From Paenibacillus sp. FSL H7-0357 (lineage in GTDB: Bacteria; Bacillota; Bacilli; Paenibacillales; Paenibacillaceae), in assembly GCF_000758525.1 (NCBI RefSeq), contig NZ_CP009241.1, positions 2,728,001 through 2,792,000 of the forward strand: a stretch of DNA of 64,000 nt, written 5' to 3'. The notes beneath the pieces are model-generated. The model saw only the letters and a list, made by a program, of their open reading frames with translations, had not been told where the DNA came from and made no database searches. The translations under genes and the position numbers were made by a program. Positions 1 to 64,000 of the stretch are shown here, in pieces (the first letter of the stretch is position 1; every line of letters begins with the position of its first letter).

Positions 1-231
1 AATATGGTGAAATATCCGCAGTTCCAGACTGCTGTTGATCAGCTTCATGCTTCGAGTGCTTCAACGGCGACCTCGGGTGCGGTAATGGGCGTATTCCCCG
101 AAGCACGCCAGATTGTTGAAGGTGCGATTGAAGAAGCGCTGAACGGACAAAAAGAGCCTAAACAGGCGCTGGAGGATGCCGGCAAACAGATTACCGAGAA
201 AATCGGCCAGTACAATGCTACGGTGAAATAG
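1..231 (+). CDS. C-terminal end of an ABC sugar-type substrate-binding protein (partial)
   Basis: The reading frame is open from the first base of the window to a TAG at 229-231, so only the last ~76 residues are visible and the true start lies upstream. The visible part is alpha-helical and acidic, with a stretch on the pattern GAIEEALNGQKEPKQALEDAGKQI. That stretch is the usual last helix of UgpB/MalE-like extracellular solute-binding proteins (family 1), where 'EALNG...ALxxA' is the end of the C-terminal lobe. It is probably the binding component of a carbohydrate importer whose other genes lie left of the window. A strong terminator follows at 276-306. The family call rests on the C-terminal pattern only. 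Confidence 0.7.
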   Translation, partial: NMVKYPQFQTAVDQLHASSASTATSGAVMGVFPEARQIVEGAIEEALNGQKEPKQALEDAGKQITEKIGQYNATVK

Positions 232-275
232 AACTCCGAAGTCAATGAATGAAGCTGCATTCGACAGCTGAAGTG

Positions 276-306
276 GAAGCCGGGCAGATGCCCGGCTTCT
301 TTTTTG
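276..306 (+). terminator. Intrinsic terminator of the solute-binding protein gene
   Basis: A perfect 10-bp stem GAAGCCGGGC/GCCCGGCTTC (276-285 with 290-299) has an AGAT loop and is followed by a run of T. It lies 45 bp after the stop codon. Confidence 0.93.
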
Positions 307-563
307 TTATATAAGGAATTAGATGTCCTCTGCAGAATGATCCTTCTATTGTGCCCGGAAACAGTTAACGTTTGGGGAAAAAGGGTCTATATAGGTTGTG
401 GAATTGGATGAAATATCCTATTGCACGGGGCTTTTTTGTGTTTTTTGCATTCCTCTTAATTTAAACCCTCATCAATACGATAAATATAAAGTGCTATTTG
501 GAGTACCGCGATTATAGCAGTCTTTATTTATTCCATATAGTTACATCAAAGGGGGAACAGAAC
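307..563 (+). other. Gene-free stretch upstream of the first chemoreceptor
   Basis: This AT-rich interval holds no convincing ORF. A possible flagellar sigma-D promoter is TAAT (457-460), a 15-nt gap, then TACGATAA (476-483), compared with TAAA-N15-GCCGATAT. It matches only 3 of 4 and about 5 of 8 positions, so it is a weak suggestion that fits the chemoreceptor behind it. Confidence 0.3.
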
Positions 564-2327
564 GTGAGACACACCAGTAAAATGAAGATTGATTTAAGAT
601 TGAAATTGTATTTGATCATTCTGGTTCCGCTGCTGGCTATGGGTGTACTGATTATGTGGTCCACAATAACATCCAGTACAAGTGCTTCATTAACTACGAT
701 GCAGCATAACAATCAGCAATTGGCGGTGAACACCACGCAGCTGCTGGGCCAAGAATCCGAATCTATCAAGAAACTACATGCCAATGCTTCAGAGAAAAGC
801 AATGAATACAAACGTCTTAGAAACGAGCTCATTACAGCACGTCTTCAATCAGGGGCGCTATATGTATACATGTATAATAAGACTTCCGAGGGTTGGGAGT
901 ATACGGTAGACGGAGCAGGATGGGATGACCCTGATTATAGTCCTTATGGGGGTGAAATGAAATTTGCTCCCGAGATTGAGAAGCGATTATTAAGTGGTGA
1001 AGTAGTCACCACGGGTATTGTTAATGATCCGACCTGGGGCCAGCTGTTATCTTCATTCTCGCCCATCAAGGACTCAGGGGGTAAGATTATTGGTTATTTA
1101 GGCATTGATATTTCTGCTAAGGCAGTGAATCAAATATCAGCAGAAACTTTGGCTGACTCCTATCGGACGGTTATCCCTATTTTTGCTGTTGTGCTGATTC
1201 TATCGCTGCTGATGATGCTGTTCGTGGTGAGGGGAATCCTAAGGCAGGTTCGTGATATTAAGTCTAGTCTCGAGCAGGTCGCAGACGGGAATCTTAAAGT
1301 GATCTCAAGACATATCACGAAAGACCAGCTGGGCGATATCAGCGGATTGATTAACCGGATGGTCGTGCAATTAACGAAGATCATTGTTGGAATACAGCAA
1401 GGCTCAAGTACGCTGCAGCAGTCCTCGGGCAATATAGCCAACACGGTCCAGACGAACCAGCGCCAGACCGAAGAGCTGTCCCGTGCGATTGAGGAAATTG
1501 CTGCGGGTTCCATGAAGCAGGCTGAGGAAACAGAGCAATCGGTGAAGCATTCAGATAATCTCGGCAAAATTATGGATGAAGTGGGTTCATATGTGCATCA
1601 ATTTACTGATACTTCAGAGCGGTTGTTTGCTGTTCAAATGCAGGTTACCCGTGAACATGAGGCACTGCTGGAGAAGGGACGGGAGAATGCTAAGCGGGTC
1701 GGGCACCAGCAGGAGATTTCCAGATCACTGACGGCGCAATCCCAACTGGCTTCATCGATCAGCGGGCAAATCCACAGTATTCTGAAACAAACAAAGATCC
1801 TGTCACTGAACGCTTCTATTGAGGCGGCCAGAGCTGGTGATGCGGGTAAAGGCTTCGCGGTGGTCGCTGGAGAAATGGGCCAGCTTGCACGGCAATCCGA
1901 ACAATCTATTCAGGAGATTGATGCAATCCTGGGGTCCTTTGTACAAGAGACTCATCGTATGGGCAGCCAATTCGATGAGAATATAGCGGCGGTTAAGGAA
2001 CAGGAGAGTCAGATTGCTGATTGTCTTCAAGCTTTCGGAGAGGTCAGCAGTATTTCGGCTGAAGTGCAGGAGCTGGCACAGCGGCTGCAAGGCCGTACGG
2101 CGGACATGCACACTATCCGGCAGGAAGTAGAACAACATTTAAGCTACATAGCTTCGGCAACTGAAGAGACTTCGGCAATGTCTGAAGAAGTTGCGGCAAG
2201 TGCAGTGGAACAGAAGCGGTCCGCAGAAGAATTATCAATCGTCTCCGGGCAGCTCGCGGGACTTGCCGGCAATCTGAAAGCTTATTCTGATCAGTTTCAA
2301 GTAGAAACTCAGAAATTGTTAGAATGA
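564..2327 (+). CDS. Methyl-accepting chemotaxis protein (chemoreceptor 1)
   Basis: This is a membrane chemoreceptor that passes an extracellular signal to CheA/CheW. I place the start at GTG 564 (587 aa) because GGGGGAA at 551-557 sits 6-8 bases before it. An ATG at 498 would add 22 residues but has no ribosome site. The order is a cytoplasmic basic N-terminus, a first membrane helix ([17 protein letters not shown]), a ~170-residue extracellular Cache-like sensor, a second helix ([20 protein letters not shown]), a HAMP linker and a long coiled-coil signalling domain. The conserved hairpin tip reads [29 protein letters not shown]. The ligand cannot be told from sequence. It stands alone, with no che genes nearby, and is one of three chemoreceptors in the window. 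Confidence 0.93.
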
Positions 2328-2408
2328 CGAATCGTCAGACTAATCCTTTACAAACCTCCCGGATCTATCGGATGATAGAATCAGTTTGAGAAGAAACAGG
2401 TGAATCGG

Positions 2409-3377
2409 ATGAAAATTAACCGTTTGCTGGGAATCGTAGTCTATCTGCTCAATCGGGAGGTAGTCAGTGCCCGTGCACTGGCCGATAAATTCGAGGTTTC
2501 GTCGCGTACGATTCAACGTGACATCGAATCTATTGGGCTCGCCGGGATTCCGGTGGGATCGCTGCAAGGCACTAATGGAGGTTATTACATACTCGACAGC
2601 TTCAAAATGAACAGACAGCTGCTTCAGTCCGAGGATTACGCTTATATTCTGGCCGCCCTGAAGGGGCTGGTATCGGGCTACAGCAGCAGACGCGCAGAGG
2701 ATACCATGGAGAAAATCATGTCCTTAACACCGGAGAAGGAGGCAGCGCCGCAGCCCATTCAGCTTGATTTGGGGGTTCTAAGGGAGGGAGCGGGCACGGG
2801 AGAGGCGATTCAAGTTATAGAGCATGCCATCCGCCAGAAAAAGGTGATTCACATTCAATATACCAATGCAAGGAATGAGGTGGCAGACAGAAATGTCGAG
2901 CCATTGCTCTTAACCTATAAGTGGTATGCATGGTATTTATTCGCTTATTGCTGTGACCATTGCGGATACCGGCTGTTCCGCCTTTCCCGAATCCGGGAGC
3001 TTCGGGCCACGGACGGGACCTTTTCAACAATGCATCGAGATGCGGAAAGTCTGCTGGCGGAGGCGCAGGATCACCGGCCGTACATAACCGTTAAGCTTGC
3101 ATGCCCGGCAGGTCTCAGGGTGCTGATGGAGGAGCTGCTCCCCAATGCGGTGCTTATAGAAGTCCGGGATCAGGAACTGGTCATGGGCTTTACCGTCCCG
3201 GAAGAGGAGAACGGCTGGTTCGGAACATTGCTGCTGTACGGCCATCAGCTTACAGTGCTTGAACCTCCGTCACTGCGCCAGAGAATGGCGGACCATGCCA
3301 GTAATCTGCTGAATAAATATGCCGAATGTAAGACCAAAGAATTGGCGCTCTGCAAAGGTCTGGATACCGAAAAGTGA
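2409..3377 (+). CDS. YafY-type transcriptional regulator with HTH and WYL domains
   Basis: This is a DNA-binding regulator of 322 aa. I choose ATG 2409, which has AGGTGA at 2398-2403. The upstream GTG at 2400 lies inside that ribosome site. Residues ~3-60 form an HTH_11/DeoR-like winged helix (LADKFEVSSRTIQRDIESI). Residues ~130-200 form a WYL domain (KKVIHIQYTNARNEVADRNVEPLLLTYKWYAWYLFAY) with the 'WY-WYL' core and the arginine-rich LFRLSRIREL strand. A WCX-like C-terminal extension follows. WYL domains are thought to bind nucleic acid or nucleotide ligands in DNA-damage or phage-response control. The target genes cannot be inferred here. It is transcribed alone and ends before a strong terminator. 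Confidence 0.88.
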   Translation: MKINRLLGIVVYLLNREVVSARALADKFEVSSRTIQRDIESIGLAGIPVGSLQGTNGGYYILDSFKMNRQLLQSEDYAYILAALKGLVSGYSSRRAEDTMEKIMSLTPEKEAAPQPIQLDLGVLREGAGTGEAIQVIEHAIRQKKVIHIQYTNARNEVADRNVEPLLLTYKWYAWYLFAYCCDHCGYRLFRLSRIRELRATDGTFSTMHRDAESLLAEAQDHRPYITVKLACPAGLRVLMEELLPNAVLIEVRDQELVMGFTVPEEENGWFGTLLLYGHQLTVLEPPSLRQRMADHASNLLNKYAECKTKELALCKGLDTEK

Positions 3378-3440
3378 AGAACAAAGCTGTTTTACCTTTA
3401 GCAGAATGTTGTAATTATTGATTGTGCAGCGTAGGGATTG

Positions 3441-3489
3441 CAGCGCGTTTCTCTACCCTTTTCGAAGGGGAGGAAACGCGCTGTTTTTT
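3441..3489 (+). terminator. Intrinsic terminator after the WYL regulator
   Basis: A long near-perfect hairpin pairs CAGCGCGTTTC with GAAACGCGCTG, with an inner CCCTTTTCGAAGGGG stem, followed by TTTTTT. It lies between two convergent genes. Confidence 0.9.
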
Positions 3490-3550
3490 GCGGGCAAAAT
3501 TATGCGATCCCTCCCTGCACCAGCGGGGGAAATCCGTCAACCTCTTTACA

Positions 3551-4708
3551 CTAGGCTGTAAATATCCCCGTTCGGCTCTTCGAGCGCCGGTTCTCAATCA
3601 CCTCTTCGTAATCCCGGATCAGGCCGTCAAAAATATGCTCCCAGGAGCGGCCGAGCGCGAGCCGCCGTCCCTCCCGGCCCATAGCCATCCGTTGCTCCGG
3701 CTGATCCGCCATAGAGCATATTTCCTTCACCAGTTCTCCCGGATGATGCGGTTCAAACAATGACCCGGTCACACCGGACAAGACCAGATCCGTTGTGCCG
3801 CCTGCCCCGGCAGCGATCACAGGCAGGCCCGAGGCCATCGCTTCCAGAACAACGTTCCCGAAGGTTTCCGTGCTGGAGGGAAACACGAATACATCTGCCG
3901 AGGCATACAGCTCTGCCAGCTCCTCCCCGTGCTTGCCCCCGGTGAAGGTGACATTGCGCGGCGCCTGCGCCCGCAGCTCCGGCAGCAGCGGGCCGTCTCC
4001 CACCACCAGCAGATGAACCGCCGCAGCCGTGGATTCCGGCAGCTGCCGCATGGCGGTTAAGAGAGTGGGGATATCTTTTTCCGGAGCAATCCGTCCTACA
4101 TAAAGCAATACTACGGGTGCCGTAATTCCGTAACGCTCCCGTACCTGTCCGCTGCGTTTCTCCGGTGTGAACAGACCGCAGTCAATTCCCCTCGACCATA
4201 ACCGGAGCCGGGTGAAGCCATGGGAACGCAGCGTAGTCTCTGTCTCCCGCGAAGGGGCCAGGATGGCATCGCAGGAACGGTGGAACCATTTCATGTATTT
4301 CCAGTAGAGCGGAATGATTCTTCTCATCCGGTAGTATTGAAGATAACGGTCGAAGTGGGTGTGGTAGGAGGCAACATGAGGGAGGTTCTGCTTCTGGGCA
4401 TAGCGGAGACCGTACAGACCAATGTTGAACGGGGTGGCCATATGCAGCAGATCAGGCCGGAAGGACCGCAGCTCGTGCTGGATGGAGGACATGACGGGCA
4501 GCGCCAGCCGGCACTCGGGATACAGAAAAAAGGGGATGCTGGCAATCGGACGGACGGGATCGGCGAAACGTTCTTCAGGGGCGGATTTCGGGGTGAAGAG
4601 CAGATGCTCGATGCCGCGGCGGTGTAAATGGCCGGCAAGCCGTTGAAGCGTGCGGGCGACTCCGTTGGTTTGAGGAAGATAGGTGTCCGTAAACAAGGCA
4701 ATACGCAT
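3551..4708 (-). CDS. Glycosyltransferase family 4 (GT-B fold)
   Basis: This is a 385-aa cytosolic retaining glycosyltransferase. The N-terminal Rossmann lobe begins MRIALFTDTYLPQTNGVARTL, a glycine-containing acceptor loop typical of GT4 enzymes. The C-terminal nucleotide-sugar lobe carries VVLLYVGRIAPEKDIPTLL, VVGDGPLLPEL and the E-x7-E motif in FPSSTETFGNVVLEAMASGLPVIA. It resembles the MgtA/YpjH group of mannosyl- or glucosyltransferases acting on lipids, but the sugar and acceptor are not determinable. It is monocistronic and convergent with the WYL regulator, with a shared terminator region between them. Confidence 0.9.
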   Translation of the reverse strand: MRIALFTDTYLPQTNGVARTLQRLAGHLHRRGIEHLLFTPKSAPEERFADPVRPIASIPFFLYPECRLALPVMSSIQHELRSFRPDLLHMATPFNIGLYGLRYAQKQNLPHVASYHTHFDRYLQYYRMRRIIPLYWKYMKWFHRSCDAILAPSRETETTLRSHGFTRLRLWSRGIDCGLFTPEKRSGQVRERYGITAPVVLLYVGRIAPEKDIPTLLTAMRQLPESTAAAVHLLVVGDGPLLPELRAQAPRNVTFTGGKHGEELAELYASADVFVFPSSTETFGNVVLEAMASGLPVIAAGAGGTTDLVLSGVTGSLFEPHHPGELVKEICSMADQPEQRMAMGREGRRLALGRSWEHIFDGLIRDYEEVIENRRSKSRTGIFTA

Positions 4709-4864
4709 GGATAATCCCTCCCGGTACTCTTGTTGTCTTGATCATAACAGGCGAATATTTTAGTGAGGTTATCGGGGAATCAACTCATTTCCACCTTCAT
4801 GTGGTGATTTATTCTGGGGTTTACACTCCGTTTATGCAAATCGGCAAATCAGAACATACTCGTC

Positions 4865-4891
4865 CTCTATAGTAGTAAAAAATCTATAGAG
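4865..4891 (+). promoter_or_regulatory. Inverted repeat just upstream of the SLH protein gene
   Basis: A perfect 8-bp inverted repeat CTCTATAG ... CTATAGAG has an 11-bp AT-rich spacer. It ends 4 bp before the GGAG ribosome site of the gene at 4910. It could be an operator or an mRNA hairpin. No further evidence separates the two. Confidence 0.35.
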
Positions 4892-4909
4892 TATTGGAGT
4901 GACAATCAC

Positions 4910-7900
4910 TTGAATTCAACAGGCAAAACAATCCTTTCTCTGCTGATTGCCGCAGAACTGGCAGTGGGCCCGGCGTGGAACGCAGGTCCGGCAACAGCTG
5001 CAGCAGCACCCGGGTCCGGCACTCCGTATACCGCTGGCGGCGTTTATGATGTAACCGTTCCCCATATTGTCGTGAACCAGATATATGGCGGCGGGGATGT
5101 CGAAACAACGGGAGGGTACTTCTCCAAGGGCTATATCGAACTTTATAATCCTACGGATTCCGCTGTGGATTTGAGCGGCTGGTCCGTGCAATACTCAGAT
5201 CCAACCATGAACGATGCCTGGAGCAAGCTGGAGCTGACCGGCACGATCAACGCGCATTCTTCTTATCTGATTACAGACGGCAAAGTGAACCCCGACTATA
5301 AAAGCGATATCAGCGGCAAAGGCGATCAGGTATGGAGTGATATCCTCTTTTACAATAAAGGAATGAAGGTGGTGCTGCTGAACAGTACCACGCTACTGGA
5401 AACGGTAAATCCGTTCCTGAATAAACCGGATTCCTACGTGGATATGATCGGCACGGCCGGCAATGACAACGGTTCAACCATCGACGGCTATGAAAGCGAT
5501 TATCCAACCGGCAAATCCGGCGGCACCTCGAAGCAGAAATCGGTGCGGCGCAGCGATTTTGCCGATACGGACAACAATAAAACTGATCTTAAACAGATCA
5601 GCTTCGATTCACTGGATGCGGGAACGCTGAATCGGATGAAGCCGCATAGCAGTGCCGATGGAGCATGGGGCGTGGCTGTTCAGCCTCTTGGCCTGGCGGA
5701 CCAGTCTCTGCCTGCGGCCACGGCCGGGTCCCCGTATTCGGTGACACTGTCCGTATATGGCGGGACGTTGCCTTATACCTTTGAGGCGGCGGGGCTGCCC
5801 GAAGGTCTGAGCCTGGACGTTGCAACCGGCAAAATCAGCGGAACTCCGGTGACGTCAGGTCCGGCAACGGTCAGCGTCTCGGTGTACGACAGCAGTGTTC
5901 CTGCTATGAAGGCGGAGGGTAGCCTCCCGCTGACGGTAGATAAACCGGCGGGAGAGCCAACGGCGGATGTTATCAGCATTACAAAGCTTGGCGGATATTC
6001 CGTCGGGGTTACCAATGAAGACGGCGGTGTGGCGGAGATCGTCAAGTATAACCGTGATAACGGAAAGTTCTATCTGGTCAACGGTTCGACACATCCTGCG
6101 ACAGTAGATATCGTAAATCTGAAGGACGGCATCCATCCGGAAAAGGAAAAGAGCATCAACGTGGAGCAGCTGGCGGAAACCGGAGGCTTCAGCTATGGCG
6201 ATCTGACCAGTGTGGACATCAACTCGGCAACGAAGCGGATTGCTGTAGCCGTACAGGAAGCGGATGCCATGAAGAACGGCAAAATTCTTGTGCTGGATTA
6301 TGACGGTAAGCTGCTGGATACCTATGAGGCTGGAGTCCAGCCCGATATGATCAAATTCACCGGGGATGGCCGCTTTATTCTTACGGCTGACGAGGCCGAG
6401 CCCCGCACACTGGAGGGAGACCCGGAAGGCAGTGTGACGATCATTGACACGACTGCGAAATCAGCGGATTACGTCAAGTTCGACAACCCTGAGCGGATCG
6501 ACGATCTCGTGCATATCCGCGGGGCGGTTGATCCGGCAACGAAGCTGATTACAGGGAAGGGTACAAAGGAAGAGGCAGTCCGTGATCTGGAGCCGGAATT
6601 TATCGAGCTGTCCGAAGATCAGAAGACCGCTTATATTACCCTTCAGGAGAACAATGCAGTAGCTGCAGTTGATATTGCTTCCCGCAAGCTGCTGTGGGTC
6701 AAGGGGCTTGGATTTAAGGATTTGAGCGATCCGCTAAATGGACTTGACCTCGTGAAGGACAGCAAGAGCAGGCTGGAAAATGTACCGTTCTACGGCGTTT
6801 ATATGCCGGATGGGATCAGCCAGTATACCGTAAACGGCAAGACCTACTTGTTCACGGCCAATGAGGGCGATGCCACGGAATGGGACAGTAAGGAAAATGC
6901 CAGCACGATCGGCAAAATGAAGGGGGCACTAGAACCTGACTCTGCGGCTGCATTGTTCCTGAACAGAAATACGAAATATGACGGTGTAGAGGTCATGTCG
7001 GATATGGGTCATGACGGCATGTACCTGTACGGGGGCCGTTCCTTCTCGGTATGGGACGCTGATACGCTGAAGCAGGTTTATGACAGCGGCAGTGATTTTG
7101 AGCGGATTACAGCGGAGCGGCTGCCTGATTACTTCAATGCAAGCAACAGCAATACAACGCTGGACAGCCGCAGCACTAAAAAAGGACCGGAGCCTGAATA
7201 TGTTAAAGTAGGTAAGGTGGGGCAAAAAGCGCTGGCCTTCATCGGCCTGGAGCGCATTGGCGGCCTGATGACTTACGATGTCAGTAATCCTGAGCAGCCG
7301 CAGTTTCTCAACTATATTAATTCCCGTGAATTCACGCCGAAAAATAATATCGCTACGGACACCGGGCCGGAAGGCATCGAGTTCATTCCGGCAACGGACA
7401 GTCCGACCGGACTTCCGCTGGTGCTGGTAGCCAATGAGGTAGGGGGCACTGTAGCGGTTTATCAATTAAACGTTACAAAGGTTACGCTGGACCAGAAGTC
7501 ACTCTCTCTAAAAGCCGGAGGGACAGCGGCAACGCTCAAAGCTGAGGTTAAGCCTGCGGCTGGAACGCCGGAGAAATCACCGCTTAGCTGGAACTCCTCT
7601 AATCCTGCAGTGGCCGCAGTGGATCAGAAGGGGACGGTAACTCCGCTGGCAGCGGGAACGGTGACCGTTTCCGTATACAGTGCGGATGGATATGGCGTAG
7701 CCGAATCGCTGGTGACTGTAGCGGCGGCTGATCCGGTTATTACGAATCCGGGTACAGGAGGCTCCGTGGGGCAGACTCCGGCAGTTGCAGCTCAATCCCC
7801 GGCGGTAACTGTTGAAGGCTCCAAGGTTGTTCTTGAACTCAAGGCCGCAGCAGGTGCGGATGGAGCGGCAACTCTGTCCGTTACTGCCGAAGCCGTGGCA

Positions 7901-9025
7901 GCAGCGCTGGAATCCTTGAAAACTTCTGCCGGCAAAGAGCTGGTCTTCCGCGTTGCTGCAACAAGCAGTGCGGCCAAAGCCGTAACCTTGGAGGTTCCCG
8001 CCGCAGTCTGGGCTGCGATTTCCGGCAGCGCTGTGCAGAGTGTGACATTCGCAGCCGGTCAGGGAACTGTCTCGCTTGACCGCACTTCGGTAATTGCAGT
8101 GAACGCTGCGGCAAACGGTGAACCGGTGAAACTATCTATTACGGGAACCGATCTTGGCAGTGTCATGGGCAATCTCGCTGGAGGTATAAGCGAAGCCGCG
8201 CGGAGTACAATCGGCAGCCGTCCGGTTATCAACCTTACAGTGCAAAACGGTAGCCGTACCCTTTCCAGCTTTGGGGAAGGGAAAGCGTTGGTGAGCATCC
8301 CGTATTCACTGTCATCTGCGGAGGATGCCAATGCGATAGTGGCCTACAATGTTACGCCTGCAGGCGAGCTGGTTGTGCTTCCTGGCAGCCGCTATAATGC
8401 GGTGACCGGCCAGTTGACCTTCCGTACCGCTCATTTCTCTGCTTATGCAGTTGGTTACAGCAACCCGGGCTTTACCGATACTGCTGCCAGCTTTGCCAAA
8501 GACTCTATCACGTATCTGGCGGCACGCGGCATTATTTCCGGAATCAACGAAAGCCAGTTTGGGTTGAAGAGCAACCTGAGCCGTGGAGACGCAGCCCTGC
8601 TATTGGCCCGTCTGGCCGGAGCGGAGCTGAACACGGCAGTGTCCGGCAGCTTCACAGATGTGAAGGCGGATGACTATTATGCAGCGGCAATCGCTTGGGC
8701 GAACGTTAGCGGAATCGTAAACGGCACCGGAGACGGGAAGTTTGCACCCAAGGCGAAGGTTACACGCGAACAGCTCGCAGTTATGATTATCCGTCTGGCG
8801 GATGAGCGGAACTGGACTCTGCCCGTGAGCGGCGGCACTGCCGTATTCGCAGATCGGCAGTCCATTAGTTCTTTTGCGCTGGAAGCTGCTGCAGCTGTCC
8901 AGCAGGCGGGGATCATTTCGGGCAAAACCGCCCCGGATGGCGGTGTTAACTTTGCGCCGCAGGCTGCAGCTACGCGTGAGGAAACCGCGCAGATGCTGGC
9001 TGCCCTGCTCAAGCTTGCCGACTGA
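4910..9025 (+). CDS. Secreted, SLH-anchored choice-of-anchor-I surface protein
   Basis: This 1371-aa protein starts at TTG 4910, behind GGAG at 4896-4899. It has a signal peptide (hydrophobic ILSLLIAAELAVG, then an Ala-rich cleavage zone). The domains in order are: a lamin-tail-like beta domain (~47-170, GYIELYNPTDSAVDLSGWSVQY); a putative Ig He_PIG domain (~255-345, GLPEGLSLDVATGKISGTP); a long choice-of-anchor-I beta-propeller-like region (~355-860, with VTIIDTT, YITLQENNAVAAVDI and FTANEGDATEWD); a Big_2 Ig domain (~862-950); a spacer; and three C-terminal SLH domains (~1195-1371, each FTD/FAD...A..GI..G). The SLH triplet should bind pyruvylated secondary cell-wall polymer. Related propellers are associated with phosphatase or esterase-like activity, but I see no assigned catalytic residues. 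Confidence 0.88.
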   Translation: MNSTGKTILSLLIAAELAVGPAWNAGPATAAAAPGSGTPYTAGGVYDVTVPHIVVNQIYGGGDVETTGGYFSKGYIELYNPTDSAVDLSGWSVQYSDPTMNDAWSKLELTGTINAHSSYLITDGKVNPDYKSDISGKGDQVWSDILFYNKGMKVVLLNSTTLLETVNPFLNKPDSYVDMIGTAGNDNGSTIDGYESDYPTGKSGGTSKQKSVRRSDFADTDNNKTDLKQISFDSLDAGTLNRMKPHSSADGAWGVAVQPLGLADQSLPAATAGSPYSVTLSVYGGTLPYTFEAAGLPEGLSLDVATGKISGTPVTSGPATVSVSVYDSSVPAMKAEGSLPLTVDKPAGEPTADVISITKLGGYSVGVTNEDGGVAEIVKYNRDNGKFYLVNGSTHPATVDIVNLKDGIHPEKEKSINVEQLAETGGFSYGDLTSVDINSATKRIAVAVQEADAMKNGKILVLDYDGKLLDTYEAGVQPDMIKFTGDGRFILTADEAEPRTLEGDPEGSVTIIDTTAKSADYVKFDNPERIDDLVHIRGAVDPATKLITGKGTKEEAVRDLEPEFIELSEDQKTAYITLQENNAVAAVDIASRKLLWVKGLGFKDLSDPLNGLDLVKDSKSRLENVPFYGVYMPDGISQYTVNGKTYLFTANEGDATEWDSKENASTIGKMKGALEPDSAAALFLNRNTKYDGVEVMSDMGHDGMYLYGGRSFSVWDADTLKQVYDSGSDFERITAERLPDYFNASNSNTTLDSRSTKKGPEPEYVKVGKVGQKALAFIGLERIGGLMTYDVSNPEQPQFLNYINSREFTPKNNIATDTGPEGIEFIPATDSPTGLPLVLVANEVGGTVAVYQLNVTKVTLDQKSLSLKAGGTAATLKAEVKPAAGTPEKSPLSWNSSNPAVAAVDQKGTVTPLAAGTVTVSVYSADGYGVAESLVTVAAADPVITNPGTGGSVGQTPAVAAQSPAVTVEGSKVVLELKAAAGADGAATLSVTAEAVAAALESLKTSAGKELVFRVAATSSAAKAVTLEVPAAVWAAISGSAVQSVTFAAGQGTVSLDRTSVIAVNAAANGEPVKLSITGTDLGSVMGNLAGGISEAARSTIGSRPVINLTVQNGSRTLSSFGEGKALVSIPYSLSSAEDANAIVAYNVTPAGELVVLPGSRYNAVTGQLTFRTAHFSAYAVGYSNPGFTDTAASFAKDSITYLAARGIISGINESQFGLKSNLSRGDAALLLARLAGAELNTAVSGSFTDVKADDYYAAAIAWANVSGIVNGTGDGKFAPKAKVTREQLAVMIIRLADERNWTLPVSGGTAVFADRQSISSFALEAAAAVQQAGIISGKTAPDGGVNFAPQAAATREETAQMLAALLKLAD

Positions 9026-9049
9026 AATCGGCAACGGATTTCTTTAACA

Positions 9050-9081
9050 CCCCTGGCGCTTCCTGAGCGTCAGGGGTTTTT
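9050..9081 (+). terminator. Intrinsic terminator of the SLH protein gene
   Basis: CCCCTGGCGC (9050-9059) pairs with GCGTCAGGGG (9067-9076) with one mismatch, followed by TTTTT. A weaker hairpin (about 9139-9155, T-rich on the minus strand) may serve the convergent gene. Confidence 0.88.
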
Positions 9082-9187
9082 CGTGAGCAGGGCAAGAAAA
9101 ATTGGCCAACCAGAAGTTTCTGGCTGACCTAATAATACGAAAAGGAGCCCCTTTCGGAGCTACACCCTTGAATAAATATAAATGTCC

Positions 9188-10168
9188 TTACGAGCTAATA
9201 CCGGAGTCCCAGATCGGTTCGGCGAACTGATTCTTGAGATTGCTGCTGCAATCCTTGCCGGTATCATAAGACCGGTTGCCGAGAACCCGCTTGAACTGTT
9301 CCAGCGCGCGGGCTGCTTCTGCGGGCACCTTGCTGTTCAGCCAATCGGCCAAGGCCTGCAGTACACTCCGCCCTTCCGCCAGCGCCTGTTCCCAGAGCTC
9401 CCAGACACTTTCCGTCCGGACCTCGGAGTACAGCGCGGAATGCCGCCATTCGGCATGCTTTTCGTTTAAATAATCCAACTGCTCGTCTCTTGGGGAAAGC
9501 GGCTGGTAGAAATGGTGGCGCGCTTTTCCCCTTAGCAGCGACTTCTTCCAGCCTTTGGGATCATATAAGCATTTATGGGCCAGAACCATATCCAGGTACG
9601 CCTCCTGCCAGATCTCATCCGGGAGGCCCTTTGTTTCGGGATACCAGGCCGCTGCGGTTTCATGAAGGAGAGTGTGAACGGTATGGGGGAGCCGCGAGCC
9701 GACGTGAATTTTTTTCCAAGCTGCAATCCGCCAGGTATCGATTTGCTTCAGCCGTTGCATAAACACGGTATCGAGGACGATCTCAAACCGCTGATGGTTG
9801 CGGTGCTTGTAGCCCGCTTTCCAGTTAATGTAGGGATGAAGATTGCGGTCCAGCAGATGATGCGTCAGAAATCCAAGGAAGTATTGCTGTGTTTCTGCAA
9901 GGTCAGGAGGAGGGAGGCTGCGGATTTTTTGCCAGAGCTCCAGCAGCACCGGACCGCAGTGTACAGAGTGCATAAGGTCGCCCAGCCGGAGGGCACCGGT
10001 ATCTTTTTTCCACGGCAGAAAGCTGTGGTATAGAAGTAAATCAGGTCCTTGGCAGCCAAGCTGGTACAATTCAGGCCGCTCCTTCAGCCCGCCCAGAAAA
10101 GGAAACTGATCCGCAAATTGTTCCGCCAGCACCTGCCCATACTCTAAATGCATCCAAATATTAGGCAT
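9188..10168 (-). CDS. Zinc-dependent phospholipase C-like protein
   Basis: This is a 326-aa predicted hydrolase of the zinc-dependent phospholipase C family. I choose the ATG at 10168 (MPNIWMHLEYG), preceded by AGGGGTGG. The frame opens 11 residues earlier without a ribosome site. The family's metal-binding histidines and aspartates are visible in order: NIWMH, GPDLLLYH, HSVHCG, FLGFLTHHLLDRNLHPYINW. The HH..D...HP segment is typical of the family. There is no signal peptide, so it is probably cytoplasmic. The natural substrate is unknown for these Bacillota proteins. It is monocistronic and convergent with the SLH protein gene. Confidence 0.85.
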   Translation of the reverse strand: MPNIWMHLEYGQVLAEQFADQFPFLGGLKERPELYQLGCQGPDLLLYHSFLPWKKDTGALRLGDLMHSVHCGPVLLELWQKIRSLPPPDLAETQQYFLGFLTHHLLDRNLHPYINWKAGYKHRNHQRFEIVLDTVFMQRLKQIDTWRIAAWKKIHVGSRLPHTVHTLLHETAAAWYPETKGLPDEIWQEAYLDMVLAHKCLYDPKGWKKSLLRGKARHHFYQPLSPRDEQLDYLNEKHAEWRHSALYSEVRTESVWELWEQALAEGRSVLQALADWLNSKVPAEAARALEQFKRVLGNRSYDTGKDCSSNLKNQFAEPIWDSGISS

Positions 10169-10405
10169 CGCTCCACCCCTTTTACGCTTAGATAGCTCCA
10201 TCTTAAACTCTTCATGTTAACAGAGATTGCATTCTGCTTCTTTGGATTGTAATCCTTGGGGTATCCTTGGCAGATGTGTTTGAACTTGCGCTTAATTCTA
10301 AGGTACTCTTGTATAGCTCCAATATCAACTCTGCAAAGTGTGGCAATTGTGCAAACGCGCTGGAGTCCGGGGTTCCCGCAACTAGAGGCATCCTCCGGTA
10401 ATTCG

Positions 10406-10414
10406 TGTTATAAT
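10406..10414 (+). promoter_or_regulatory. Extended -10 promoter of the VOC-protein gene
   Basis: TGTTATAAT is a perfect TGn extended -10 element, 43 bp before the chosen ATG. No good -35 lies at the usual distance. Confidence 0.55.
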
Positions 10415-10456
10415 CGAGCGGAATACACTCAAATAATTACCGAGGTGATGAGAAGA

Positions 10457-10864
10457 ATGGGATTTCAGGCAGGCCAGCTTTTTGTTAATTTGCCGGTAGA
10501 CAATCTGCAGAATTCGATTAACTTTTTTACCGCTTTAGGTTTTGAGTTCAACCCGCAGTATACTGATGAGAACGCAACCTGTATGATCATCAACGGCAAC
10601 ACCTTTGCGATGCTGCTGGTCAAGGAGTTTTTCAACACCTTCACCTCCAAAAAGATCATCGACACATCCGGTCAGACAGAAGTAATTCTGGCCATTTCTG
10701 CCTCCAGCAAAACCGAGGTGGACGAGCTGGTGCAGAAGGCGCTGGCCGCAGGCGGGAAGCCTTTTAACAATCCGGTAGATCACGGCTTTATGTACAACTG
10801 GAGCTTCCAGGATATTGACGGGCATCTGTGGGAAGTCATGTATATGGAAGAAAGTGCCCAATAA
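10457..10864 (+). CDS. VOC-superfamily (glyoxalase/bleomycin-resistance fold) protein
   Basis: This is a small 135-aa cytosolic protein. The start at ATG 10457 is set by GAGGTGA at 10443-10449. An upstream extension of the frame has no ribosome site. Two beta-alpha-beta-beta-beta modules are visible: QLFVNLPVDNLQNSINFFTALGFEFN at the start, then GHLWEVMYME near the end, where the terminal Glu is the usual metal ligand position. Members include glyoxalases, dioxygenases and antibiotic-binding proteins. The LFVNLPVxDL form is common in uncharacterised 'glyoxalase/extradiol' proteins. The substrate is unknown. It is transcribed alone and closed by a hairpin at 10897. Confidence 0.87.
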   Translation: MGFQAGQLFVNLPVDNLQNSINFFTALGFEFNPQYTDENATCMIINGNTFAMLLVKEFFNTFTSKKIIDTSGQTEVILAISASSKTEVDELVQKALAAGGKPFNNPVDHGFMYNWSFQDIDGHLWEVMYMEESAQ

Positions 10865-10896
10865 GCGGACGAATCAGAATAAGTAATGGGTCAAGA

Positions 10897-10930
10897 ACAA
10901 GCTTCCGGAGAATTCCGGGGGCTTGTTTTG
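10897..10930 (+). terminator. Intrinsic terminator of the VOC gene
   Basis: ACAAGC-TT-CCGGA ... TCCGG-GG-GCTTGT pairs with a GAAT-type loop and is followed by TTT GC TTTT. The stem has a symmetrical internal bulge. Confidence 0.75.
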
Positions 10931-11361
10931 CTTTTAAAATATAAGAAGTTTGAACAGCAGTACTCGGACCCCAGCGCCCTTATTTTGTCAAAAAAAGCTT
11001 TATTTCTGACGTTGCGGACTCCAGAGAACTTATTCGCCCTAAAAACGCTCCAACTACGATGATTTAGTGTAATAGCGTCATTCCGGTCCGGATGGAAGCT
11101 TTGGCGGCTCTTTGGGAGGAAATAACGTCCATGAGGTCCGTAAGCAGGTTGAAATAGCTGGGAGCATAGCGACCGGACGTTCAGCGGATATGGGGACATG
11201 GGGGGGGGTTGAGCACACAGTGCAGGTTTTGTTAACATTTTCGCAACAGATTCTTTACGATCCGCATACAAAACCTTGGAGAGTATTTAATATCCAGCTC
11301 CTATAATGACCTTATTAGTAAAATATACCTATAGTACGCGTGATACGAAGGGATGATACGC
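10931..11361. other. Gene-free stretch with degenerate inverted arms and a G9 run
   Basis: I find no gene here. About 28-bp arms at 11011-11040 and 11116-11144 are imperfect inverted copies of one another (shared pattern CGGACNTC ... TTATT). A run of nine G lies at 11200-11208. The left edge (TTTAAAATATAAGAA) matches the left flank of the repeat copy at 56011. It looks like decayed intergenic repeat material. A TATAAT at 11302 may be the chemoreceptor promoter's -10. Confidence 0.35.
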
Positions 11362-13179
11362 TTGAAAAGAAGCTTGCTGCACCTATCTATGAAATGGAAG
11401 TTGATTCTGGTATTCTCTGCGATAACTTTCATCTTCCTGGGGGTGGCTCTGTACCAGGGACACAAGATTAATCAGGTGGAGCTCTCTATGGAACGGCAGA
11501 AGACGGAGATGGAAAAAAGAATCACCGTTCAAACGATCACGCAGCTATTGCAGGAATTGGACGGTCTGGAAAGTTCGCTGGCCGGGTCCAGTGATGTGGA
11601 GCTTGCCGCACCTTTTAAGGACAAGCAGCAGCGGCTCACCGATGAGATTGCCAGTATGGATTTTGAACAGGAGACGCCTGCGTACGCAGAGCTGCAGCTG
11701 CTCCGGACCCGGGCCGGAGAATATGCCGGGTTATTCGGGGAACTGGTCAAGACGATGGAGGATGAGAGCCTTGATCCACTGACGGTACTGGAACAAATCG
11801 ACGCCCTGCATATGAAGGCAACGGCTGTAAATCAATCGATGCTGGAGACCAACGGGAAGCTGTATGACGCTGCCGCGGGGAACGCTGAGAGGGCACAGGA
11901 TCATTCTTTTGCACTGCTGGATCAAACAGTATCCATTGTGCTTTATGCCGCAGGTGGAGTTTTCCTGTTCACACTGGTGCTGGCCTGGCTGCTGATCCGC
12001 TCATTCTTGAGACCGGTGCGCAGGCTCCAGGATGCGTTGCGGCAAATTGCCGATGGCGATTTACGGCAGCAGATCAACTCTCCTTATAATGATGAACTGG
12101 GACGTTTGAGCTATCATTTTGACCATATGGTTACCCGGGTCCGGGAGATGCTGCGGCAGACCCTGTCCGTCGCTTCTTCCCTGGCGGATTATTCGCATTC
12201 CTTCCAGCAATCCTCATCCATTACCGCGGATACCAATCAGGATATTGTCAGAACGATACAGGAAATCTCCGTGGGTGCGGATCAGCAAGCCGTTCAGTCC
12301 GAGCAAAGTGCAGTCCTGCTGCAAGAGCTGGAGCGGGAAGTGGATGAGATTACGGATCATACCGGTGCCATGCTCACGACAAGCGAAACGGCCAATCACA
12401 ATACCCGCAGAGGGTCTGAGACGGTTACCGCACTGCAGCAGATTTCCCGGCATTCCCGTGATTCCATCGGCAGGGTGTATCAAGCATTGGAGAAGCTGGT
12501 GGAGCAATCCCAGGATATTACCCGGATCACGAATTCCATTACCGAAATTTCCAAGCAGACAAATATCCTCTCGCTGAATGCTGCGATTGAGGCTGCGCGG
12601 GCCGGAGCTTCCGGCAAGGGGTTTGCCGTTATTGCGGACGAAGTCCGGCATTTATCGGTCCAGACCAAAGATTCCTCTATACATATCAGCGAGATCATTC
12701 ATGAGCTTCAGAACAGTATGACCGACTTTCAGGGCTACATGCTGGAGACGAAAAAAAGCCTCGAGCAGCAGGATCACCAGGTAGCGGAAACCCTTGCATC
12801 TTTCGAGGCGATTGACGGTTCGATTACCGGAATCAGCAGACAAATTGGACAAATTCATCATAAGGTGGAGCTGACCCGGAAGATTAATTCCCGGCTTGCC
12901 GTATCCATTCACTCTGTAGCATCCGTAGCCGAGCAGACAGCTGCGGGCGTTCAGGAGGTCAATGCTTCCAGCACGCAGCAGGACAAGGCGATCCGCGATA
13001 TTGCCCGGCAGGCAGTGGAGATTAACGATATTTCGCAGCGGCTGTTCACGGAAATTAATATTTTCAAAATAGAAGAGGAGACCGGGGACGTTTCGCCATC
13101 CGGTCAGCTGCTGGTATTGGAAGAACACTGGAATGAACTCAACGAACCAACGGAAAAATTACTCGCGATTGCCGAGTGA
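11362..13179 (+). CDS. Methyl-accepting chemotaxis protein (chemoreceptor 2)
   Basis: This is a 605-aa chemoreceptor if it starts at TTG 11362. GAAGGG at 11347-11352 is then spaced 9 bases, whereas ATG 11353 directly touches that ribosome site. It has a first membrane helix ([18 protein letters not shown]), a ~150-residue extracellular helical-bundle sensor (4HB-like rather than Cache), and a second helix ([21 protein letters not shown]). A clear HAMP domain follows ([24 protein letters not shown]), then the signalling coiled coil with tip [35 protein letters not shown]. The 3' end overlaps the convergent epimerase gene by 21 bp. The ligand is unknown. Confidence 0.93.
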
Positions 13180-14052
13180 AGCATTGAGCTGGGTCACCAG
13201 CTCCGGAAACCAGTCACTGAGTGCAAGGAATGGAAAGCCCGCCGAGCGGGCTTTTGTTGTATCCATATGCCAGGACTCGGTAATGCCGAAGGGAGACATA
13301 TCCTCATCTGCAGTTTCGGCCTCAATCACCGCCTGCTTACCCGTGGCTGCTTCAATGATGGAGAGGATCTTCCCAATGGTAAGAGTCCCGTCCGAGCATG
13401 CATTTACCGGTCCGGTCAGTTGGGAGAAGCCAAGCCAATACAAGAAGTCCGCCGCCTCATCCGAACGGATGAAGGAGATGGCAGCCTGGGTGTTCGGGAT
13501 GCCGATCGGCCGGCCTTCGCGGACATGCTCGATGTGAAAAAGCAGCCTCCGCGTATAATCATCCGTTCCCAGCACCATGGGTATGCGCACGGTAGCCACG
13601 GGGAATGCGTCCTGCTTCAGCAGAACCGTTTCGGCCAGTCTTTTGCCCTCCTGATAGTTGAAGTCCTCCTTCGCACCTAATCGCAAGGGGTATACTTCAG
13701 GGTCGAAGTCAGCTTCGGTCAAAGCTTCCGGCCTTGGATCATAAACCGACAAGCTTGAAGTGAGGATGTACCGTTTAGCGGTGCCGGCAAAAATACGGCC
13801 TGCAGCATCAGCCTCATCCGGTGAAAAGCAGATATTGTCATAGACCACATCCCAAGGGGTATCCCCGACGGCTTCGGCAAGCGCTTTGGCGTCCGTACGG
13901 TCCACATTCAGCCTGGAGACCTGTTCCCCGAAGCTGTCTTCCGCCCGGCCTCTGGTCAGAATCGTTACCTTGCTGTCTCCCTCACGGAGCAGCCGTTCCA
14001 CCAGCCGTTTGCCAAAAAATCGGGTTCCCCCAAGCACAAGTATGTTCCTCAT
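13159..14052 (-). CDS. NAD-dependent epimerase/dehydratase (extended SDR-like)
   Basis: This 297-aa Rossmann-fold protein begins [22 protein letters not shown], where GGTRFFG is the dinucleotide-binding glycine motif. Later motifs are [20 protein letters not shown] and a YQEGKRLAE segment in which Tyr-x3-Lys is the catalytic pair of SDR enzymes. The nucleotide-sugar substrate is not identifiable. The gene lies 51 bp downstream of the ECF sigma gene on the same strand, so the two are probably co-transcribed. Its last 21 bp overlap the convergent chemoreceptor gene. Confidence 0.87.
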
Positions 14053-14103
14053 TCAATACACTCCTTTATAAATTGAAATAGCTGACCCACCTGAAGCCTT
14101 GGG

Positions 14104-14850
14104 TTAGGCGGCCATCCGCAGCCCGGCATGAGTGCTGCTGCTGCGGCCAGCGGTTGAACGGCTGCTGCTGGCAAAGTGCAGCGCCTGCACGGTACCTGTG
14201 CTTACAGCCATCGTAAGTTCCGCTGAATGTTCCTGGCGGAGAAGCTCCAGCATGACAGGGATTTGACCCTGCTCATAAGCATCGGCCAGCGCCGACAAGA
14301 GTTGCCGGTAATCGGCATCCAGCGGAACCGCAGGCCCGCCGTCCGCCGACAGATCCTCTCTAACGGCTGCGAGTGCCTGCCGTGCCCGGTGCAGCGCCGA
14401 TTTCACCGCGCCTTCGGTTGTTTCCAGTTGTTCCGCCGTTTCACCCGCAGAATAGCCCAGCACATCCCGCATCAGAAAGGCCGTCCGCTGCAGCGGAGAC
14501 TGGTGTTTCATTAGGGCCTGAAAGGCCACTTCAATTTCGGAGATCGTTCCGCCCGTTAACGGCTCTGCCTGTGAATGCCCGCGCTCCAGAGCGCGGCTCA
14601 GGGAAGCCCGTCGCCGTGCAGCATCAATCCATGTATTTTTGGCGATCCGCAGCAGCAGGGCTTCTGGATTCGGATTGGCCGGAAATTTGCCGTATCCCAG
14701 CGCCTTGGCCCAGGTCTCTTGAGCCAAATCCTCGGCTTCAATGCTGGACCGGGTAAGTGTCAGGCAATAGCGGTTCAGGACTGCTCCAAGCGACTGCAGA
14801 CTTTTCTCACCGGTATGGTTAACGGTATTGTACTCTTCAAGGGTCATCAC
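14104..14850 (-). CDS. ECF-family RNA polymerase sigma factor
   Basis: This is a 248-aa extracytoplasmic-function sigma factor. AAGGAG lies 10-13 bases before either GTG 14850 or ATG 14847. Region 2 is LTRSSIEAEDLAQETWAKALGY...LLRIAKNTWIDAARRR. Region 4 is LQRTAFLMRDVLGYSAGETAEQLETTEGAVKSALHRARQAL. A C-terminal extension of ~75 residues (LLSALADAYEQGQIPVMLELLRQ ...) resembles the start of the SnoaL-like extension of ECF41/ECF56-type factors, but it is short and ends in low-complexity Ser/Arg sequence. No anti-sigma gene is adjacent. The epimerase follows in the same direction. The gene is divergent from clpP. Confidence 0.88.
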   Translation of the reverse strand: MMTLEEYNTVNHTGEKSLQSLGAVLNRYCLTLTRSSIEAEDLAQETWAKALGYGKFPANPNPEALLLRIAKNTWIDAARRRASLSRALERGHSQAEPLTGGTISEIEVAFQALMKHQSPLQRTAFLMRDVLGYSAGETAEQLETTEGAVKSALHRARQALAAVREDLSADGGPAVPLDADYRQLLSALADAYEQGQIPVMLELLRQEHSAELTMAVSTGTVQALHFASSSRSTAGRSSSTHAGLRMAA

Positions 14851-15033
14851 GCTTACGCATCTCCTTCTGGCTATCCCATTTAATTTGTTCCCTCTATTAT
14901 ATAAACGAATAGCTCATCATAAAAGATACGCATCATCCGTAAATTTAAAAATTCTGTATGTGCCGTATCCTTTGCCCGCCATGATCCGTTTACAGGGTAT
15001 AAAGTTAAGGCACATTACAGGAGGTATATAAGA

Positions 15034-15615
15034 ATGAGTATTATTCCCTATGTGATTGAACAAACGAGCAGGGGCGAGCGCTCTTACGACATTTATTCCC
15101 GGCTGCTGAAAGACCGGATTGTATTCGTGGGTGCGGCCATTGACGATCAGCTGGCTAACAGCATCATTGCCCAGCTGTTGTTTCTGGCGGCGGATGAGCC
15201 GGATAAGGATATTCAGATGTTCATTAACAGCCCGGGCGGCTCAACTACCGCAGGGTTCGGAATTTATGATACGATGCAGGTAATCAAACCGCAGATAAAT
15301 ACAATCTGTACCGGTTTTGCGGCTTCTTTCGCTTCGCTGCTGCTGCTCTCCGGGGCTACAGGCAAACGGTTCGCCCTGCCGAACAGCGAGATTATGATCC
15401 ACCAGCCGCATGGCGGTGCACAAGGGCAGGCAAGTGATATCGCAATCAGTGCCAAGCGTATTCTGCAGATCCGGGAGAAGGTTGTGCGGATCACTGCGGA
15501 GCGCACCGGACAACCGGTGGAGAAGGTCGAAAAGGATATGGACCGGGATTATTTCCTGTCGTCCGAAGAGGCGCTGGAATACGGGATTATTGACAAAATC
15601 ATTACCAAACTTTAA
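15034..15615 (+). CDS. clpP: ATP-dependent Clp protease proteolytic subunit (second-type ClpP)
   Basis: This 193-aa ClpP peptidase has an AGGAGG ribosome site at 15019. The catalytic triad is in place: Ser in [14 protein letters not shown] (the AAS serine), His in IMIHQPHGG and Asp in [10 protein letters not shown]. The tetradecamer handle segment ([22 protein letters not shown]) is also present. The active-site stretch [13 protein letters not shown] replaces the usual QAASMGAFLL, so this is probably a second ClpP rather than the housekeeping one. It is followed after 19 bp by a small Sm-like gene, likely in the same transcript. Confidence 0.93.
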
Positions 15616-15634
15616 GCGAATGGAGCGGATGGGT

Positions 15635-15841
15635 ATGCTGGCAGCATTGCAAGGGCAAGAGGTCACCGTTAATTTTCTGGATGGTTCCAGTGTCAGAGGC
15701 GGTGTTCTGGAAGAGATCGACGAGCGGTTCGTGAAATACCGTACGGAATATCAGGTACTGTACATTCCGATCAGCTCTATCCGTGCCGTAGCCGTGGAAA
15801 CGAAGGAGCGGGAGCGTCCCCGCGTCGGATTCGGGCAGTAA
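15635..15841 (+). CDS. Small Sm-like / YuzF-type protein downstream of clpP
   Basis: This 68-aa protein starts at ATG 15635, with GGAG at 15622-15625. In-frame ATGs at 15620 and 15629 are alternatives. The sequence (ALQGQEVTVNFLDGSSVRGG, VLEEIDERFVKYRTEYQVLY, IPISSIRAV) follows the five-strand pattern of small Sm/Lsm-like barrels, close to what I recall of the DUF2642 (YuzF-like) group. The assignment is by pattern and the function is unknown. It follows clpP by 19 bp and ends at a strong terminator, so the two form one transcription unit. Confidence 0.7.
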   Translation: MLAALQGQEVTVNFLDGSSVRGGVLEEIDERFVKYRTEYQVLYIPISSIRAVAVETKERERPRVGFGQ

Positions 15842-15869
15842 GACCGTAATGTTCCGCTGTAACTGGAAG

Positions 15870-15908
15870 ATCCCCGAAGCCCCTAACAAGGGGTTCGGGG
15901 ATTTTTTT
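15870..15908 (+). terminator. Intrinsic terminator of the clpP unit
   Basis: ATCCCCGAAGCCCC TAACA GGGG TTCGGGGAT forms a long stem, followed by seven T. Confidence 0.93.
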
Positions 15909-15938
15909 GCATCTAATGAAGTATTCTCGTCATTGCCA

Positions 15939-15955
15939 TTGAGAACGATTATCAA
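15939..15955 (+). promoter_or_regulatory. Fur-box-like operator of the siderophore regulator gene
   Basis: TTGAGAACGATTATCAA is a 17-bp imperfect palindrome of the 7-1-7 Fur type, 59 bp before the AraC-family start. It predicts iron repression of the regulator. Confidence 0.65.
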
Positions 15956-16013
15956 TTATACTTGTTTGTAATAAAGTAATATAAAAGTTCTGTAATGGTG
16001 GTGTTATATAACA

Positions 16014-17681
16014 ATGGACCTAAAAGTAATGGAACCAGAAGTAACTTCTCCCGCTGAAAAGGATGCTGAGACTCTGCCGGACTGGGATCAGTTGTCCTTC
16101 AGACTGTTGTCGGTTCAGGCACTGAGGGGAGACGGGGAGGTTCGGCTGCCCCAGCAGCTGAATTTCTGCTATGCGCTGATTCTGGTGGCAGGCGGAGCAG
16201 TCCGGATTCATGTGGATCACCGCCAGGTGGAGCTGTCCGCAGGTTCAGTCTGTCTATGCCTGCCGGAGCAAACGATCGGAACGGCCAAACCGGCCGCCAG
16301 CCTGGATATGCATATTTTTTATTTTGAAGTCTATCATTACGGTAAACCGGAGAACGTTCGTGACCATGCAATCCATGACGCACTTCTGTTTCCGCCGGAT
16401 ACCATACTGCCGCACTTTCCAGCTAAGCAAATCTCTTCCGTCTGCAGTGAAGTTTTTCGGATATCCGGGGCTGGACAACAGAACATCAGCTTTCGCGCGC
16501 AAATAGATTTTCAGGAGCTGCTGTATGTGATTCGTATGAGCTGCCGGCAGAAGCCCAGAGATACGGGAAGGGCGCTGGAGCAGGCCAAGCAGTACATAGA
16601 GGATCACTTCACGGAGCCGCTGACGACTCAGGAGCTGGCGCAAGCCGCCGAGCTCAGCCCTAAGTATTTTGTGGACCTGTTTAAGCGGAAATACGGCAAA
16701 AGTGCAGTGGAATACGCCGCCGAACTGCGGCTGCAGCAGGCGAAACGACTGATGGCGGAGAGTGGACTGAAGCTGCGGGATATCGCCCACCGGGTGGGGT
16801 ATGCCGATGAGTTCTATTTCAGCCGGAAATTCAAAAAGATGATCGGTGTGCCGCCTGCAGTCTATATGAAAAGCCGTCACCGGAAGCTGGTTGCTTATAC
16901 TCCGGCGGTGCTGGGACAATTGCTGCCGCTGAACCTGACACCCTACGCGGCGGCACTGCATCCGAAATGGACGGAATATTATTATCTGAACTACCGCGGG
17001 GATATTCCCGTGCATATCAGCGCGTACCGCAACAACCAGGAATGGCAGGCTAACATTGATCTGCTGAGCCAGTATCCGGCTGACCTGATCATCGCCCGGG
17101 ATGAGCTGAAGGAGCAGGAGAAAACCGCGCTGGAGAAGATAGCTCCAGTCTATTATAGTCATGGCGGCAGCTGTGATTGGCGTGGACAGTTTCAGGAACT
17201 GGCACAGGTTCTGGGCGAGAGCTGGCAAGGGGAGCAGTGGCTGTCAGCGTATGACCGTGAGGTGCGCAGCGCCAAAGAGCTTCTGCACAAAGCGATGGGT
17301 GATGAATCTGTTGCTGTGATCCGGATGCTTGGCAGCAAGCTGTATTTGTACTGCAATCACGGCATACTGGACATGCTCTACCGGGAGCTGGACTTAAAGC
17401 CGGCCTTTAAGTCCGGCGAAGGTATTTATAACGTGCCGGTTACACTAGAAGAGCTTGCGGCTCTGCCGGCAGATCATTTGTTCATGCTGATCCGCAGAGA
17501 GAACGATACGCTGGGCGAGTGGCAGAAGCTGCAGAATCATCCGTTATGGCTGAAGCTTTCTGCGGTTCAGAGACACCGGGTGCATCATATGAGCTCCGAT
17601 CCCTGGCGTGAGCATTCCGCTTATGCGCAGCTGCGGATGCTCCGGCAGACGCTGCAGCTGCTTGCAGCCAATCGTCCATAA
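16014..17681 (+). CDS. AraC-family regulator fused to a siderophore-binding domain (Btr-like)
   Basis: This 555-aa transcription activator has three parts. The N-terminus is a cupin-like sensor (residues ~30-130, AGGAVRIHVDHRQVELSAGSV). Residues ~185-285 are an AraC double helix-turn-helix (LTTQELAQAAELSPKYFVDLFKRKYGKSAVEY ... RDIAHRVGYADEFYFSRKFKKMIGVPPAVY). Residues ~295-555 form a FeuA/TroA-like periplasmic-binding domain (NIDLLSQYPADLIIARDELKEQEKTALEKIAPV). This is the architecture of B. subtilis Btr, which binds Fe-bacillibactin and activates feuABC-ybbA, and the same genes follow here. A Fur box lies upstream. The ribosome site is weak (GGTGGTG). Confidence 0.9.
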   Translation: MDLKVMEPEVTSPAEKDAETLPDWDQLSFRLLSVQALRGDGEVRLPQQLNFCYALILVAGGAVRIHVDHRQVELSAGSVCLCLPEQTIGTAKPAASLDMHIFYFEVYHYGKPENVRDHAIHDALLFPPDTILPHFPAKQISSVCSEVFRISGAGQQNISFRAQIDFQELLYVIRMSCRQKPRDTGRALEQAKQYIEDHFTEPLTTQELAQAAELSPKYFVDLFKRKYGKSAVEYAAELRLQQAKRLMAESGLKLRDIAHRVGYADEFYFSRKFKKMIGVPPAVYMKSRHRKLVAYTPAVLGQLLPLNLTPYAAALHPKWTEYYYLNYRGDIPVHISAYRNNQEWQANIDLLSQYPADLIIARDELKEQEKTALEKIAPVYYSHGGSCDWRGQFQELAQVLGESWQGEQWLSAYDREVRSAKELLHKAMGDESVAVIRMLGSKLYLYCNHGILDMLYRELDLKPAFKSGEGIYNVPVTLEELAALPADHLFMLIRRENDTLGEWQKLQNHPLWLKLSAVQRHRVHHMSSDPWREHSAYAQLRMLRQTLQLLAANRP

Positions 17682-17730
17682 ATGTTCCGCCTTTTGTCCA
17701 TGGTACGGCAGCAGACCCTTCGTTATAATC

Positions 17731-17749
17731 GAAAATGATAATCATTATC
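17731..17749 (+). promoter_or_regulatory. Fur box of the siderophore uptake operon
   Basis: GAAAATGATAATCATTATC matches the classical 19-bp Fur consensus GATAATGATAATCATTATC at 18 of 19 positions. It lies 56 bp upstream of the binding-protein start. Confidence 0.9.
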
Positions 17750-17804
17750 ACTTGTTGTGATATAGATTGGACATTTTACAGAGTGGAAGGGGATTTATAG
17801 AAAG

Positions 17805-18830
17805 ATGAAAAGATCATTTGGGATAGCAGGACTGATAGCATTATTTGTACTCGTACTTACAGCGTGCGGAGGCAACGGCAACAATACGCCGGCAAATGGG
17901 GCCGCAAATGCTGCGGAAACCGCAACAGCAGCTCCGGCGGCTACGGCAGAGGCAACGGCAGAAGCCTCACCGGCAGTAACTGAAGCAGGCACGCGCACGA
18001 TTGAATATTTAGGGGAGCAATATACGGTACCCGCATCAGCAGAACGGATTGTTATTACCGGAGCAATGGAAGCCATGGAGGATGCGCTGGTGCTGGATGT
18101 GCATCCAGTCGGCGCAATTACGTTCAGCGGTGAATTTCCGGAACGCTTCGCTGCCATTACGGACAAGGCTGAATCGATCGGGGAGAAAACCGAGCCGAAC
18201 TTCGAGACCATCCTGAAGCTGAAGCCGGATGTGATCCTCGGGACTACGAAGTTCAAGCCTGAAGTAGTAGAGCAACTGAAGAAAATCGCTCCGCTCATTC
18301 AAGTCTCGCATATCGCCAGCAACTGGGAAGCGAACCTGAATCTGATGGCAGAGCTGACTGGCAAGCAGGAGCAGGCTGCGGCGGAAATCGCCAAATATCA
18401 GGCAGCACTGGAAAATGCAAAGGCAGAGCTTGGTGAGAAGCTGAAGGATCAGAAGGTAGTGGCAATACGTATCCGTGCAGGACAAATGTTTATTTTCCCT
18501 GCGGCGGTGTTTGTTAACCCTATCTTGTATAACGATCTTGGCCTAAGTGTTCCGGCAGAGGTAGAAGCTGCGAAAGCACAGGAAGGCATTTCGGTCGAGC
18601 AGCTGGCGTCAATGAATCCGGATATCCTGTTTATCCAATTTGCTGCTGATGAGAATGCCGAGACTGCAACAGCGCTGGAAGACCTGCAAAGCAATCCGAT
18701 TATCCAAAAAATTAATGCGATGAAAAATAACAAGACCTTCGTCAATGTAATTGATCCGTTGTCCGAAGGCGGACCGGCATGGAGCCGCATACAATTCCTG
18801 CAGGCTGCAGTGGAGCAGTTGAACAAGTAA
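17805..18830 (+). CDS. Iron-siderophore substrate-binding lipoprotein (FeuA-like)
   Basis: This 341-aa lipoprotein has a lipobox LTAC (Cys ~21) after a hydrophobic signal segment. An Ala/Thr/Glu-rich linker of ~40 residues reaches the binding domain. The class III periplasmic-binding fold is recognisable from PASAERIVITGAMEAMEDALVLDVHPVGAI, FETILKLKPDVILGTTKF and SVEQLASMNPDILFIQF. It should capture ferric siderophore outside the membrane and hand it to the two permeases that follow. A near-perfect Fur box lies upstream, and the Btr-like activator precedes it. The exact siderophore (bacillibactin or another) cannot be read from sequence. Confidence 0.92.
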   Translation: MKRSFGIAGLIALFVLVLTACGGNGNNTPANGAANAAETATAAPAATAEATAEASPAVTEAGTRTIEYLGEQYTVPASAERIVITGAMEAMEDALVLDVHPVGAITFSGEFPERFAAITDKAESIGEKTEPNFETILKLKPDVILGTTKFKPEVVEQLKKIAPLIQVSHIASNWEANLNLMAELTGKQEQAAAEIAKYQAALENAKAELGEKLKDQKVVAIRIRAGQMFIFPAAVFVNPILYNDLGLSVPAEVEAAKAQEGISVEQLASMNPDILFIQFAADENAETATALEDLQSNPIIQKINAMKNNKTFVNVIDPLSEGGPAWSRIQFLQAAVEQLNK

Positions 18831-18859
18831 TCTGAGATTGTACAAAAGAGTGGGATGAT

Positions 18860-19867
18860 ATGAAATTATCTGCCGGACTAAAGACGACCTCCCTGCTGGT
18901 GCTGGGGGTCGTCCTCATTATACTCGTCGGTGTCTTGTCGGTGCTCTATGGCACTAAATCCATCAGCTATAGCACGGTATGGAATGCGCTGTTTCATCTG
19001 GACGGGGACAATATTGATCATCTGATTATCCGGACCTCGCGGATGCCGCGGGTGGCCGGGGCGCTGCTGATCGGCGCGTTCCTGGCCGTATCCGGGGCCT
19101 TAATGCAAGGGATGACCCGGAATTATCTGGCCTCTCCTTCAATTATGGGGATTAGCGACGGATCTGTATTTGCCATTACGCTATGTATGGTGTTCCTGCC
19201 CGGCGCTTCATCCATGACGATGATTCTCTATTCACTGGCAGGCTCGATGCTGGGGGCAGCTTTGGTCTTCGGTACGGCCAAGCTGCTGCCCGGCGGTGCC
19301 TCGCCCTTGTCACTGGCCGTCCTGGGTACTATTATCGGCACCTTTCTTGGAGGGGTGTCGCAGGCGCTCGCTACCTATTTTCAAATTTCGCAAAATATCA
19401 GCTTTTGGTACAACGCCCGGCTGCATATGATGGACCCGGCGTTAATCAAGCTGGCAATTCCGTTTGCCGTGGTCGGCTTGGCTCTGGGCCTGATGATGGC
19501 CCGTTCCGTGACGATGCTCTCGCTTGGTGATGAGACCGCTGCAGGCCTCGGCCTTAAGGTCGCAGTGGTAAAAGGCCTGACGATGCTGAGTGTCGTCATT
19601 CTGACGGGAATCTCAGTAGCCATTGCCGGGAAAATAGCCTTTGTCGGCCTCATAATCCCGCATATTACGCGTTATCTGATCGGTCAGGACTACCGCAAGA
19701 TCATTCCTTTTTCCGCTTTTTTTGGCGCGCTGTTCCTGGCTGCATGCGATCTCATCAGCAGGTTCGTGAATTTTCCGTTTGAAACGCCGATCGGTGTAGT
19801 CACCGCTTTGTTTGGGGTTCCCTTTTTCCTCTATTTAATTAAGACAAGAGGGGGTGGCCAGACTTGA
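18860..19867 (+). CDS. FecCD-family siderophore permease (FeuB-like)
   Basis: This is a 335-aa polytopic membrane protein of the FecCD/BtuC type, one of two permease subunits of an iron-siderophore ABC importer. Diagnostic segments are RMPRVAGALLIGAFLAVSGALMQGMTRNYLASPSIMGIS near the N-terminus and GKIAFVGLIIPHITRYLIGQDYRKIIPFSAFFGALFL. The second is the EAA-like loop region that contacts the ATPase. It starts 29 bp after the binding-protein gene, and its stop overlaps the TTG start of the next permease, indicating translational coupling. Confidence 0.93.
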   Translation: MKLSAGLKTTSLLVLGVVLIILVGVLSVLYGTKSISYSTVWNALFHLDGDNIDHLIIRTSRMPRVAGALLIGAFLAVSGALMQGMTRNYLASPSIMGISDGSVFAITLCMVFLPGASSMTMILYSLAGSMLGAALVFGTAKLLPGGASPLSLAVLGTIIGTFLGGVSQALATYFQISQNISFWYNARLHMMDPALIKLAIPFAVVGLALGLMMARSVTMLSLGDETAAGLGLKVAVVKGLTMLSVVILTGISVAIAGKIAFVGLIIPHITRYLIGQDYRKIIPFSAFFGALFLAACDLISRFVNFPFETPIGVVTALFGVPFFLYLIKTRGGGQT

Positions 19868-20907
19868 GCAAGTCCTATCTTTCACCGAAACCAAAGCGGC
19901 TTGCTTTCTGGTCCTTGTTTCTGATCATGTGTGCACTCACGCTGTGTTTCATGTACATTAGCCTGACCAACGGAACCTTCGACCTTTCAGCGAAGGATGT
20001 GCTTCGCACTTTACTGCGGATTAATCCCGCCGCAGATCATGACCTCGTTATCTTTGACTTTCGTCTGCCGCGCATTGTACTTGGCGCACTTGTCGGATTC
20101 GGGCTGGGAATCGCCGGTGCTGTGCTGCAGGGCATCACCCGCAACTCTCTTGCGGATCCCGGAATTCTCGGTATTCATGCTGCTGCAGGAGCTTTTGTCG
20201 TATTGTACATGTTCTTTGCAGCAGGGACGATGAAGACCCCGGACTGGTTTGCGGTCCTGTCCATGCCGATGTTCGGATTTGTGGGCGGGCTGGTTGCCGT
20301 CATTCTGCTCTATATCTTCGCCAGGCAGAACGGTGAATTTAATCCGCAGCAGCTGATTCTTGTGGGCATCGCGCTTGCATCCGGCTTTGGGGCAATTACC
20401 CTGTTTGTCTCACTCAAAATGGACCCGCAAAACTATGAGATGGCCGCCGTCTGGCTGGCTGGCAGCGTGTACAGCGCGAACTGGAGACAGGTGCTTTCGA
20501 CCCTGCCCTGGCTGGTGATATTAATTCCAGTGATCTGGAGACGCGCAGCTGTTCTTGATTTAATGCAGCTGCATGAAGTCAGTGTAAAGGGATTAGGTGT
20601 CGCTATAGGCAGAGAAAGGCAGATCCTGCTGCTCTGCTGTGTCGGTCTGGTCAGCGCCTGTATCTCCGTGTCCGGTAGCATCGGGTTTGTTGGCCTGATC
20701 GCACCGCATATCGCCAGAAGACTGATCGGCAACAGCTATAAGTATATCGTCCCCTTATGCGGCATGATTGGGATGCTGATGGTGGTTATCGGTGATTTTA
20801 TCGGCAAAACGGTGTTCGCTCCGGCTCAACTGCCGGTAGGCATTGTCATCTCTATCATCGGTGTGCCGTATTTCATTTTTCTTTTGTTCAAGACACGCAC
20901 GAAATAG
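19864..20907 (+). CDS. FecCD-family siderophore permease (FeuC-like)
   Basis: This second permease subunit (347 aa) starts at TTG 19864 within the TTGA overlap with the upstream stop. GGGGTGG precedes it. It carries LPRIVLGALVGFGLGIAGAVLQGITRNSLADPGILGIHAAAG and GSIGFVGLIAPHIARRLIGNSYKYIVPLCGMIG, the same two signatures as its partner. The heterodimer forms the translocation channel. No ATP-binding gene follows, so a shared ATPase encoded elsewhere (as B. subtilis YusV serves FeuABC) is expected. Confidence 0.93.
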   Translation: MSKSYLSPKPKRLAFWSLFLIMCALTLCFMYISLTNGTFDLSAKDVLRTLLRINPAADHDLVIFDFRLPRIVLGALVGFGLGIAGAVLQGITRNSLADPGILGIHAAAGAFVVLYMFFAAGTMKTPDWFAVLSMPMFGFVGGLVAVILLYIFARQNGEFNPQQLILVGIALASGFGAITLFVSLKMDPQNYEMAAVWLAGSVYSANWRQVLSTLPWLVILIPVIWRRAAVLDLMQLHEVSVKGLGVAIGRERQILLLCCVGLVSACISVSGSIGFVGLIAPHIARRLIGNSYKYIVPLCGMIGMLMVVIGDFIGKTVFAPAQLPVGIVISIIGVPYFIFLLFKTRTK

Positions 20908-20931
20908 GTGCGCTTGAAGGAGGTTAACATC

Positions 20932-21693
20932 ATGGAAGGAACTTATATACAGGAAGAGATTGGCGGCCGCAGGCTGACTCTCTATACTCCGATGTCCTAT
21001 GGGGAAGAGGGCAGACGGTTTCCGGTTGTTTATCTGCAGGATGATGGCGAAGTGATGGAGCATTCGCTGAATTACCTGGAGCACTTGTTTATAACCAAAG
21101 CGCTGCCGGAACTGATTTTTGTCGGCATTACCCCGCATGACCGGAATCATGAATACACACCATGGCCGTCGCCGGCCCTGATGCCGGACAGACCGGATTT
21201 TGGCGGTGGCGGCGGAGAATATTTGAAGGAACTTGTCGGGAGGATCAAGCCGTATGTCGACAGCAGCTATCATACTTTGCCAGGACCAGAGCATACGGGC
21301 CTGCTTGGCTGCTCCTTCGGCGGACTGATCTCGCTTTATGGATCTTACCTTTATCCCGATGTGTTTGGCAGGATCGGGCTGGTCTCCGCATCGTTCTGGT
21401 ATGAAGGTATCTTGAATTACATACGCGGACAGAGCAGGACGCTGCCGGAACAGCGGATCTACATGTATGTCGGAGAGCTGGAGGGACTGTACAAGACAAA
21501 CTTGCAAAAGCAAATGGTCCCGCAGTCGCGCCTCGCGCATGAGCTGCTGCTGGAGCAGGGCTTCAGCGACGAGACATTGCGTTTTGAGACCAACCCTATA
21601 GGAACACATGACAGTGTGTTTTTCAGCCAGCAGCTTCCGCATGCCCTGCACTGGCTGTTTGGAGCAGAGCATGCCGGGGGCAGCAGAGTCTGA
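20932..21693 (+). CDS. Alpha/beta-hydrolase esterase of the siderophore-esterase type (YbbA-like)
   Basis: This 253-aa cytosolic hydrolase starts at ATG 20932, with an ideal AAGGAGGTTAAC ribosome site. The frame opens 8 residues earlier without one. The nucleophile elbow is GLLGCSFGGLISLYG (G-x-S-x-G). The probable catalytic His is in NPIGTHDSVFFSQQLPHALHWLF. Members of this PF00756 group hydrolyse trilactone siderophores (BesA, Fes, IroE) to release iron, and B. subtilis ybbA sits in the same place behind feuABC. It most likely opens the imported ferric siderophore. It ends the operon before a terminator. Confidence 0.85.
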   Translation: MEGTYIQEEIGGRRLTLYTPMSYGEEGRRFPVVYLQDDGEVMEHSLNYLEHLFITKALPELIFVGITPHDRNHEYTPWPSPALMPDRPDFGGGGGEYLKELVGRIKPYVDSSYHTLPGPEHTGLLGCSFGGLISLYGSYLYPDVFGRIGLVSASFWYEGILNYIRGQSRTLPEQRIYMYVGELEGLYKTNLQKQMVPQSRLAHELLLEQGFSDETLRFETNPIGTHDSVFFSQQLPHALHWLFGAEHAGGSRV

Positions 21694-21732
21694 TCCTGTG
21701 GTGAGTGAATTAATGGCGGAGCAATCATATAA

Positions 21733-21781
21733 GGGAGTTTTCCGAAAACCGCGCTGGCGGCTGGAGGGAGACTCCTTTTTT
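21733..21781 (+). terminator. Terminator of the siderophore uptake operon
   Basis: A branched hairpin pairs GGAGT with ACTCC, TTCC with GGAG and CCGC with GCGG, ending in TTTTTT. Confidence 0.8.
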
Positions 21782-21844
21782 AGTAGATCATGAAGAGAGG
21801 ATCAACCAGGGACCCTTCGAGAGGGGAGACAGAGGTTGTCTGCT

Positions 21845-21889
21845 TTGACACTAAGTATTATTTGTATTACTATATGTAATACAAATAAT
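21845..21889 (+). promoter_or_regulatory. Promoter and palindromic operator of the GntR regulator
   Basis: TTGACA (21845-21850), a 17-bp spacer and TACTAT (21868-21873) form a good sigma-A promoter. A perfect 14-bp inverted repeat ATTATTTGTATTAC / GTAATACAAATAAT (21857-21870 and 21876-21889, spacer TATAT) covers the -10. This is where an autoregulating YtrA-type GntR dimer would bind. Confidence 0.85.
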
Positions 21890-21907
21890 CCGAAACGGAG
21901 AGCTTAT

Positions 21908-22303
21908 ATGATTATAACTCTAGATTTCAAAAGCGAACTTCCCATCTATGTCCAGCTGCGCAATGAGATAGTGATCGGTATTGGCAGCGGCGGGCTGGAG
22001 TGCGGCGAGAAATTGCCGACAGTCAGGCAGATGGCCGCAGACCTTGGCGTAAATGCTATGACCGTAAACAAGGCTTACGCCATTCTGAAGAATGAAGGTT
22101 TCATTTCCATAGACCGCAGGCATGGGGCGACCGTCTCGCCAAGCGGAAACGGACAGCCTGAATTCAAAGCCAAACTGGAAAATGAGCTTCGTCTGGTCAT
22201 CTCTGAAGCAAGTCTGAAGGGAGTCGGGCGGGAGGAGTTCATGCAGCTATGCACAGGGATTTTCTCAACGGTGGCATTTAAACCAGGCACGCTGACGGAA
22301 TAG
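21908..22303 (+). CDS. GntR-family (YtrA subfamily) transcriptional repressor
   Basis: This 131-aa regulator starts at ATG 21908, behind ACGGAG. The frame runs 24 codons further upstream, but that part overlaps the promoter/operator. The winged helix covers residues ~6-75 (PIYVQLRNEIVIGIGSGGLECGEKLPTVRQMAADLGVNAMTVNKAYAILKNEGFI). The short C-terminal region of ~50 residues is the size expected for YtrA-type dimerisation. These repressors usually control membrane or ABC genes in their own operon. Here the partner is the membrane protein 13 bp downstream. The palindrome over its promoter suggests autorepression. Confidence 0.9.
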   Translation: MIITLDFKSELPIYVQLRNEIVIGIGSGGLECGEKLPTVRQMAADLGVNAMTVNKAYAILKNEGFISIDRRHGATVSPSGNGQPEFKAKLENELRLVISEASLKGVGREEFMQLCTGIFSTVAFKPGTLTE

Positions 22304-22315
22304 GGGAGGTATCCA

Positions 22316-23704
22316 ATGATTACTGTGTTTCTGATGGGAATCGCTTTGTTCATCTTTGCTGTCACCTTTACGATGTACTGGAGCTCAAGCAAGCCGAATG
22401 GCATCCTGTGGTTTGGGGTCAGCCTGCCTGCTCATGCGTTGCACAACGAGGAACTGCAGAGGTTGCAGAATTTGTGCAGGACAATGTACAAAAGGTACGG
22501 TGCACTCACCCTGCTGATGCTGTTGCCTATGCTGCTGGTACATGCCTACGTTTCTTTAGCAGTCATCTACCTGTTCCTATGGGCAGCCTTGATGATGGCC
22601 CTGCTCCGAATCCCTTTTGTCCGGACGCACCGGTCAATTGCTGAACTGAAACGGAAAAATGAATGGTTCGTCGGGGAGAAGCGGATCATGCGTATGGACA
22701 CCAGACTATCTAATGCTCTGCACAGCAAAGAGGCAAAACTCTCTCTGTTCTTGTACCTTGTTCCGGCGCTAATTGCACTCCTTCCTTTTGGATTCAAGGT
22801 TTCTGGGGATGCCTCGTACATTGTACATGCTGCGGGAGGTACTGCGCTGGGAATGACCCTGCTCCTCTTCATCATATCGGCTTCCTTTTACAGAATGAAA
22901 CCAAGGGTATATACCGTGAACAGCGAGATCAATATCCTGCTTAACAAGACCGCCCGCCGCCGCTGGTCCCGCCTGTGGTTTGGGATTGCTTTGGTTGGCA
23001 GCTGTACCGCAGCAATCACTGCCTATGCCGAAACCCTGAACGAAGGCACTGCAGGACTTATATGGAGCCTAGGCATGTTGAGTTTTTCGATTGTACCGAT
23101 ACTGGGCATTGTATATGTACATAATAGCTTAAAGAAACTTGAGGCGGTGGCGCTTGCGGGGGAACAGGAGATTTTATACACGGATGATGATGAGTATTGG
23201 ATGAACGGGACAACCTATAATAACCCTAATGACCGTTCCATTATGGTGCCGAAGCGGATTGGAATTGGCACTACGATTAATATAGGGACAAAAACGGGTA
23301 AATATATATATTACGGCCTTTTTGTGTTTGTGGCGGTAGTAATCATCGGGACCGGATGGATCAGTGTCCAGGCAGAGTTCTCTACACCTGTAATGAAGAT
23401 CGGCGACAGCGGAACTGTTAAGATTCAATTTCCGATGTACAACTACAGCTTTGCACTAGAGGATGTTCTTGAACTGAAGCTGGTGGATCAATTGCCGGAA
23501 GGCGGCAGAAGGACTAACGGTATTGGCACGGACAAAGTGGCTATAGGAAACTTTAAGCTGGATGATTTCGGCAAAAGCAAGCTATACCTCTATAAACAAT
23601 CCCCTCCGTACATTGTAATCAGATTGCCTAACCTCTATGTGGTTTATAACCATAAGGAGGCATCCGAGACCCGGCAGATTTTTGCGGAGCTGCAAGGGAG
23701 GTGA
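22316..23704 (+). CDS. Polytopic membrane protein with DUF1648/DUF5808-like regions
   Basis: This 462-aa integral membrane protein has GGGGAGG at the ribosome site. About seven to eight hydrophobic helices are visible. The pattern YWMNGTTYNNPNDRSIMVPKR followed by GIGTTINIGT resembles the DUF5808 signature 'YW..G.fYyNPnDpri.VpKr.G.G.t.N'. The C-terminal ~90 residues (GDSGTVKIQFPMYNYSFALEDVLELKLVDQLP) form a soluble PH-like module. It is co-transcribed with the YtrA-type regulator, which probably represses it. Related proteins in Bacillus are uncharacterised or linked to cell-envelope stress. No catalytic function can be assigned. Confidence 0.8.
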   Translation: MITVFLMGIALFIFAVTFTMYWSSSKPNGILWFGVSLPAHALHNEELQRLQNLCRTMYKRYGALTLLMLLPMLLVHAYVSLAVIYLFLWAALMMALLRIPFVRTHRSIAELKRKNEWFVGEKRIMRMDTRLSNALHSKEAKLSLFLYLVPALIALLPFGFKVSGDASYIVHAAGGTALGMTLLLFIISASFYRMKPRVYTVNSEINILLNKTARRRWSRLWFGIALVGSCTAAITAYAETLNEGTAGLIWSLGMLSFSIVPILGIVYVHNSLKKLEAVALAGEQEILYTDDDEYWMNGTTYNNPNDRSIMVPKRIGIGTTINIGTKTGKYIYYGLFVFVAVVIIGTGWISVQAEFSTPVMKIGDSGTVKIQFPMYNYSFALEDVLELKLVDQLPEGGRRTNGIGTDKVAIGNFKLDDFGKSKLYLYKQSPPYIVIRLPNLYVVYNHKEASETRQIFAELQGR

Positions 23705-23937
23705 GGAAATTCATTGATTTTAAAATAAATCGTATGAAGCAGACCCCTGCTGTGATACAATAGTCCGGTTGGCCTTGTATACGGGTATCTGTTCAATATA
23801 GCTTCTGCTTCTTTGGCGCAATGATGAGAAGAAGCCGAGAAAAACAGAGCATTCTCATGTATTACTATGAATTACAGAGTATTAATAAGGAAACCCGTAG
23901 ATTTTACAGAAAAGGCATCAGTTTTTGTCGTTTTTTA

Positions 23938-23966
23938 TTGATTTATTCAAAAGTATTCTGTATAAT
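23938..23966 (+). promoter_or_regulatory. Sigma-A promoter of the norspermidine operon
   Basis: TTGATT (23938-23943), a 17-bp spacer and TATAAT (23961-23966). Transcription would start near 23973, leaving a ~105-nt leader before the TTG start. Confidence 0.8.
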
Positions 23967-24011
23967 CAGCCTTGTTGATTTTTCATATGGAATAGCCCAT
24001 GCTTCCGAAGC

Positions 24012-24062
24012 AAGTTTTGTATAAAGCTATTCTTCTGAAGCAACGCTGACAAAACTTTTTTT
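24012..24062 (+). terminator. Leader terminator (attenuator candidate) of the norspermidine operon
   Basis: AAGTTTTGT (24012-24020) pairs with ACAAAACTT (24049-24057) and is followed by an uninterrupted T run to 24062. The ribosome site GGGAGG starts at the next base. The leader also holds AATAGC (23991-23996) / GCTATT (24026-24031) enclosing GCTTC-C-GAAGC (24001-24011). This alternative fold spans the terminator's 5' arm. It looks like conditional termination. The ligand or sensor is unknown. Confidence 0.65.
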
Positions 24063-24077
24063 GGGAGGTTGTTAATT

Positions 24078-25277
24078 TTGGGAAAAGCGTTAATTATTGG
24101 CGCTGGCGGCGTAGCAAGTGTTGTTGTGCATAAATGCTGTCAGAACCCGGATGTATTTGAAGAGATCTGTATCGCGAGCAGAACCCTTGCGAAATGTGAT
24201 GCTCTGAAAGATAAATTGGCCGGAGGCCAGACGAAGATTTCTACTGCTCAGCTCGATGCAGATAACACGGACGAGGTCATTGAACTGATCAAGAGCTTCA
24301 AGCCGGATGTCGTTATTAATGTCGCTCTCCCATATCAGGACCTGACCATTATGGATGCTTGTCTGGCAACGGGAGTGCATTATGTGGATACCGCCAACTA
24401 TGAACCACAGGATACTGCTAAATTCGAGTATTCCTGGCAGTGGGCGTACAAAGAAAGATTCGAGAAAGCCGGAATTACCGCGCTGCTCGGCAGCGGCTTT
24501 GACCCTGGTGTAACTGGTGTGTTCACGGCTTATGCGCAGAAGCATTATTTTGACGAAATCCATACGATTGATATTGTTGATGCCAACGCGGGCGACCACG
24601 GTTATCCGTTTGCCACCAACTTCAATCCTGAAATCAATATCCGCGAAATTACGGCTAACGGACGTTACTTTGAGAATGGCGAGTGGATTGAAACTGCACC
24701 GCTGTCCGAGAAAAAAGTCTACGATCTCCCGGAGATCGGTCCGAAGGATATTTACCTGCTGTATCATGAAGAACTGGAATCCCTGGCTGCCAACATCAAG
24801 GGTGTGAAGAAAATCCGTTTCTGGATGACCTTCTCGCAGAACTATCTCACTCACCTGAAGGTGCTTGAGAATGTGGGCATGACTTCCATTGAGCCGATCC
24901 TTTATGAAGGTAAAGAAATTATTCCTTTGCAGTTCCTGAAGGCGATTCTGCCTGACCCGGCATCCCTGGGACCAAGAACCAAAGGCAAAACCAACATTGG
25001 CTGCATCATTCAAGGCACTAAAGACGGCCAGCCAAAAACTTACTATGTGTACAATGTCTGCGATCATGAGGAATGCTACAGAGAGGTTGGCTCCCAAGCC
25101 ATTTCCTACACCACCGGCGTTCCAGCAATGATCGGGGCTATGCTGATTATAAAAGGCATCTGGAAGAAACCGGGCGTCTACAACGTAGAAGAATTTGATC
25201 CGGATCCATTCATGGATGCACTGAACAAACACGGGCTGCCTTGGCAAGAAGATTTCTCGCCAACGCTGCTGGATTAG
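24078..25277 (+). CDS. Carboxynorspermidine/carboxyspermidine dehydrogenase (synthase)
   Basis: This 399-aa saccharopine-dehydrogenase-fold enzyme starts at TTG 24078, with GGGAGG at 24063-24068. It joins L-aspartate semialdehyde to a diamine by NADPH-dependent reductive amination, giving carboxyspermidine or carboxynorspermidine. The Rossmann motif is GKALIIGAGGVASVVVHKCC. Further segments typical of CASDH are PDVVINVALPYQDLTIMDACLATGVHYVDTANYE, LLGSGFDPGVTGVFTAYA and the long H-G-Y-P-F-A-T-N-F-N-P-E-I-N loop. The decarboxylase gene begins 11 bp after its stop, so the two-step alternative spermidine route is complete. A leader terminator suggests control of transcription elongation. Confidence 0.92.
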   Translation: MGKALIIGAGGVASVVVHKCCQNPDVFEEICIASRTLAKCDALKDKLAGGQTKISTAQLDADNTDEVIELIKSFKPDVVINVALPYQDLTIMDACLATGVHYVDTANYEPQDTAKFEYSWQWAYKERFEKAGITALLGSGFDPGVTGVFTAYAQKHYFDEIHTIDIVDANAGDHGYPFATNFNPEINIREITANGRYFENGEWIETAPLSEKKVYDLPEIGPKDIYLLYHEELESLAANIKGVKKIRFWMTFSQNYLTHLKVLENVGMTSIEPILYEGKEIIPLQFLKAILPDPASLGPRTKGKTNIGCIIQGTKDGQPKTYYVYNVCDHEECYREVGSQAISYTTGVPAMIGAMLIIKGIWKKPGVYNVEEFDPDPFMDALNKHGLPWQEDFSPTLLD

Positions 25278-25288
25278 GGCGTAACGTA

Positions 25289-26434
25289 ATGAAGGATATA
25301 GATATCGATATCAGCTCGCTGCCTTCACCCGCTTACCTTGTGGATGAACGGCTGCTGAAGAAGAACCTCGAGACACTGAACTACGTGCAAGAACGTAGTG
25401 GTGCGAAAATTCTGCTTGCGCAAAAAGGCTTCTCCATGCATGCCCTGTACCCGCTTGTCGGACAGTACCTGCATGGCGTGACCTCCAGCTCCTTGTTCGA
25501 AGCCCGTCTGGGCTTCGAGGAAATGGGCAAAGAGGTGCATGTCTACGCGCCTGCTTATATGGACCGCGAGTTCGATGAGCTGCTCGGTTATACCGACCAC
25601 ATAGTGTTCAACTCGTTTGATCAGTGGAGCCGGTTCAAGGACCGGGTGCAGAATGCTCCGAAGAGAATCAGCTGCGGCATCCGTGTCAATCCGGAATATT
25701 CCGAGATTGAAGTGCCGCTTTATGATCCATGCTTCAACTTTTCCCGGATGGGCGTAACTTTGCCGAACTTCCGGCCCGATGAGCTTGAGGGTATCGATGG
25801 CCTGCATTTCCATACGATGTGCGAGCAGAACTCGGATACGCTGGAGCGTACGCTTAAGGTCGTGGAAGAGAAATTCGGACAGTACCTGCATGGCATGAAA
25901 TGGCTGAATTTCGGCGGCGGCCATCATATTACCCGTCCCGATTATGATCTGGAGAAGCTGATCAGCTGCATCCTGCATATGAAGGAAACCTATAATGTCG
26001 AGATCTATCTGGAGCCCGGTGAGGCGGTTGCCCTCAATACCGGATACCTGGTGGCTACCGTTCTGGACACGATGCATAACGGAATGGATATTGCCATTCT
26101 GGATACTTCGGCCGAATGCCATATGCCGGATGTGCTGGCGATGCCGTACCGTCCGAACATTATCGGCGCCGGAGAGCCGGGCGAACATGCCTATACGTAC
26201 AGACTCGGCGGCATGACCTGCCTGGCAGGAGATGTGATCGGGGACTATTCATTCCCGGAGCCGCTGAAATACGGCGACAAGCTTGTCTTCCTCGACATGG
26301 CGCATTACTCCATGGTGAAGAATCATATGTTCAACGGTGTGAACCTGCCGGCCATTGCTTCGTATAACGAAGAAGAGGGCCTTAAGGTGATCAGAGAATT
26401 TGAATATAGCGATTTTAGCAACAGATTGTCTTAA
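25289..26434 (+). CDS. nspC: Carboxynorspermidine decarboxylase
   Basis: This 381-aa PLP-dependent decarboxylase is of the alanine-racemase-fold (group IV) type. It removes CO2 from carboxyspermidine or carboxynorspermidine to make the polyamine. The start is ATG 25289 (MKDIDIDISSLPSPAYLVDE). The frame is open upstream inside the previous gene. The PLP lysine lies in KILLAQKGFSMHALYP. Other signatures are NFGGGHHITRPDYD, YLEPGEAVALNTGYL and LDTSAECHMPDVLAMPYRP, with the active-site Cys/Asp at the dimer interface. It is encoded 11 bp after the dehydrogenase. Confidence 0.94.
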   Translation: MKDIDIDISSLPSPAYLVDERLLKKNLETLNYVQERSGAKILLAQKGFSMHALYPLVGQYLHGVTSSSLFEARLGFEEMGKEVHVYAPAYMDREFDELLGYTDHIVFNSFDQWSRFKDRVQNAPKRISCGIRVNPEYSEIEVPLYDPCFNFSRMGVTLPNFRPDELEGIDGLHFHTMCEQNSDTLERTLKVVEEKFGQYLHGMKWLNFGGGHHITRPDYDLEKLISCILHMKETYNVEIYLEPGEAVALNTGYLVATVLDTMHNGMDIAILDTSAECHMPDVLAMPYRPNIIGAGEPGEHAYTYRLGGMTCLAGDVIGDYSFPEPLKYGDKLVFLDMAHYSMVKNHMFNGVNLPAIASYNEEEGLKVIREFEYSDFSNRLS

Positions 26435-26448
26435 TAATTATAATAGCG

Positions 26449-26494
26449 AGGCGTTCCGCCACCTGTGTTTATGGGTGAAGGGGCGCCTTTTTTT
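26449..26494 (+). terminator. Terminator of the norspermidine operon
   Basis: An imperfect hairpin AGGCG..CC..CACC / GGGTG..GG..CGCCT is followed by TTTTTTT. Confidence 0.8.
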
Positions 26495-26624
26495 GGTTGC
26501 GGTTAACGGGGGAAGCGGAAGTACTGAATGGTTAAAGCTGTTTTATCTATTGCTCTTAAGCATAGTACTCGCGTAACATCGAGGCATGAAGCCAGCTAGC
26601 TTGAACGTGAAAGGAGTGATCGGC

Positions 26625-26678
26625 ATGAAACGCCGGGCTAATCCATCTACTATTACATTGACGGTGAAGAGGAATTGA
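26625..26678 (+). CDS. Candidate 17-residue small protein or leader peptide
   Basis: ATG 26625 is preceded by AAGGAG at 26611-26616 with 8-base spacing and encodes MKRRANPSTITLTVKRN before TGA. It ends 44 bp before the phosphotransferase ATG. The ribosome site is as good as those of real genes, and the product is basic. It could be a leader peptide for the downstream gene. No homologue is recognised, so chance is possible. Confidence 0.4.
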   Translation: MKRRANPSTITLTVKRN

Positions 26679-26721
26679 TTACTTAATCCAATTGTGAACT
26701 GAAAAGGAGCTGCTGCAACGC

Positions 26722-27705
26722 ATGCTGAAGTTAAAATATTTATTCTCGAATGAAAGTTTGGCGGAGATGCTGCTGGGGAACTGGACATATGATCCGGAGT
26801 CGCTGCATTTGTTCCAGTACTATCGAATCTCCTCCAATGCGATATATCCGTTCAGAAGTGCCGGGAACGGTCAATTCCTGCGGTTTGCCCCGCAGTCGGA
26901 GAAGCTTATAGAGAACTTGCTGGCTGAGCTGGAGTTCATCTCCTACCTGAAGGACTGCGGATATGGCGTGCTGGAGGCCGTTCCCTCCCTGGAAGGAAAG
27001 GAACTGGTAGAAGCGAGGACTCCCTGGGGAGAGTATTATGCTTCTGTCTTCAAGCGTGTACCCGGAGTTCAGCTGCAGGATACCGGCTTAAGCGATCATG
27101 TCATGTTCAGGTATGGCGAGGCCTTGGGCAAGCTGCATCAGCTGTCCAGCACGTATAGCCCTGTACAAATCAAGAGAGGGTCGTACCGCGATGTGCTGGA
27201 CTGGACCGTGGATGTGTTAAAGGCGTTTCCGCAGGAAACGGCGGCTGTGGCGGAAGCTCGGGAGCTTGCCGAGTATTTCAGCAAGCTCCCGGTTACACCA
27301 GCCAATTACGGGCTGATCCATTATGACTTTGAACTGGACAATGTGTTTTATGATGAAGCTAGTGACACCATCAGCGCGATAGATTTTGATGACTGCATGT
27401 ATCACTGGTATGCTATGGATATCGAGCAGTCGCTGGACAGCCTGGTAGAGGAGATTGATCCTGAAGAGTTTGGACTAAAGAAAGAACGCTTTATGGAAGG
27501 GTACCGCAGCCAGTTTAGTCTTCCCGATGACGGACCCTCTATGGCGGCGTGCAGACGGTTCGCCGATTTGTACGGGTATGCCAGAGTTCTGAGGTCCACC
27601 GCTGAACAATGGGAGCATGAGCCGGAATGGCTCACGGGGCTGAGAGGCAGGCTACACCATTCCCTGGTGACCAGATCTGCACGGTTTGGAGAGCGGTTAA
27701 CCTAA
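26722..27705 (+). CDS. Aminoglycoside-phosphotransferase-fold kinase (APH family)
   Basis: This 327-aa soluble kinase-fold protein has AAAGGAG at its ribosome site. Signatures are the catalytic loop YGLIHYDFELDNVFYDE (HxDxxxxN) and the metal-binding AIDFDDCMYHWYAMDI, a DFD variant of DFG. The N-terminal lobe has LAELEFISYLKDCGYGV. The substrate could be a small alcohol such as an amino sugar, choline or homoserine. The family is too broad to be specific. It is monocistronic, behind a possible 17-codon leader ORF. It differs clearly from the other kinase of this fold at 43488. Confidence 0.87.
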   Translation: MLKLKYLFSNESLAEMLLGNWTYDPESLHLFQYYRISSNAIYPFRSAGNGQFLRFAPQSEKLIENLLAELEFISYLKDCGYGVLEAVPSLEGKELVEARTPWGEYYASVFKRVPGVQLQDTGLSDHVMFRYGEALGKLHQLSSTYSPVQIKRGSYRDVLDWTVDVLKAFPQETAAVAEARELAEYFSKLPVTPANYGLIHYDFELDNVFYDEASDTISAIDFDDCMYHWYAMDIEQSLDSLVEEIDPEEFGLKKERFMEGYRSQFSLPDDGPSMAACRRFADLYGYARVLRSTAEQWEHEPEWLTGLRGRLHHSLVTRSARFGERLT

Positions 27706-27737
27706 AGCGTGCAGTGCAATGTGAGCAGTGTGACGTA

Positions 27738-27847
27738 TGTTGATGGATGATGACGGATGTTAATGGATGTTAATGGATGCTAATAGATATTAATGGATTT
27801 TAATGGATGCTAATGGATGTTGATGGATGATGACGGATGTTAATGGA
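27738..27847 (+). repeat. Tandem array, 11 units of 10 bp (consensus TGTTAATGGA)
   Basis: Eleven consecutive 10-bp units occur without indels. Variants are TGTTGATGGA, TGATGACGGA, TGTTAATGGA, TGCTAATAGA, TATTAATGGA and TTTTAATGGA. A 30-bp block at 27738-27767 recurs identically at 27818-27847. The 10-bp period is close to one helical turn, and the array is not in a reading frame. Confidence 0.95.
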
Positions 27848-27911
27848 TGCTACTGCCAGTCTTGAGCGGTAAGTAACTTGTTGCCGTCCCGCCGGACAAC
27901 TCAGAAATTCG

Positions 27912-28099
27912 TAACGGGAATTGCGCCCGCTAAATAGATGATACTACCGGAATCTGAGTAACTAACGGGAATTTCTCCCGCCTTATTTAACCAAATGGCC
28001 CGATTGAGTGGAATGGCTCGAATTAGCGGGAGAAATTCCCGCAAAGGTTTTGAAGAGGATTGTTTATACAACAATACCGGGAGCTTTGCCCGTTATTGT
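27912..28099. repeat. Cluster of four CGGGAATT-n3-CCCG palindrome-like repeats
   Basis: Copies lie at about 27914-27929 (CGGGAATTGCGCCCG), 27966-27980 (CGGGAATTTCTCCCG), 28027-28041 (the inverse of the second, identical over 15 bp) and 28077-28092 (CGGGAGCTTTGCCCG). The last is flanked by CAATA/TATTG arms, making a longer hairpin at 28073-28099. Confidence 0.8.
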
Positions 28100-28167
28100 T
28101 GCTAAGACTGACTTATGATCTTAACAGAAGCTTGCAGTAGAGGAAATCCTGAATTGATAAACCTCAG

Positions 28168-28215
28168 GAAAAAGCGGACCCCGCTTCCACGAAACGTGGA
28201 GCGGAGGCCCGCTTT
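28168..28215 (-). terminator. Terminator of the RCC1/stalk protein gene
   Basis: A long stem pairs AAAGCGG-CCCGCTTCCACG with CGTGGAGCGG-GGCCCGCTTT. Read on the minus strand it is followed by TTTTTCC. It lies 42 bp beyond the stop codon. Confidence 0.88.
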
Positions 28216-28256
28216 CTGCTTTAGATCGGCTATTGGATAAGCTGGGGACTGGAGAT

Positions 28257-29864
28257 CTATTTGTAAGTGATTGCAATCTCCTCTTCCTGCGGCATCCAGT
28301 TGACAGCTGCGCCAAGCTGTTCGCTGATGAAGCGCAGCGGCAGGTAGATCGTTCCGTATACGACAAACGGCGGGGTCTCAAGAGTTACCGTTTTGTTATT
28401 CACGGTCGTAGCCCCTGTAACAGAATTGATCGTGATCGAGATGGCGGGTTTATCGCCAGCGGCGCGGGTAATCGTCACTTTTTTATCCACAGTGGTTGTT
28501 GTACCTCCTGCTTTGCCTGAAGGGACACTCTTCGTATCTTCTTTGTAAGAGACATTGGCCCCCATCTTGTCAAACAATGAACGGAGTGGAATAAAGTTTT
28601 GCCCGCCCCGGGTAATTACACCGTTCGTTAGAGTAACCCTGTCGCCGTTCAAAGATACTGCAATCGGCTTCTGTACGGGAACGGGAGTTTTATAGCTGAA
28701 CTCATACTCACCATACCCCAACTGTCCGTCTTTGTTGACGCCCCAGCCCAAGAGGGCCCCGTCCTTTTTTTGCAAAATAAGATGGCGCTCACCTTCCTGA
28801 ATAGATGTGATATCAGAGGCAAGGAGAGTGAATTTCGCATCCGCTGACATGGAGTCGCCTTCAAGGGAGGCCGTGTAAGCTTTGCCATCTGCAGTCAGGG
28901 CGACGATTGACCGTTCCATGAAGTAGGCACCAGTCACGTTCTTGATGCCTGTAAGGCACACGGGGACTTTCTGCTCATGATAAGTGGTTCCGTCGGACCA
29001 GCCCGTTACGGTGGAACCCCAGAACCATAGGCGTGATTGAGCATCGATGGCCAGCATGGTCCGCGAGTTGCCATGGATCGAGCGGATATCTGTCAATCCG
29101 CTCACCCGAGAAGCGGATAGGACAGACGGAAATGGCTTTCCGGAATCAGCGGAGTCATAGGACTGTATAGGCCAGGTCCAAAGTGTACCATCTTTTTTAA
29201 GCGCATATTGCTGCGTCAGCTGGATGATACCGGTCAAATTCTGGACAGGCTCAAAGGTGGACAGCTCATCGCGGGAGGTCCATACAGTGCCATCTTTTTT
29301 CAGGAAGTTGATACGTTCCCAGCCTTTGTTTCCATCCCATTCATTATAACCATTCACCGCAGCGACATTATCTATGCCGGGAACAGCTGTAAAGAGGGGG
29401 GATTTGTCTTCGTCTGATACTCGGGGAGAGCTGAATACCGCGCCATTTCCATCTATAGCTATGTAACGGCTCCAAAGCGTAGAGAGCTCTGTTAGCTTGG
29501 TCAGTTCCTGCACAGGAGTGACTTCCACCGCCAGAGTCTTAGGGTTGGTCTGCCACCTCCACACGGCATTATCCGTTGTGACGGCCAGTCCTCCGGCCTG
29601 TAGGCCAAACCCATAGGCGGCTTGTACATCCTTCAGCCCCGGAAGCAGAGTAGGCACTGATTTGGTGCCACCCCATATCCAAAGGCTTCCGTCATTTTTA
29701 ATCAGGTATTCTGGTCCATAGGACATAATGCCGGCAGTTGCCTGCACTGTTGCTGCGGCGGTTGTAGCGGCAGTTTCGGCACTCCCGGCAGCGGATGCAT
29801 GTATTGAAGCCGTTGAAGCGGTTAAGCTCAGCAACAAGCATAAAGTCATCGTCCATTTTTTCAC
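28257..29864 (-). CDS. Secreted RCC1-repeat protein with C-terminal stalk domain
   Basis: This 535-aa exported protein starts at GTG 29864, behind a perfect GAGGAGG. It has a signal peptide (WTMTLCLLLSLTASTASIHASAAG). Residues ~50-390 are seven-bladed-propeller RCC1-like repeats with the recurring 'LKxDGTLWxWG' phrase (LIKNDGSLWIWGG, LKKDGTVWTS, ALKKDGTLWTWP, LQKKDGALLGWGVNKDGQLGYG). Residues ~400-535 are a copper-amine-oxidase N-terminal-like 'stalk' domain (PLRSLFDKMGANVSYKEDTKS ... LPLRFISEQLGAAVNWM). That domain is common on Paenibacillus surface proteins and is not an oxidase. The role is unknown, perhaps surface display or protein binding. Confidence 0.88.
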   Translation of the reverse strand: MKKWTMTLCLLLSLTASTASIHASAAGSAETAATTAAATVQATAGIMSYGPEYLIKNDGSLWIWGGTKSVPTLLPGLKDVQAAYGFGLQAGGLAVTTDNAVWRWQTNPKTLAVEVTPVQELTKLTELSTLWSRYIAIDGNGAVFSSPRVSDEDKSPLFTAVPGIDNVAAVNGYNEWDGNKGWERINFLKKDGTVWTSRDELSTFEPVQNLTGIIQLTQQYALKKDGTLWTWPIQSYDSADSGKPFPSVLSASRVSGLTDIRSIHGNSRTMLAIDAQSRLWFWGSTVTGWSDGTTYHEQKVPVCLTGIKNVTGAYFMERSIVALTADGKAYTASLEGDSMSADAKFTLLASDITSIQEGERHLILQKKDGALLGWGVNKDGQLGYGEYEFSYKTPVPVQKPIAVSLNGDRVTLTNGVITRGGQNFIPLRSLFDKMGANVSYKEDTKSVPSGKAGGTTTTVDKKVTITRAAGDKPAISITINSVTGATTVNNKTVTLETPPFVVYGTIYLPLRFISEQLGAAVNWMPQEEEIAITYK

Positions 29865-29895
29865 GGAAATCCTCCTCGATAATTTGCGTAATTGA

Positions 29896-29923
29896 CTTAT
29901 ATAGGAAATAAAACAACCTGTAA
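29896..29923 (-). promoter_or_regulatory. Promoter of the RCC1/stalk protein gene
   Basis: On the minus strand TTACAG (29918-29923), a 16-bp spacer and TATAAG (29896-29901) lie about 33 bp before the GTG start. Confidence 0.55.
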
Positions 29924-30006
29924 GGTTAGACGCAAGGACTGGTAAAAAAGTTTCCTAACCAATCTAATACCGCACATTGCTCGGGAAGAGTAAAGCAATA
30001 TCAATC

Positions 30007-30048
30007 AAAAGGCCGTATCCGCTAAGTCTGAAGCGGATACGGCCTTTT
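30007..30048. terminator. Orphan bidirectional terminator between divergent genes
   Basis: A perfect 17-bp stem AAAAGGCCGTATCCGCT / AGCGGATACGGCCTTTT has an 8-nt loop, with T runs on both strands. Both flanking genes point away from it, so it terminates no known gene. Confidence 0.85.
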
Positions 30049-30087
30049 CTGGAGCTGTGCCTGCAAAAAAAATCACGAATTCATCCG

Positions 30088-30116
30088 TTCACAGAAAGCC
30101 CTCCTGTGATACAATA
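30088..30116 (+). promoter_or_regulatory. Promoter of the deoxynucleoside kinase operon
   Basis: TTCACA (30088-30093), a 16-bp spacer and TACAAT (30110-30115), within the recurring TGTGATACAATA motif. The gene starts 80 bp downstream. Confidence 0.65.
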
Positions 30117-30195
30117 GTTTAGTCTGTTTTTTAAAGGAATAATCACAGCAAGCTTTACCCGGCATTGTCCGTACCTGAGGAGGAAATCAGCGTTA

Positions 30196-30819
30196 ATGAA
30201 ACATGCACCCTTTATAGCAGTGGAAGGCCCGATCGGAGCCGGTAAAACAACACTTGCCACGATGCTGGCCGGTGAATTGCAGCTTCCGGTCATCAAAGAA
30301 ATTGTGGAGGAGAATCCGTTCCTGGACAAGTTCTATCAAAACATGGACGACTGGAGCTTCCAGCTTGAAATGTTCTTTCTCTGCAACCGGTATAAGCAGC
30401 TTGAAGATACCGTGAACGAGTACATCGCTAAGAACAAGCCGGTTATTTCGGATTATCATATTTATAAGAACCTGATCTTTGGCGAGCGGACGCTGAAAGG
30501 CACCAAACGTGACAAATACCGCGAAATCTATCATGTGCTGACCGATGATCTGCCGAAACCGGATATCATTCTTTATATCAGAGCGGATCTTGATACGCTG
30601 CTTACCAGAATCGCCAAGCGCGGCCGCCCGTTCGAAGAGGAGATTGCTCCTGCTTATCTGCAGCAATTAATAGAGGATTACGACGATGCGATGGCTTCTC
30701 TGGCCGTCAGCGAACCGTCAACCGTTATTGTGACCATCGACGGAACCCAGGTAGATTTTGTGGGAAACCAAGAAGACTTTGCCGCAATCGCCGACCACCT
30801 AAAGGAGCTTATGAAATGA
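30196..30819 (+). CDS. dgk: Deoxyguanosine kinase-type deoxynucleoside kinase
   Basis: This 207-aa cytosolic kinase salvages purine deoxynucleosides by ATP-dependent 5'-phosphorylation. AGGAGG precedes the ATG. The P-loop is FIAVEGPIGAGKTTLA. The substrate-site Glu/Arg elements follow the dNK pattern (VIKEIVEENPFLDKFYQNMDDWSFQLEMFFL, ISDYHIYKNLIF). The LID-type RIAKRGRPFEEEI segment is present. It overlaps the next kinase gene by ATGA, as in the B. subtilis dgk-dck operon. Which paralogue prefers which base is assigned by gene order and P-loop type, not proven. Confidence 0.9.
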   Translation: MKHAPFIAVEGPIGAGKTTLATMLAGELQLPVIKEIVEENPFLDKFYQNMDDWSFQLEMFFLCNRYKQLEDTVNEYIAKNKPVISDYHIYKNLIFGERTLKGTKRDKYREIYHVLTDDLPKPDIILYIRADLDTLLTRIAKRGRPFEEEIAPAYLQQLIEDYDDAMASLAVSEPSTVIVTIDGTQVDFVGNQEDFAAIADHLKELMK

Positions 30820-31469
30820 ACCCATACAACATCCCTGATAACGCAATTATCACAGTAGCCGGTACGGTAGGTGTCGGAAAGTCCACACTGACCGGAGCTT
30901 TAGCGAAGCGTCTCAATTTTCAGACTTCGCTGGAACAGGTAGACCACAATCCGTATCTGGAGAAGTTCTACCATGATTTTGAACGATGGAGCTTTCATCT
31001 GCAAATCTACTTCTTGGCCGAACGCTTCAAAGAGCAGAAGAAAATGTTCGAGCTGGGCGGCGGGTTTGTGCAGGACCGTTCTATTTATGAGGACACCGGA
31101 ATTTTTGCCAAAATGCATGCCGATCAGGGCACGATGTCCAAAACGGACTACGAAACATACACCAGCCTGTACGAGGCTATGGTGATGACACCCTATTTCC
31201 CGCATCCTGATGTGCTGATCTATATTGAAGGCAGCCTGCCGTCGATCCTGACCCGCATCAATGAACGTGGCCGCGAGATGGAAATCCAGACAGATGTCTC
31301 CTACTGGGAGCATATGCACGGACGTTATTCGCAGTGGATTGGCGAGTTCAGCGCCTGCCCGGTGCTGCGCCTGAATATTGACGATTATGATGTGAATGAT
31401 GCGGCTTCGATGGCGGAGATTCTGAAGCAGGTAGGGAAGTCGATCCAGCGGGTTCCGGTGGAGAAGTAG
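30816..31469 (+). CDS. dck: Deoxyadenosine/deoxycytidine kinase-type deoxynucleoside kinase
   Basis: This 217-aa partner of the preceding kinase starts at ATG 30816 inside its last codons (ATGA overlap), implying translational coupling. The P-loop is ITVAGTVGVGKSTLTGAL. The dNK motifs are LEQVDHNPYLEKFYHDFERWSFHLQIYFL, the ERS-like VQDRSIYEDTGIFA and the LID RINERGREMEI. It phosphorylates deoxyadenosine and/or deoxycytidine for dNTP salvage. A terminator and then a structured repeat element follow. Confidence 0.9.
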   Translation: MNPYNIPDNAIITVAGTVGVGKSTLTGALAKRLNFQTSLEQVDHNPYLEKFYHDFERWSFHLQIYFLAERFKEQKKMFELGGGFVQDRSIYEDTGIFAKMHADQGTMSKTDYETYTSLYEAMVMTPYFPHPDVLIYIEGSLPSILTRINERGREMEIQTDVSYWEHMHGRYSQWIGEFSACPVLRLNIDDYDVNDAASMAEILKQVGKSIQRVPVEK

Positions 31470-31476
31470 AAGTTGA

Positions 31477-31509
31477 AGGTCAATCGGAGAATCCGGTTGG
31501 CCTTTTTTG
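31477..31509 (+). terminator. Terminator of the dgk-dck operon
   Basis: AAGGTCAATCGG pairs with CCGGTTGGCCTT (a wobble pair in the middle, AGAAT loop), followed by TTTTTT. Confidence 0.82.
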
Positions 31510-31608
31510 AAATAGAAGAATTTATATGCTTCACGCTATAAATTATCCTTCTATTTCTCGCTGAAACGGATACCGTCTTTTTGAGGACGGCGAAGCCGTT
31601 TCCACTTG
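31510..31608 (+). repeat. Structured dispersed repeat, copy 1
   Basis: From 31525 to 31608, 84 bp match 56028-56111 with two substitutions. Two hairpins are visible. The first pairs AAATAGAAG-AATTTATA with TATAAATT-atc-CTTCTATTT (31510-31556). The second nests GAAACGG/CCGTTTC (31563-31602) around CCGTC/GACGG. It is non-coding and sits just after a terminator. Confidence 0.93.
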
Positions 31609-31650
31609 ATGGATAGGAATTAATGCGAGAGGTGCCTGAAGATATCCCCC

Positions 31651-31662
31651 TGTGATACAATA
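31651..31662 (+). promoter_or_regulatory. Promoter -10 region of the aminotransferase gene
   Basis: TGTGATACAATA contains TACAAT (31656-31661). The weak -35 TGCCTG is 17 bp upstream. It is the third occurrence of this 12-bp motif in the window. Confidence 0.55.
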
Positions 31663-31696
31663 ATCTGAAAAGCCGTAATGGATGGAGGAACCTCAC

Positions 31697-32875
31697 TTGA
31701 AATATGACTTTGACAAAGTAATTAACCGCCGCAATACCCGCTCCTACAAATGGGATCAGTCCGAGAAGCTGTTCGGAGACAAGGAGATTCTTCCGCTCTG
31801 GGTAGCGGATATGGACTTCGAGAGCCCGCCTGCCGTGAAAGAAGCGATTCTGCGGCGCGTTCAGGAGGGAATATACGGCTATAGCGTGACGAGTGATTCC
31901 TATAAAGAGGCGATTGCCGGCTGGTACCGCAGACGCCATGACTGGGAGATTCAAAAGGACTGGATCACGGATTCCCCCGGAATCGTTACCTCGCTCAGCC
32001 TGTCGGTGGAGCTGTTCAGCAAGCCGGGAGATCAGGTGATTCTGCAGTCGCCCGTCTACTATCCTTTTTATGATGTGATCCGGATGAATGACCGCAAGGT
32101 GGCCATTAATCCGCTGAAACTCGAAGACGGCCATTATGTTATGGATTATGTCCAACTGGAAGAGCTGATGGCTGGCGGCGCTAAGCTGCTGCTGCTGTGC
32201 AGCCCGCATAATCCGGGAGGCCGGGTGTGGGAGCGGGAAGAACTGCTGCGCCTTGGAGAGCTGTGCCTGCAGTATGGGGTGACGGTGATCTCGGATGAAA
32301 TCCATTGTGATATGGCTTTGCCGGGCCACAAGCATATTCCGTTCGCTTCCTTGTCGGAGGAGCTGTCGAATATTACACTGACCACGCTGGCCGCTACCAA
32401 AACGTTCAATTTGCCGGGCCTGCAGACCTCTTACATCGTAACCTCCAATCCGGAATTGAAGCGGAAATTTGAGTACAAGCTTAAGGCGCTCAGCCTGCAC
32501 ATGTCTCCTTATTTTACACCAGAGGCTGTGGAAGCGGCATATAATGAAGGCGGGGAATGGCTGGATGAACTCATACAGCATATCAGCGGCAATGCGGAAT
32601 ATGCCATCGGCTACCTCGCGGAGCACCTGCCGCAGGTGAAGCCAATGACACCAGAGGCTACTTACCTGCTGTGGATCGATTGCCGCGCACTTGGACTGGA
32701 CGCTGAGGGTCTGAAGAAGCTGATGTACCGTGAAGCCAAAGTGGCATTTAACGAAGGATCAGTCTTTGGTACGGAGGGACAAGGCCATCTGCGGATTAAT
32801 CTGGCTTGCCCGCGTTCCATTCTGGCCGAAGCACTGGAGCGTTTCAGTCAGGCTGCAGCACCTTATGTAAAATAA
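31697..32875 (+). CDS. PatB/MalY-type pyridoxal-phosphate aminotransferase (C-S lyase)
   Basis: This 392-aa fold-type I PLP enzyme starts at TTG 31697, with TGGAGGAA 6 bases upstream. The in-frame ATG 31682 overlaps that site. The start YDFDKVINRRNTRSYKWD matches the PatB/MalY group. The PLP lysine is in TLAATKTFNLPGLQTSY, Asp/Tyr in VISDEIHCDM, and the substrate Arg in GHLRINLACPRS. The group cleaves cystathionine or cysteine conjugates (beta C-S lyase) to pyruvate, ammonia and thiol. It is monocistronic between a repeat element and a strong terminator. The precise substrate is not determinable. Confidence 0.9.
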   Translation: MKYDFDKVINRRNTRSYKWDQSEKLFGDKEILPLWVADMDFESPPAVKEAILRRVQEGIYGYSVTSDSYKEAIAGWYRRRHDWEIQKDWITDSPGIVTSLSLSVELFSKPGDQVILQSPVYYPFYDVIRMNDRKVAINPLKLEDGHYVMDYVQLEELMAGGAKLLLLCSPHNPGGRVWEREELLRLGELCLQYGVTVISDEIHCDMALPGHKHIPFASLSEELSNITLTTLAATKTFNLPGLQTSYIVTSNPELKRKFEYKLKALSLHMSPYFTPEAVEAAYNEGGEWLDELIQHISGNAEYAIGYLAEHLPQVKPMTPEATYLLWIDCRALGLDAEGLKKLMYREAKVAFNEGSVFGTEGQGHLRINLACPRSILAEALERFSQAAAPYVK

Positions 32876-32898
32876 GGGGATTTACGCTGTTACTCATA

Positions 32899-32957
32899 AG
32901 CCCGCCGTATCACTTTTGAACACTGCCATGTTCAGGGGATACGGCGGGCTTTTTTGC
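32899..32957 (+). terminator. Terminator of the aminotransferase gene
   Basis: AGCCCGCCGTATC pairs with GATACGGCGGGCT across a ~24-nt loop, followed by TTTTT. Confidence 0.9.
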
Positions 32958-33068
32958 GCCTGCTGATACTCTTTCATTTTGCACAACGATTTTTCTCTGC
33001 CCGCCTCCCACAGACAGCCTTAGGGGAAATTTAAAGCCTTAGGCAGATCCCATTAACCTGTCCTGGCA

Positions 33069-33097
33069 TTGAGCACTTGGGATACCCGTGTTAAGAT
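33069..33097 (+). promoter_or_regulatory. Promoter of the nucleoside hydrolase gene
   Basis: TTGAGC (33069-33074), a 17-bp spacer and TAAGAT (33092-33097). Confidence 0.55.
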
Positions 33098-33141
33098 GAA
33101 AGCTATGATATGGATACATAATGGGAGTGGAAAAAATAGAG

Positions 33142-34092
33142 ATGAGTAAAACCCGCATAATTATTGATTGTGATACCGGCATTGACGACGCATTGGCCAT
33201 ATTATATGCTCTGCGGACTCCAGATGTGGTTGTGGAAGGAATCACCACTGTATTCGGCAATATTGATGTCGCTCAGGCGGCAGATAATACATTGAGGCTG
33301 CTGGCCTTGGCCAATCCCGGTTATGAGATTCCCGTAGCCCTTGGCGCGTCCCAAGCGCTCGTCCGCGAGTTGGGCGGCTTCTCGACCCATGTGCACGGTG
33401 AGAACGGGATTGGCGGTGTTCAGCTGCCTCCATCGTCTCAGCAGCCGGTGCTGGAAACGTCATCCGAATTTATTGTCCGCCTGGCGGATGAGAATCCCGG
33501 CGAGATTGTACTCGTAACGCTGGGACGGTTGACCAACCTGTCGCTGGCGCTTGATCTGGACCCGGCTCTAACCGGGAAACTCAAGAAAGTAGTCGCCATG
33601 GGCGGTACCGTCTTTAAGCCCGGCAATGTTACAGCAGTTGCGGAAGCAAATCTGTGGGGAGATCCGGAAGCGGCCGACCGTGTATTCACCTCCGGGCTTC
33701 CCGTGCTGATGGTCGGGCTGGATGTTACGCTGAAGACACTCATCACCACAGCGCACCTGGAGCTTCTGAGGCAGTTCGGCAAGGAAGAGAACAAAGCGCT
33801 GATTGACTTCATGGACGAATCCTTGAAGTATTATTTTAATTTCTACCGTGAAGCGAATTATCTGATAGGTGGAGCACCGCTGCATGATCCGCTGGCGCTG
33901 ATGGCCGCGCTGCAGCCGGACCTGCTGACCTGCCGCCAGATGAAGGTCCGCGTGGAGACCCGGGGTGAGCATACCGCCGGAATGGTCGTTGCCGATTTGC
34001 GGGCACAGCCCAAAGCGGGTGAATTCATAGAGGTTGCCGTTGATGTGGATGCGGAACGGGCCGTCGGCGTCTTTTTGAGCGCGTTTATGTGA
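33142..34092 (+). CDS. Inosine/uridine-preferring nucleoside hydrolase
   Basis: This 316-aa enzyme hydrolyses the N-glycosidic bond of ribonucleosides. The calcium-binding signature DCDTGIDDALAILYAL is at the N-terminus. Other IUNH features are GITTVFGNIDVAQAADNTLRLL, the HGENGIGG loop, VAMGGTVFKPGNVTAVAEANLWGDPEAA and the active-site His/Asp in GGAPLHDPLAL. The start is uncertain: ATG 33142 gives a standard MSKTRIIIDCDTG beginning, but GGAG is 14 bases away. GTG 33127 or ATG 33121 would add 5-7 residues. It stands near the deoxynucleoside kinases, which fits nucleoside salvage, but in its own transcript. Confidence 0.92.
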   Translation: MSKTRIIIDCDTGIDDALAILYALRTPDVVVEGITTVFGNIDVAQAADNTLRLLALANPGYEIPVALGASQALVRELGGFSTHVHGENGIGGVQLPPSSQQPVLETSSEFIVRLADENPGEIVLVTLGRLTNLSLALDLDPALTGKLKKVVAMGGTVFKPGNVTAVAEANLWGDPEAADRVFTSGLPVLMVGLDVTLKTLITTAHLELLRQFGKEENKALIDFMDESLKYYFNFYREANYLIGGAPLHDPLALMAALQPDLLTCRQMKVRVETRGEHTAGMVVADLRAQPKAGEFIEVAVDVDAERAVGVFLSAFM

Positions 34093-34202
34093 TAGTTACA
34101 ATCTATTAATTTGCTAAAAATAACTATTTTGGTAAAATGGTAGACGGAACTGAACTAGGTTTGAGAGACTCGACATCCTATCATAGAATGGAGATTTTAT
34201 AC

Positions 34203-35447
34203 ATGAAACGCTTAACGAAGCTGCTATTATGTGCAGCAATCTCTGTAAGCAGCTTTGCCGCTTTGCCTGCTCAGCCGACTCAAGCTGCCCCGGCGGGTGT
34301 CAGCATTATGCTGGACGGATATCCGCTGCCTTTTCCGGTTGAACCTGCGGTGATGAGCGGAACCACGATGGTGCCGTTCCGGGCGATCGCGGAAGCTTTG
34401 GGAATTCCGGTGGTATGGGACCAGGCCGCAAGTAAAATCACAGCAACCACAAGCGGTGCCGCCGGGACCACTAAGGTTATCCTTACACTCGGCAGCAAAA
34501 ATGCAGCGGTGAACGGCGCAACCGTGAAGCTGGCTGTAGCTCCGCAAAATATCCGGGGCACCACGATGATCCCGCTCAGCTTCTTTGGCCAGCAATTTGG
34601 CGCAGCGGTATCCTGGAATCAGGCGAGCAAGACTGTATCGATCACTTCGCCGAAGAAGGATATGTATACGCTTGGGTTTTATGCGCAGGGAGCCTATAGC
34701 GAAGTTTCGCGGATTCCTGATTTTAGCGCGGTCGCCTTTGGGTGGAGCCGGATCGACCGCAGCGGACAATTCACTACAGCCAGTACTGATTTCTGGTGGC
34801 CGAAGGCTGACGGCGATGTGACACCGGAGTCCATCGTCCAGAATGCCGCTGCCGGAGGAACCACGCCTTACCTGATGGTTTATTCCGGGGACAAAGAGCT
34901 GGAGCTGACCAAGAATATGGAAGATCTTGAGCTTCAGCAGAAGACGATTACCAGCATTGTTGATTTGGCTTCACAGAAAGGCTTTAAGGGAATCGGGCTT
35001 GATCTGGAAGGGCTGGGGATGACCGGCGACAAGAAGCTGGTACAGAGCCAATATAATGTTTTTGTCAAAAAATTATCCGTAATGGCGCGGGCGGCAGGTC
35101 TTAAGCTGACCGTAATTCTTCCCCCGCTGAACGGCTCCTACAAAGGGTATGATTATAAGACGCTGGCATCGCTGGCCGATGATTTGGTGATTATGGCTTA
35201 TGCGTATGAGGATGAGTCAGGTCCGGAGCCGATGAACAAAGTGGATGAAGGCATTCGTTTGGCCCTGCAGCAGGTGGATAAAAGTAAGCTGGTGCTCGGA
35301 ATCTCGGTATACAGTGAGAATGCAACTTCCGTCAACGCCAAGATTGGACTGGCCAAACGGTATGGCCTCAAAGGCATCGCCATCTGGCGGCTTGGACTGA
35401 TCGGACAGCCTGTTTGGAATGAGATGAGCAAATCGCTAGAGTTGTAG
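34203..35447 (+). CDS. Secreted stalk-domain protein with GH18-like glycosidase domain
   Basis: This 414-aa exported protein starts at ATG 34203, behind GGAG. The frame is open 22 codons further up without a ribosome site. It has a signal peptide (LTKLLLCAAISVSSFAALPAQPTQA). Residues ~30-135 are a copper-amine-oxidase-like stalk domain (MSGTTMVPFRAIAEALGIPVVWDQ). Residues ~145-414 are a TIM-barrel related to YdhD/SleL-type GH18 (FKGIGLDLEGLGMTGDKKL, AAGLKLTVILPP, DDLVIMAYAYEDE). The DxxDxDxE box is reduced to GIGLDLEGLG, retaining the terminal Glu. A role in cell-wall or spore-cortex turnover is plausible but unproven. Confidence 0.85.
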   Translation: MKRLTKLLLCAAISVSSFAALPAQPTQAAPAGVSIMLDGYPLPFPVEPAVMSGTTMVPFRAIAEALGIPVVWDQAASKITATTSGAAGTTKVILTLGSKNAAVNGATVKLAVAPQNIRGTTMIPLSFFGQQFGAAVSWNQASKTVSITSPKKDMYTLGFYAQGAYSEVSRIPDFSAVAFGWSRIDRSGQFTTASTDFWWPKADGDVTPESIVQNAAAGGTTPYLMVYSGDKELELTKNMEDLELQQKTITSIVDLASQKGFKGIGLDLEGLGMTGDKKLVQSQYNVFVKKLSVMARAAGLKLTVILPPLNGSYKGYDYKTLASLADDLVIMAYAYEDESGPEPMNKVDEGIRLALQQVDKSKLVLGISVYSENATSVNAKIGLAKRYGLKGIAIWRLGLIGQPVWNEMSKSLEL

Positions 35448-35517
35448 AACGGTAGAGTTGCCGGAAATCATAGATTGGATCTGAAGGTTGAAGATGAATG
35501 TTAGTCGGTTTGGAACT

Positions 35518-35548
35518 AGAGGCTGCCCGCCGGGCAGCCTCTTCTTGC
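35518..35548 (+). terminator. Terminator of the stalk/GH18-like gene
   Basis: A perfect 12-bp stem AGAGGCTGCCCG / CGGGCAGCCTCT is followed by TCTT. Confidence 0.85.
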
Positions 35549-35684
35549 TATTTCCAGGGAAGGCAGCAGTGCAGATTGCGTTCTTATACAACAAATATCA
35601 CATTATCTTGAGCTGCAAACCTTTATAATCTCTAAGGTTGACCCTTGAGCAGGATATCTTATTTTTTTAGGAGGCTTATCAAAC

Positions 35685-36638
35685 ATGAGCATGAAATATA
35701 AATCACTGGAGCTGGACAAACCGCTGACGTATGAACTGGAAGGTTTGGAGGTTGGCGTGACCTCGAACTGCAATTTCCGCTGTGATTACTGCTGTGCATA
35801 TAATAGAAACGACGGGCAGAGCATTAATGGCAAGGAGGTTATCCGTATTCTGGAGGAGCTTCCCGGGCTGAAGCGGGTCCGCCTCTCCGGCGGTGAAGTC
35901 ACCTTGAAGTTTCAGGACTGCGTTGAAATTGTATCCTACTGCGCTTCCCGGGGCATCCAGACCCAATTGAACTCCAACGGCAGTCTGCTGAATGCGGAGC
36001 GCATCGAACAACTGGTGTCTGCCGGGCTGACTACGATCCATATCTCGTTCAACTTTACGACAGCGGATGCCTTCTCCCGTTATTACAACATTCATCCAAG
36101 CGTCTATGACAAAATCAGAGAGAACATCACGATGTTCGCCAAGACAAGTGTGGACGTCGTGCTGGAAACGCTGCTGTTCAATGAAACACAGGACAATATG
36201 AAAGAAATCAGCGATCATGTCTACTCTATGGGTGTTAGAACGCACGAGATTCAGAACAGCATCATCATGGGCCATACCGGCTGGAAAGCCATTGCTGCCC
36301 GCGAACAGCTGAAGAATGCAGTGAATGAGCTGATTGAACGCAAAAAAGAAGATACAACGCTCTACTTCACCTGCATGGACCGCTTTATGGAAGCACTTGG
36401 TTTCCAGGAGCAGCTTGGGGTATATTTCCCGCATTGCATAGAAGGCAAGAAACAGCTGCACCTGCATGGCAACGGCGATATTCTGATCTCCGAGCTTTGC
36501 CACCCGGTAATCATCGGCAACATTTATCAGGGAACCTCGTTGAACGAGCTGTACAGCAACATGCCTGAGCCGCTCTCACAGTTTCTGGAGAAGCAGCCTT
36601 GCCCGGCGCTGGACGCTTTGTTTCCGCAAGGCCTATAG
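35685..36638 (+). CDS. Radical SAM protein, standalone
   Basis: This is a 317-aa radical SAM enzyme with TTAGGAGGC at the ribosome site. The [4Fe-4S] motif is CNFRCDYC (CxxxCxxC), followed by a further Cys. RVRLSGGEVTLKF supplies the GGE SAM-binding motif. LNSNGSLLN and TTIHISFNF are the usual strands of a MoaA/PqqE-type barrel. The C-terminal third has additional cysteines (FTCMDRF, FPHCIEG, SELCHPV, QPCPALD), which may bind an auxiliary cluster as in SPASM or Twitch domains. No precursor peptide or partner gene is adjacent, and the substrate is unknown. It is monocistronic. Confidence 0.88.
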   Translation: MSMKYKSLELDKPLTYELEGLEVGVTSNCNFRCDYCCAYNRNDGQSINGKEVIRILEELPGLKRVRLSGGEVTLKFQDCVEIVSYCASRGIQTQLNSNGSLLNAERIEQLVSAGLTTIHISFNFTTADAFSRYYNIHPSVYDKIRENITMFAKTSVDVVLETLLFNETQDNMKEISDHVYSMGVRTHEIQNSIIMGHTGWKAIAAREQLKNAVNELIERKKEDTTLYFTCMDRFMEALGFQEQLGVYFPHCIEGKKQLHLHGNGDILISELCHPVIIGNIYQGTSLNELYSNMPEPLSQFLEKQPCPALDALFPQGL

Positions 36639-36693
36639 AGAGCTGTGACGAACCGGATTCAGCTTGAAAGAGCCGGTTCGGCAGCTCAGCAGC

Positions 36694-36730
36694 AGACAGG
36701 ACCGCGGCATTCCAGCTGCGGTCTGTTTTT
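36694..36730 (+). terminator. Terminator of the radical SAM gene
   Basis: CAG-ACCGC-GC pairs with GC-GCGGT-CTG with small bulges, followed by TTTTT. Confidence 0.75.
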
Positions 36731-36879
36731 GCTGCCGGTTTGATAGATCAGCGTGAGATATTTCTTGTGAATTTCATCCCACAATGAAAACTTTCATGTA
36801 TAATCATCATCATGTGCACTACTAATGCAGAGATACTCTGCAGCTTACCTACATAGACAAAGTTCGGGAGGATTACAAC

Positions 36880-37890
36880 GTGATTTACGGATTTTTACTA
36901 TTGCTGTTGGCTTGTTTTTTCCAGGGCAGCTTTGGACTCGGCATGAAGAAATATCAGCCGTTCTCCTGGGAGGCCTTCTGGACGATCTTCTCGCTGGTGG
37001 GGATTCTGATCATTCCGGTGGTCTGGACATGGATCGAGGTGCCTAATTTCTTCAGCTACATCCGGCAGACCTCCTCTGATGTGCTATGGACCGCCTCTTT
37101 TTGCGGTTTTCTGTGGGGGATCAGCTCCATAATGTTCGGCAAAGCGATTGACTCCATCGGGGTTTCGCTCACTTACGGGGTAAACATGGGCATTTCGGCT
37201 TCCCTGGGCTCATTAATTCCGCTGTTTATCTTTGGAAATATACCTGCTGCGGGTTCGTTCACCGTGCTTCTGATCGGTGCGGCGATTATGCTGGGCGGGG
37301 TTGCAGTCATTACTAAGGCCGGTCTGCTCAAGGAAAAGCTGATTACCGCTTCCGGTCAAGGGACAAGCTCCGGCAGCAGCCTTACCAGAGGATTGATTAT
37401 AGCTTCGGTTGCCGGTCTGGGTTCGGCAGCGATGAATATCGGCTTCTCCTATGCGAATCAGGCTGTGGATATTGCCGTTGCTGACGGAACGGCCAAGATC
37501 AGCGCCAGCCTTATTTCCTGGGTAATTACGTTGTCCGGTGGTTTTGTTGCTAACTTCGCCTATGCGCTCATCCTGCTGATCAAAAACGGCACTTACAGGG
37601 ATTATGTTGCTAAGGGGGCAGGCACCGCCTATGTCAAAGCTTTGGCTACCGCATTAGTCTGGTTTCTGGCACTTGGCTTTTATGCCAAAGCGACAGCTTT
37701 GCTGGGACCGCTTGGCTCCGTGGTCGGCTGGCTCGCCTTTAACGGCTTGTCCTTAATTATCAGTAATGCCTGGGGTCTCAGGGACGGGGAGTGGAAAGGG
37801 TTTGCAGCTCCCAAGAAACTGCTGTTATGGGGCAATGTAATCCTGATTCTGTCCTGGATTGTCGTGGGGATTGCGAATAGCATGGCGTAG
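36880..37890 (+). CDS. RhaT-type sugar/proton symporter
   Basis: This 336-aa membrane protein has about ten helices and starts at GTG 36880, with GGGAGG upstream. It matches the L-rhamnose-proton symporter (RhaT) family along its length. Examples are LLACFFQGSFGLGMKKYQPFSWEAFWTIFSLVGILIIPVVW, GFLWGISSIMFGKAIDSIGVSLTYGVNMGISASLGSLIPL and the terminal NVILILSWIVVGIANSMA. It imports a deoxysugar or related monosaccharide with protons. No rhamnose catabolic gene lies nearby, so the true substrate is open. Confidence 0.85.
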   Translation: MIYGFLLLLLACFFQGSFGLGMKKYQPFSWEAFWTIFSLVGILIIPVVWTWIEVPNFFSYIRQTSSDVLWTASFCGFLWGISSIMFGKAIDSIGVSLTYGVNMGISASLGSLIPLFIFGNIPAAGSFTVLLIGAAIMLGGVAVITKAGLLKEKLITASGQGTSSGSSLTRGLIIASVAGLGSAAMNIGFSYANQAVDIAVADGTAKISASLISWVITLSGGFVANFAYALILLIKNGTYRDYVAKGAGTAYVKALATALVWFLALGFYAKATALLGPLGSVVGWLAFNGLSLIISNAWGLRDGEWKGFAAPKKLLLWGNVILILSWIVVGIANSMA

Positions 37891-37983
37891 TTTTCTGCAA
37901 ATCGCCATGATTAACAGACAGAGGCATCATGAGAATCTGTTAAGATTTCAATAAAGTCTGCAATGTGAAATCTATGGAGAAGG

Positions 37984-38005
37984 CATGTATGCTGCTGCAT
38001 ACATG
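37984..38005 (+). promoter_or_regulatory. Perfect hairpin ahead of the BASS transporter gene
   Basis: CATGTATGC-TGCT-GCATACATG is a perfect 9-bp inverted repeat ending right at the AAGGTAGAAG ribosome-site region of the gene at 38019. It may be an operator or a hairpin affecting translation initiation. Confidence 0.45.
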
Positions 38006-38018
38006 AAGGTAGAAGAAC

Positions 38019-39044
38019 ATGCTCAATGGAATAAGGAATGGATTGCTGCGTTCCAATACGCTGCTGGAAAAAATAATGCCGCTGCTGACACCGGCTGCTA
38101 TCGCGTTTGGCGTTCTGAACGAGAGCAGGCTTCTGCCTTTTACCTGGCTGGTGCCGTGGATATTTGCCTTCATGACACTGATTGGCAGTCTCAAGTCTAA
38201 TTTTCGTGATTTGCTGGCCGTACTGCTCAAACCGCAGAAGCTGATTATTCTGATGGTCATTTTGCATGTGGTCATGCCGCTGATCGGCTGGGTTGCGGCG
38301 AAGGCTTTTTTTCCGGGCGACCCCTATACGGTTACGGGTTATGTACTGTTGTTCGCTATTCCGACTGGAGTCGTCAGCGTGGTCTGGGTATCCATGCACG
38401 GCGGCAATGTGGCACTTACACTGGCGCTGATTCTCATTGATACCTTGCTGTCACCGCTGATCGTACCGGGTACACTGCATCTGCTAATGGGGGCAAGCGT
38501 GGAAATCCAGCTCGGGGAAATGATGAAGGGACTGCTGTGGATGGTCGTATTGCCTTCTCTGGCGGGGATGCTGCTGAATCAATGGACAAAGGGAACGGCC
38601 GGCAAAGTGTACGGTCCGCCGCTGGCTCCATTTGTCAAAGTGGGGCTTTTTATCGTCGTATCGATTAACGGTGCCAGTATTGCCCGGTATTTAAAGCATC
38701 CGGACGGCAAACTCGCGCTGATCCTGTTCGTCACCTTTGGAACGGTTGTGCTTGGGTATGTGATCGGAGCCTTGGTGTCACGCCGCCTTCACTGGGATTA
38801 CGAAAATTCGGTGGCCGTGCAGTTTAACTCCGGGATGCGTAACCTGAGCGCGGGGGCTGTGCTGGCGGTGAAGTATTTCCCTCCCGCTGTGGCGCTCCCG
38901 GTCATTTCCGGGATGCTCTTCCAGCAGATTCTGGCCGCATGCTCAGGATTTGTAATCCGCAGCAGGATGAGACGCATGCAATCCGAAGATGCTGTAGCAC
39001 AGTCAACCTCAACATCTCCAACGGAAACGACGATCTCCTCATAG
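38019..39044 (+). CDS. Bile acid:sodium symporter (BASS) family transporter
   Basis: This 341-aa membrane protein has nine to ten helices of the SBF/BASS fold. The two discontinuous-helix regions are visible as YVLLFAIPTGVVSVVWVSMHGGNVALTLALILIDTLLSPLIVPG and SVAVQFNSGMRNLSAGAVLAVKYFPPAVALPVISGM. The second, with NSGMRNLS, resembles the sodium/substrate-binding crossover. Bacterial members take up organic anions such as ketoacids or pantothenate-like compounds. The ligand is not determinable. The C-terminus is a Ser/Thr-rich tail. It is monocistronic, 130 bp after the RhaT-like gene. Confidence 0.85.
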   Translation: MLNGIRNGLLRSNTLLEKIMPLLTPAAIAFGVLNESRLLPFTWLVPWIFAFMTLIGSLKSNFRDLLAVLLKPQKLIILMVILHVVMPLIGWVAAKAFFPGDPYTVTGYVLLFAIPTGVVSVVWVSMHGGNVALTLALILIDTLLSPLIVPGTLHLLMGASVEIQLGEMMKGLLWMVVLPSLAGMLLNQWTKGTAGKVYGPPLAPFVKVGLFIVVSINGASIARYLKHPDGKLALILFVTFGTVVLGYVIGALVSRRLHWDYENSVAVQFNSGMRNLSAGAVLAVKYFPPAVALPVISGMLFQQILAACSGFVIRSRMRRMQSEDAVAQSTSTSPTETTISS

Positions 39045-39275
39045 AAGCATTATAACGATAAGCAGGCGGAATAACTTTCCGGCCTGCTTTTTTTGAGTAG
39101 CAATAAAAATGATACTAAAAAACTATTTTTTCGACGAAATACGCTATTATTTTCTGAAATTCTACATCTAATCTTCACTGTTTTCTTAGGGAGACCGATA
39201 ATAAGTGTAACAAATTACATAGAAATAGGAAGATAACCAGGACTATAAGACCAGTATGAAAGGACGTAGAAATTA

Positions 39276-41309
39276 ATGAAAATTCGTATGAAGCTGTCAG
39301 TTATGATGATTGCCGTTACCCTGCTTTCTACTGTAATCATGGGGGCTTTCACGTATTACAAATCCACCAACACCATTCTGGGCCTTACCGAATCTGCAAT
39401 GAAGCAAGTCAACACCAATAAAGCGGAAACCATAGCGGCGATGATTGATAAAGAGAAACGCAGTATGGCTCTGGTGGCCGGACAGACCGAAATTATTGAA
39501 CTGCTGCAACAAAACAAAACCGGCGGCATAGCAGATGGAGATACGCTGCAGGCCGAAGTGAACACCAAGCTGCAAGGCATCGTGAAGGATGCCGGCAATC
39601 TTGAACATATATTTGTATCCGATATGAAGGGGATTGCGGTAGCAGATAGCGACACGGCGCTGGTGGGTACGGATTTCAGCGAAAGAAGTTATGCAAAGCG
39701 CGTGATTGAGACCGGTGCCCCCGTCATCAGTGAAACTTTGAAATCGAAAGCTACAGGGGCTTATGTTGTGGCGTTTGTACATCCGGTGACCAGCGGCGGC
39801 CAAATGATCGGCTTTGTCGCCTCGGCTGTCAATGCGAACAGTATTATCAAATACTTGTCCGGTGCCAATGTGGCAAATGCGCCTTCCTCGTACGCCTATC
39901 TGGTAGATGAGACCGGAAACATGCTGTATCATCCCGATGAGACGAAGATTGGATTGCCTGTCGAGAATGATCAGATCAAGGCTGTTGTGGAACGTGTGAA
40001 AGCCGGAGAGAAGGTTGAAGACGGCAAAGTGCAGTACAGCATCGGTGATGCGGAGAAAAAAGCTGCTTATACCGTCATTCCCGAAACGAACTGGACACTG
40101 GTGCTTACTGGTGATGTCGGGGAGGTCATGCAGCCTGTAGACAATATGACGCATTATATTATCCTGCTGGGTCTGGGGAGTCTGCTGCTGACTCTGATTA
40201 TTGGACTGCTTGTCGCCGGCAGAATTTCTTCCCCGATCATAAAGCTGACAGAGATGATTAACCAGACCGCTAAGCTGGAACTCAAATACGATGCGCAGTA
40301 TGAGTATCTGTTGAAGAACAAAGATGAAACTGGAATCATTGCTAAAGCCATGTTCCATACCCGCGCTGTGCTCCGGGAAATGGCTGAAAGCCTGATCACC
40401 ATCTCCACGAAGGTGCTGGACAATGCGGAAACGCTGGAGAAGCTGTCCATTGATGTCAGAGAGAATGCACATGACAATTCAGCCACGACGGAGCAGCTGT
40501 CGGCAGGTATGGAAGAGACGGCAGCTTCAACAGAAGAGATGACAGCAGCGATTCATGAAATCGAGAACAATGTCCGAATGATCTCCGGAAAGGTCAAGGA
40601 AGGGACGGAAGTGACCAGCCAAATTATCGAGCGGGCACTGGTGCTGCAGCATGACGCCGTGCAGTCTACGGATAATGCCAAGCGGATTTACGAATCGGTG
40701 CGTATCGAAATGGAGAAGGCGATTGAGCAGTCGGGCGCGATCAATGAAATCAATCTCCTGGCAGATACCATTCTGTCGATTACCAGCCAGACCAATCTGC
40801 TTGCCTTAAATGCGGCGATTGAAGCTGCCCGCGCGGGTGAAGCAGGGCGGGGATTTGCGGTAGTTGCGGGAGAAATCCGCAAGCTGGCTGAGAAATCCTC
40901 CGAAACGGCAGCGGGAATTCAGGATGTCGTCAAGAATGTATACTCTTCTGTAGAGCAGATGAAAGAGAATTCCGAAGCCATGCTTACGTTTATTGACCAC
41001 AATGTGCTGGGTGATTATGAGCGCCTGACAGAGGTCAGCGAGCAGTACAACAGTGACGCCTCCATCATCAACACGCTCATGAACCAGTTCGAGGAGTCCG
41101 CAGATCACTTGGACCAGACGGTATCAAGCATCGCGATTGCGGTTAATGAGGTGGCAGCTACTGTCAATGAAGGTGCAATCGGCGTGCAGGATATTGCCGA
41201 GAAGACGGCGGATATTGTAGAGAAGACATTCCATGAGGCGACGATGGCCGATGAAAATACGCAAAGTGCCAAAGCGCTTCAGGGACTGGTGGAGAAATTT
41301 AAAATATAA
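39276..41309 (+). CDS. Methyl-accepting chemotaxis protein (chemoreceptor 3, dCache type)
   Basis: This 677-aa chemoreceptor has AAGGA 10 bases before ATG 39276. It has a first membrane helix ([21 protein letters not shown]). A ~250-residue double-Cache sensor (dCache_1) follows, with [25 protein letters not shown] and [23 protein letters not shown]. The second helix is [23 protein letters not shown], followed by a HAMP-like linker. The signalling coiled coil has tip [38 protein letters not shown]. dCache domains bind amino acids, organic acids or polyamines. A sigma-D-like ACCGATAA lies at 39194 but has no matching -35. Transcription ends at a strong terminator. Confidence 0.94.
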
Positions 41310-41321
41310 AGCTATAACTTA

Positions 41322-41354
41322 GGCCCCGCCGCACACTGGCGGGGTTCTTTTTTT
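41322..41354 (+). terminator. Terminator of chemoreceptor 3
   Basis: CCCCGCC pairs with GGCGGGG across GCACACT, followed by TTC TTTTTTTT. Confidence 0.88.
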
Positions 41355-41450
41355 TGTTCATCATCATTACATCTATTGATAGGTTCATCCTTTTTTGGAC
41401 CATACTATGGATAGGATACAGCTGTGCAGCCGCTGATATGGGGGGATGTA

Positions 41451-42800
41451 ATGATTAAGATAACGCTCGGGGACGAAGAGAAGGGATACAGCCATAATCA
41501 AGCAGAGTTGAATGGGGATGGCGTAAGATTAGCGTTTCCCCTGTTAACCGTTAATGATAGAGAAACGCGCAGGCTGGATCAGCTCCGGCTTATGCAGGAG
41601 AGCTTTCTGCTGCAGATGGTCCGGGAAGAGTGGCTCAGTCCGGAGAAGGTGAAACAACGGCTGCGGCAGCTACAGCTCCATCCGCTGGCCGATGAGGGAG
41701 TGAAGCTGCAATGTGCAGCCGTAGAGCTGCAGATTCCGGCAGGAGAAATAGGAGAGCCACGGAAGCGCCGGAATCAGCTTTATAAGGATTTCCAGCAGAT
41801 ATGCCGCAGGACGGCTGCAGGGTCGAAGGGCGTGTATTCGTTCTGCGATACCGGAAGCATTAGCCCGGTAATGTATTTCTTGATTGTCATGAAAGACAAT
41901 GCGTCACATAAGGCTGACAGAGCTGAGCACTTCGCCAGAGAGCTTGAGCAGAATGTCGAGCACGGATTGAGGCTGGGAATTGCCGCAGGAATCGGTGCAG
42001 AGATCAAAGGACTGAAGCGGTTAAAGAACGGCTATGCCTCGTGTTTACTGGCTTTAAGCGGGAGCCGGAGCGCTATTCCCGGCAGCGGCACAGGGCTGGT
42101 TCTCCAGAGCCGTGCCGCTGACCGGCTGACTGCATTCAGCCAGGCGACGGAACAGAGGCTGACGTTGAGTCTGGAACAGCCAGCTAGTGCTGCTTTCCGC
42201 CTGGAGCTGGATTCGTTGTTCACTCTGGAGGACGATGCGGCTTCTCAACTGGAGGTTTGCCGCTTTTTGGCGCAGCGTACGCTGCTGATTCTAGGTGGAG
42301 CTGCGGGGAAATTTGAATACGGCGGCACAACGCTCCAAAAATATTTATGGAACAGCCAAATGACCCTTGCCGCCTGCACATCGAGTGAACATGCAAAGGA
42401 ATTGCTGCAGGAACTGGGACAGCTAGTCATGGCGGAAGTGAGAAGGACGCAGGCATCCGGTGGAAGAGAGCTGGCCGAGGCTATCAGGAAATACGTGAAG
42501 GAACATTTTGCCTGCGACTTGAAAGCTCCATCTCTTGCAGCGTTATTTCATGTATCTGAGGCCGAGCTCAGCCGGTTATTCAAAATGCATGTTGGCATTC
42601 CTTTGAACGACTATGTCACTAAATTGAGAATGGCCCAGGCTGAGCAGCAGCTGCGGGAAAATGCACTGAAATGCTCTGAGATCGCAATGCTGGCAGGTTA
42701 TTCCGTGGCAGACGAATTTATAAGCGCCTTCAAGAAGTACAGCGGCAGAAATCCCAAGGACTACCGGGAGTGGTACTTGAAGAGACAGATGAAGGTATAG
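41451..42800 (+). CDS. AraC-family regulator with YesN-like middle region but no receiver domain
   Basis: This is a 449-aa DNA-binding regulator. ATG 41451 follows GGGGGGATG. An upstream in-frame ATG at 41424 has no ribosome site. The C-terminal ~100 residues are an AraC double HTH (LKAPSLAALFHVSEAELSRLFKMHVGIPLNDY ... SEIAMLAGYSVADEFISAFKKYSGRNPKDY). The N-terminal ~330 residues resemble the linker region of YesN-type response regulators, but the aspartate-bearing receiver domain is absent. How it is signalled is unknown. A hairpin follows directly (AGGCCTTC/GAAGGCCT, 42803-42832). Downstream lies the CD3324 leader. Confidence 0.82.
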   Translation: MIKITLGDEEKGYSHNQAELNGDGVRLAFPLLTVNDRETRRLDQLRLMQESFLLQMVREEWLSPEKVKQRLRQLQLHPLADEGVKLQCAAVELQIPAGEIGEPRKRRNQLYKDFQQICRRTAAGSKGVYSFCDTGSISPVMYFLIVMKDNASHKADRAEHFARELEQNVEHGLRLGIAAGIGAEIKGLKRLKNGYASCLLALSGSRSAIPGSGTGLVLQSRAADRLTAFSQATEQRLTLSLEQPASAAFRLELDSLFTLEDDAASQLEVCRFLAQRTLLILGGAAGKFEYGGTTLQKYLWNSQMTLAACTSSEHAKELLQELGQLVMAEVRRTQASGGRELAEAIRKYVKEHFACDLKAPSLAALFHVSEAELSRLFKMHVGIPLNDYVTKLRMAQAEQQLRENALKCSEIAMLAGYSVADEFISAFKKYSGRNPKDYREWYLKRQMKV

Positions 42801-42909
42801 TAAGGCCTTCTTCAAAAAGGAGGTGAAGGCCTGCGTCTTCATCTTCAAGTCATTTTATGGTAAATTAAATGTAAGCATTGCCGGATTTGAGCAGAAGGGA
42901 GACAGGACC

Positions 42910-42954
42910 ATGACAAGTTTCGGCACACAGCTCTATGCAAAGTCTATAGATTAA
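42910..42954 (+). CDS. Leader peptide of the CD3324-family gene (14 residues)
   Basis: ATG 42910 follows AAGGGAG (42895-42901) with 8-base spacing and encodes MTSFGTQLYAKSID before TAA. The codons for residues ~6-13 form two consecutive pairing arms, 42927-42936 and 42937-42949. Each has its own perfect complement downstream. This overlap of a short translated ORF with competing stems is the hallmark of translational attenuation. The stall signal is unknown, and it matches no erm or cat leader I remember. Confidence 0.7.
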   Translation: MTSFGTQLYAKSID

Positions 42955-43071
42955 CAACCGCGGTTGTTTGTATAGAGCTGTAAGCAGATTACCGCATAAG
43001 TTATCTTGTAGAAGATAATGGTTTCTCCTATAGACTTTGCTCCCTTAAAACGTTTACTAATTTTAAGGAGC
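42927..43071 (+). promoter_or_regulatory. Candidate translational attenuator with SD-sequestering hairpin
   Basis: Pairings seen are as follows. ACAGCTCTAT (42927-42936) pairs with ATAGAGCTGT (42972-42981), enclosing the 16-bp palindrome AACAACCGCGGTTGTT (42953-42968). GCAAAGTCTATAG (42937-42949) pairs with CTATAGACTTTGC (43028-43040), a perfect 13-bp match incompatible with the first helix. TTATCTT/AAGATAA lies at 43001-43018. GCTCCCTTAAAA (43039-43050) pairs with TTTTAAGGAGC (43061-43071), which buries the AAGGAG ribosome site of the next gene. Confidence 0.75.
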
Positions 43072-43081
43072 GGGCTATAAA

Positions 43082-43348
43082 ATGAAATATGTTAACGCAG
43101 ATGTGATTCTGCCGGAAGTATTGCTGAAGGAAATTCAGAAATATATTCACGGTGGAATGCTCTATATTCCGAAGCCTGAAGGCGTGCGGAAGAAATGGGG
43201 CGAGAATTCGGGCAGCCGAATGTATCTGACAGCGAGAAACAATGAAATCAGGGAGCAGCATGCCGGCGGAGCTACCGCCCGTGAACTTTCTGAGCAATTT
43301 TGTCTGTCATACGACAGCATCAAAAAAATTATCTACTGTAAAAAATAG
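43082..43348 (+). CDS. CD3324-family small DNA-binding-like protein
   Basis: This is an 88-aa protein of the CD3324 family, which resembles the Mor transcription-activator fold. It begins MKYVNADVILPEVLLKEIQKYI (dimerisation-type helix). It has a basic G-V-R-K-K-W-G-E turn and a C-terminal helix-turn-helix (NNEIREQHAGGATARELSEQFCLSYDSIKKIIYCKK). Its AAGGAG (43065-43070) lies within a stable hairpin, and a leader ORF precedes it, so translation should be conditional. A Mor-like role in binding DNA is an inference. No target is known. Confidence 0.85.
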   Translation: MKYVNADVILPEVLLKEIQKYIHGGMLYIPKPEGVRKKWGENSGSRMYLTARNNEIREQHAGGATARELSEQFCLSYDSIKKIIYCKK

Positions 43349-43360
43349 ATTCACAAAATG

Positions 43361-43393
43361 CCGTATGGGATGAACAGTCCGATGCGGTTTTTT
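43361..43393 (+). terminator. Terminator of the CD3324-family gene
   Basis: CCGTAT-GGA pairs with TCC-ATGCGG (one wobble, one bulge), followed by TTTTTT. Confidence 0.78.
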
Positions 43394-43487
43394 GTGTGCA
43401 ATAATCTCTTTATAAGAGTTGTCTATATATTAGCAAAGCAGCGCTGCCATTATAATAAACGGACATATTCGTTAAGGAGGAAAAATA

Positions 43488-44507
43488 ATGTTCGAAGCTT
43501 TTCGCTGTGATACGGATGAGGATAGAAGGCTTCTGTTGAAGCAGGCAAGGAGCATCGTGATGTGGGCATTGCCGCAGTATGGGCTGGATTGGACCGCAAT
43601 TTCGTATATCGGCCTGTCCGATAACATCACTTATAAAATCGAGACGGCAAGCACCGGAAGCTATTTGCTGCGGATGCACGGGCGATGGATGAGCAATGCA
43701 GAGATTCAGTCGGAACTGCTGCTGCTTCAGGCGCTGAACCGGGTGGAAGGACTAACGATGCCGGAGGGAGTGGCCAATACAGCAGGCACTTATATCCTCA
43801 AGGCAGATTCCGAAGAGGATACCTCTTCCTTGTGGGTAACAGTTACCCGCTGGGTCGAAGGGGAGCATGCTGGCGGGCATATGACGGATCAGAGAATATT
43901 CGATATGGGAGCTATGACGGGAGCCTTGCACATCGCGGCTGCCGGATTCGCCCCTCCGGCTGGGTTTATCCGCCCGGTATGGGGGGAGCAGAGCTTTAAG
44001 CGTGAGATGGATAAGCTTGGACGTTATTACAGCGGGTTTGTATCCGAAACGGGATGGAAGACTTATCAGTTAGCTGCTGCAAAAATCCTCTCCGAACTGG
44101 AGGGCATGGAGGTAAACGAAGATCAATATGGACTGATTCATGGAGATCTGCATAGCGGAAACGTGGTGTTTGCCGGGGAGCAGCCTTATCCGATAGATTT
44201 TGGAAGATGCGGTTACGGGTACTATCTCTACGATCTGGCTGCCGCATTATTGGAGCTTTCCCCTGGGCAGCGCAAGCGGCTTATTGAAGGCTATGCAAGC
44301 CGGAAGAAGCTGGAAAGCGGATATGTACGTAGACTGGAATGTTTTTTTATTATGATTATGATCGGAAATTACAGCCATCATGCCTCGAACCCGGCGGAAG
44401 TCCCCGGACTGCGGGAGCAGCAGCCTTATTCCCAGGCGTATCTCAGGGAATATTTAAAGAGTGCTCCCTTTTTGTTCGAGGTGATTGAGCCCGAGGAAAT
44501 GAAATGA
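43488..44507 (+). CDS. Phosphotransferase of the APH/choline-kinase fold
   Basis: This 339-aa soluble kinase has an ideal AAGGAGG site. Signatures are the catalytic loop YGLIHGDLHSGNVVFAGEQ (HGDxxxxN) and the metal site PIDFGRCGYGYYLYDLAAAL (DFG). The N-lobe is GLSDNITYKIETASTGSYLLRMH. The family resembles bacterial phosphotransferases of the homoserine-kinase-II or fructosamine/spectinomycin-kinase type. The substrate is unknown. It is the second kinase of this fold in the window and is convergent with hisS, only 29 bp apart. Confidence 0.88.
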   Translation: MFEAFRCDTDEDRRLLLKQARSIVMWALPQYGLDWTAISYIGLSDNITYKIETASTGSYLLRMHGRWMSNAEIQSELLLLQALNRVEGLTMPEGVANTAGTYILKADSEEDTSSLWVTVTRWVEGEHAGGHMTDQRIFDMGAMTGALHIAAAGFAPPAGFIRPVWGEQSFKREMDKLGRYYSGFVSETGWKTYQLAAAKILSELEGMEVNEDQYGLIHGDLHSGNVVFAGEQPYPIDFGRCGYGYYLYDLAAALLELSPGQRKRLIEGYASRKKLESGYVRRLECFFIMIMIGNYSHHASNPAEVPGLREQQPYSQAYLREYLKSAPFLFEVIEPEEMK

Positions 44508-44536
44508 TTAGCCGGAATTTTGCGGGTCCAGGAGAA

Positions 44537-45811
44537 TTAGCTGGAGATGAGCGAGATTGCTTCCTCCACCGTAAGCAGTTCCTCCTTGTGCGCAGACATG
44601 TCCTTGAGACGGAGCTTGCCGAGTGTGGCTTCGCTTTCGCCGAGCAGCAGACAATAGCGGATGCCTTTTGCTGAGGCTGCGGCCATTGTTTTCTTCAGCT
44701 TCCGGGTACCGGAATCTACGGTTACGCGGATGCCTGCGGCCCGCAGCCTTGTAGCGGCGAGCAAGACCTGAGGCATATTCCCGCCAATGGGAACGATCCA
44801 TACTCCAGTCGGCTCCTGCTGCACCGGACGCTCTCCAAGCAGGGCCATGATCGACTCCATGCCAAATGAAATGCCGACCGTAGGGTATTCGATATCCTCC
44901 CGTCCGACCAGCTTTCCAATGATGGAATCATATCTTCCCCCGCCCCCAAGGCTGGACGTATAAACACCGGAGGCGTCGAAGATTTCATAGACTGTCCCGG
45001 TGTAGAAGGATAGGCCGCGTGACAGGAACGGATCGAAGACACAGAAGCCGTCCAGGCCAATTTCTTCAATCAGCTGTTTCAGAGCAAGAACTTCTAACGC
45101 ACCGGGACGGCCGGCGAGTCCATATTTACGCGTCAGCTCCTCAAAACCCGGGTTGCCGGATTCCAGCAAAGCGGTAATCGCCAGTAAGGCTTCCGGAGTT
45201 AGTCCTTTATCAGACAGCTCCGCCAGCACGCCGCCGATGCCGATTTTGGCGAGCTTGTCGAGGGTCAGCATCACAGAGAGATGCTCCTGCGCCGGGACAC
45301 CTGCCGATTCCAGAATCTCGCCGAGGAACCGGCGGTTGTTCCATTTGACCACCACCGCAATGTCCAGTCTGCGGAATACCTCGGCGGCCAGCTGCATCAG
45401 CTCCGCTTCAGCCTGCGGACCGGCAATCCCGACCACATCGGCATCGCATTGCAGGAATTCGCGCAGCCGGCCTTTTTTGACCGGACCGTCGCGGAACACC
45501 TTGCCGATCTCATACCGCTTGAAGGGGAACTCCATCCCCGGATTGAGGGCGATCACCTTGGCAAAGGGAATCGTCAGATCGTAGCGCAGCCCCAGTCGGC
45601 GGCCGCCCTGGTCAGTGAGCTGGTACATTTCGCGGAGGATTTCGTCTCCACCGGCATATTTGGAGGTCAGCAATTCAAGCTCATTCAGCAGTGTTGTATC
45701 CATGGATTCAAAGTCATAGCTTTCAAACAGCCCGCGCAGCACAGCCTGTACCTTTTGTCTGACCGCTTGCTCCCGGCCGAAATAATCGTAGGTTCCTTTA
45801 ATGTTTTGCAT
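44537..45811 (-). CDS. hisS: Histidyl-tRNA synthetase, divergent paralogue
   Basis: This 424-aa class II synthetase charges tRNA-His. The start is ATG 45811 (MQNIKGTYDYFG), with AAAGGAG. A 20-codon extension upstream lacks a ribosome site. Motif 1 is near FESMDTTLLNELELL. Motif 2 reads RYEIGKVFRDGPVKKGRLREFLQCDADVVG, whose QCDxDxxG ending is the archaeal/eukaryal style rather than the bacterial RQFHQLG. The HisA motifs are GLSFYTGTVYEIF and SLGGGGRYDSIIGKL. The C-terminal anticodon-binding domain is complete. It is not followed by aspS, so it is probably a second HisRS. The leader carries a His-codon attenuator candidate instead of a T-box. Confidence 0.92.
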   Translation of the reverse strand: MQNIKGTYDYFGREQAVRQKVQAVLRGLFESYDFESMDTTLLNELELLTSKYAGGDEILREMYQLTDQGGRRLGLRYDLTIPFAKVIALNPGMEFPFKRYEIGKVFRDGPVKKGRLREFLQCDADVVGIAGPQAEAELMQLAAEVFRRLDIAVVVKWNNRRFLGEILESAGVPAQEHLSVMLTLDKLAKIGIGGVLAELSDKGLTPEALLAITALLESGNPGFEELTRKYGLAGRPGALEVLALKQLIEEIGLDGFCVFDPFLSRGLSFYTGTVYEIFDASGVYTSSLGGGGRYDSIIGKLVGREDIEYPTVGISFGMESIMALLGERPVQQEPTGVWIVPIGGNMPQVLLAATRLRAAGIRVTVDSGTRKLKKTMAAASAKGIRYCLLLGESEATLGKLRLKDMSAHKEELLTVEEAISLISS

Positions 45812-45849
45812 GTTAAGCAGCTCCTTTAACTCGAAATATAATTCAGCAT

Positions 45850-45883
45850 AAAAAAACGCGCCGGACCTCATGGTCCTGCGCGC
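45850..45883 (-). terminator. Leader terminator upstream of hisS
   Basis: CGCGC-C-GGACC pairs with GGTCC-T-GCGCG (45857-45883), with seven A on the plus strand (T on the transcript side) at 45850-45856. It lies 39 bp before the hisS start, so read-through is needed to express the gene. Confidence 0.88.
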
Positions 45884-45949
45884 TTATAATTGCCGCAGGG
45901 AGGTCAAACGCGAAATGCGTTAGCCCTCCCTGATAGATGTTCAGGAGTG

Positions 45950-46012
45950 CTAACGCTGCTTGTGATGATGAAGCTGATTCTGTATGATGGTAATGCTGTT
46001 TGTGCTGTTCAC
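45950..46012 (-). CDS. Candidate His-rich leader peptide of hisS (20 residues)
   Basis: GTG 46012-46010, with GAAAGGG ~11 bases upstream (46024-46030), opens a 20-codon ORF ending NQLHHHKQR and TAG 45952-45950. The three consecutive His codons (CAT CAT CAC) sit four codons before the stop. The ORF's last codons overlap the first pairing arm. This arrangement is as in the enterobacterial his leader. The start codon and ribosome site are modest. Confidence 0.62.
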   Translation of the reverse strand: MNSTNSITIIQNQLHHHKQR

Positions 46013-46047
46013 TGGAATCAACGCCCTTTCAGACTGGATTACAGCAC

Positions 46048-46076
46048 ATTATAGCGGATAGTGAAAATCCTTGCAA
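46048..46076 (-). promoter_or_regulatory. hisS leader promoter
   Basis: On the minus strand TTGCAA (46076-46071), a 17-bp spacer and a perfect TATAAT (46053-46048). The start site would be near 46041, 29 nt before the leader GTG. Confidence 0.82.
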
Positions 46077-46131
46077 GTGTGATACTGCGGATGGTTTTGA
46101 ATAATCAATTGAACGAAAAGGGGGATTCACT

Positions 46132-46785
46132 GTGAATCATACACAACTTATTGCCGAGTCTGAAAGGTTTGCGAAGGAGCAGCTGGCCGGAGATTCCACC
46201 GGTCATGACTGGTTTCACACAGAACGTGTGCGGAATACGGCGGCACTGATTGCGGAGATGGAGAAGGGGGATGTTTTTATTTGTACAGTCGCTGCGACAT
46301 TGCATGATGTTGCCGACGAGAAGCTGAACCCTTCCAAGGAAGCAGGACTGGATAAAGTACATAACTGGCTTAAGCAGCACCTGGCGGATGAAGCCCAAAT
46401 CAAACATATCATGCTCATCATTGAGACGATGTCCTTCAGCGGCGGTGGGGGTGAACCAATGTCGACCTTGGAAGGGCGGATTGTGCAGGACGCAGACCGG
46501 CTGGATGCGCTTGGCGCCATAGGCATTGCCAGAACGATGGTGTTCTCGGGTGCGAAGGGACGTCCGGTGTATGATCCGGAGATCGCGCCGCGCGATGAAT
46601 CGCTGCAGAAGGAATACCGCGATTATTCCAAGGGGACGGCGGTCAATCATTTTTATGAGAAGCTGCTGAAACTGAAAGACCTGATGAATACCCCCTATGG
46701 CCGCAAGCTGGCCGAAGAACGGCATGATTTCATGCTGGGCTTTCTGGAGCAATTTTATAAGGAATGGAATCAAGGCAGCCATTAA
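46132..46785 (+). CDS. HD-domain metal-dependent phosphohydrolase (YpgQ-like)
   Basis: This 217-aa cytosolic protein starts at GTG 46132, with an AAAAGGGGG site. The HD signature is complete: H of GHDWFHTERV, HD of TLHDVADEK, and the late Asp of IVQDADRLDALGAIGIAR. This pattern matches the YedJ/YpgQ group, for which nucleotide (d/NTP) pyrophosphohydrolase activity has been reported. It is divergent from hisS and probably has its own promoter overlapping the hisS promoter region. A T-run is not evident before the helicase gene 90 bp downstream, so read-through is possible. Confidence 0.9.
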   Translation: MNHTQLIAESERFAKEQLAGDSTGHDWFHTERVRNTAALIAEMEKGDVFICTVAATLHDVADEKLNPSKEAGLDKVHNWLKQHLADEAQIKHIMLIIETMSFSGGGGEPMSTLEGRIVQDADRLDALGAIGIARTMVFSGAKGRPVYDPEIAPRDESLQKEYRDYSKGTAVNHFYEKLLKLKDLMNTPYGRKLAEERHDFMLGFLEQFYKEWNQGSH

Positions 46786-46875
46786 CTGTTATAATGAGAC
46801 TATGCACAAGATGGAAGGAACGCGGGAACCCCCGCTTGAACCGGAACAATCGGCATAGAAGAGGTTGAAGTGAAC

Positions 46876-48321
46876 ATGAGTGAACTGCAGTTTAGAGAGT
46901 ATGGTTTGAATGAAGAAATTATCCGGGCCCTGGATGTGCTGAAGTATCTGGAGCCGACCGAAGTACAGAGTAAAGTGATTCCTGTAGCCTTGCAGGGGCA
47001 GGATTTGATTGTGAAATCGCAGACCGGCAGCGGCAAAACAGCGTCGTTCGGTATCCCGCTCTGCGAGCTGGTGGATTGGGCGGAGAACAAGCCGCAGGCT
47101 TTGGTGCTGACCCCAACCCGTGAGCTGGCTGCTCAGGTGAAGGAAGATATCACCAACATCGGGCGTTTCAAGCGGATTAAGGCGGTCGCCTTGTTCGGCA
47201 AACAGCCGTTTGCCCCGCAGAAAATTGAACTCACACAAAAGACGCATGTTGTCGTAGGTACGCCGGGCCGTGTGTTCGACCATATTGAACGCGGTACGCT
47301 GCCCCTGCAGCGGATCAAATATCTCGTCATCGACGAGGCCGACGAAATGCTCAGCATGGGCTTCATCGAGCAGATCGAGAAGATCATCCAGCAGCTGCCC
47401 CGGGAACGGGTGACGATGCTGTTCTCCGCCACGCTGCCGGAGGCGGTGAAGAATTTATGCCGCAAATATATGCAGAGTCCGGCGGATATTGAGATTGAAG
47501 CCAGCGGCATCACGACAGCGTCGATTGAGCATGCGCTGATTGAAGTGAGACAAGCTGCCAAATTCCAGCTGCTATGTGATCTGCTCACCGTGGAGAATCC
47601 GGACAGCTGCATTATTTTTTGCCGCACACAGGATCAGGTGAACGCCTTGTTCCGCGGGTTGGCCGATCTGGAGTATCCGGTGGATAAGATTCACGGCGGG
47701 ATGATGCAGGACGAGCGGTTTGAGGTCATGAATGCTTTTAAGCGTGGCCAGTTCCGTTATCTGATTGCCACCGATGTGGCCGCCAGAGGTATTGATATTG
47801 AGAACATCACCCATGTGATCAATTACGATATTCCGCTGGAAAAAGAAAGTTACGTCCACCGCACCGGCCGGACCGCACGCGCGGGTAAAAGCGGCAAAGC
47901 GATCACGCTCGTTACGCCGAATGAGCACAAATGGGTAGCGGACATTGAGGGCTATATCGGTTTCAGCCTGCCGGTAATGAAAGCTCCTTCGGACGATGCT
48001 GTGGCCTACGCCAAACCGGCCTTCGATCTGAAGCTGGGCAAGCAGCAGGTCCGCAAAGCGGGCAAAACCGAGGTCATGAACGAGAACATCATGAAGCTGT
48101 ATTTTAACGGCGGTAAGAAAAAGAAGCTCAGAGCCGTCGATTTCGTCGGCACCATAGCGAAGCTTGAAGGCATCACCGCAGACGACATCGGGATCATCAC
48201 GATCCAGGATAACGTCAGCTACGTGGACATCCTGAACGGCAAAGGCGCATTGGTGCTGCAAGCGATGAAAGACACTACGGTAAAAGGCAAGCTGCTGAAG
48301 GTGCATATCGCGAAGAAATAG
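46876..48321 (+). CDS. dbpA: DEAD-box ATP-dependent RNA helicase DbpA/YxiN
   Basis: This 481-aa helicase starts at ATG 46876 ([14 protein letters not shown]). All DEAD-box motifs are visible: Q motif ([11 protein letters not shown]), I ([12 protein letters not shown]), Ia (PTRELAAQ), Ib (GTPGR), II (VIDEADEML), III (FSATLP), IV (IIFCRTQ), V ([11 protein letters not shown]) and VI ([15 protein letters not shown]). The C-terminal ~75 residues ([34 protein letters not shown]) are the DbpA RNA-binding domain, which recognises hairpin 92 of 23S rRNA. It acts in large-subunit ribosome assembly. A bidirectional terminator follows. Confidence 0.95.
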
Positions 48322-48382
48322 ACCAGGTTTCAGGCGGGAAAAGTAGGCTTTGTTCGGCTAAAAGAATGCACAGACAGATTGC

Positions 48383-48420
48383 AAAAAGCAGTATCGGACG
48401 AAGGTCTGATACTGCTTTTT
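48383..48420. terminator. Bidirectional terminator between dbpA and the FAD oxidoreductase gene
   Basis: A perfect 13-bp stem AAAAAGCAGTATC / GATACTGCTTTTT has a 12-nt loop. It serves both convergent genes. Confidence 0.93.
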
Positions 48421-48442
48421 GTCTTTGCGGAATGCCGGACCC

Positions 48443-50707
48443 TTACTGGTGAACGGCCCCGTATGCCCGGATCTCGATAAGCTCCGCATAACGGCTGCCG
48501 TTCGTCGAATCAATCAGTACTCTGAGTTGGTCAGCCTGCACCGGATTCGGCAGACGGTGGATCACCTTGCGCTTGCGGTTATCGCTTCCGGCTGCAACCT
48601 CAGTCCACTTCCCGCCGGCAACAAGCGCCTCTACCCGGTAGTCACGAACCAGCTCGGGAATGATGGCAAAAGCCGTGCGGTGATGATGCAGGTTCACCAG
48701 ATCTTCGTTGACATCATCGTTGAAGGTCAGGTGGATTTCGGCGATGGACTGCACCGAATCCCACTGCAGCTGCAGCCATTCCGGCTGTCCGCCTGCCATC
48801 GGCTGCGACATCCATTGCTGCGGCCCGCCGAACGGGCGGTGATAGCCGTTTACGGCTTTGTCCGTTGCGAAGGCGGCGGTCGGCGACCCGATCCGGCAGC
48901 AGAACGGCTGGCGGGCTTTGCCCTGCATCTTCCACAGCACCACGGGCTGATCCGTGGAGTGGTCCTCCAGATCCTTGGATACATGCGGCTCTTCATCCTT
49001 GAAGAAGACGAGCACGCCGCTGTGCGGCTGCTGCGAATGATACAGGCTGACCGCATCGTTCGCCTTGATGATGATAAAAGCATTTTGCGGCACCTGCGGC
49101 TGCCACTGCAGATCGAAGGTAAGCCATTGCTGCTCACCGGCTACGGCGTGGGCAGTTGCCCTTGCCTGCAGGGTATGCGGCACGTAATTTTCCCTGCGCC
49201 CGGTGTCCCACAGCTCGGCTGTAACCGAAGTGGCCTGCTTGGCATCAATCAGCAGCTGAAAGCGGCTGATTCCCGGATCCGCAGGAATAAGCACAGCGGC
49301 ATCATGCTGCAGCGGATAAGCTTCGCCCGGTTGAGCCAGCTCAATCACGCCCAGCGTGCTTGAGGCGGTGACCCGCGCTTTGCGGGCGACATCATCTTCA
49401 TCGCTGCTGCGCAGCCCGATGATCGAGGCATCGCTGCGCAGCAGCGTCTGCCGCAGCTCTTCCAGATGCCGCTGCTGCAGTTCGCGCGGGGTGATTCCCT
49501 TGCGGCTGCTGAGTGCGGCTCCGGTTCCGGCCGCTTCACCGATCACGGCGCAGGTGGCCATCACCCGTGTCGTGCCGAAGGCGACATGGGAGGCGCTGAT
49601 ATCGCGCCCGGCCATCAGCATATTCCGCACATTGGCGGAATAGAGGGAGCGGAAGGGGATATGATATACCCCGTCGGCATGCATATGCTTGGAGCCGCTG
49701 GCGTCGGCATACATCCCCTGCGGCGGATGCAAGTCGATCGACCAGCCGCCAAAGGCTACACCGTCCGCGAATTCGCGCTGGGCGATAATGTCATTCTGGT
49801 TTAGCACATAGTCTCCGGTAAGCCGCCGGTATTCACGTTTGCCGGGCAGTGAGCCGACCCATTCCAGCGTCATATTCTCAGCGCCGAACTTGCCGGAATT
49901 TTTGATATAATCCCAGATACCGTAAATGACCGACCACAGCTCGTCGCGGATCATTTCATTGTCATGAACGGCGTCATGCTCGCCGCCCCATTCAATCCAC
50001 CAGTAGTGGCAGCCGGAATCACCGCTCTTAATGACACGTCGGATCGGAATCGTCGTCTGTGAGATGTCCTTGGCAAAGGAAGGCGGCACAAAATTCACCG
50101 GAACGCCGGTATCTTTGGTATAGAAGAGGATGGTGCTGCCCAGCGTAATGTCATCGGCGATCTCCGGCGCCCACTCTTCGCCGTATTCGCTCCGGGCTTC
50201 CCGTCCAAGGGCAAATTTGGCTCCGGCCAAAAATCCGATCAGGCCATCACCCGTGCAATCGAGATACATGCTGCTCTTAAAAGTGATTCTCCGCTCCGAA
50301 CCCATCATCCAGCCGGTGACCGCAGTAATCGTCCGCTCCTGCTCGTCTCCTTCAGCCAGAACCTCATGGACATCCGTATTCAGGTAGAGTGTGATATTGG
50401 ACTCAGCCTTGACAGCCTCCAGTACGACCAGATCCCATAGATAAGGGTTACCTTCCGGATTGCGGTACTGGTTCTCCACGAACAATTCACCCATAATTCC
50501 CGTTTCCCGGGCGTAGCGGTTCGTGCCGTGTGCCGTTGCTCCGCAGACCCAGACCCGCACCTCGCTGCTGGAATTGCCTCCGAGCACAGGGCGGTTCTGG
50601 ATCAGAGCCACCTTTTGCCCAAGTCTCGCGGCAGCAATCGCCGCACATACTCCAGCCAGCCCGCCGCCGATCACCGTAATGTCATTTTGCACTAGCTCCT
50701 GCTTCAT
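48443..50707 (-). CDS. FAD-dependent oxidoreductase with C-terminal carbohydrate-binding-like domain
   Basis: This 754-aa protein has AGAGGTG 8 bases before ATG 50707. Residues ~8-400 are an FAD_oxidored (PF12831) domain: DITVIGGGLAGVCAAIAAARLGQKVALIQNRPVLGGNSSSEVRV (dinucleotide fold), YLDCTGDGLIGFLAGA and MLMAGRDISASHVAFGTTRVMATCAVIGEAAGTGAAL. The last ~300 residues are beta-rich, with a discoidin-like end (RRPFGGPQQWMSQ, LQWDSVQSIAEIHLTFNDDVN, VIDSTNGSRYAELIEIRAYG). It has no signal peptide. In this YesM/YesN-ABC sugar locus it probably oxidises a carbohydrate. It is divergent from the AraC regulator at 50837, which likely controls it. Confidence 0.85.
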   Translation of the reverse strand: MKQELVQNDITVIGGGLAGVCAAIAAARLGQKVALIQNRPVLGGNSSSEVRVWVCGATAHGTNRYARETGIMGELFVENQYRNPEGNPYLWDLVVLEAVKAESNITLYLNTDVHEVLAEGDEQERTITAVTGWMMGSERRITFKSSMYLDCTGDGLIGFLAGAKFALGREARSEYGEEWAPEIADDITLGSTILFYTKDTGVPVNFVPPSFAKDISQTTIPIRRVIKSGDSGCHYWWIEWGGEHDAVHDNEMIRDELWSVIYGIWDYIKNSGKFGAENMTLEWVGSLPGKREYRRLTGDYVLNQNDIIAQREFADGVAFGGWSIDLHPPQGMYADASGSKHMHADGVYHIPFRSLYSANVRNMLMAGRDISASHVAFGTTRVMATCAVIGEAAGTGAALSSRKGITPRELQQRHLEELRQTLLRSDASIIGLRSSDEDDVARKARVTASSTLGVIELAQPGEAYPLQHDAAVLIPADPGISRFQLLIDAKQATSVTAELWDTGRRENYVPHTLQARATAHAVAGEQQWLTFDLQWQPQVPQNAFIIIKANDAVSLYHSQQPHSGVLVFFKDEEPHVSKDLEDHSTDQPVVLWKMQGKARQPFCCRIGSPTAAFATDKAVNGYHRPFGGPQQWMSQPMAGGQPEWLQLQWDSVQSIAEIHLTFNDDVNEDLVNLHHHRTAFAIIPELVRDYRVEALVAGGKWTEVAAGSDNRKRKVIHRLPNPVQADQLRVLIDSTNGSRYAELIEIRAYGAVHQ

Positions 50708-50836
50708 GAATGAGCACCTCTTAGGATTATATTCTTAATGCATATCTATAATTTCATAATGAAGCTGCTGCTTTACTTTTGAAATGCACGATTATATCAT
50801 TAAGCATATACTTTATTTCGTGAAAGGGATGGAGCC
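50708..50836. promoter_or_regulatory. Divergent promoter/operator region
   Basis: This AT-rich intergenic region lies between the divergent oxidoreductase and AraC genes. It has near-direct repeats TTAATGCATAT (about 50734) and TTAAGCATAT (about 50799), the spacing and type of site an AraC dimer could use. The repeats are short, so this is tentative. Confidence 0.4.
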
Positions 50837-51592
50837 ATGAAACTTCTGGACCATATCTACTGGAAGCAGAAGACGAGTTTTGCCCTGCCAAGCGACTGCT
50901 ATGATTCCTGGGTCGCCTTTGCGGTAGAGGAGGGGCTGTTCCGCTATGAAATTGGAGAACATGGCGGTGAAGCGGGGTTTGCAGATTTGGTCGTCTGCCC
51001 TCCCGGAATTCCCTTCATTCGTGAGACAATTACACCGCTCACCTTCCATTACATCCAGTTCACCCCGGAGAATGATGAAAGCCTGCCGCAGCCGGGGCTC
51101 CTGCAGCTTAGCGATACGAAGCGCCTAAGCTCGACCTATGCCTATTTGCGCCAGCTCAGTGAAGACAATAGTCCAGCCGCAAGGGAATGGAAACAGCATC
51201 TTATCAAAGACCTGTGGCTGCCGGTTCATATGGAGAGCCGGGCGGAAGCCGGAGGGCGTAAATTCTCCGAAGACGCAATGATGGATGAAGCTGCATCCAT
51301 CATTGCCGATAGAGCCGCTGAACCACTCAGCCTGCTGGAGCTCGCCCGGGAGCTGGGATTAAGTCCCGTGCAGTTTACGCGGCGCTTCCGCGCAGCTTTT
51401 CAGGAGACACCTTCCTCCTATTTGAAATCACTCCGGTTGGCCAAAGCACGACTTCTGCTGAAGGACAGTGAACTGAATCTGGCCCGGATTGCCGAAAGAT
51501 GCGGCTATGAGAACGGATTCTATTTAAGCCGGGTGTTCACGAACAGCACCGGAATGAGTCCGGCGGAATACCGTAAACGGCATAGGCTGTAG
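50837..51592 (+). CDS. AraC-family transcriptional regulator with cupin sensor domain
   Basis: This is a 251-aa regulator with GGATGGAG before the ATG. Residues ~15-90 are a cupin-like ligand domain (WVAFAVEEGLFRYEIGEHGGEAGFADLVVCPPGIPF). Residues ~150-251 are an AraC double HTH (LSLLELARELGLSPVQFTRRFRAAFQETPSSYLKSLRLAKARLLL ... ARIAERCGYENGFYLSRVFTNSTGMSPAEY). It is divergent from the FAD oxidoreductase and upstream of a YesM/YesN pair, so it probably responds to a sugar and activates the oxidoreductase gene. Confidence 0.9.
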   Translation: MKLLDHIYWKQKTSFALPSDCYDSWVAFAVEEGLFRYEIGEHGGEAGFADLVVCPPGIPFIRETITPLTFHYIQFTPENDESLPQPGLLQLSDTKRLSSTYAYLRQLSEDNSPAAREWKQHLIKDLWLPVHMESRAEAGGRKFSEDAMMDEAASIIADRAAEPLSLLELARELGLSPVQFTRRFRAAFQETPSSYLKSLRLAKARLLLKDSELNLARIAERCGYENGFYLSRVFTNSTGMSPAEYRKRHRL

Positions 51593-51732
51593 AAGCATAG
51601 AACAAATCTGTGCATCATAACCCCGGTCTATAGGAGCGATGCGACAAAACAATGCAATTTCCTCCAGCTTCAGCCGGGTGGCCCCTGCAGATGTTATAAT
51701 AAGCCCACAAATGAAGGGAGAGAGCTGCGGAA

Positions 51733-53598
51733 ATGAAGAAGCCGGACTGGAAAATGTTTATACCCCAGAAGCTGAGATACAGGCTGTTCGGCGCTTTTCT
51801 CATCCTTATCCTTTTGCCGTTCAGTGTGCTGAATGTATACAACTACCGGCAGATTGAATCCCTCGTCGAGGAGAAAATCAGCCAGCAGAGCCACGAGCAG
51901 CTGGTGCAGATGTATGGAACGCTGGAGGATCAGATGAGCGTAGCCTTCAAGACGCTGATCTTTCTGGAGCAGGATTCGGCGGTCCGCAGTGTTCTGACAA
52001 AGCCAGGCAACCGGTCGCCTCTAGAGAATAAGGCACTGATCGAAGAAAAATTCAAAATGCTCAACAACAGCTTCTTCCTATACAATCCTTCCGTATATTT
52101 CACCTTGCTGGACTTTCATGAGAGCGTATACACTTCTTATTTGCCGAAACAGGCGCTGGCCTACGAACCGTACCGTGAGCTCTTCAGCCGCCATCTGGGG
52201 AGCGTTGTCCCTGCAGATCAGGGCACGGTCCAAAGAGAGGCTGCCCTCCCGGGTGAAGCAGCAGCGCAAACATTGGATTCCGCAGAAGCCCAAGGCCTGT
52301 TCTACCAGTGGGATTCACGCGACGAGAACAATATGCTGCGGGAGGTATCCACCAGCCCTTATCTGCTCTCGCTGTATGCCTATATGAAGGACAGCGGAGG
52401 CAACCGCTACGGGCTGGCCCGGATCAGTATCGATTATTCCTTCTGGTTCCAGTCCGTCCTCAAGGAATCGCTGAGCAGTCAGGATTATTTTCTGATTACC
52501 GGCAAGGGAGAGACTGTGGCCCGCTCCTCCAAAAAAGCGGTGCTGGCCCCGGAGATCACCCGGGAAATTGCCCTCCATCCTGCACAGGCGTATCTGACCG
52601 ATGACAAGTCCGGCACACTGATCAATTATGTCTATATCGAGTCGCTGGACTGGTATATGGTCAACCGGATTCCGCTGGCCGTGTTGTTTAAAGAAATTTC
52701 CGGGCTGAAGCAGCGTTATTTCCTGACGTTTTTTGCCTTCACAGCTGCATTTGTACTAATGGCCTTTATGATCTCTGCTACCTTTACCCGTCCATTGTCG
52801 CATCTGCAGAACAAGATGAAGGATGTCGTCCGCAAAAACCTGAAAATCCGCATCCCCGAAGGCCGGAGCCATGGCGAAGTGCTGGAGCTGACCCGGACCT
52901 TCAATACAATGCTGGATGACACGAATAAGCTGATTGCCCAGTTGAAGGCAGAGGAGCGGCAGAAGGAAGCAGTTCATTTCCATATGCTGCTGGCCCAGAT
53001 GAACCCGCATTTTTTGCTGAACACCTTGAACACGATGAAATGGAGCGCCATCCGCAGCGGGAATGAGGAGATCTCCGAAATGTGCGTGTCGCTGGGCAAG
53101 CTGCTGGAGGTCAGCCTGAATGCTGAGGTTGAGCTGGTCTACCTCAAGGACGAGATCGAGCTGGTTCAGGCTTACCTGCATATTCAGCGGATCCGGTATC
53201 AGGGCAGCTTTGAGGTAACCTGTGATTTTGAAGATGAGCTGGAGTATGCGCTGGTGCCGAAGCTGAGCCTGCAGCCGCTGGTGGAGAATGCGATCCGCCA
53301 TGGCGTCGGCCCTCTGACTGAACGGGGGCAGATCAGTATCCGTATTTACAGAAATGACAAAGCGCAGCTTACGCTGGAGGTTGGGGATAACGGTATCGGC
53401 ATGGAGGAATCCAGGCGCCTGCAGGTGACACGGACCCGTAAGGGGATCGGACTGTCCAACCTGAAGGAACGGCTGCGGCTGCTCTTCAAGGGCCAAAGTG
53501 AGCTGGAGATTCTCCAGCTGTCACCGGGAACCCTGATCCGGTTCAGTATTCCCTTCCTGCTGTCGACACCTTATGTGCAGGACAAGAAGATCGAGTAA
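51733..53598 (+). CDS. YesM-type sensor histidine kinase
   Basis: This is a 621-aa membrane kinase. It has a first helix (LRYRLFGAFLILILLPFSVLNVY), a ~260-residue extracellular Cache-like sensor, a second helix (RYFLTFFAFTAAFVLMAFMISATF) and HAMP (RPLSHLQNKMKDVVRKNLKIRI). The His_kinase domain follows (HFHMLLAQMNPHFLLNTLNTMKWSAI, phospho-acceptor His in NPHF). Last is an HATPase domain with PLVENAIRHGV, VGDNGIGME and GIGLSNLKERLRLLF. YesM-type kinases sense carbohydrates, often with the ABC binding protein encoded nearby. The response regulator follows by 15 bp and the transporter after that. Confidence 0.94.
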   Translation: MKKPDWKMFIPQKLRYRLFGAFLILILLPFSVLNVYNYRQIESLVEEKISQQSHEQLVQMYGTLEDQMSVAFKTLIFLEQDSAVRSVLTKPGNRSPLENKALIEEKFKMLNNSFFLYNPSVYFTLLDFHESVYTSYLPKQALAYEPYRELFSRHLGSVVPADQGTVQREAALPGEAAAQTLDSAEAQGLFYQWDSRDENNMLREVSTSPYLLSLYAYMKDSGGNRYGLARISIDYSFWFQSVLKESLSSQDYFLITGKGETVARSSKKAVLAPEITREIALHPAQAYLTDDKSGTLINYVYIESLDWYMVNRIPLAVLFKEISGLKQRYFLTFFAFTAAFVLMAFMISATFTRPLSHLQNKMKDVVRKNLKIRIPEGRSHGEVLELTRTFNTMLDDTNKLIAQLKAEERQKEAVHFHMLLAQMNPHFLLNTLNTMKWSAIRSGNEEISEMCVSLGKLLEVSLNAEVELVYLKDEIELVQAYLHIQRIRYQGSFEVTCDFEDELEYALVPKLSLQPLVENAIRHGVGPLTERGQISIRIYRNDKAQLTLEVGDNGIGMEESRRLQVTRTRKGIGLSNLKERLRLLFKGQSELEILQLSPGTLIRFSIPFLLSTPYVQDKKIE

Positions 53599-53613
53599 AA
53601 GGAGGAAGGTCTC

Positions 53614-54483
53614 ATGTGGAGCGTACTGCTGGTGGAGGATGAGGTATTCGTAAGAGAGTCGGTGCGGGAGATTATTTCCTGGGAGGAGCTCGGCTTCATG
53701 GTTATCGGCGAATCCGGCAACGGGACCGAAGCGCTGGAACTAATCACGCGGGATAAACCTGATCTGGTGCTCGCGGATATCGTGATGCCTGGTCTGAACG
53801 GCATTGAGCTGTTGAAGCAGACCCGTCAAGCGGGGCTGAATACGAAATTTATTATGCTGACCTGCATGGGAGAGTTCGAATATGTCCGCCAAGCGATGGA
53901 ATACGGGGCCTCCAATTATATTCTCAAGCTGTCAATGAGCGTAGGTTCATTGCGGGATACGCTGCGCAAGGTTAGCGCCGAGCTGAGTGCCGGCAGTCAC
54001 CGGAATGTTGCTCTTTTGGAGGCAGACGGGATTCCGGCGGTTGTTGCAGCTTCTGCGGAAGCACCTGACACCGCTAACCCCGGACCGGGTGGGGCTTTTC
54101 CTGAAGATGAGGTAAAAAATCCGCCGCTGTCCGGCTTCGGCTCCCTGTCCGGGCCTATTGTTTCGCATCCGGAGATTAGCAAGATCATTGAATATATCGG
54201 AGAGCATTATGACCGCGATATTACAGTCAAGTCCATGTCCCGCTATGTGATGATGGGAGAGAATTATATCAGCGCCTTATTCAAAAAGAAAACCGGGCAT
54301 ACGCTGATCCATTATCTGCACGGTGTGCGTATGGAGAAAGCGGCAGTGTTTTTGCGGGAGACCGATCTGCCTGTGCATGAGGTGGGGCATCGGGTGGGCT
54401 TTCCGAGCGATAACTATTTCATCAAAATCTTTAAGCGCTGGACCGGATGCACCCCGAGCCAATACCGCCACCGTGAGGAATAG
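53614..54483 (+). CDS. YesN-type response regulator (receiver plus AraC HTH)
   Basis: This 289-aa protein has AAAAGGAGG upstream. The receiver domain covers residues 1-120: VLLVEDE at the acidic pocket, phospho-acceptor Asp in PDLVLADIVMPGLNG, Thr in IMLTCMGEFEY and Lys in YILKLS. A ~60-residue Pro/Gly-rich linker leads to an AraC double HTH (RDITVKSMSRYVMMGENYISALFKKKTGHTLIHY ... VGHRVGFPSDNYFIKIFKRWTGCTPSQY). It is partner of the YesM kinase 15 bp upstream and probably activates the ABC transporter genes that follow. Confidence 0.94.
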   Translation: MWSVLLVEDEVFVRESVREIISWEELGFMVIGESGNGTEALELITRDKPDLVLADIVMPGLNGIELLKQTRQAGLNTKFIMLTCMGEFEYVRQAMEYGASNYILKLSMSVGSLRDTLRKVSAELSAGSHRNVALLEADGIPAVVAASAEAPDTANPGPGGAFPEDEVKNPPLSGFGSLSGPIVSHPEISKIIEYIGEHYDRDITVKSMSRYVMMGENYISALFKKKTGHTLIHYLHGVRMEKAAVFLRETDLPVHEVGHRVGFPSDNYFIKIFKRWTGCTPSQYRHREE

Positions 54484-54641
54484 AAGAAATATGTGTGAGC
54501 ATTTTTGCCCGGTCCCTGCTGCAAATTCCGTATATTTGTTCCGCTATGATGGTGGATTTGTATCTAAAATGCCTCCAGCGTCCCTGCTAGGATGTAAGGG
54601 AAGCACAATCCATAACAAAAACGGGGAGGCAGACAGAAACG

Positions 54642-55958
54642 ATGAAAACTAAAAAAGGGTTGACCCTGCTGGCGGCATGCGTGCTGATGCTTGGGATACT
54701 GGGCGGATGCGGAGGAACTAAAAATAACACCGGTGGAGAAGCGCAGGGGAAGGAAGGCAGCAAAACGGTGAAGTTAACCATGTGGGGTGCCGTTCCGCCG
54801 GAGAACGGACCACAGGAGGTTGTGGATACCTGGAATGCGGAGCATCCTGAGACTCAGGTCGAATACGTGCGTTTTGTCAATGATGATGACGGCAACCTGA
54901 AGCTTGATACTGCACTCTCGACGGGGCAGAACGTCGATCTGTTCGTCAATTATACTCTGACCAATCTGGATAAACGCATCAAGGGCGGCACTGCCCTCGA
55001 CCTCGGCGAATTCAGCGACTATAACATCGACGAGAAAATGGGTACGGATGCTGCTACCTGGAAAATAGACGATAAATACTACGGGATGCCAACCAAAAAG
55101 AATGCTTTGTTCTTTGCCTTGAATAAGGATGCGCTCGATAAAGCCGGGCTGGCCTTACCAACGGCATGGACCTGGGATGAAGCAAGAGAATATGCCGCCA
55201 AACTGAAGGCAGAGGGTTTCAAGTACGGGCTGGTGCAGCATACTGCCTCGCTGGTTGATCCGCTGGATTCCGCTCTCGTGAAGAACGGTTATGTCAAGGC
55301 GGATGGCAGCTCTAACCTTGATGATCCGCTGATCACCAAATGGCTTGAAACACTGAACGGAATGATGCAGGAGGATGCCACCACCCCGCCGCTTGGCGAG
55401 CAGCTGACCTCCAAGATGCCTGTGGAGAACATGTTCCTGGGCGGAGAATCAGCGATGATCAACATTGGGGAATGGCTGATCCGCAGCTCCAACAATATGA
55501 CGGATTTTCCGCGTGAGTTCACCATCGCCTTTGCTCCCGTTCCAAGGCTGGCGGACAATGAGGCGGATTTCGTCAAAAGCGGCGGACTGGGCGACTTCAT
55601 CTCCATCAACGCCAAATCCAAAAATAAGCAAGCGGCCTGGGAGTTCCTGAAATGGTATGCCGACGGCGGCATGATTCCGATGGCGGCCGGAGGTCGCCTG
55701 CCTTCCTCCAATGCGGTGGACCAGCAGACCGCGATCACCCATCTGCTTGGCGATCATGCGGACACCTATGATAAAGCTTCACTTGAGTTCGTGCTCTACG
55801 GCGATAAGACGCCAACCTTTGTCCGCAGCATCGCCCAGGAAATCGTGGATATGCGCGCCCAGGAATACGAGAAATATTTTCTTGGCAGCCAGACTGCGGA
55901 ACAAACGGTACAGAGTATGGTCAAACGCCACAATGAATGGCTGAAGCAGAATCAGTAA
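54642..55958 (+). CDS. ABC sugar transporter substrate-binding lipoprotein
   Basis: This 438-aa family 1 extracellular binding protein has GGGGAGG upstream. The signal peptide ends in the lipobox LGGC (GILGGCGGTKNN). The mature fold shows VKLTMWGAVPPENGPQEVVDTWNAEHPETQVEYV, YYGMPTKKNALFFALNKDALDKAGLALPTAWTWDEAREYAAKL and SGGLGDFISINAKSKNKQAAWEFLKWYADGG. These are all standard for oligosaccharide or sugar-acid binding. It lies downstream of the YesM/YesN pair. A terminator and a repeat element separate it from the two permease genes, so it is expected to be made in excess of them. Confidence 0.93.
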   Translation: MKTKKGLTLLAACVLMLGILGGCGGTKNNTGGEAQGKEGSKTVKLTMWGAVPPENGPQEVVDTWNAEHPETQVEYVRFVNDDDGNLKLDTALSTGQNVDLFVNYTLTNLDKRIKGGTALDLGEFSDYNIDEKMGTDAATWKIDDKYYGMPTKKNALFFALNKDALDKAGLALPTAWTWDEAREYAAKLKAEGFKYGLVQHTASLVDPLDSALVKNGYVKADGSSNLDDPLITKWLETLNGMMQEDATTPPLGEQLTSKMPVENMFLGGESAMINIGEWLIRSSNNMTDFPREFTIAFAPVPRLADNEADFVKSGGLGDFISINAKSKNKQAAWEFLKWYADGGMIPMAAGGRLPSSNAVDQQTAITHLLGDHADTYDKASLEFVLYGDKTPTFVRSIAQEIVDMRAQEYEKYFLGSQTAEQTVQSMVKRHNEWLKQNQ

Positions 55959-55982
55959 GCCGCAGCCGGTTGTGCTGCATAG

Positions 55983-56012
55983 AACCGTTCCCTTATGGGG
56001 AGCGGTTTTTTT
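55983..56012 (+). terminator. Terminator between binding-protein and permease genes
   Basis: AACCGTTCCC pairs with GGGGAGCGGTT (one wobble), followed by TTTTTT. It lies inside what is otherwise a single transport operon. Confidence 0.88.
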
Positions 56013-56015
56013 AAA

Positions 56016-56111
56016 ATATAAGAATTTTATGCTTCACGCTATAAATTATCCTTCTATTTCTCGCTGAAACGGATACCGTTCTTTTGAGGACGGCGAAGCC
56101 GTTTCCACTTG
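56016..56111 (+). repeat. Structured dispersed repeat, copy 2
   Basis: From 56028 to 56111, 84 bp match 31525-31608, differing only in TC versus CT near 56080. The second hairpin (GAAACGG/CCGTTTC around the CCGT/GACGG region) is kept. The left arm of the first hairpin has drifted (AATATAAGAATTTTA). It lies directly after a terminator, as does copy 1. Confidence 0.93.
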
Positions 56112-56267
56112 TCCACGAATAGAACATTTCCATCCTCATGCCCCTAAGCAAACAAGCTGCAAATTAAGTAATTCTGTGATATCCATTCGGTGGTTATGTT
56201 CCTTAAAAGCCGCCGCCAGGCTTGTTATGCTTAAGTCGAGATCATACAGCTAAGGAGTGGGGGAACA

Positions 56268-57149
56268 ATGAACAAATCATGGATGAAGCGGCAGAGCAGG
56301 CTGGGCTATCTGTTTATCGGACCGAATATGCTCGGGGTCCTGTTGTTTTTTATTATACCGGCCGCCTATTCGTTTTATCTGATGTTCACCGATTACAAAT
56401 TTATGGACCCGGAGATTCATTTTGTCGGTCTGGACAACATTTCGAGGATGCTGGGAGACGAGCTTTTTTATGTGGCGCTGAAGAATACGCTTATCTTTCT
56501 GCTGGCCGTTCCGGTGTCGATTCTGCTGGCTTTTATAGTGGCGGTTATTCTGAACAAATCTGTTTATTTTCAAAAAACGCTGCGGGCGCTTTATTTCATG
56601 CCTTACATTACCAGCGGCGTAGCCATTGCATTTGTCTGGATGCTGCTGTTCCAGCCGACCTCGGGTCCGATTAACGGATTCCTGCGCGGTATTGGCATTA
56701 ACCATCCGCCAGGGTGGCTGTCCACGACGGAAACCTCGATGTATGCGATTGACATCATCTGGATCTGGTTCATGCTGGGCTACAACATGATTATTTTTCT
56801 GGCTGCCCTGCAGGAAATTCCCGAAGAGCTGATGGAAGCCGCCAAAATTGACGGAGCCCGTCCTTGGCAGAGCATCCGCCGTATAGTCTGGCCGCTGGTG
56901 AGTCCTACAACCTTTCTGCTGCTGATCACCGGACTGATCATGACAATCAAGAACTTCGGCATCATTCAGGCGATCACCCAGGGAGGGCCGGGAAACAGCA
57001 CAACGGTGCTGTCACTGTTCATTTATCAGAATGCCTTCCGCTATTACGAGATGGGTTATGCCGCCGCCATAAGCTGGGCGCTCTTCGCAATTATCATGAT
57101 TTTCACCGTGTTCCAGTGGGCCGGCCAAAAACGCTGGGTCCATTACTGA
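56268..57149 (+). CDS. ABC sugar transporter permease (MalF/LacF/UgpA type)
   Basis: This is a 293-aa membrane protein with six helices, starting at ATG 56268 with AAGGAGTGGGGG. The EAA loop is EIPEELMEAAKIDGARPWQSIRRIVWPLVSPTTFLLL, which docks the ATPase. The N-terminal RLGYLFIGPNMLGVLLFFIIPAAYSFYLMF is typical of the first permease. It pairs with the next gene. No ATPase gene is present, so a multitask MsmX-type ATPase encoded elsewhere should energise it. Confidence 0.94.
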   Translation: MNKSWMKRQSRLGYLFIGPNMLGVLLFFIIPAAYSFYLMFTDYKFMDPEIHFVGLDNISRMLGDELFYVALKNTLIFLLAVPVSILLAFIVAVILNKSVYFQKTLRALYFMPYITSGVAIAFVWMLLFQPTSGPINGFLRGIGINHPPGWLSTTETSMYAIDIIWIWFMLGYNMIIFLAALQEIPEELMEAAKIDGARPWQSIRRIVWPLVSPTTFLLLITGLIMTIKNFGIIQAITQGGPGNSTTVLSLFIYQNAFRYYEMGYAAAISWALFAIIMIFTVFQWAGQKRWVHY

Positions 57150-57207
57150 GTGGACGGTTCAGCGTCCGGGTGATGGCTTCGCCACCAAATTTTCAGGAGG
57201 ATTTCCT

Positions 57208-58089
57208 ATGCAAAAAACAACGATTAGACCGGCAGCTCCTTACCTGCAGGAGATCAAGGCTGATTCTTCCCTTAATATCCGCAAAATCATCACAACCCTT
57301 GTGATGTCCGGTTTCGCCCTGCTGATGATTGTGCCTTTTATCTGGATGATCAGCACTTCGTTCAAGTCGCCTGCAGATGTGTTCAAATATCCGGTTCAGT
57401 GGATTCCTTCCAGCCTGAATTGGGAGCATCATATCAAGGTGTGGAGCGGGAATGACAGCTTTATTACCTACTACCTGAACTCGCTGAAAATATCGCTGAT
57501 CAGCACGGCCGGCGCAGTGTTCTTCTCTGCTTTTGCCGCTTACGGGTTTGCCCGGATTCAGTTCAAGGGGCGGGAGCCGCTGTTCCTGGTCTACCTGTCG
57601 ATGATGATGGTTCCGCCGCAGGTGCTGTTCGTGCCGAAGTTTCTGATGTTTGATTGGGCGGGCATCTATAATACACATTGGGCGCTGATTCTGCCCGGCA
57701 TGTTCACGATCTTTGGAGTGTTTATGCTGCGCCAGTTCTTCCTGTCCGTACCTGCGGAAATTTCCGAAGCGGCATTTATCGACGGGGCAGGGCATTTCCG
57801 GATCTTTTTCCGGCTGGTGCTGCCGCTGGCCAAGCCCGCCTTGGCTACTCTTGCAGTCATCGACTTTTCCTGGCACTGGAATGATTACGAGAATGCGCTG
57901 GTTTTTCTGCTAGATAAGGATTTATATACCGTTCCGCTTGGCCTGCAAAATTTCATTCTTGAGAACAACGTAGACTACAACGGCATGATGGCGGCAGCGA
58001 CAGCAGGCATTATTCCGATGATTATCGTTTTTCTGCTGGGGCAGAGGTACATTATTCAAGGGGTGGCCGGCAGTGCAGTGAAGGGGTAG
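57208..58089 (+). CDS. ABC sugar transporter permease (MalG/LacG/UgpE type)
   Basis: This 293-aa second permease has AGGAGG upstream. Features are TLVMSGFALLLMIVPFIWMISTSFKSPADVF near the N-terminus and the EAA loop VPAEISEAAFIDGAGHFRIFFRLVLPLAKPALATLAVIDFSWHWNDY. The end is GQRYIIQGVAGSAVKG, the usual terminus of this family. It completes the importer with the binding protein at 54642. A long terminator hairpin follows. Confidence 0.94.
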   Translation: MQKTTIRPAAPYLQEIKADSSLNIRKIITTLVMSGFALLMIVPFIWMISTSFKSPADVFKYPVQWIPSSLNWEHHIKVWSGNDSFITYYLNSLKISLISTAGAVFFSAFAAYGFARIQFKGREPLFLVYLSMMMVPPQVLFVPKFLMFDWAGIYNTHWALILPGMFTIFGVFMLRQFFLSVPAEISEAAFIDGAGHFRIFFRLVLPLAKPALATLAVIDFSWHWNDYENALVFLLDKDLYTVPLGLQNFILENNVDYNGMMAAATAGIIPMIIVFLLGQRYIIQGVAGSAVKG

Positions 58090-58109
58090 GGAAAGAGGCA
58101 GGTAAACGC

Positions 58110-58165
58110 AGAACAACCTTTCGCAATCAGCCCATAGGGCTGTAGAGCGGAAGGTTGTTCTTATT
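58110..58165. terminator. Terminator between the permease operon and the ABC exporter gene
   Basis: AGAACAACCTT-CGC..CAGCCC pairs with GGGCTG..GCG-AAGGTTGTTCT, with a T-rich tail on the plus strand. It may also serve the convergent exporter gene. Confidence 0.85.
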
Positions 58166-58264
58166 CTTGCATGATATTCTATGTCCTATCATTCCTGCAT
58201 AGGACAATTCTCGGCCTTACGTTGCGCTATTGTTTCCTTGACCATTTATTTCATTCTCTGCGTT

Positions 58265-59980
58265 TTACGCATTATACTGCGCCTGGTACAGGCGGCTGTA
58301 GGTACCTCCGGCGTTGACCAGCTCTTCGTGGCGGCCTTCCTCGGAGATGCCGTCTTCGTTTACAACAATAATCCGGTCGGCATTTTTGATCGTAGTGAGA
58401 CGGTGGGCAATCACAAGGGTGGTACGGCCCACCGACAGGTCAGCCAGCGATTGCTGGATGGCGGCTTCCGTTTCCGTATCCAGTGCCGAGGTTGCTTCAT
58501 CCAGAATCAGGATCGGAGGGTTCTTGAGGAACATTCTGGCGATAGCCAGGCGTTGTTTTTGTCCCCCGGACAGTTTCACGCCGCGTTCCCCGATCACTGT
58601 ATCCATGCCATCCGGGAGGCTGCTAATCAGCTCTTCCAGGTGGGCGCGTTTGGCAGCTTCCCAGATTTCCGGAAGCTCCGCATCCAGCTTGCCGTAGGCG
58701 ATATTCTCACGGATTGTGCCGGAGAACAGGAAGACGTCCTGCTGCACAATCCCGATTTGCTTGCGCAGCGAATTCAGCTTCATGTCACGGATGTCTATTC
58801 CGTCGATGGAGATGCTGCCGCCGGTGACGTCGTAGAAGCGGGGCAGCAGGCTGCAGATTGTGGTTTTGCCCGCGCCGGAAGGGCCGACAAAAGCAATCGT
58901 ATCCCCGGCGTTGACCTTCAAGCTGATCTCCTGCAGTACCGAACGATTGTCATCATAGCCGAAGCTGACGTTTCCGAAGATAATATCTCCGCGCAGCGAA
59001 CCGACTTCCACCGCACCCGGCTTATCGGCGATATCTGGCTCTGTATCAATCACCTCAAGATAACGCTTGAACCCGGCAATACCTTTCGGATAGCTCTCGA
59101 TAACGGCATTGATTTTCTCAATCGGCCGAAAAAAGACATTGGACAACAGGATGAAAGCAACAAACTCACCGATCTCCAGCTCTCCCTGAATAAAGAACCA
59201 GGCGCCGCAGACCATGACCACAATTGTAATCAAACGTGTCATCATATAACTGACTGACGAGCTCTTGGCCATCAGCTTGTAGGCCATCAATTTGGTCTGG
59301 CGGAACATTTGGTTGTCAACAGCGAACAGTTCTTTTTCATATTCTTCATTGGCAAAGGATTGCACCACGCGGATTCCCCCGACATTGTCCTCGATCCGGG
59401 CATTGAAATTGCCTACGTTGCCGAATAGCCGGTGGTAGGTAGAGGTCATGCTGCGTCCAAAATGGATGATGACCCAAGCCATAATCGGCACGATAATGAA
59501 CGTGATCACGGCCAGCTTCAGATTGATATCGGCCATCAGGATAAAGGCTCCGATCAGCGTCATCACGGCAATGAATACATCCTCCGGACCGTGATGCGCC
59601 ACCTCGCCGATATCGTTCAAATCATTGGTAATCCTACCGAGCAAATGCCCGGTTTTATTGTTATCGAAGAAGCGGAAGGAGAGCTTCTGGATATGATCGA
59701 ACATTTTTTTGCGCATATCTGTTTCAATATTTATTCCCAGCATGTGCCCCCAATAGGTGACAACATAATTCATTGCGGTATTAAGAGCGTAGATGGCAAG
59801 CAAGGCAACGCTGGCGATCAGAATTAATGACCAGTCTTGTCCGGGGAGCAGATCATCAATAAATTTATTCACGGCCACCGGAAAGGCCAGCTCCAGAAGC
59901 CCCGCACCCACCGCACAGGTGAAGTCGAGAACAAACAGCTTCTTATAAGGACGATAATAGGAAAAAAAACGACGCAGCAT
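58265..59980 (-). CDS. ABC exporter half-transporter (fused membrane and ATPase domains)
   Basis: This 571-aa type IV ABC exporter has six N-terminal helices (residues ~15-310) fused to an ATPase domain. The ATPase has Walker A (FVGPSGAGKTTICSLLPRFYD), the Q-loop (GIVQQDVFLFSGTIRENIAYG), the ABC signature (GVKLSGGQKQRLAIARMFLKNP), Walker B (ILILDEATSALD) and the H-loop (LVIAHRLTTI). It works as a homodimer or with a partner encoded elsewhere. A perfect palindromic Fur-like box lies 36 bp upstream, so iron-responsive export (siderophore, haem or peptide) is an attractive inference. The cargo itself cannot be read from the sequence. Confidence 0.93.
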   Translation of the reverse strand: MLRRFFSYYRPYKKLFVLDFTCAVGAGLLELAFPVAVNKFIDDLLPGQDWSLILIASVALLAIYALNTAMNYVVTYWGHMLGINIETDMRKKMFDHIQKLSFRFFDNNKTGHLLGRITNDLNDIGEVAHHGPEDVFIAVMTLIGAFILMADINLKLAVITFIIVPIMAWVIIHFGRSMTSTYHRLFGNVGNFNARIEDNVGGIRVVQSFANEEYEKELFAVDNQMFRQTKLMAYKLMAKSSSVSYMMTRLITIVVMVCGAWFFIQGELEIGEFVAFILLSNVFFRPIEKINAVIESYPKGIAGFKRYLEVIDTEPDIADKPGAVEVGSLRGDIIFGNVSFGYDDNRSVLQEISLKVNAGDTIAFVGPSGAGKTTICSLLPRFYDVTGGSISIDGIDIRDMKLNSLRKQIGIVQQDVFLFSGTIRENIAYGKLDAELPEIWEAAKRAHLEELISSLPDGMDTVIGERGVKLSGGQKQRLAIARMFLKNPPILILDEATSALDTETEAAIQQSLADLSVGRTTLVIAHRLTTIKNADRIIVVNEDGISEEGRHEELVNAGGTYSRLYQAQYNA

Positions 59981-60015
59981 CTCTTGTTCACTCTTTTCTG
60001 TAATGTTATGTATTC

Positions 60016-60038
60016 TAGTTGAGAGTGATTCTCAACTA
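60016..60038 (-). promoter_or_regulatory. Fur-box-like palindrome upstream of the ABC exporter
   Basis: TAGTTGAGA-GTGAT-TCTCAACTA is a perfect 9-bp inverted repeat around a 5-bp centre. The core TGAGAGTGATTCTCA fits the 7-1-7 Fur model and resembles the box at 15939. It suggests iron repression of the exporter. Confidence 0.7.
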
Positions 60039-60138
60039 CCTTTATTCTTAGGATACTAAAGAGGGTTGTCCGATTTGTCAACCGCCGGAATAATTTAAAT
60101 TGCAGGGGAAGTGCGTTAATTCTTGCCGTATCACCCAG

Positions 60139-60166
60139 ACCAGACTTGATATTTTCACATATTTTA
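60139..60166 (+). promoter_or_regulatory. Sigma-K-like promoter of the YjcZ gene
   Basis: AC at 60139-60140, a 17-bp gap and CATATTTTA (60158-60166) match the sigma-K pattern AC-N17-CATANNNTA. This fits mother-cell sporulation expression of the small gene that follows. Confidence 0.6.
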
Positions 60167-60196
60167 AAAGTATTCAAGTATAAAGGAGGAGTTAAC

Positions 60197-60301
60197 ATGA
60201 GCGAAAATGTTGGAGGATACGGCGGTGCTTTCACTTCCACTGGAGCGATTCTGGTGTTGTTCATCCTGCTTGTAATCATCACTAAGTCTCTCTGGGTATA
60301 A
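60197..60301 (+). CDS. yjcZ: YjcZ-family sporulation microprotein
   Basis: This 34-aa protein has a perfect AAAGGAGG site 6 bases before ATG 60197. It has a short Gly/Tyr-rich head (MSENVGGYGGAFTS) and a single hydrophobic helix (GAILVLFILLVIITKSLWV). This is the YjcZ/YjfB-like pattern of tiny membrane or spore-associated proteins in Bacillales. The upstream sigma-K-like promoter supports sporulation expression, and a perfect terminator follows. The biochemical role is unknown. Confidence 0.85.
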   Translation: MSENVGGYGGAFTSTGAILVLFILLVIITKSLWV

Positions 60302-60323
60302 TCAGCTGATTTAATCTTCTCCA

Positions 60324-60357
60324 AAGCCGCCGGTCCTTTTGGACCGGCGGCTTTTTC
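60324..60357 (+). terminator. Terminator of the YjcZ gene
   Basis: A perfect 13-bp stem AAGCCGCCGGTCC / GGACCGGCGGCTT has a TTTT loop and is followed by TTT. Confidence 0.92.
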
Positions 60358-60519
60358 AGATGGAAGGCCGTATAGTTAAGCTATCCTGAGAATCCAAGAA
60401 GCTGTGCACCGGCATACATAAGGGGGTATAATGTAACAAAGCGTGATACATAGAACAGCTTCATTTCCGTACAAGCCCGGTGCTTGACGGATTTTTTCGC
60501 TGCAATCAGGAGGAGCCTC

Positions 60520-61767
60520 ATGAAAGCAAGGCAAGAAGACCGCAAGATTCAGACTTCATTATCCACCTTATCCCAAGGAAACGCAGGATCTAAACGTATT
60601 CTGCTCGTGGTCGGCATTATTTTTGTCGCAGCGGCGCTGCGGGCCCCGTTCACCTCTGTCGGACCGTTGCTGGAGATGATCCGCGATGATCTGGGATTAT
60701 CCAATACACTTGCCGGAGCAATAACTACATTGCCGCTGCTCGCTTTTGCGCTGCTGTCCCCATTTGCTCCGCAGCTCGCCCGCCGTATTGGCCTTGCCAA
60801 CGTGCTGATGCTGGCGCTGCTGGCATTGTCGATGGGAATTCTGATCCGTTCTGCCTCGGGAACCCTCACATTGTTCGCAGGCACCGCAATCATCGGGCTG
60901 TCGATTGCGGTATGCAATGTGTTGCTGCCGGGACTGATCAAAGGCAAGTTTCCCGGGCGTATTGGCCTTCTAACCGGGATTTATACGGTTTCGATGAATT
61001 TATGCGCAGCGGTGGCTTCCGGCATTAGTGTTCCGATAGCGGACCAGGCAGGGTTCGGTTGGCGGGGTACGCTTGCCCTGTGGTTCATTGTCGCTGCACT
61101 GGCTACTCTATTCTGGATTCCGCAGATGAAGAGCCTGGGCCAAGGGAGTGGAACAAGCACGCCCGGCTCAGCCGGGAAAATGTGGCGTTCACCGCTCGCC
61201 TGGCAGGTTACCTTATTCATGGGCCTGCAATCTCTGCTTTATTACGTTCTGATTGCCTGGTTCTCGGTCATTCTCGGTGAGCGGGGCATGTCCTCCAGCC
61301 ATGCGGGCTGGATCCTTTCACTGCTGCAGCTGGCCCAGCTGCCGTTTACTTTTTTTGTTCCTTTATGGGCAGGCAAACTGAAGAACCAGCGGGGGCTGGT
61401 TGTTATTACGGCTGTTTTGTTCATGGCCGGAATCTCCGGCGTTTGGTTCGGCAGCAGCGCATGGATGCCGGTATGGGCGATCTGTATCGGCATTGCCGGA
61501 GGTTTTGCCTTTGGTCTGGCAATGATGTTCTTCAGCTTGCGCACCCGCAGCACACAGGAGGCAAGCGAGCTGTCGGGAATGGCCCAGTCGATCGGCTACC
61601 TGCTGGCAGCCATGGGACCGGCATTGTTCGGCCTGCTTCATGACGCTACGCACAGCTGGAACGGTCCGTTGGCACTGCTCGTAGCGGCAAGTGTTCTGCT
61701 GCTCGTGGCGGGGCTGGGAGCCGGAAGCAACCGGTATGTAGGAGACGCAACAGAACCCGCCAAATAA
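60520..61767 (+). CDS. CynX/NimT-type major facilitator transporter
   Basis: This 415-aa membrane protein has 12 predicted helices. It starts at ATG 60520, with AGGAGG. The frame opens 12 residues earlier without a ribosome site. The family signature is clear: ILLVVGIIFVAAALRAPFTSVGPLLEMIRDDLGLSNTLAGAITTLPLLAFALLSPFAPQLARRIGL. The middle region is GLQSLLYYVLIAWFSVILGERGMSSSHAGWILSL. CynX/YycB-type carriers transport small anions or nitroimidazole-like compounds. The substrate is unknown. A TATAAT at 60427 is the likely -10. The stop codon lies in the loop of its own terminator. Confidence 0.9.
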   Translation: MKARQEDRKIQTSLSTLSQGNAGSKRILLVVGIIFVAAALRAPFTSVGPLLEMIRDDLGLSNTLAGAITTLPLLAFALLSPFAPQLARRIGLANVLMLALLALSMGILIRSASGTLTLFAGTAIIGLSIAVCNVLLPGLIKGKFPGRIGLLTGIYTVSMNLCAAVASGISVPIADQAGFGWRGTLALWFIVAALATLFWIPQMKSLGQGSGTSTPGSAGKMWRSPLAWQVTLFMGLQSLLYYVLIAWFSVILGERGMSSSHAGWILSLLQLAQLPFTFFVPLWAGKLKNQRGLVVITAVLFMAGISGVWFGSSAWMPVWAICIGIAGGFAFGLAMMFFSLRTRSTQEASELSGMAQSIGYLLAAMGPALFGLLHDATHSWNGPLALLVAASVLLLVAGLGAGSNRYVGDATEPAK

Positions 61768-61782
61768 CGGCGGGTTCTGTTG
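61748..61782. terminator. Terminator hairpin containing the MFS stop codon
   Basis: A perfect 14-bp stem CAACAGAACCCGCC / GGCGGGTTCTGTTG has loop AAATAAC, in which the TAA stop (61765-61767) lies. No long T run follows, so termination strength is uncertain. Confidence 0.6.
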
Positions 61783-61807
61783 TGATATTTGATTGTGATG
61801 TGAATCC

Positions 61808-62116
61808 CTATAGAAAATAGCGGCCCGAATGGTTCTTATTGTTTCTTAAAACCAATGTCAACGGAATCAAGGCAAGTATTATATAAATTCCTATAAATAC
61901 AGGCAGTTGAAGACTATTTTCTTTTTCAACCAGCCCCATTGTTATGAAAATAAGTCCTAGCAAAAAATGGGGCAGAGCCAACCCTTTTTGGAAGGAGCCG
62001 ATGGATTCCTCGCTAATTAATGTTTTTGCATTTTTACCAATGAAGAGTTTAAAACTTAGCAAGTGACCTATCCCGGAAATGATCATTGCGATCCCTAGAA
62101 ATAGTTGAGCATACAT
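61808..62116 (-). CDS. Small four-helix membrane protein, function unknown
   Basis: This is a 102-aa protein with AGAGGGG before ATG 62116. Four hydrophobic stretches are visible: YAQLFLGIAMIISGIGHLL, GLALPHFLLGLIFITMGLV, LPVFIGIYIILALIPLTLVL and a weaker one between. Charged loops contain KLFIGKNAK. It ends with a basic NNKNHSGRYFL tail. I do not recognise a family. Its base composition looks more AT-rich than its neighbours. It is convergent with the MFS gene and downstream of a truncated methyltransferase fragment. Confidence 0.7.
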   Translation of the reverse strand: MYAQLFLGIAMIISGIGHLLSFKLFIGKNAKTLISEESIGSFQKGLALPHFLLGLIFITMGLVEKENSLQLPVFIGIYIILALIPLTLVLRNNKNHSGRYFL

Positions 62117-62250
62117 GTAACCAACCCCTCTTTTGTGACTTGTTATTCGAACCCATCAATTGAGGTTATCATCCTAATGCAAACTATTGTTCCCATTTAT
62201 TGTAACAGAAAGGCGAGCGTGGCAACAATGTTTACGAAAGAAACGTTGTG

Positions 62251-62358
62251 TTAGCAAGTATGAAGCTGCGGCTGCAGCAGATGAATCAAAGATTCTTCGA
62301 AGCGGGAAACAAAGGCCATATCCGTATCATAGGTACCGGTATTCCATTGCTGATTCAT
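62251..62358 (-). pseudogene. Truncated SAM-methyltransferase, N-terminal remnant
   Basis: On the minus strand ATG 62358, with AAAGGAGA, opens a 35-codon frame that starts MNQQWNTGTYDTDMAFVSRF and ends at TAA 62251. This looks like the beginning of class I methyltransferases, which continue ...PGExILDLGCGTG. Here the frame stops after LLQPQ and the SAM-binding domain is absent. The remainder does not appear in the 134 bp before the next gene. It is most likely a deletion remnant. The family call is by remembered similarity. Confidence 0.6.
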
Positions 62359-62564
62359 CAGAAGTCTCCTTTCAGGTCAAACAGGAATACTTCTGTTGTA
62401 TCATGCGTTATCTTATAAGTGAAATATATAAATCAATTAGAGTTTATCTTCAAAAGCCGAAAAGACTCCGACCTCTATAGGCGGAGATGAATCGGCGGTT
62501 TTCAACTATTCAGCGAACGTATGTGCTATACTTTAAGAAAATACTATAAAAGGGGGTGTCGCAC

Positions 62565-63653
62565 ATGATCGTTCATCAAGCCTATAAATACCGCATCTAC
62601 CCGAATACCGGGCAACAGCAACTCATTCGTCGAATGTTTGGCTGCTGCCGCTTTGTGTTCAATCATTTCCTGGAAGAGTGGAATCAAACCTATGCCGAGA
62701 CAGGCAAAGGTTTGTCATATCAGACCTGTGCGACACAGCTCCCCGTCCTAAAAACCCAATATGACTGGCTCAAAGAAGTCGATAGTATTGCTTTACAGTC
62801 CGCCGTTCGGCATGTGGCAGATAGCTTTGACCGCTTTTTCAAAAAGCAGAATCAAGCGCCTCGCTTCAAAAGCCGGAAGCATCCAGTACAAAGCTACACC
62901 ACGAAATTCACGAACGGAAATATCGCCATTGAAGGCAACCGATTGAAGCTTCCCAAGCTCGGCTGGATGCGTTTCGCCAACTCTCGGAAGCTGGAGGGTC
63001 GTATACTGTCCGCTACGGTACGGCAAAACGCCAGCGATAAGTATTTTGTCTCCCTGGTTTGCGAGGTAGAAAAGATCCCACTCCCACAAGCAGATGCACA
63101 TATCGGCATTGACTTGGGGCTTAAGGAATACGCTGTGTGCTCAAGCGGCGAGCATTTTGCCAACCCCAGGTTTTACCGTCAATATGAGAAAAAGCTTGCG
63201 CTGTGGCAGCGGCGTTTGGCGAGACGCACACCAGGGGGCTCGAACTGGAAGAAAGCCAAGAAACACATTGCCCGTATTCACGAACACATTGCAAATTCTC
63301 GGAACGATTTTCTCCACAAGATGACAACGAAGCTGATCCGTGAGTGCCAAACGATCAGCATCGAACATCTGTGTGTGGCGAATATGATACAAAATCCTAA
63401 ACTCTCCAAGTCCATCGCTGATGCGTCCTGGGGCGAATGGGTGCGTCAACTCACGTATAAAGCATCCTGGTATGGACGAACCCTCCGGGTTGCCGACACC
63501 TTCGAGCCGACCAGTCAGCAGTGCCACGTATGCGGCACGATCCATCCCGAAGTGAAGAACCTCTCGATTCGAGAATGGACATGTGTAGCTTGCGGAACAC
63601 ACCATGATCGGGATGAAAATGCGGCTCATAATATCAAACAGGTAGCGGTATAG
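62565..63653 (+). CDS. tnpB: RNA-guided endonuclease TnpB
   Basis: This 362-aa TnpB, an ancestor-type relative of Cas12, starts at ATG 62565 with GGGGG at 62551. The N-terminal HTH/WED region begins MIVHQAYKYRIYPNTGQQQLIRRMFGCCRFVFN. The RuvC catalytic residues are all present: Asp in IGIDLGLKEYAVCSSG, Glu in TISIEHLCVANM and Asp in HHDRDENAAHNI. The zinc finger is complete (CHVCG ... CVACG). Length and motifs indicate an intact nuclease. It would use an RNA from its own 3' end as guide scaffold to cut DNA next to a TTTAT-like motif. Confidence 0.95.
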   Translation: MIVHQAYKYRIYPNTGQQQLIRRMFGCCRFVFNHFLEEWNQTYAETGKGLSYQTCATQLPVLKTQYDWLKEVDSIALQSAVRHVADSFDRFFKKQNQAPRFKSRKHPVQSYTTKFTNGNIAIEGNRLKLPKLGWMRFANSRKLEGRILSATVRQNASDKYFVSLVCEVEKIPLPQADAHIGIDLGLKEYAVCSSGEHFANPRFYRQYEKKLALWQRRLARRTPGGSNWKKAKKHIARIHEHIANSRNDFLHKMTTKLIRECQTISIEHLCVANMIQNPKLSKSIADASWGEWVRQLTYKASWYGRTLRVADTFEPTSQQCHVCGTIHPEVKNLSIREWTCVACGTHHDRDENAAHNIKQVAV

Positions 63654-63773
63654 CTATTACCTAAAAAACGTAGAACTGCGAGAACGCAGGGATCGCTTGC
63701 CCATAAGAGGAGGTTGCTCCTCTGTTCGCAAGAATCCACCCCTTCAAGCGTCAGCTAAGTGGTGGAGATTCAA
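63600..63773 (+). ncRNA. Candidate omega (reRNA) scaffold of the TnpB element
   Basis: The tnpB 3' end and following ~120 bp fold into successive hairpins: CTGCG-agaa-CGCAG (63676-63689), AGAGGAG-gttg-CTCCTCT (63706-63723) and the right-end stem GAATC/GATTC (63732-63771). This is the position and form of known TnpB guide RNAs. The guide segment would be the flank after 63773. The 5' limit is a guess. Confidence 0.55.
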
Positions 63774-63805
63774 TGGTTATGCCTATCATCAGTTTCAAGC
63801 CGGAT

Positions 63806-64000
63806 TCACCCGCCTGCCCCCAATAAGGCCAAGCTGATGCCGTATAAGCTGAACAGGATCAGGATGATCGAGGATATCAGGCTCAAAGATCGAATGAAGG
63901 CATCTGGCAGTTTGCCGCTGATCCAGCAGATAATAGCAGATAACAGCAGCCACCAGCAGCAGGAGCCGAGCGCAATTCCGGCCGGGAGGAACAGGGAAGA
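63806..64000 (-). CDS. C-terminal part of a LysE/RhtB-type exporter (partial)
   Basis: On the minus strand the frame is open from the window edge (64000) to TGA 63808-63806, giving 64 residues of a protein that starts beyond the window. The sequence shows two hydrophobic helices, IALGSCCWWLLLSAIICWI and ISSIILILFSLYGISLALL. Between them is a basic GKLPDAFIRSLS turn. 'GS..WW..L' followed by a final 'R...i.G..L...G.y' helix is the usual end of amino-acid exporters of the LysE/RhtB family. The TnpB element lies 33 bp past its stop. Confidence 0.7.
   Translation of the reverse strand, partial: SSLFLPAGIALGSCCWWLLLSAIICWISGKLPDAFIRSLSLISSIILILFSLYGISLALLGAGG

Follow-up and report, generated by a model that had tools for sequence, protein, structure and literature searches.

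This locus raises the question of why a small gene with Mor-like features should be preceded by an RNA that is built like the attenuators of antibiotic resistance genes. We analyzed it within a window of Paenibacillus DNA, meaning the whole stretch of 64,000 nucleotides, for which the original prediction had proposed erm/cat-type attenuation by a leader peptide. The sequence yields an RNA family, two sets of helices, a leader ORF, an operator-like site, and several types of cargo (the neighboring genes presumably under control). We consider it likely that this arrangement is a translational attenuator that responds to ribosome distress and controls a Mor-like activator, which would serve a neighboring resistance-type gene. 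The features of the window copy are summarized in Table 1.

Table 1. Features of the leader RNA, the CD3324 gene, and the adjoining gene (positions in the window)
Feature	Position	Strand	Basis or remark
Shine-Dalgarno (SD) of leader ORF, AGAAGGGAGA	42893..42902	+	7 nt 5′ of ATG
Leader ORF, MTSFGTQLYAKSID, 14 codons	42910..42954	+	open across arms A and B
Arm A	42927..42936	+	10-bp complement of A′
Arm B, GCAAAGTCTATAG, resembles SD flank	42937..42949	+	13-bp complement of B′
P3 5′ strand, CGCGGT	42959..42964	+	P3 pairing across copies
Arm A′	42972..42981	+	exact 10-bp complement of A
P3 3′ strand, ACCGC	42991..42995	+	P3 pairing across copies
Arm B′	43028..43040	+	partner is B or SD flank
P4 hairpin over AAGG of CD3324 SD	43043..43068	+	folding
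SD of CD3324 gene, AAGGAG	43065..43070	+	inside hairpin
CD3324-family gene, 88 aa, predicted HTH	43082..43348	+	NF040785
Intrinsic terminator after CD3324 gene	43353..43395	+	-21.7 kcal/mol, z -5.2, T-rich 3′ side
Proposed operator of CD3324 (conserved, 24 nt)	43409..43432	+	motif match
-10 box, TATAAT	43451..43456	+	18 nt past 24-nt site
APH-fold kinase gene, proposed target	43488..44507	+	PF01636, 9.4e-21

The architecture that the original prediction had read from the letters was recovered in the window. The 14-codon ORF has its own ribosome site, and the 10-bp and 13-bp complements are both exact; in 1,000 dinucleotide shuffles of 42895-43081, stems of at least 10 bp arose in 11 and a 13-bp stem in none. 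The downstream gene belongs to the CD3324 family as stated (NF040785, 109.7 bits against a cut-off of 65). Its SD, which had been described as buried in a hairpin of 11-12 bp whose 5′ arm meets the 13-bp helix, is predicted by folding to lie in a hairpin of up to 19 bp within 43029-43079, both when this segment is folded alone and when the 5′ hairpin is formed. Forcing A:A′ places the SD in this 19-bp hairpin; with B:B′ forced, part of the SD is still covered by a hairpin of 8 bp. The fold of 42880-43090 has a z of -4.05. With A:A′ forced, the ensemble energy was -59.5 kcal/mol, and with B:B′ forced it was -60.0 kcal/mol. The two folds thus have almost the same energy, and the window copy appears poised between them.

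A conserved element of ~158 nt is found upstream of CD3324 genes across relatives. We built a covariance model, R1, from 57 upstream copies. Within the order it matched 182 of 296 genomes, spread over 26 of 48 genera, and within the class 55 of 299 genomes, spread over 20 of 118 genera. The host genome contains three copies of the element and one insignificant match. The copies outside the window lie at G000:C1:2682931-2683082 and 4291404-4291551; one precedes a CD3324 paralogue and the other a FusB-like gene. When we compared the DNA with the 4,227 models of Rfam, nothing reached a gathering threshold in the window and nothing reached E ≤ 1 in 42850-43120. Judged by these comparisons of sequence, the element is a widespread and uncatalogued RNA switch.

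The pairings are well conserved. Among the 57 copies, A:A′ was 99.4% paired over nine pairs, four of which had changed on both sides, and P1 (B:B′) was 97.4% paired. P2 was 78.4% paired, with both sides changed at 6 of 8 pairs, and P3 was 86.7% paired (5 of 7). We also assembled 86 non-redundant copies, including divergent ones from the class Bacilli, and scored double-change cells against controls (shuffles and slid pairings) that ignore kinship. A:A′ (96.4% paired) had 55 such cells versus 1-26 in the slid controls, P1 (97.8%) had 35 versus 1-6, and P3 (87.3%) had 52 versus 0-16. Compensatory changes in homologous leaders, which the original prediction had named as its test, were therefore found in A:A′, P1, and P3. 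P4 was 83% paired, and its 64 double changes were not above the slid controls (3-75); P4ext, the pairing of B′ with the SD flank, was 92.8% paired with zero double changes. Sequestration of the target SD thus finds its support in folding prediction and conserved pairing. RNAalifold chose A:A′ plus the extended SD hairpin.

The two helices had been expected to exclude each other. In the window leader, arms A and B are adjacent; in relatives, A:A′ reaches into the GCAA of arm B, so that the helices do overlap. The RNA family thus has the mutually exclusive helices with compensatory change that characterize an attenuator. Both alternative pairings look, from this comparison, like real constraints, with B′ contested by B and by the SD flank. 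A three-way junction in which the 5′ flank (TCNGCTC) pairs with the 3′ flank of the SD was also considered; its original register was rejected, as 37 of 57 copies were unpaired at one pair. In a shifted register the same pairing is 84% paired and present in the minimum fold of the window, and it might add a third contact to the OFF state.

Two copies depart from the common form. In L028 (2903-3003), a natural short form keeps B:B′ and the SD hairpin, is missing A′ and P3, and has a leader-like ORF that ends early. In L150 (1000-1400), the element is interrupted after P3′ by ~150 nt that precede B′; a CD3324 reading frame follows downstream.

An attenuator of this kind also needs an ORF that runs over the switching arms and has an SD of its own. 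Such an ORF was present in 76 of the 86 non-redundant copies, each with a start codon, an SD score of at least 6, and a frame open through A and B. In 60 shuffles of the upstream 80 nt, such ORFs averaged 11.9, with a maximum of 18. Since the leaders have no codon-level conservation, the ORF count is not backed by independent proof of translation; we infer that they are translated. The frame in which the RNA core is read varies (45 copies use one frame, 25 another, and 14 the third, and 2 have none), and the stops range from just past the start of B to past A′. Codon-position tests in one group of 18 leaders and another of 22 gave no synonymous excess, and on this ground peptide selection on the leaders was dismissed. 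A shared codon run was not evident in the leaders by eye.

These observations bear on attenuation of the erm type, where a particular drug arrests the ribosome on one particular sequence of the leader peptide. Basic-residue motifs such as M-x-[KR]-[FL] are known from macrolide arrest peptides. Of the 22 leaders whose start lies 26 nt ahead of B, 18 open with this motif, at the same codons that are picked out by the ribosome-mask model described below, but it is mostly absent from leaders in other frames. Because the same core is read in three frames and the codon signal is absent from both leader groups, a conserved arrest peptide and a peptide-specific stall are not indicated, and we regard the erm-type reading as quite unlikely. 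The conservation of leader codons that had been anticipated was not borne out. What survives of the proposed erm/cat-type attenuation is the logic of a leader ORF controlling alternative helices, without its specific peptide. Given the three frames and the lack of codon-level conservation, the parsimonious reading seems to be that passage of a ribosome over the leader matters rather than the peptide made.

In order to see where a ribosome on the leader could act, we used a mask model, at equilibrium only, in which all RNA up to the leading edge of the ribosome is covered and the remainder is folded. Across the 86 copies, opening the SD cost 7.06 kcal/mol in the free RNA. The cost fell to 5.87 when the edge stood 2 nt ahead of B and rose to 9.6-10.1 after B was masked. 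Compared with the free RNA, the edge 2 nt before B made opening cheaper by >1 kcal/mol in 49 of 86 copies and costlier in 8; the gain is modest (~1.2 kcal/mol). The window copy required 7.2 kcal/mol when free, 6.6 at the same edge, and up to 13.5 with B covered. The model thus predicts that the SD is most open when arm A is covered and B is free. The leading edge of a ribosome lies 15-16 nt ahead of the P site, and leader codons 3-4 would therefore be the favorable position in the window. A stall at codons 8-12, as originally suggested, should instead mask arm B and close the SD.

The protein encoded behind this SD is a putative DNA-binding regulator. Its predicted structure (pLDDT 86.9, pTM 0.49) has a C-terminal HTH that matches phage Mu Mor and unrelated HTH proteins about equally, and residues 1-36 are barely covered by these matches. 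In sequence, CD3324 stays below the gathering cut-off of Pfam Mor (PF08765; 19.5 versus 24.9 bits), and its structural match to the Mor/C activators of phage Mu does not stand out from those to other HTH folds. A sequence search against solved structures was discarded: a "CAP repeat" chain scored 51.9 bits with single stretches of ~10 bits, and the rest were chance matches.

Downstream of CD3324 genes, we found a 24-nt motif in 81 intergenic regions, with an LL of 316; six shuffled sets, for which both seeds and rounds were fewer, gave 71-82. When the motif was fitted without the window locus, 43409-43432 was its top match in the 64 kb, at 12.9 bits, with a runner-up at 12.3. The site scored below 8 in 31 of the 81 intergenic regions. 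The best -10-like hexamer lay 18-19 nt past the site in 37 of 81 cases overall and in 33 of the 50 where the site scored at least 8. Sites from Paenibacillales (class A) recovered the site from other Bacilli (class B) as the top position of its locus in 10 of 15 cases, with 0.4 expected; the reverse test, from class B to class A, was weak (10 of 66, 1.5 expected). This spacing and conservation suggest that CD3324 is an activator acting at the 24-nt site. A terminator-like hairpin at 42819-42846 separates an AraC-type gene from the leader and would keep the switch on a transcript of its own; it was the sole match in a consensus terminator scan of the leader, lying ahead of the leader itself, and the same scan missed the CD3324 terminator.

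The operator motif also bears on whether the RNA might bind a ligand or a protein, with the ORF incidental or the arms acting as autoregulatory binding sites for CD3324. Such a switch would fit the good conservation of P3 and its loop, which is like that of ligand pockets, and the strong folding of the RNA without a ribosome (z = -4.05). Against it, the SD and ORF are far more frequent than in shuffles, and no Rfam model matches. Autoregulation by CD3324 is countered by the operator motif, which scores 20.8 bits at the cargo site of the window locus and only 5.1 at its next match on the + strand. We therefore find a ligand- or protein-binding switch very unlikely, and we return to the ribosome-distress attenuator.

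The gene that follows CD3324 is variable, and from its sequence it looks often to belong to a resistance-type family. R1 led us to 72 examined loci, where the gene directly downstream was CD3324 in 65, FusB-like in five, and an rRNA methylase in one (L106), with no gene after the element in one (L115). The FusB-like genes were assigned by profile in L094 and L097 and by visible similarity in L146, L147, and L149. L094 scored 77.4 bits with Pfam EF-G-binding_N (cut-off 27.1), and L094 and L097 scored 90-112 bits with the NCBIfam fusB/C/D/F models, under their cut-offs of 375-450. Among 78 neighboring genes, the best 25 of 50 families included APH (17), GNAT (13), EF-G-binding/FusB-like (12), and SpoU methylase (5), followed in the same list by SAM methyltransferase (3), hydrolases (3), AadA (2), and Stf0 (2). 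NCBIfam matches among the neighbors include NshR/TsnR, ANT(9), and chloramphenicol-hydrolase models; all resistance models matched in the profile search, including those at the L094 and L097 loci, fell below their own cut-offs. The second gene of one locus, cut at the locus end, scores 347 bits against tetracycline ribosomal-protection proteins (cut-off 775). The description of the downstream gene as not a resistance gene is therefore incomplete: the gene after CD3324, behind the conserved promoter site, is often of a resistance-type family, and at some loci FusB-like or rRNA-methylase genes follow this RNA immediately. A Listeria EF-G-binding gene was rejected as a family member, as R1 had no match in L154 or L155; by eye, this gene has its own small ORF and inverted repeats on its 5′ side (L155, 1365-1500).

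Cargo unrelated to antibiotics, with the leader sensing amino-acid starvation or a general slowing of ribosomes, would accord with the fact that APH and GNAT folds are not by themselves resistance genes. The window kinase approached the cut-off of no NCBIfam model and is thus not a recognized resistance gene; it is weakly similar to homoserine-kinase-like proteins (34.8 bits, cut-off 271). However, the FusB-like, NshR/TsnR-like, ANT(9)-like, and Tet-protection-like neighbors point to ribosome drugs, and starvation is not favored by the lack of a visible common codon run. We consider this alternative unlikely, though less so than the two above, and prefer a resistance-type role for the cargo.

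We propose the following mechanism for the ribosome-distress attenuator. In the OFF state, A would pair with A′ and B′ with the SD flank, hiding the CD3324 SD. A ribosome held early in the leader would cover A and spare B, which could then capture B′ and free the SD flank, turning the switch ON. The CD3324 protein made would bind the 24-nt site 5′ of the -10 box and activate the neighboring gene, in the window the APH-fold kinase. The signal would be a general slowing or stalling of leader translation rather than a specific peptide, and ribosome-targeting antibiotics are its most plausible cause. The stall, the direction of the switch, the activation, the inducer, and the function are what we infer from the features above.

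Three known systems are instructive here. The fusB gene of pUB101 is described as subject to translational attenuation and as induced by fusidic acid, which stalls ribosomes on a leader (PMC12008383). In its layout, the present RNA resembles the ermC, cat, and fusB attenuators: the leader ORF brings its own SD, the helices exclude one another, and the SD of the next gene is hidden. It directly precedes FusB-like genes in five loci. It is unlike them in that the leader frame and peptide are not conserved, the usual target is a regulator, and one RNA family carries many types of cargo. In E. coli, the toiL uORF of topAI is described as sensing many drugs through a stalled ribosome whose occupancy frees the SD, and a stall anywhere in that uORF is thought likely to be effective (PMC12121999). 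Our system likewise has a single uORF and an SD that would be freed by a stalled ribosome, whereas by the mask model a stall should be effective here only if it leaves arm B uncovered.

The third system, whiB7 of actinobacteria, is preceded by a uORF that senses several classes of ribosome drugs, according to the same source (PMC12121999), and abstracts describe WhiB7 as controlling resistance genes. The present switch is like it in logic, with a leader ORF ahead of a regulator that would serve a resistance-type gene; here, however, the regulator family and the phylum are different, and the proposed target gene is adjacent. The whiB7 leader contains a terminator; in the present leader the consensus scan found none, but that scan also missed the CD3324 terminator. 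RNA family, regulator, and indifference to frame would set the present system apart from fusB, toiL, and whiB7. No description of such control was among the matches listed in open-access PMC text; there, no paper pairs the family names, and the name "CD3324" occurs in two papers, both listed as nematode assays.

A broader claim, to which we give an even chance, is a whiB7-like ribosome-distress regulon of Bacillota, in which a frame-indifferent leader-ORF RNA gates CD3324, the 24-nt site drives an exchangeable resistance-type gene, and CD3324 genes elsewhere in the phylum may use unrelated leader RNAs. If so, many Bacillota would sense ribosome trouble by one RNA and relay it via a tiny activator to a swappable gene, using an attenuator that reads the position of the ribosome instead of a peptide. 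It would name a regulator and an operator for many uncharacterized APH, GNAT, FusB-like, and rRNA-methylase genes, and new resistance enzymes could be found through their promoter and leader.

CD3324 itself is common, with a match in 96 of 100 genomes of the genus. Among the controls, Bacillus subtilis also has a CD3324 gene that scores above the cut-off. Across species genomes we recovered 32 loci, mostly in Paenibacillus and also in Fontibacillus, Bacillus, Lederbergia, Tissierella, and Ruminiclostridium. Sixteen further CD3324 loci were compared with R1, giving no match in 14 and weak matches in two. A strong leader ORF was present in 8 of these 16 (shuffled mean 0.8, maximum 3), and other leader RNAs are therefore suggested.

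Several of these outlying loci have features of their own. Among 13 CD3324 loci from phylum-level genomes (L162-L174), seven have strong leader ORFs with an RNA unlike R1, and at several of the 13, inverted repeats such as GTTGGC/GCCAAC flank the SD of the gene. The CD3324 paralogue at L175 (G000:C1:5952112) has no R1 match, and its next ORF resembles a RarA-type ATPase by eye. In L157 (911-1678) and L159 (1080-1778), the CD3324 domain is fused N-terminally in a protein of 232-255 aa, and the adjoining gene of 234 aa appears APH-like by eye.
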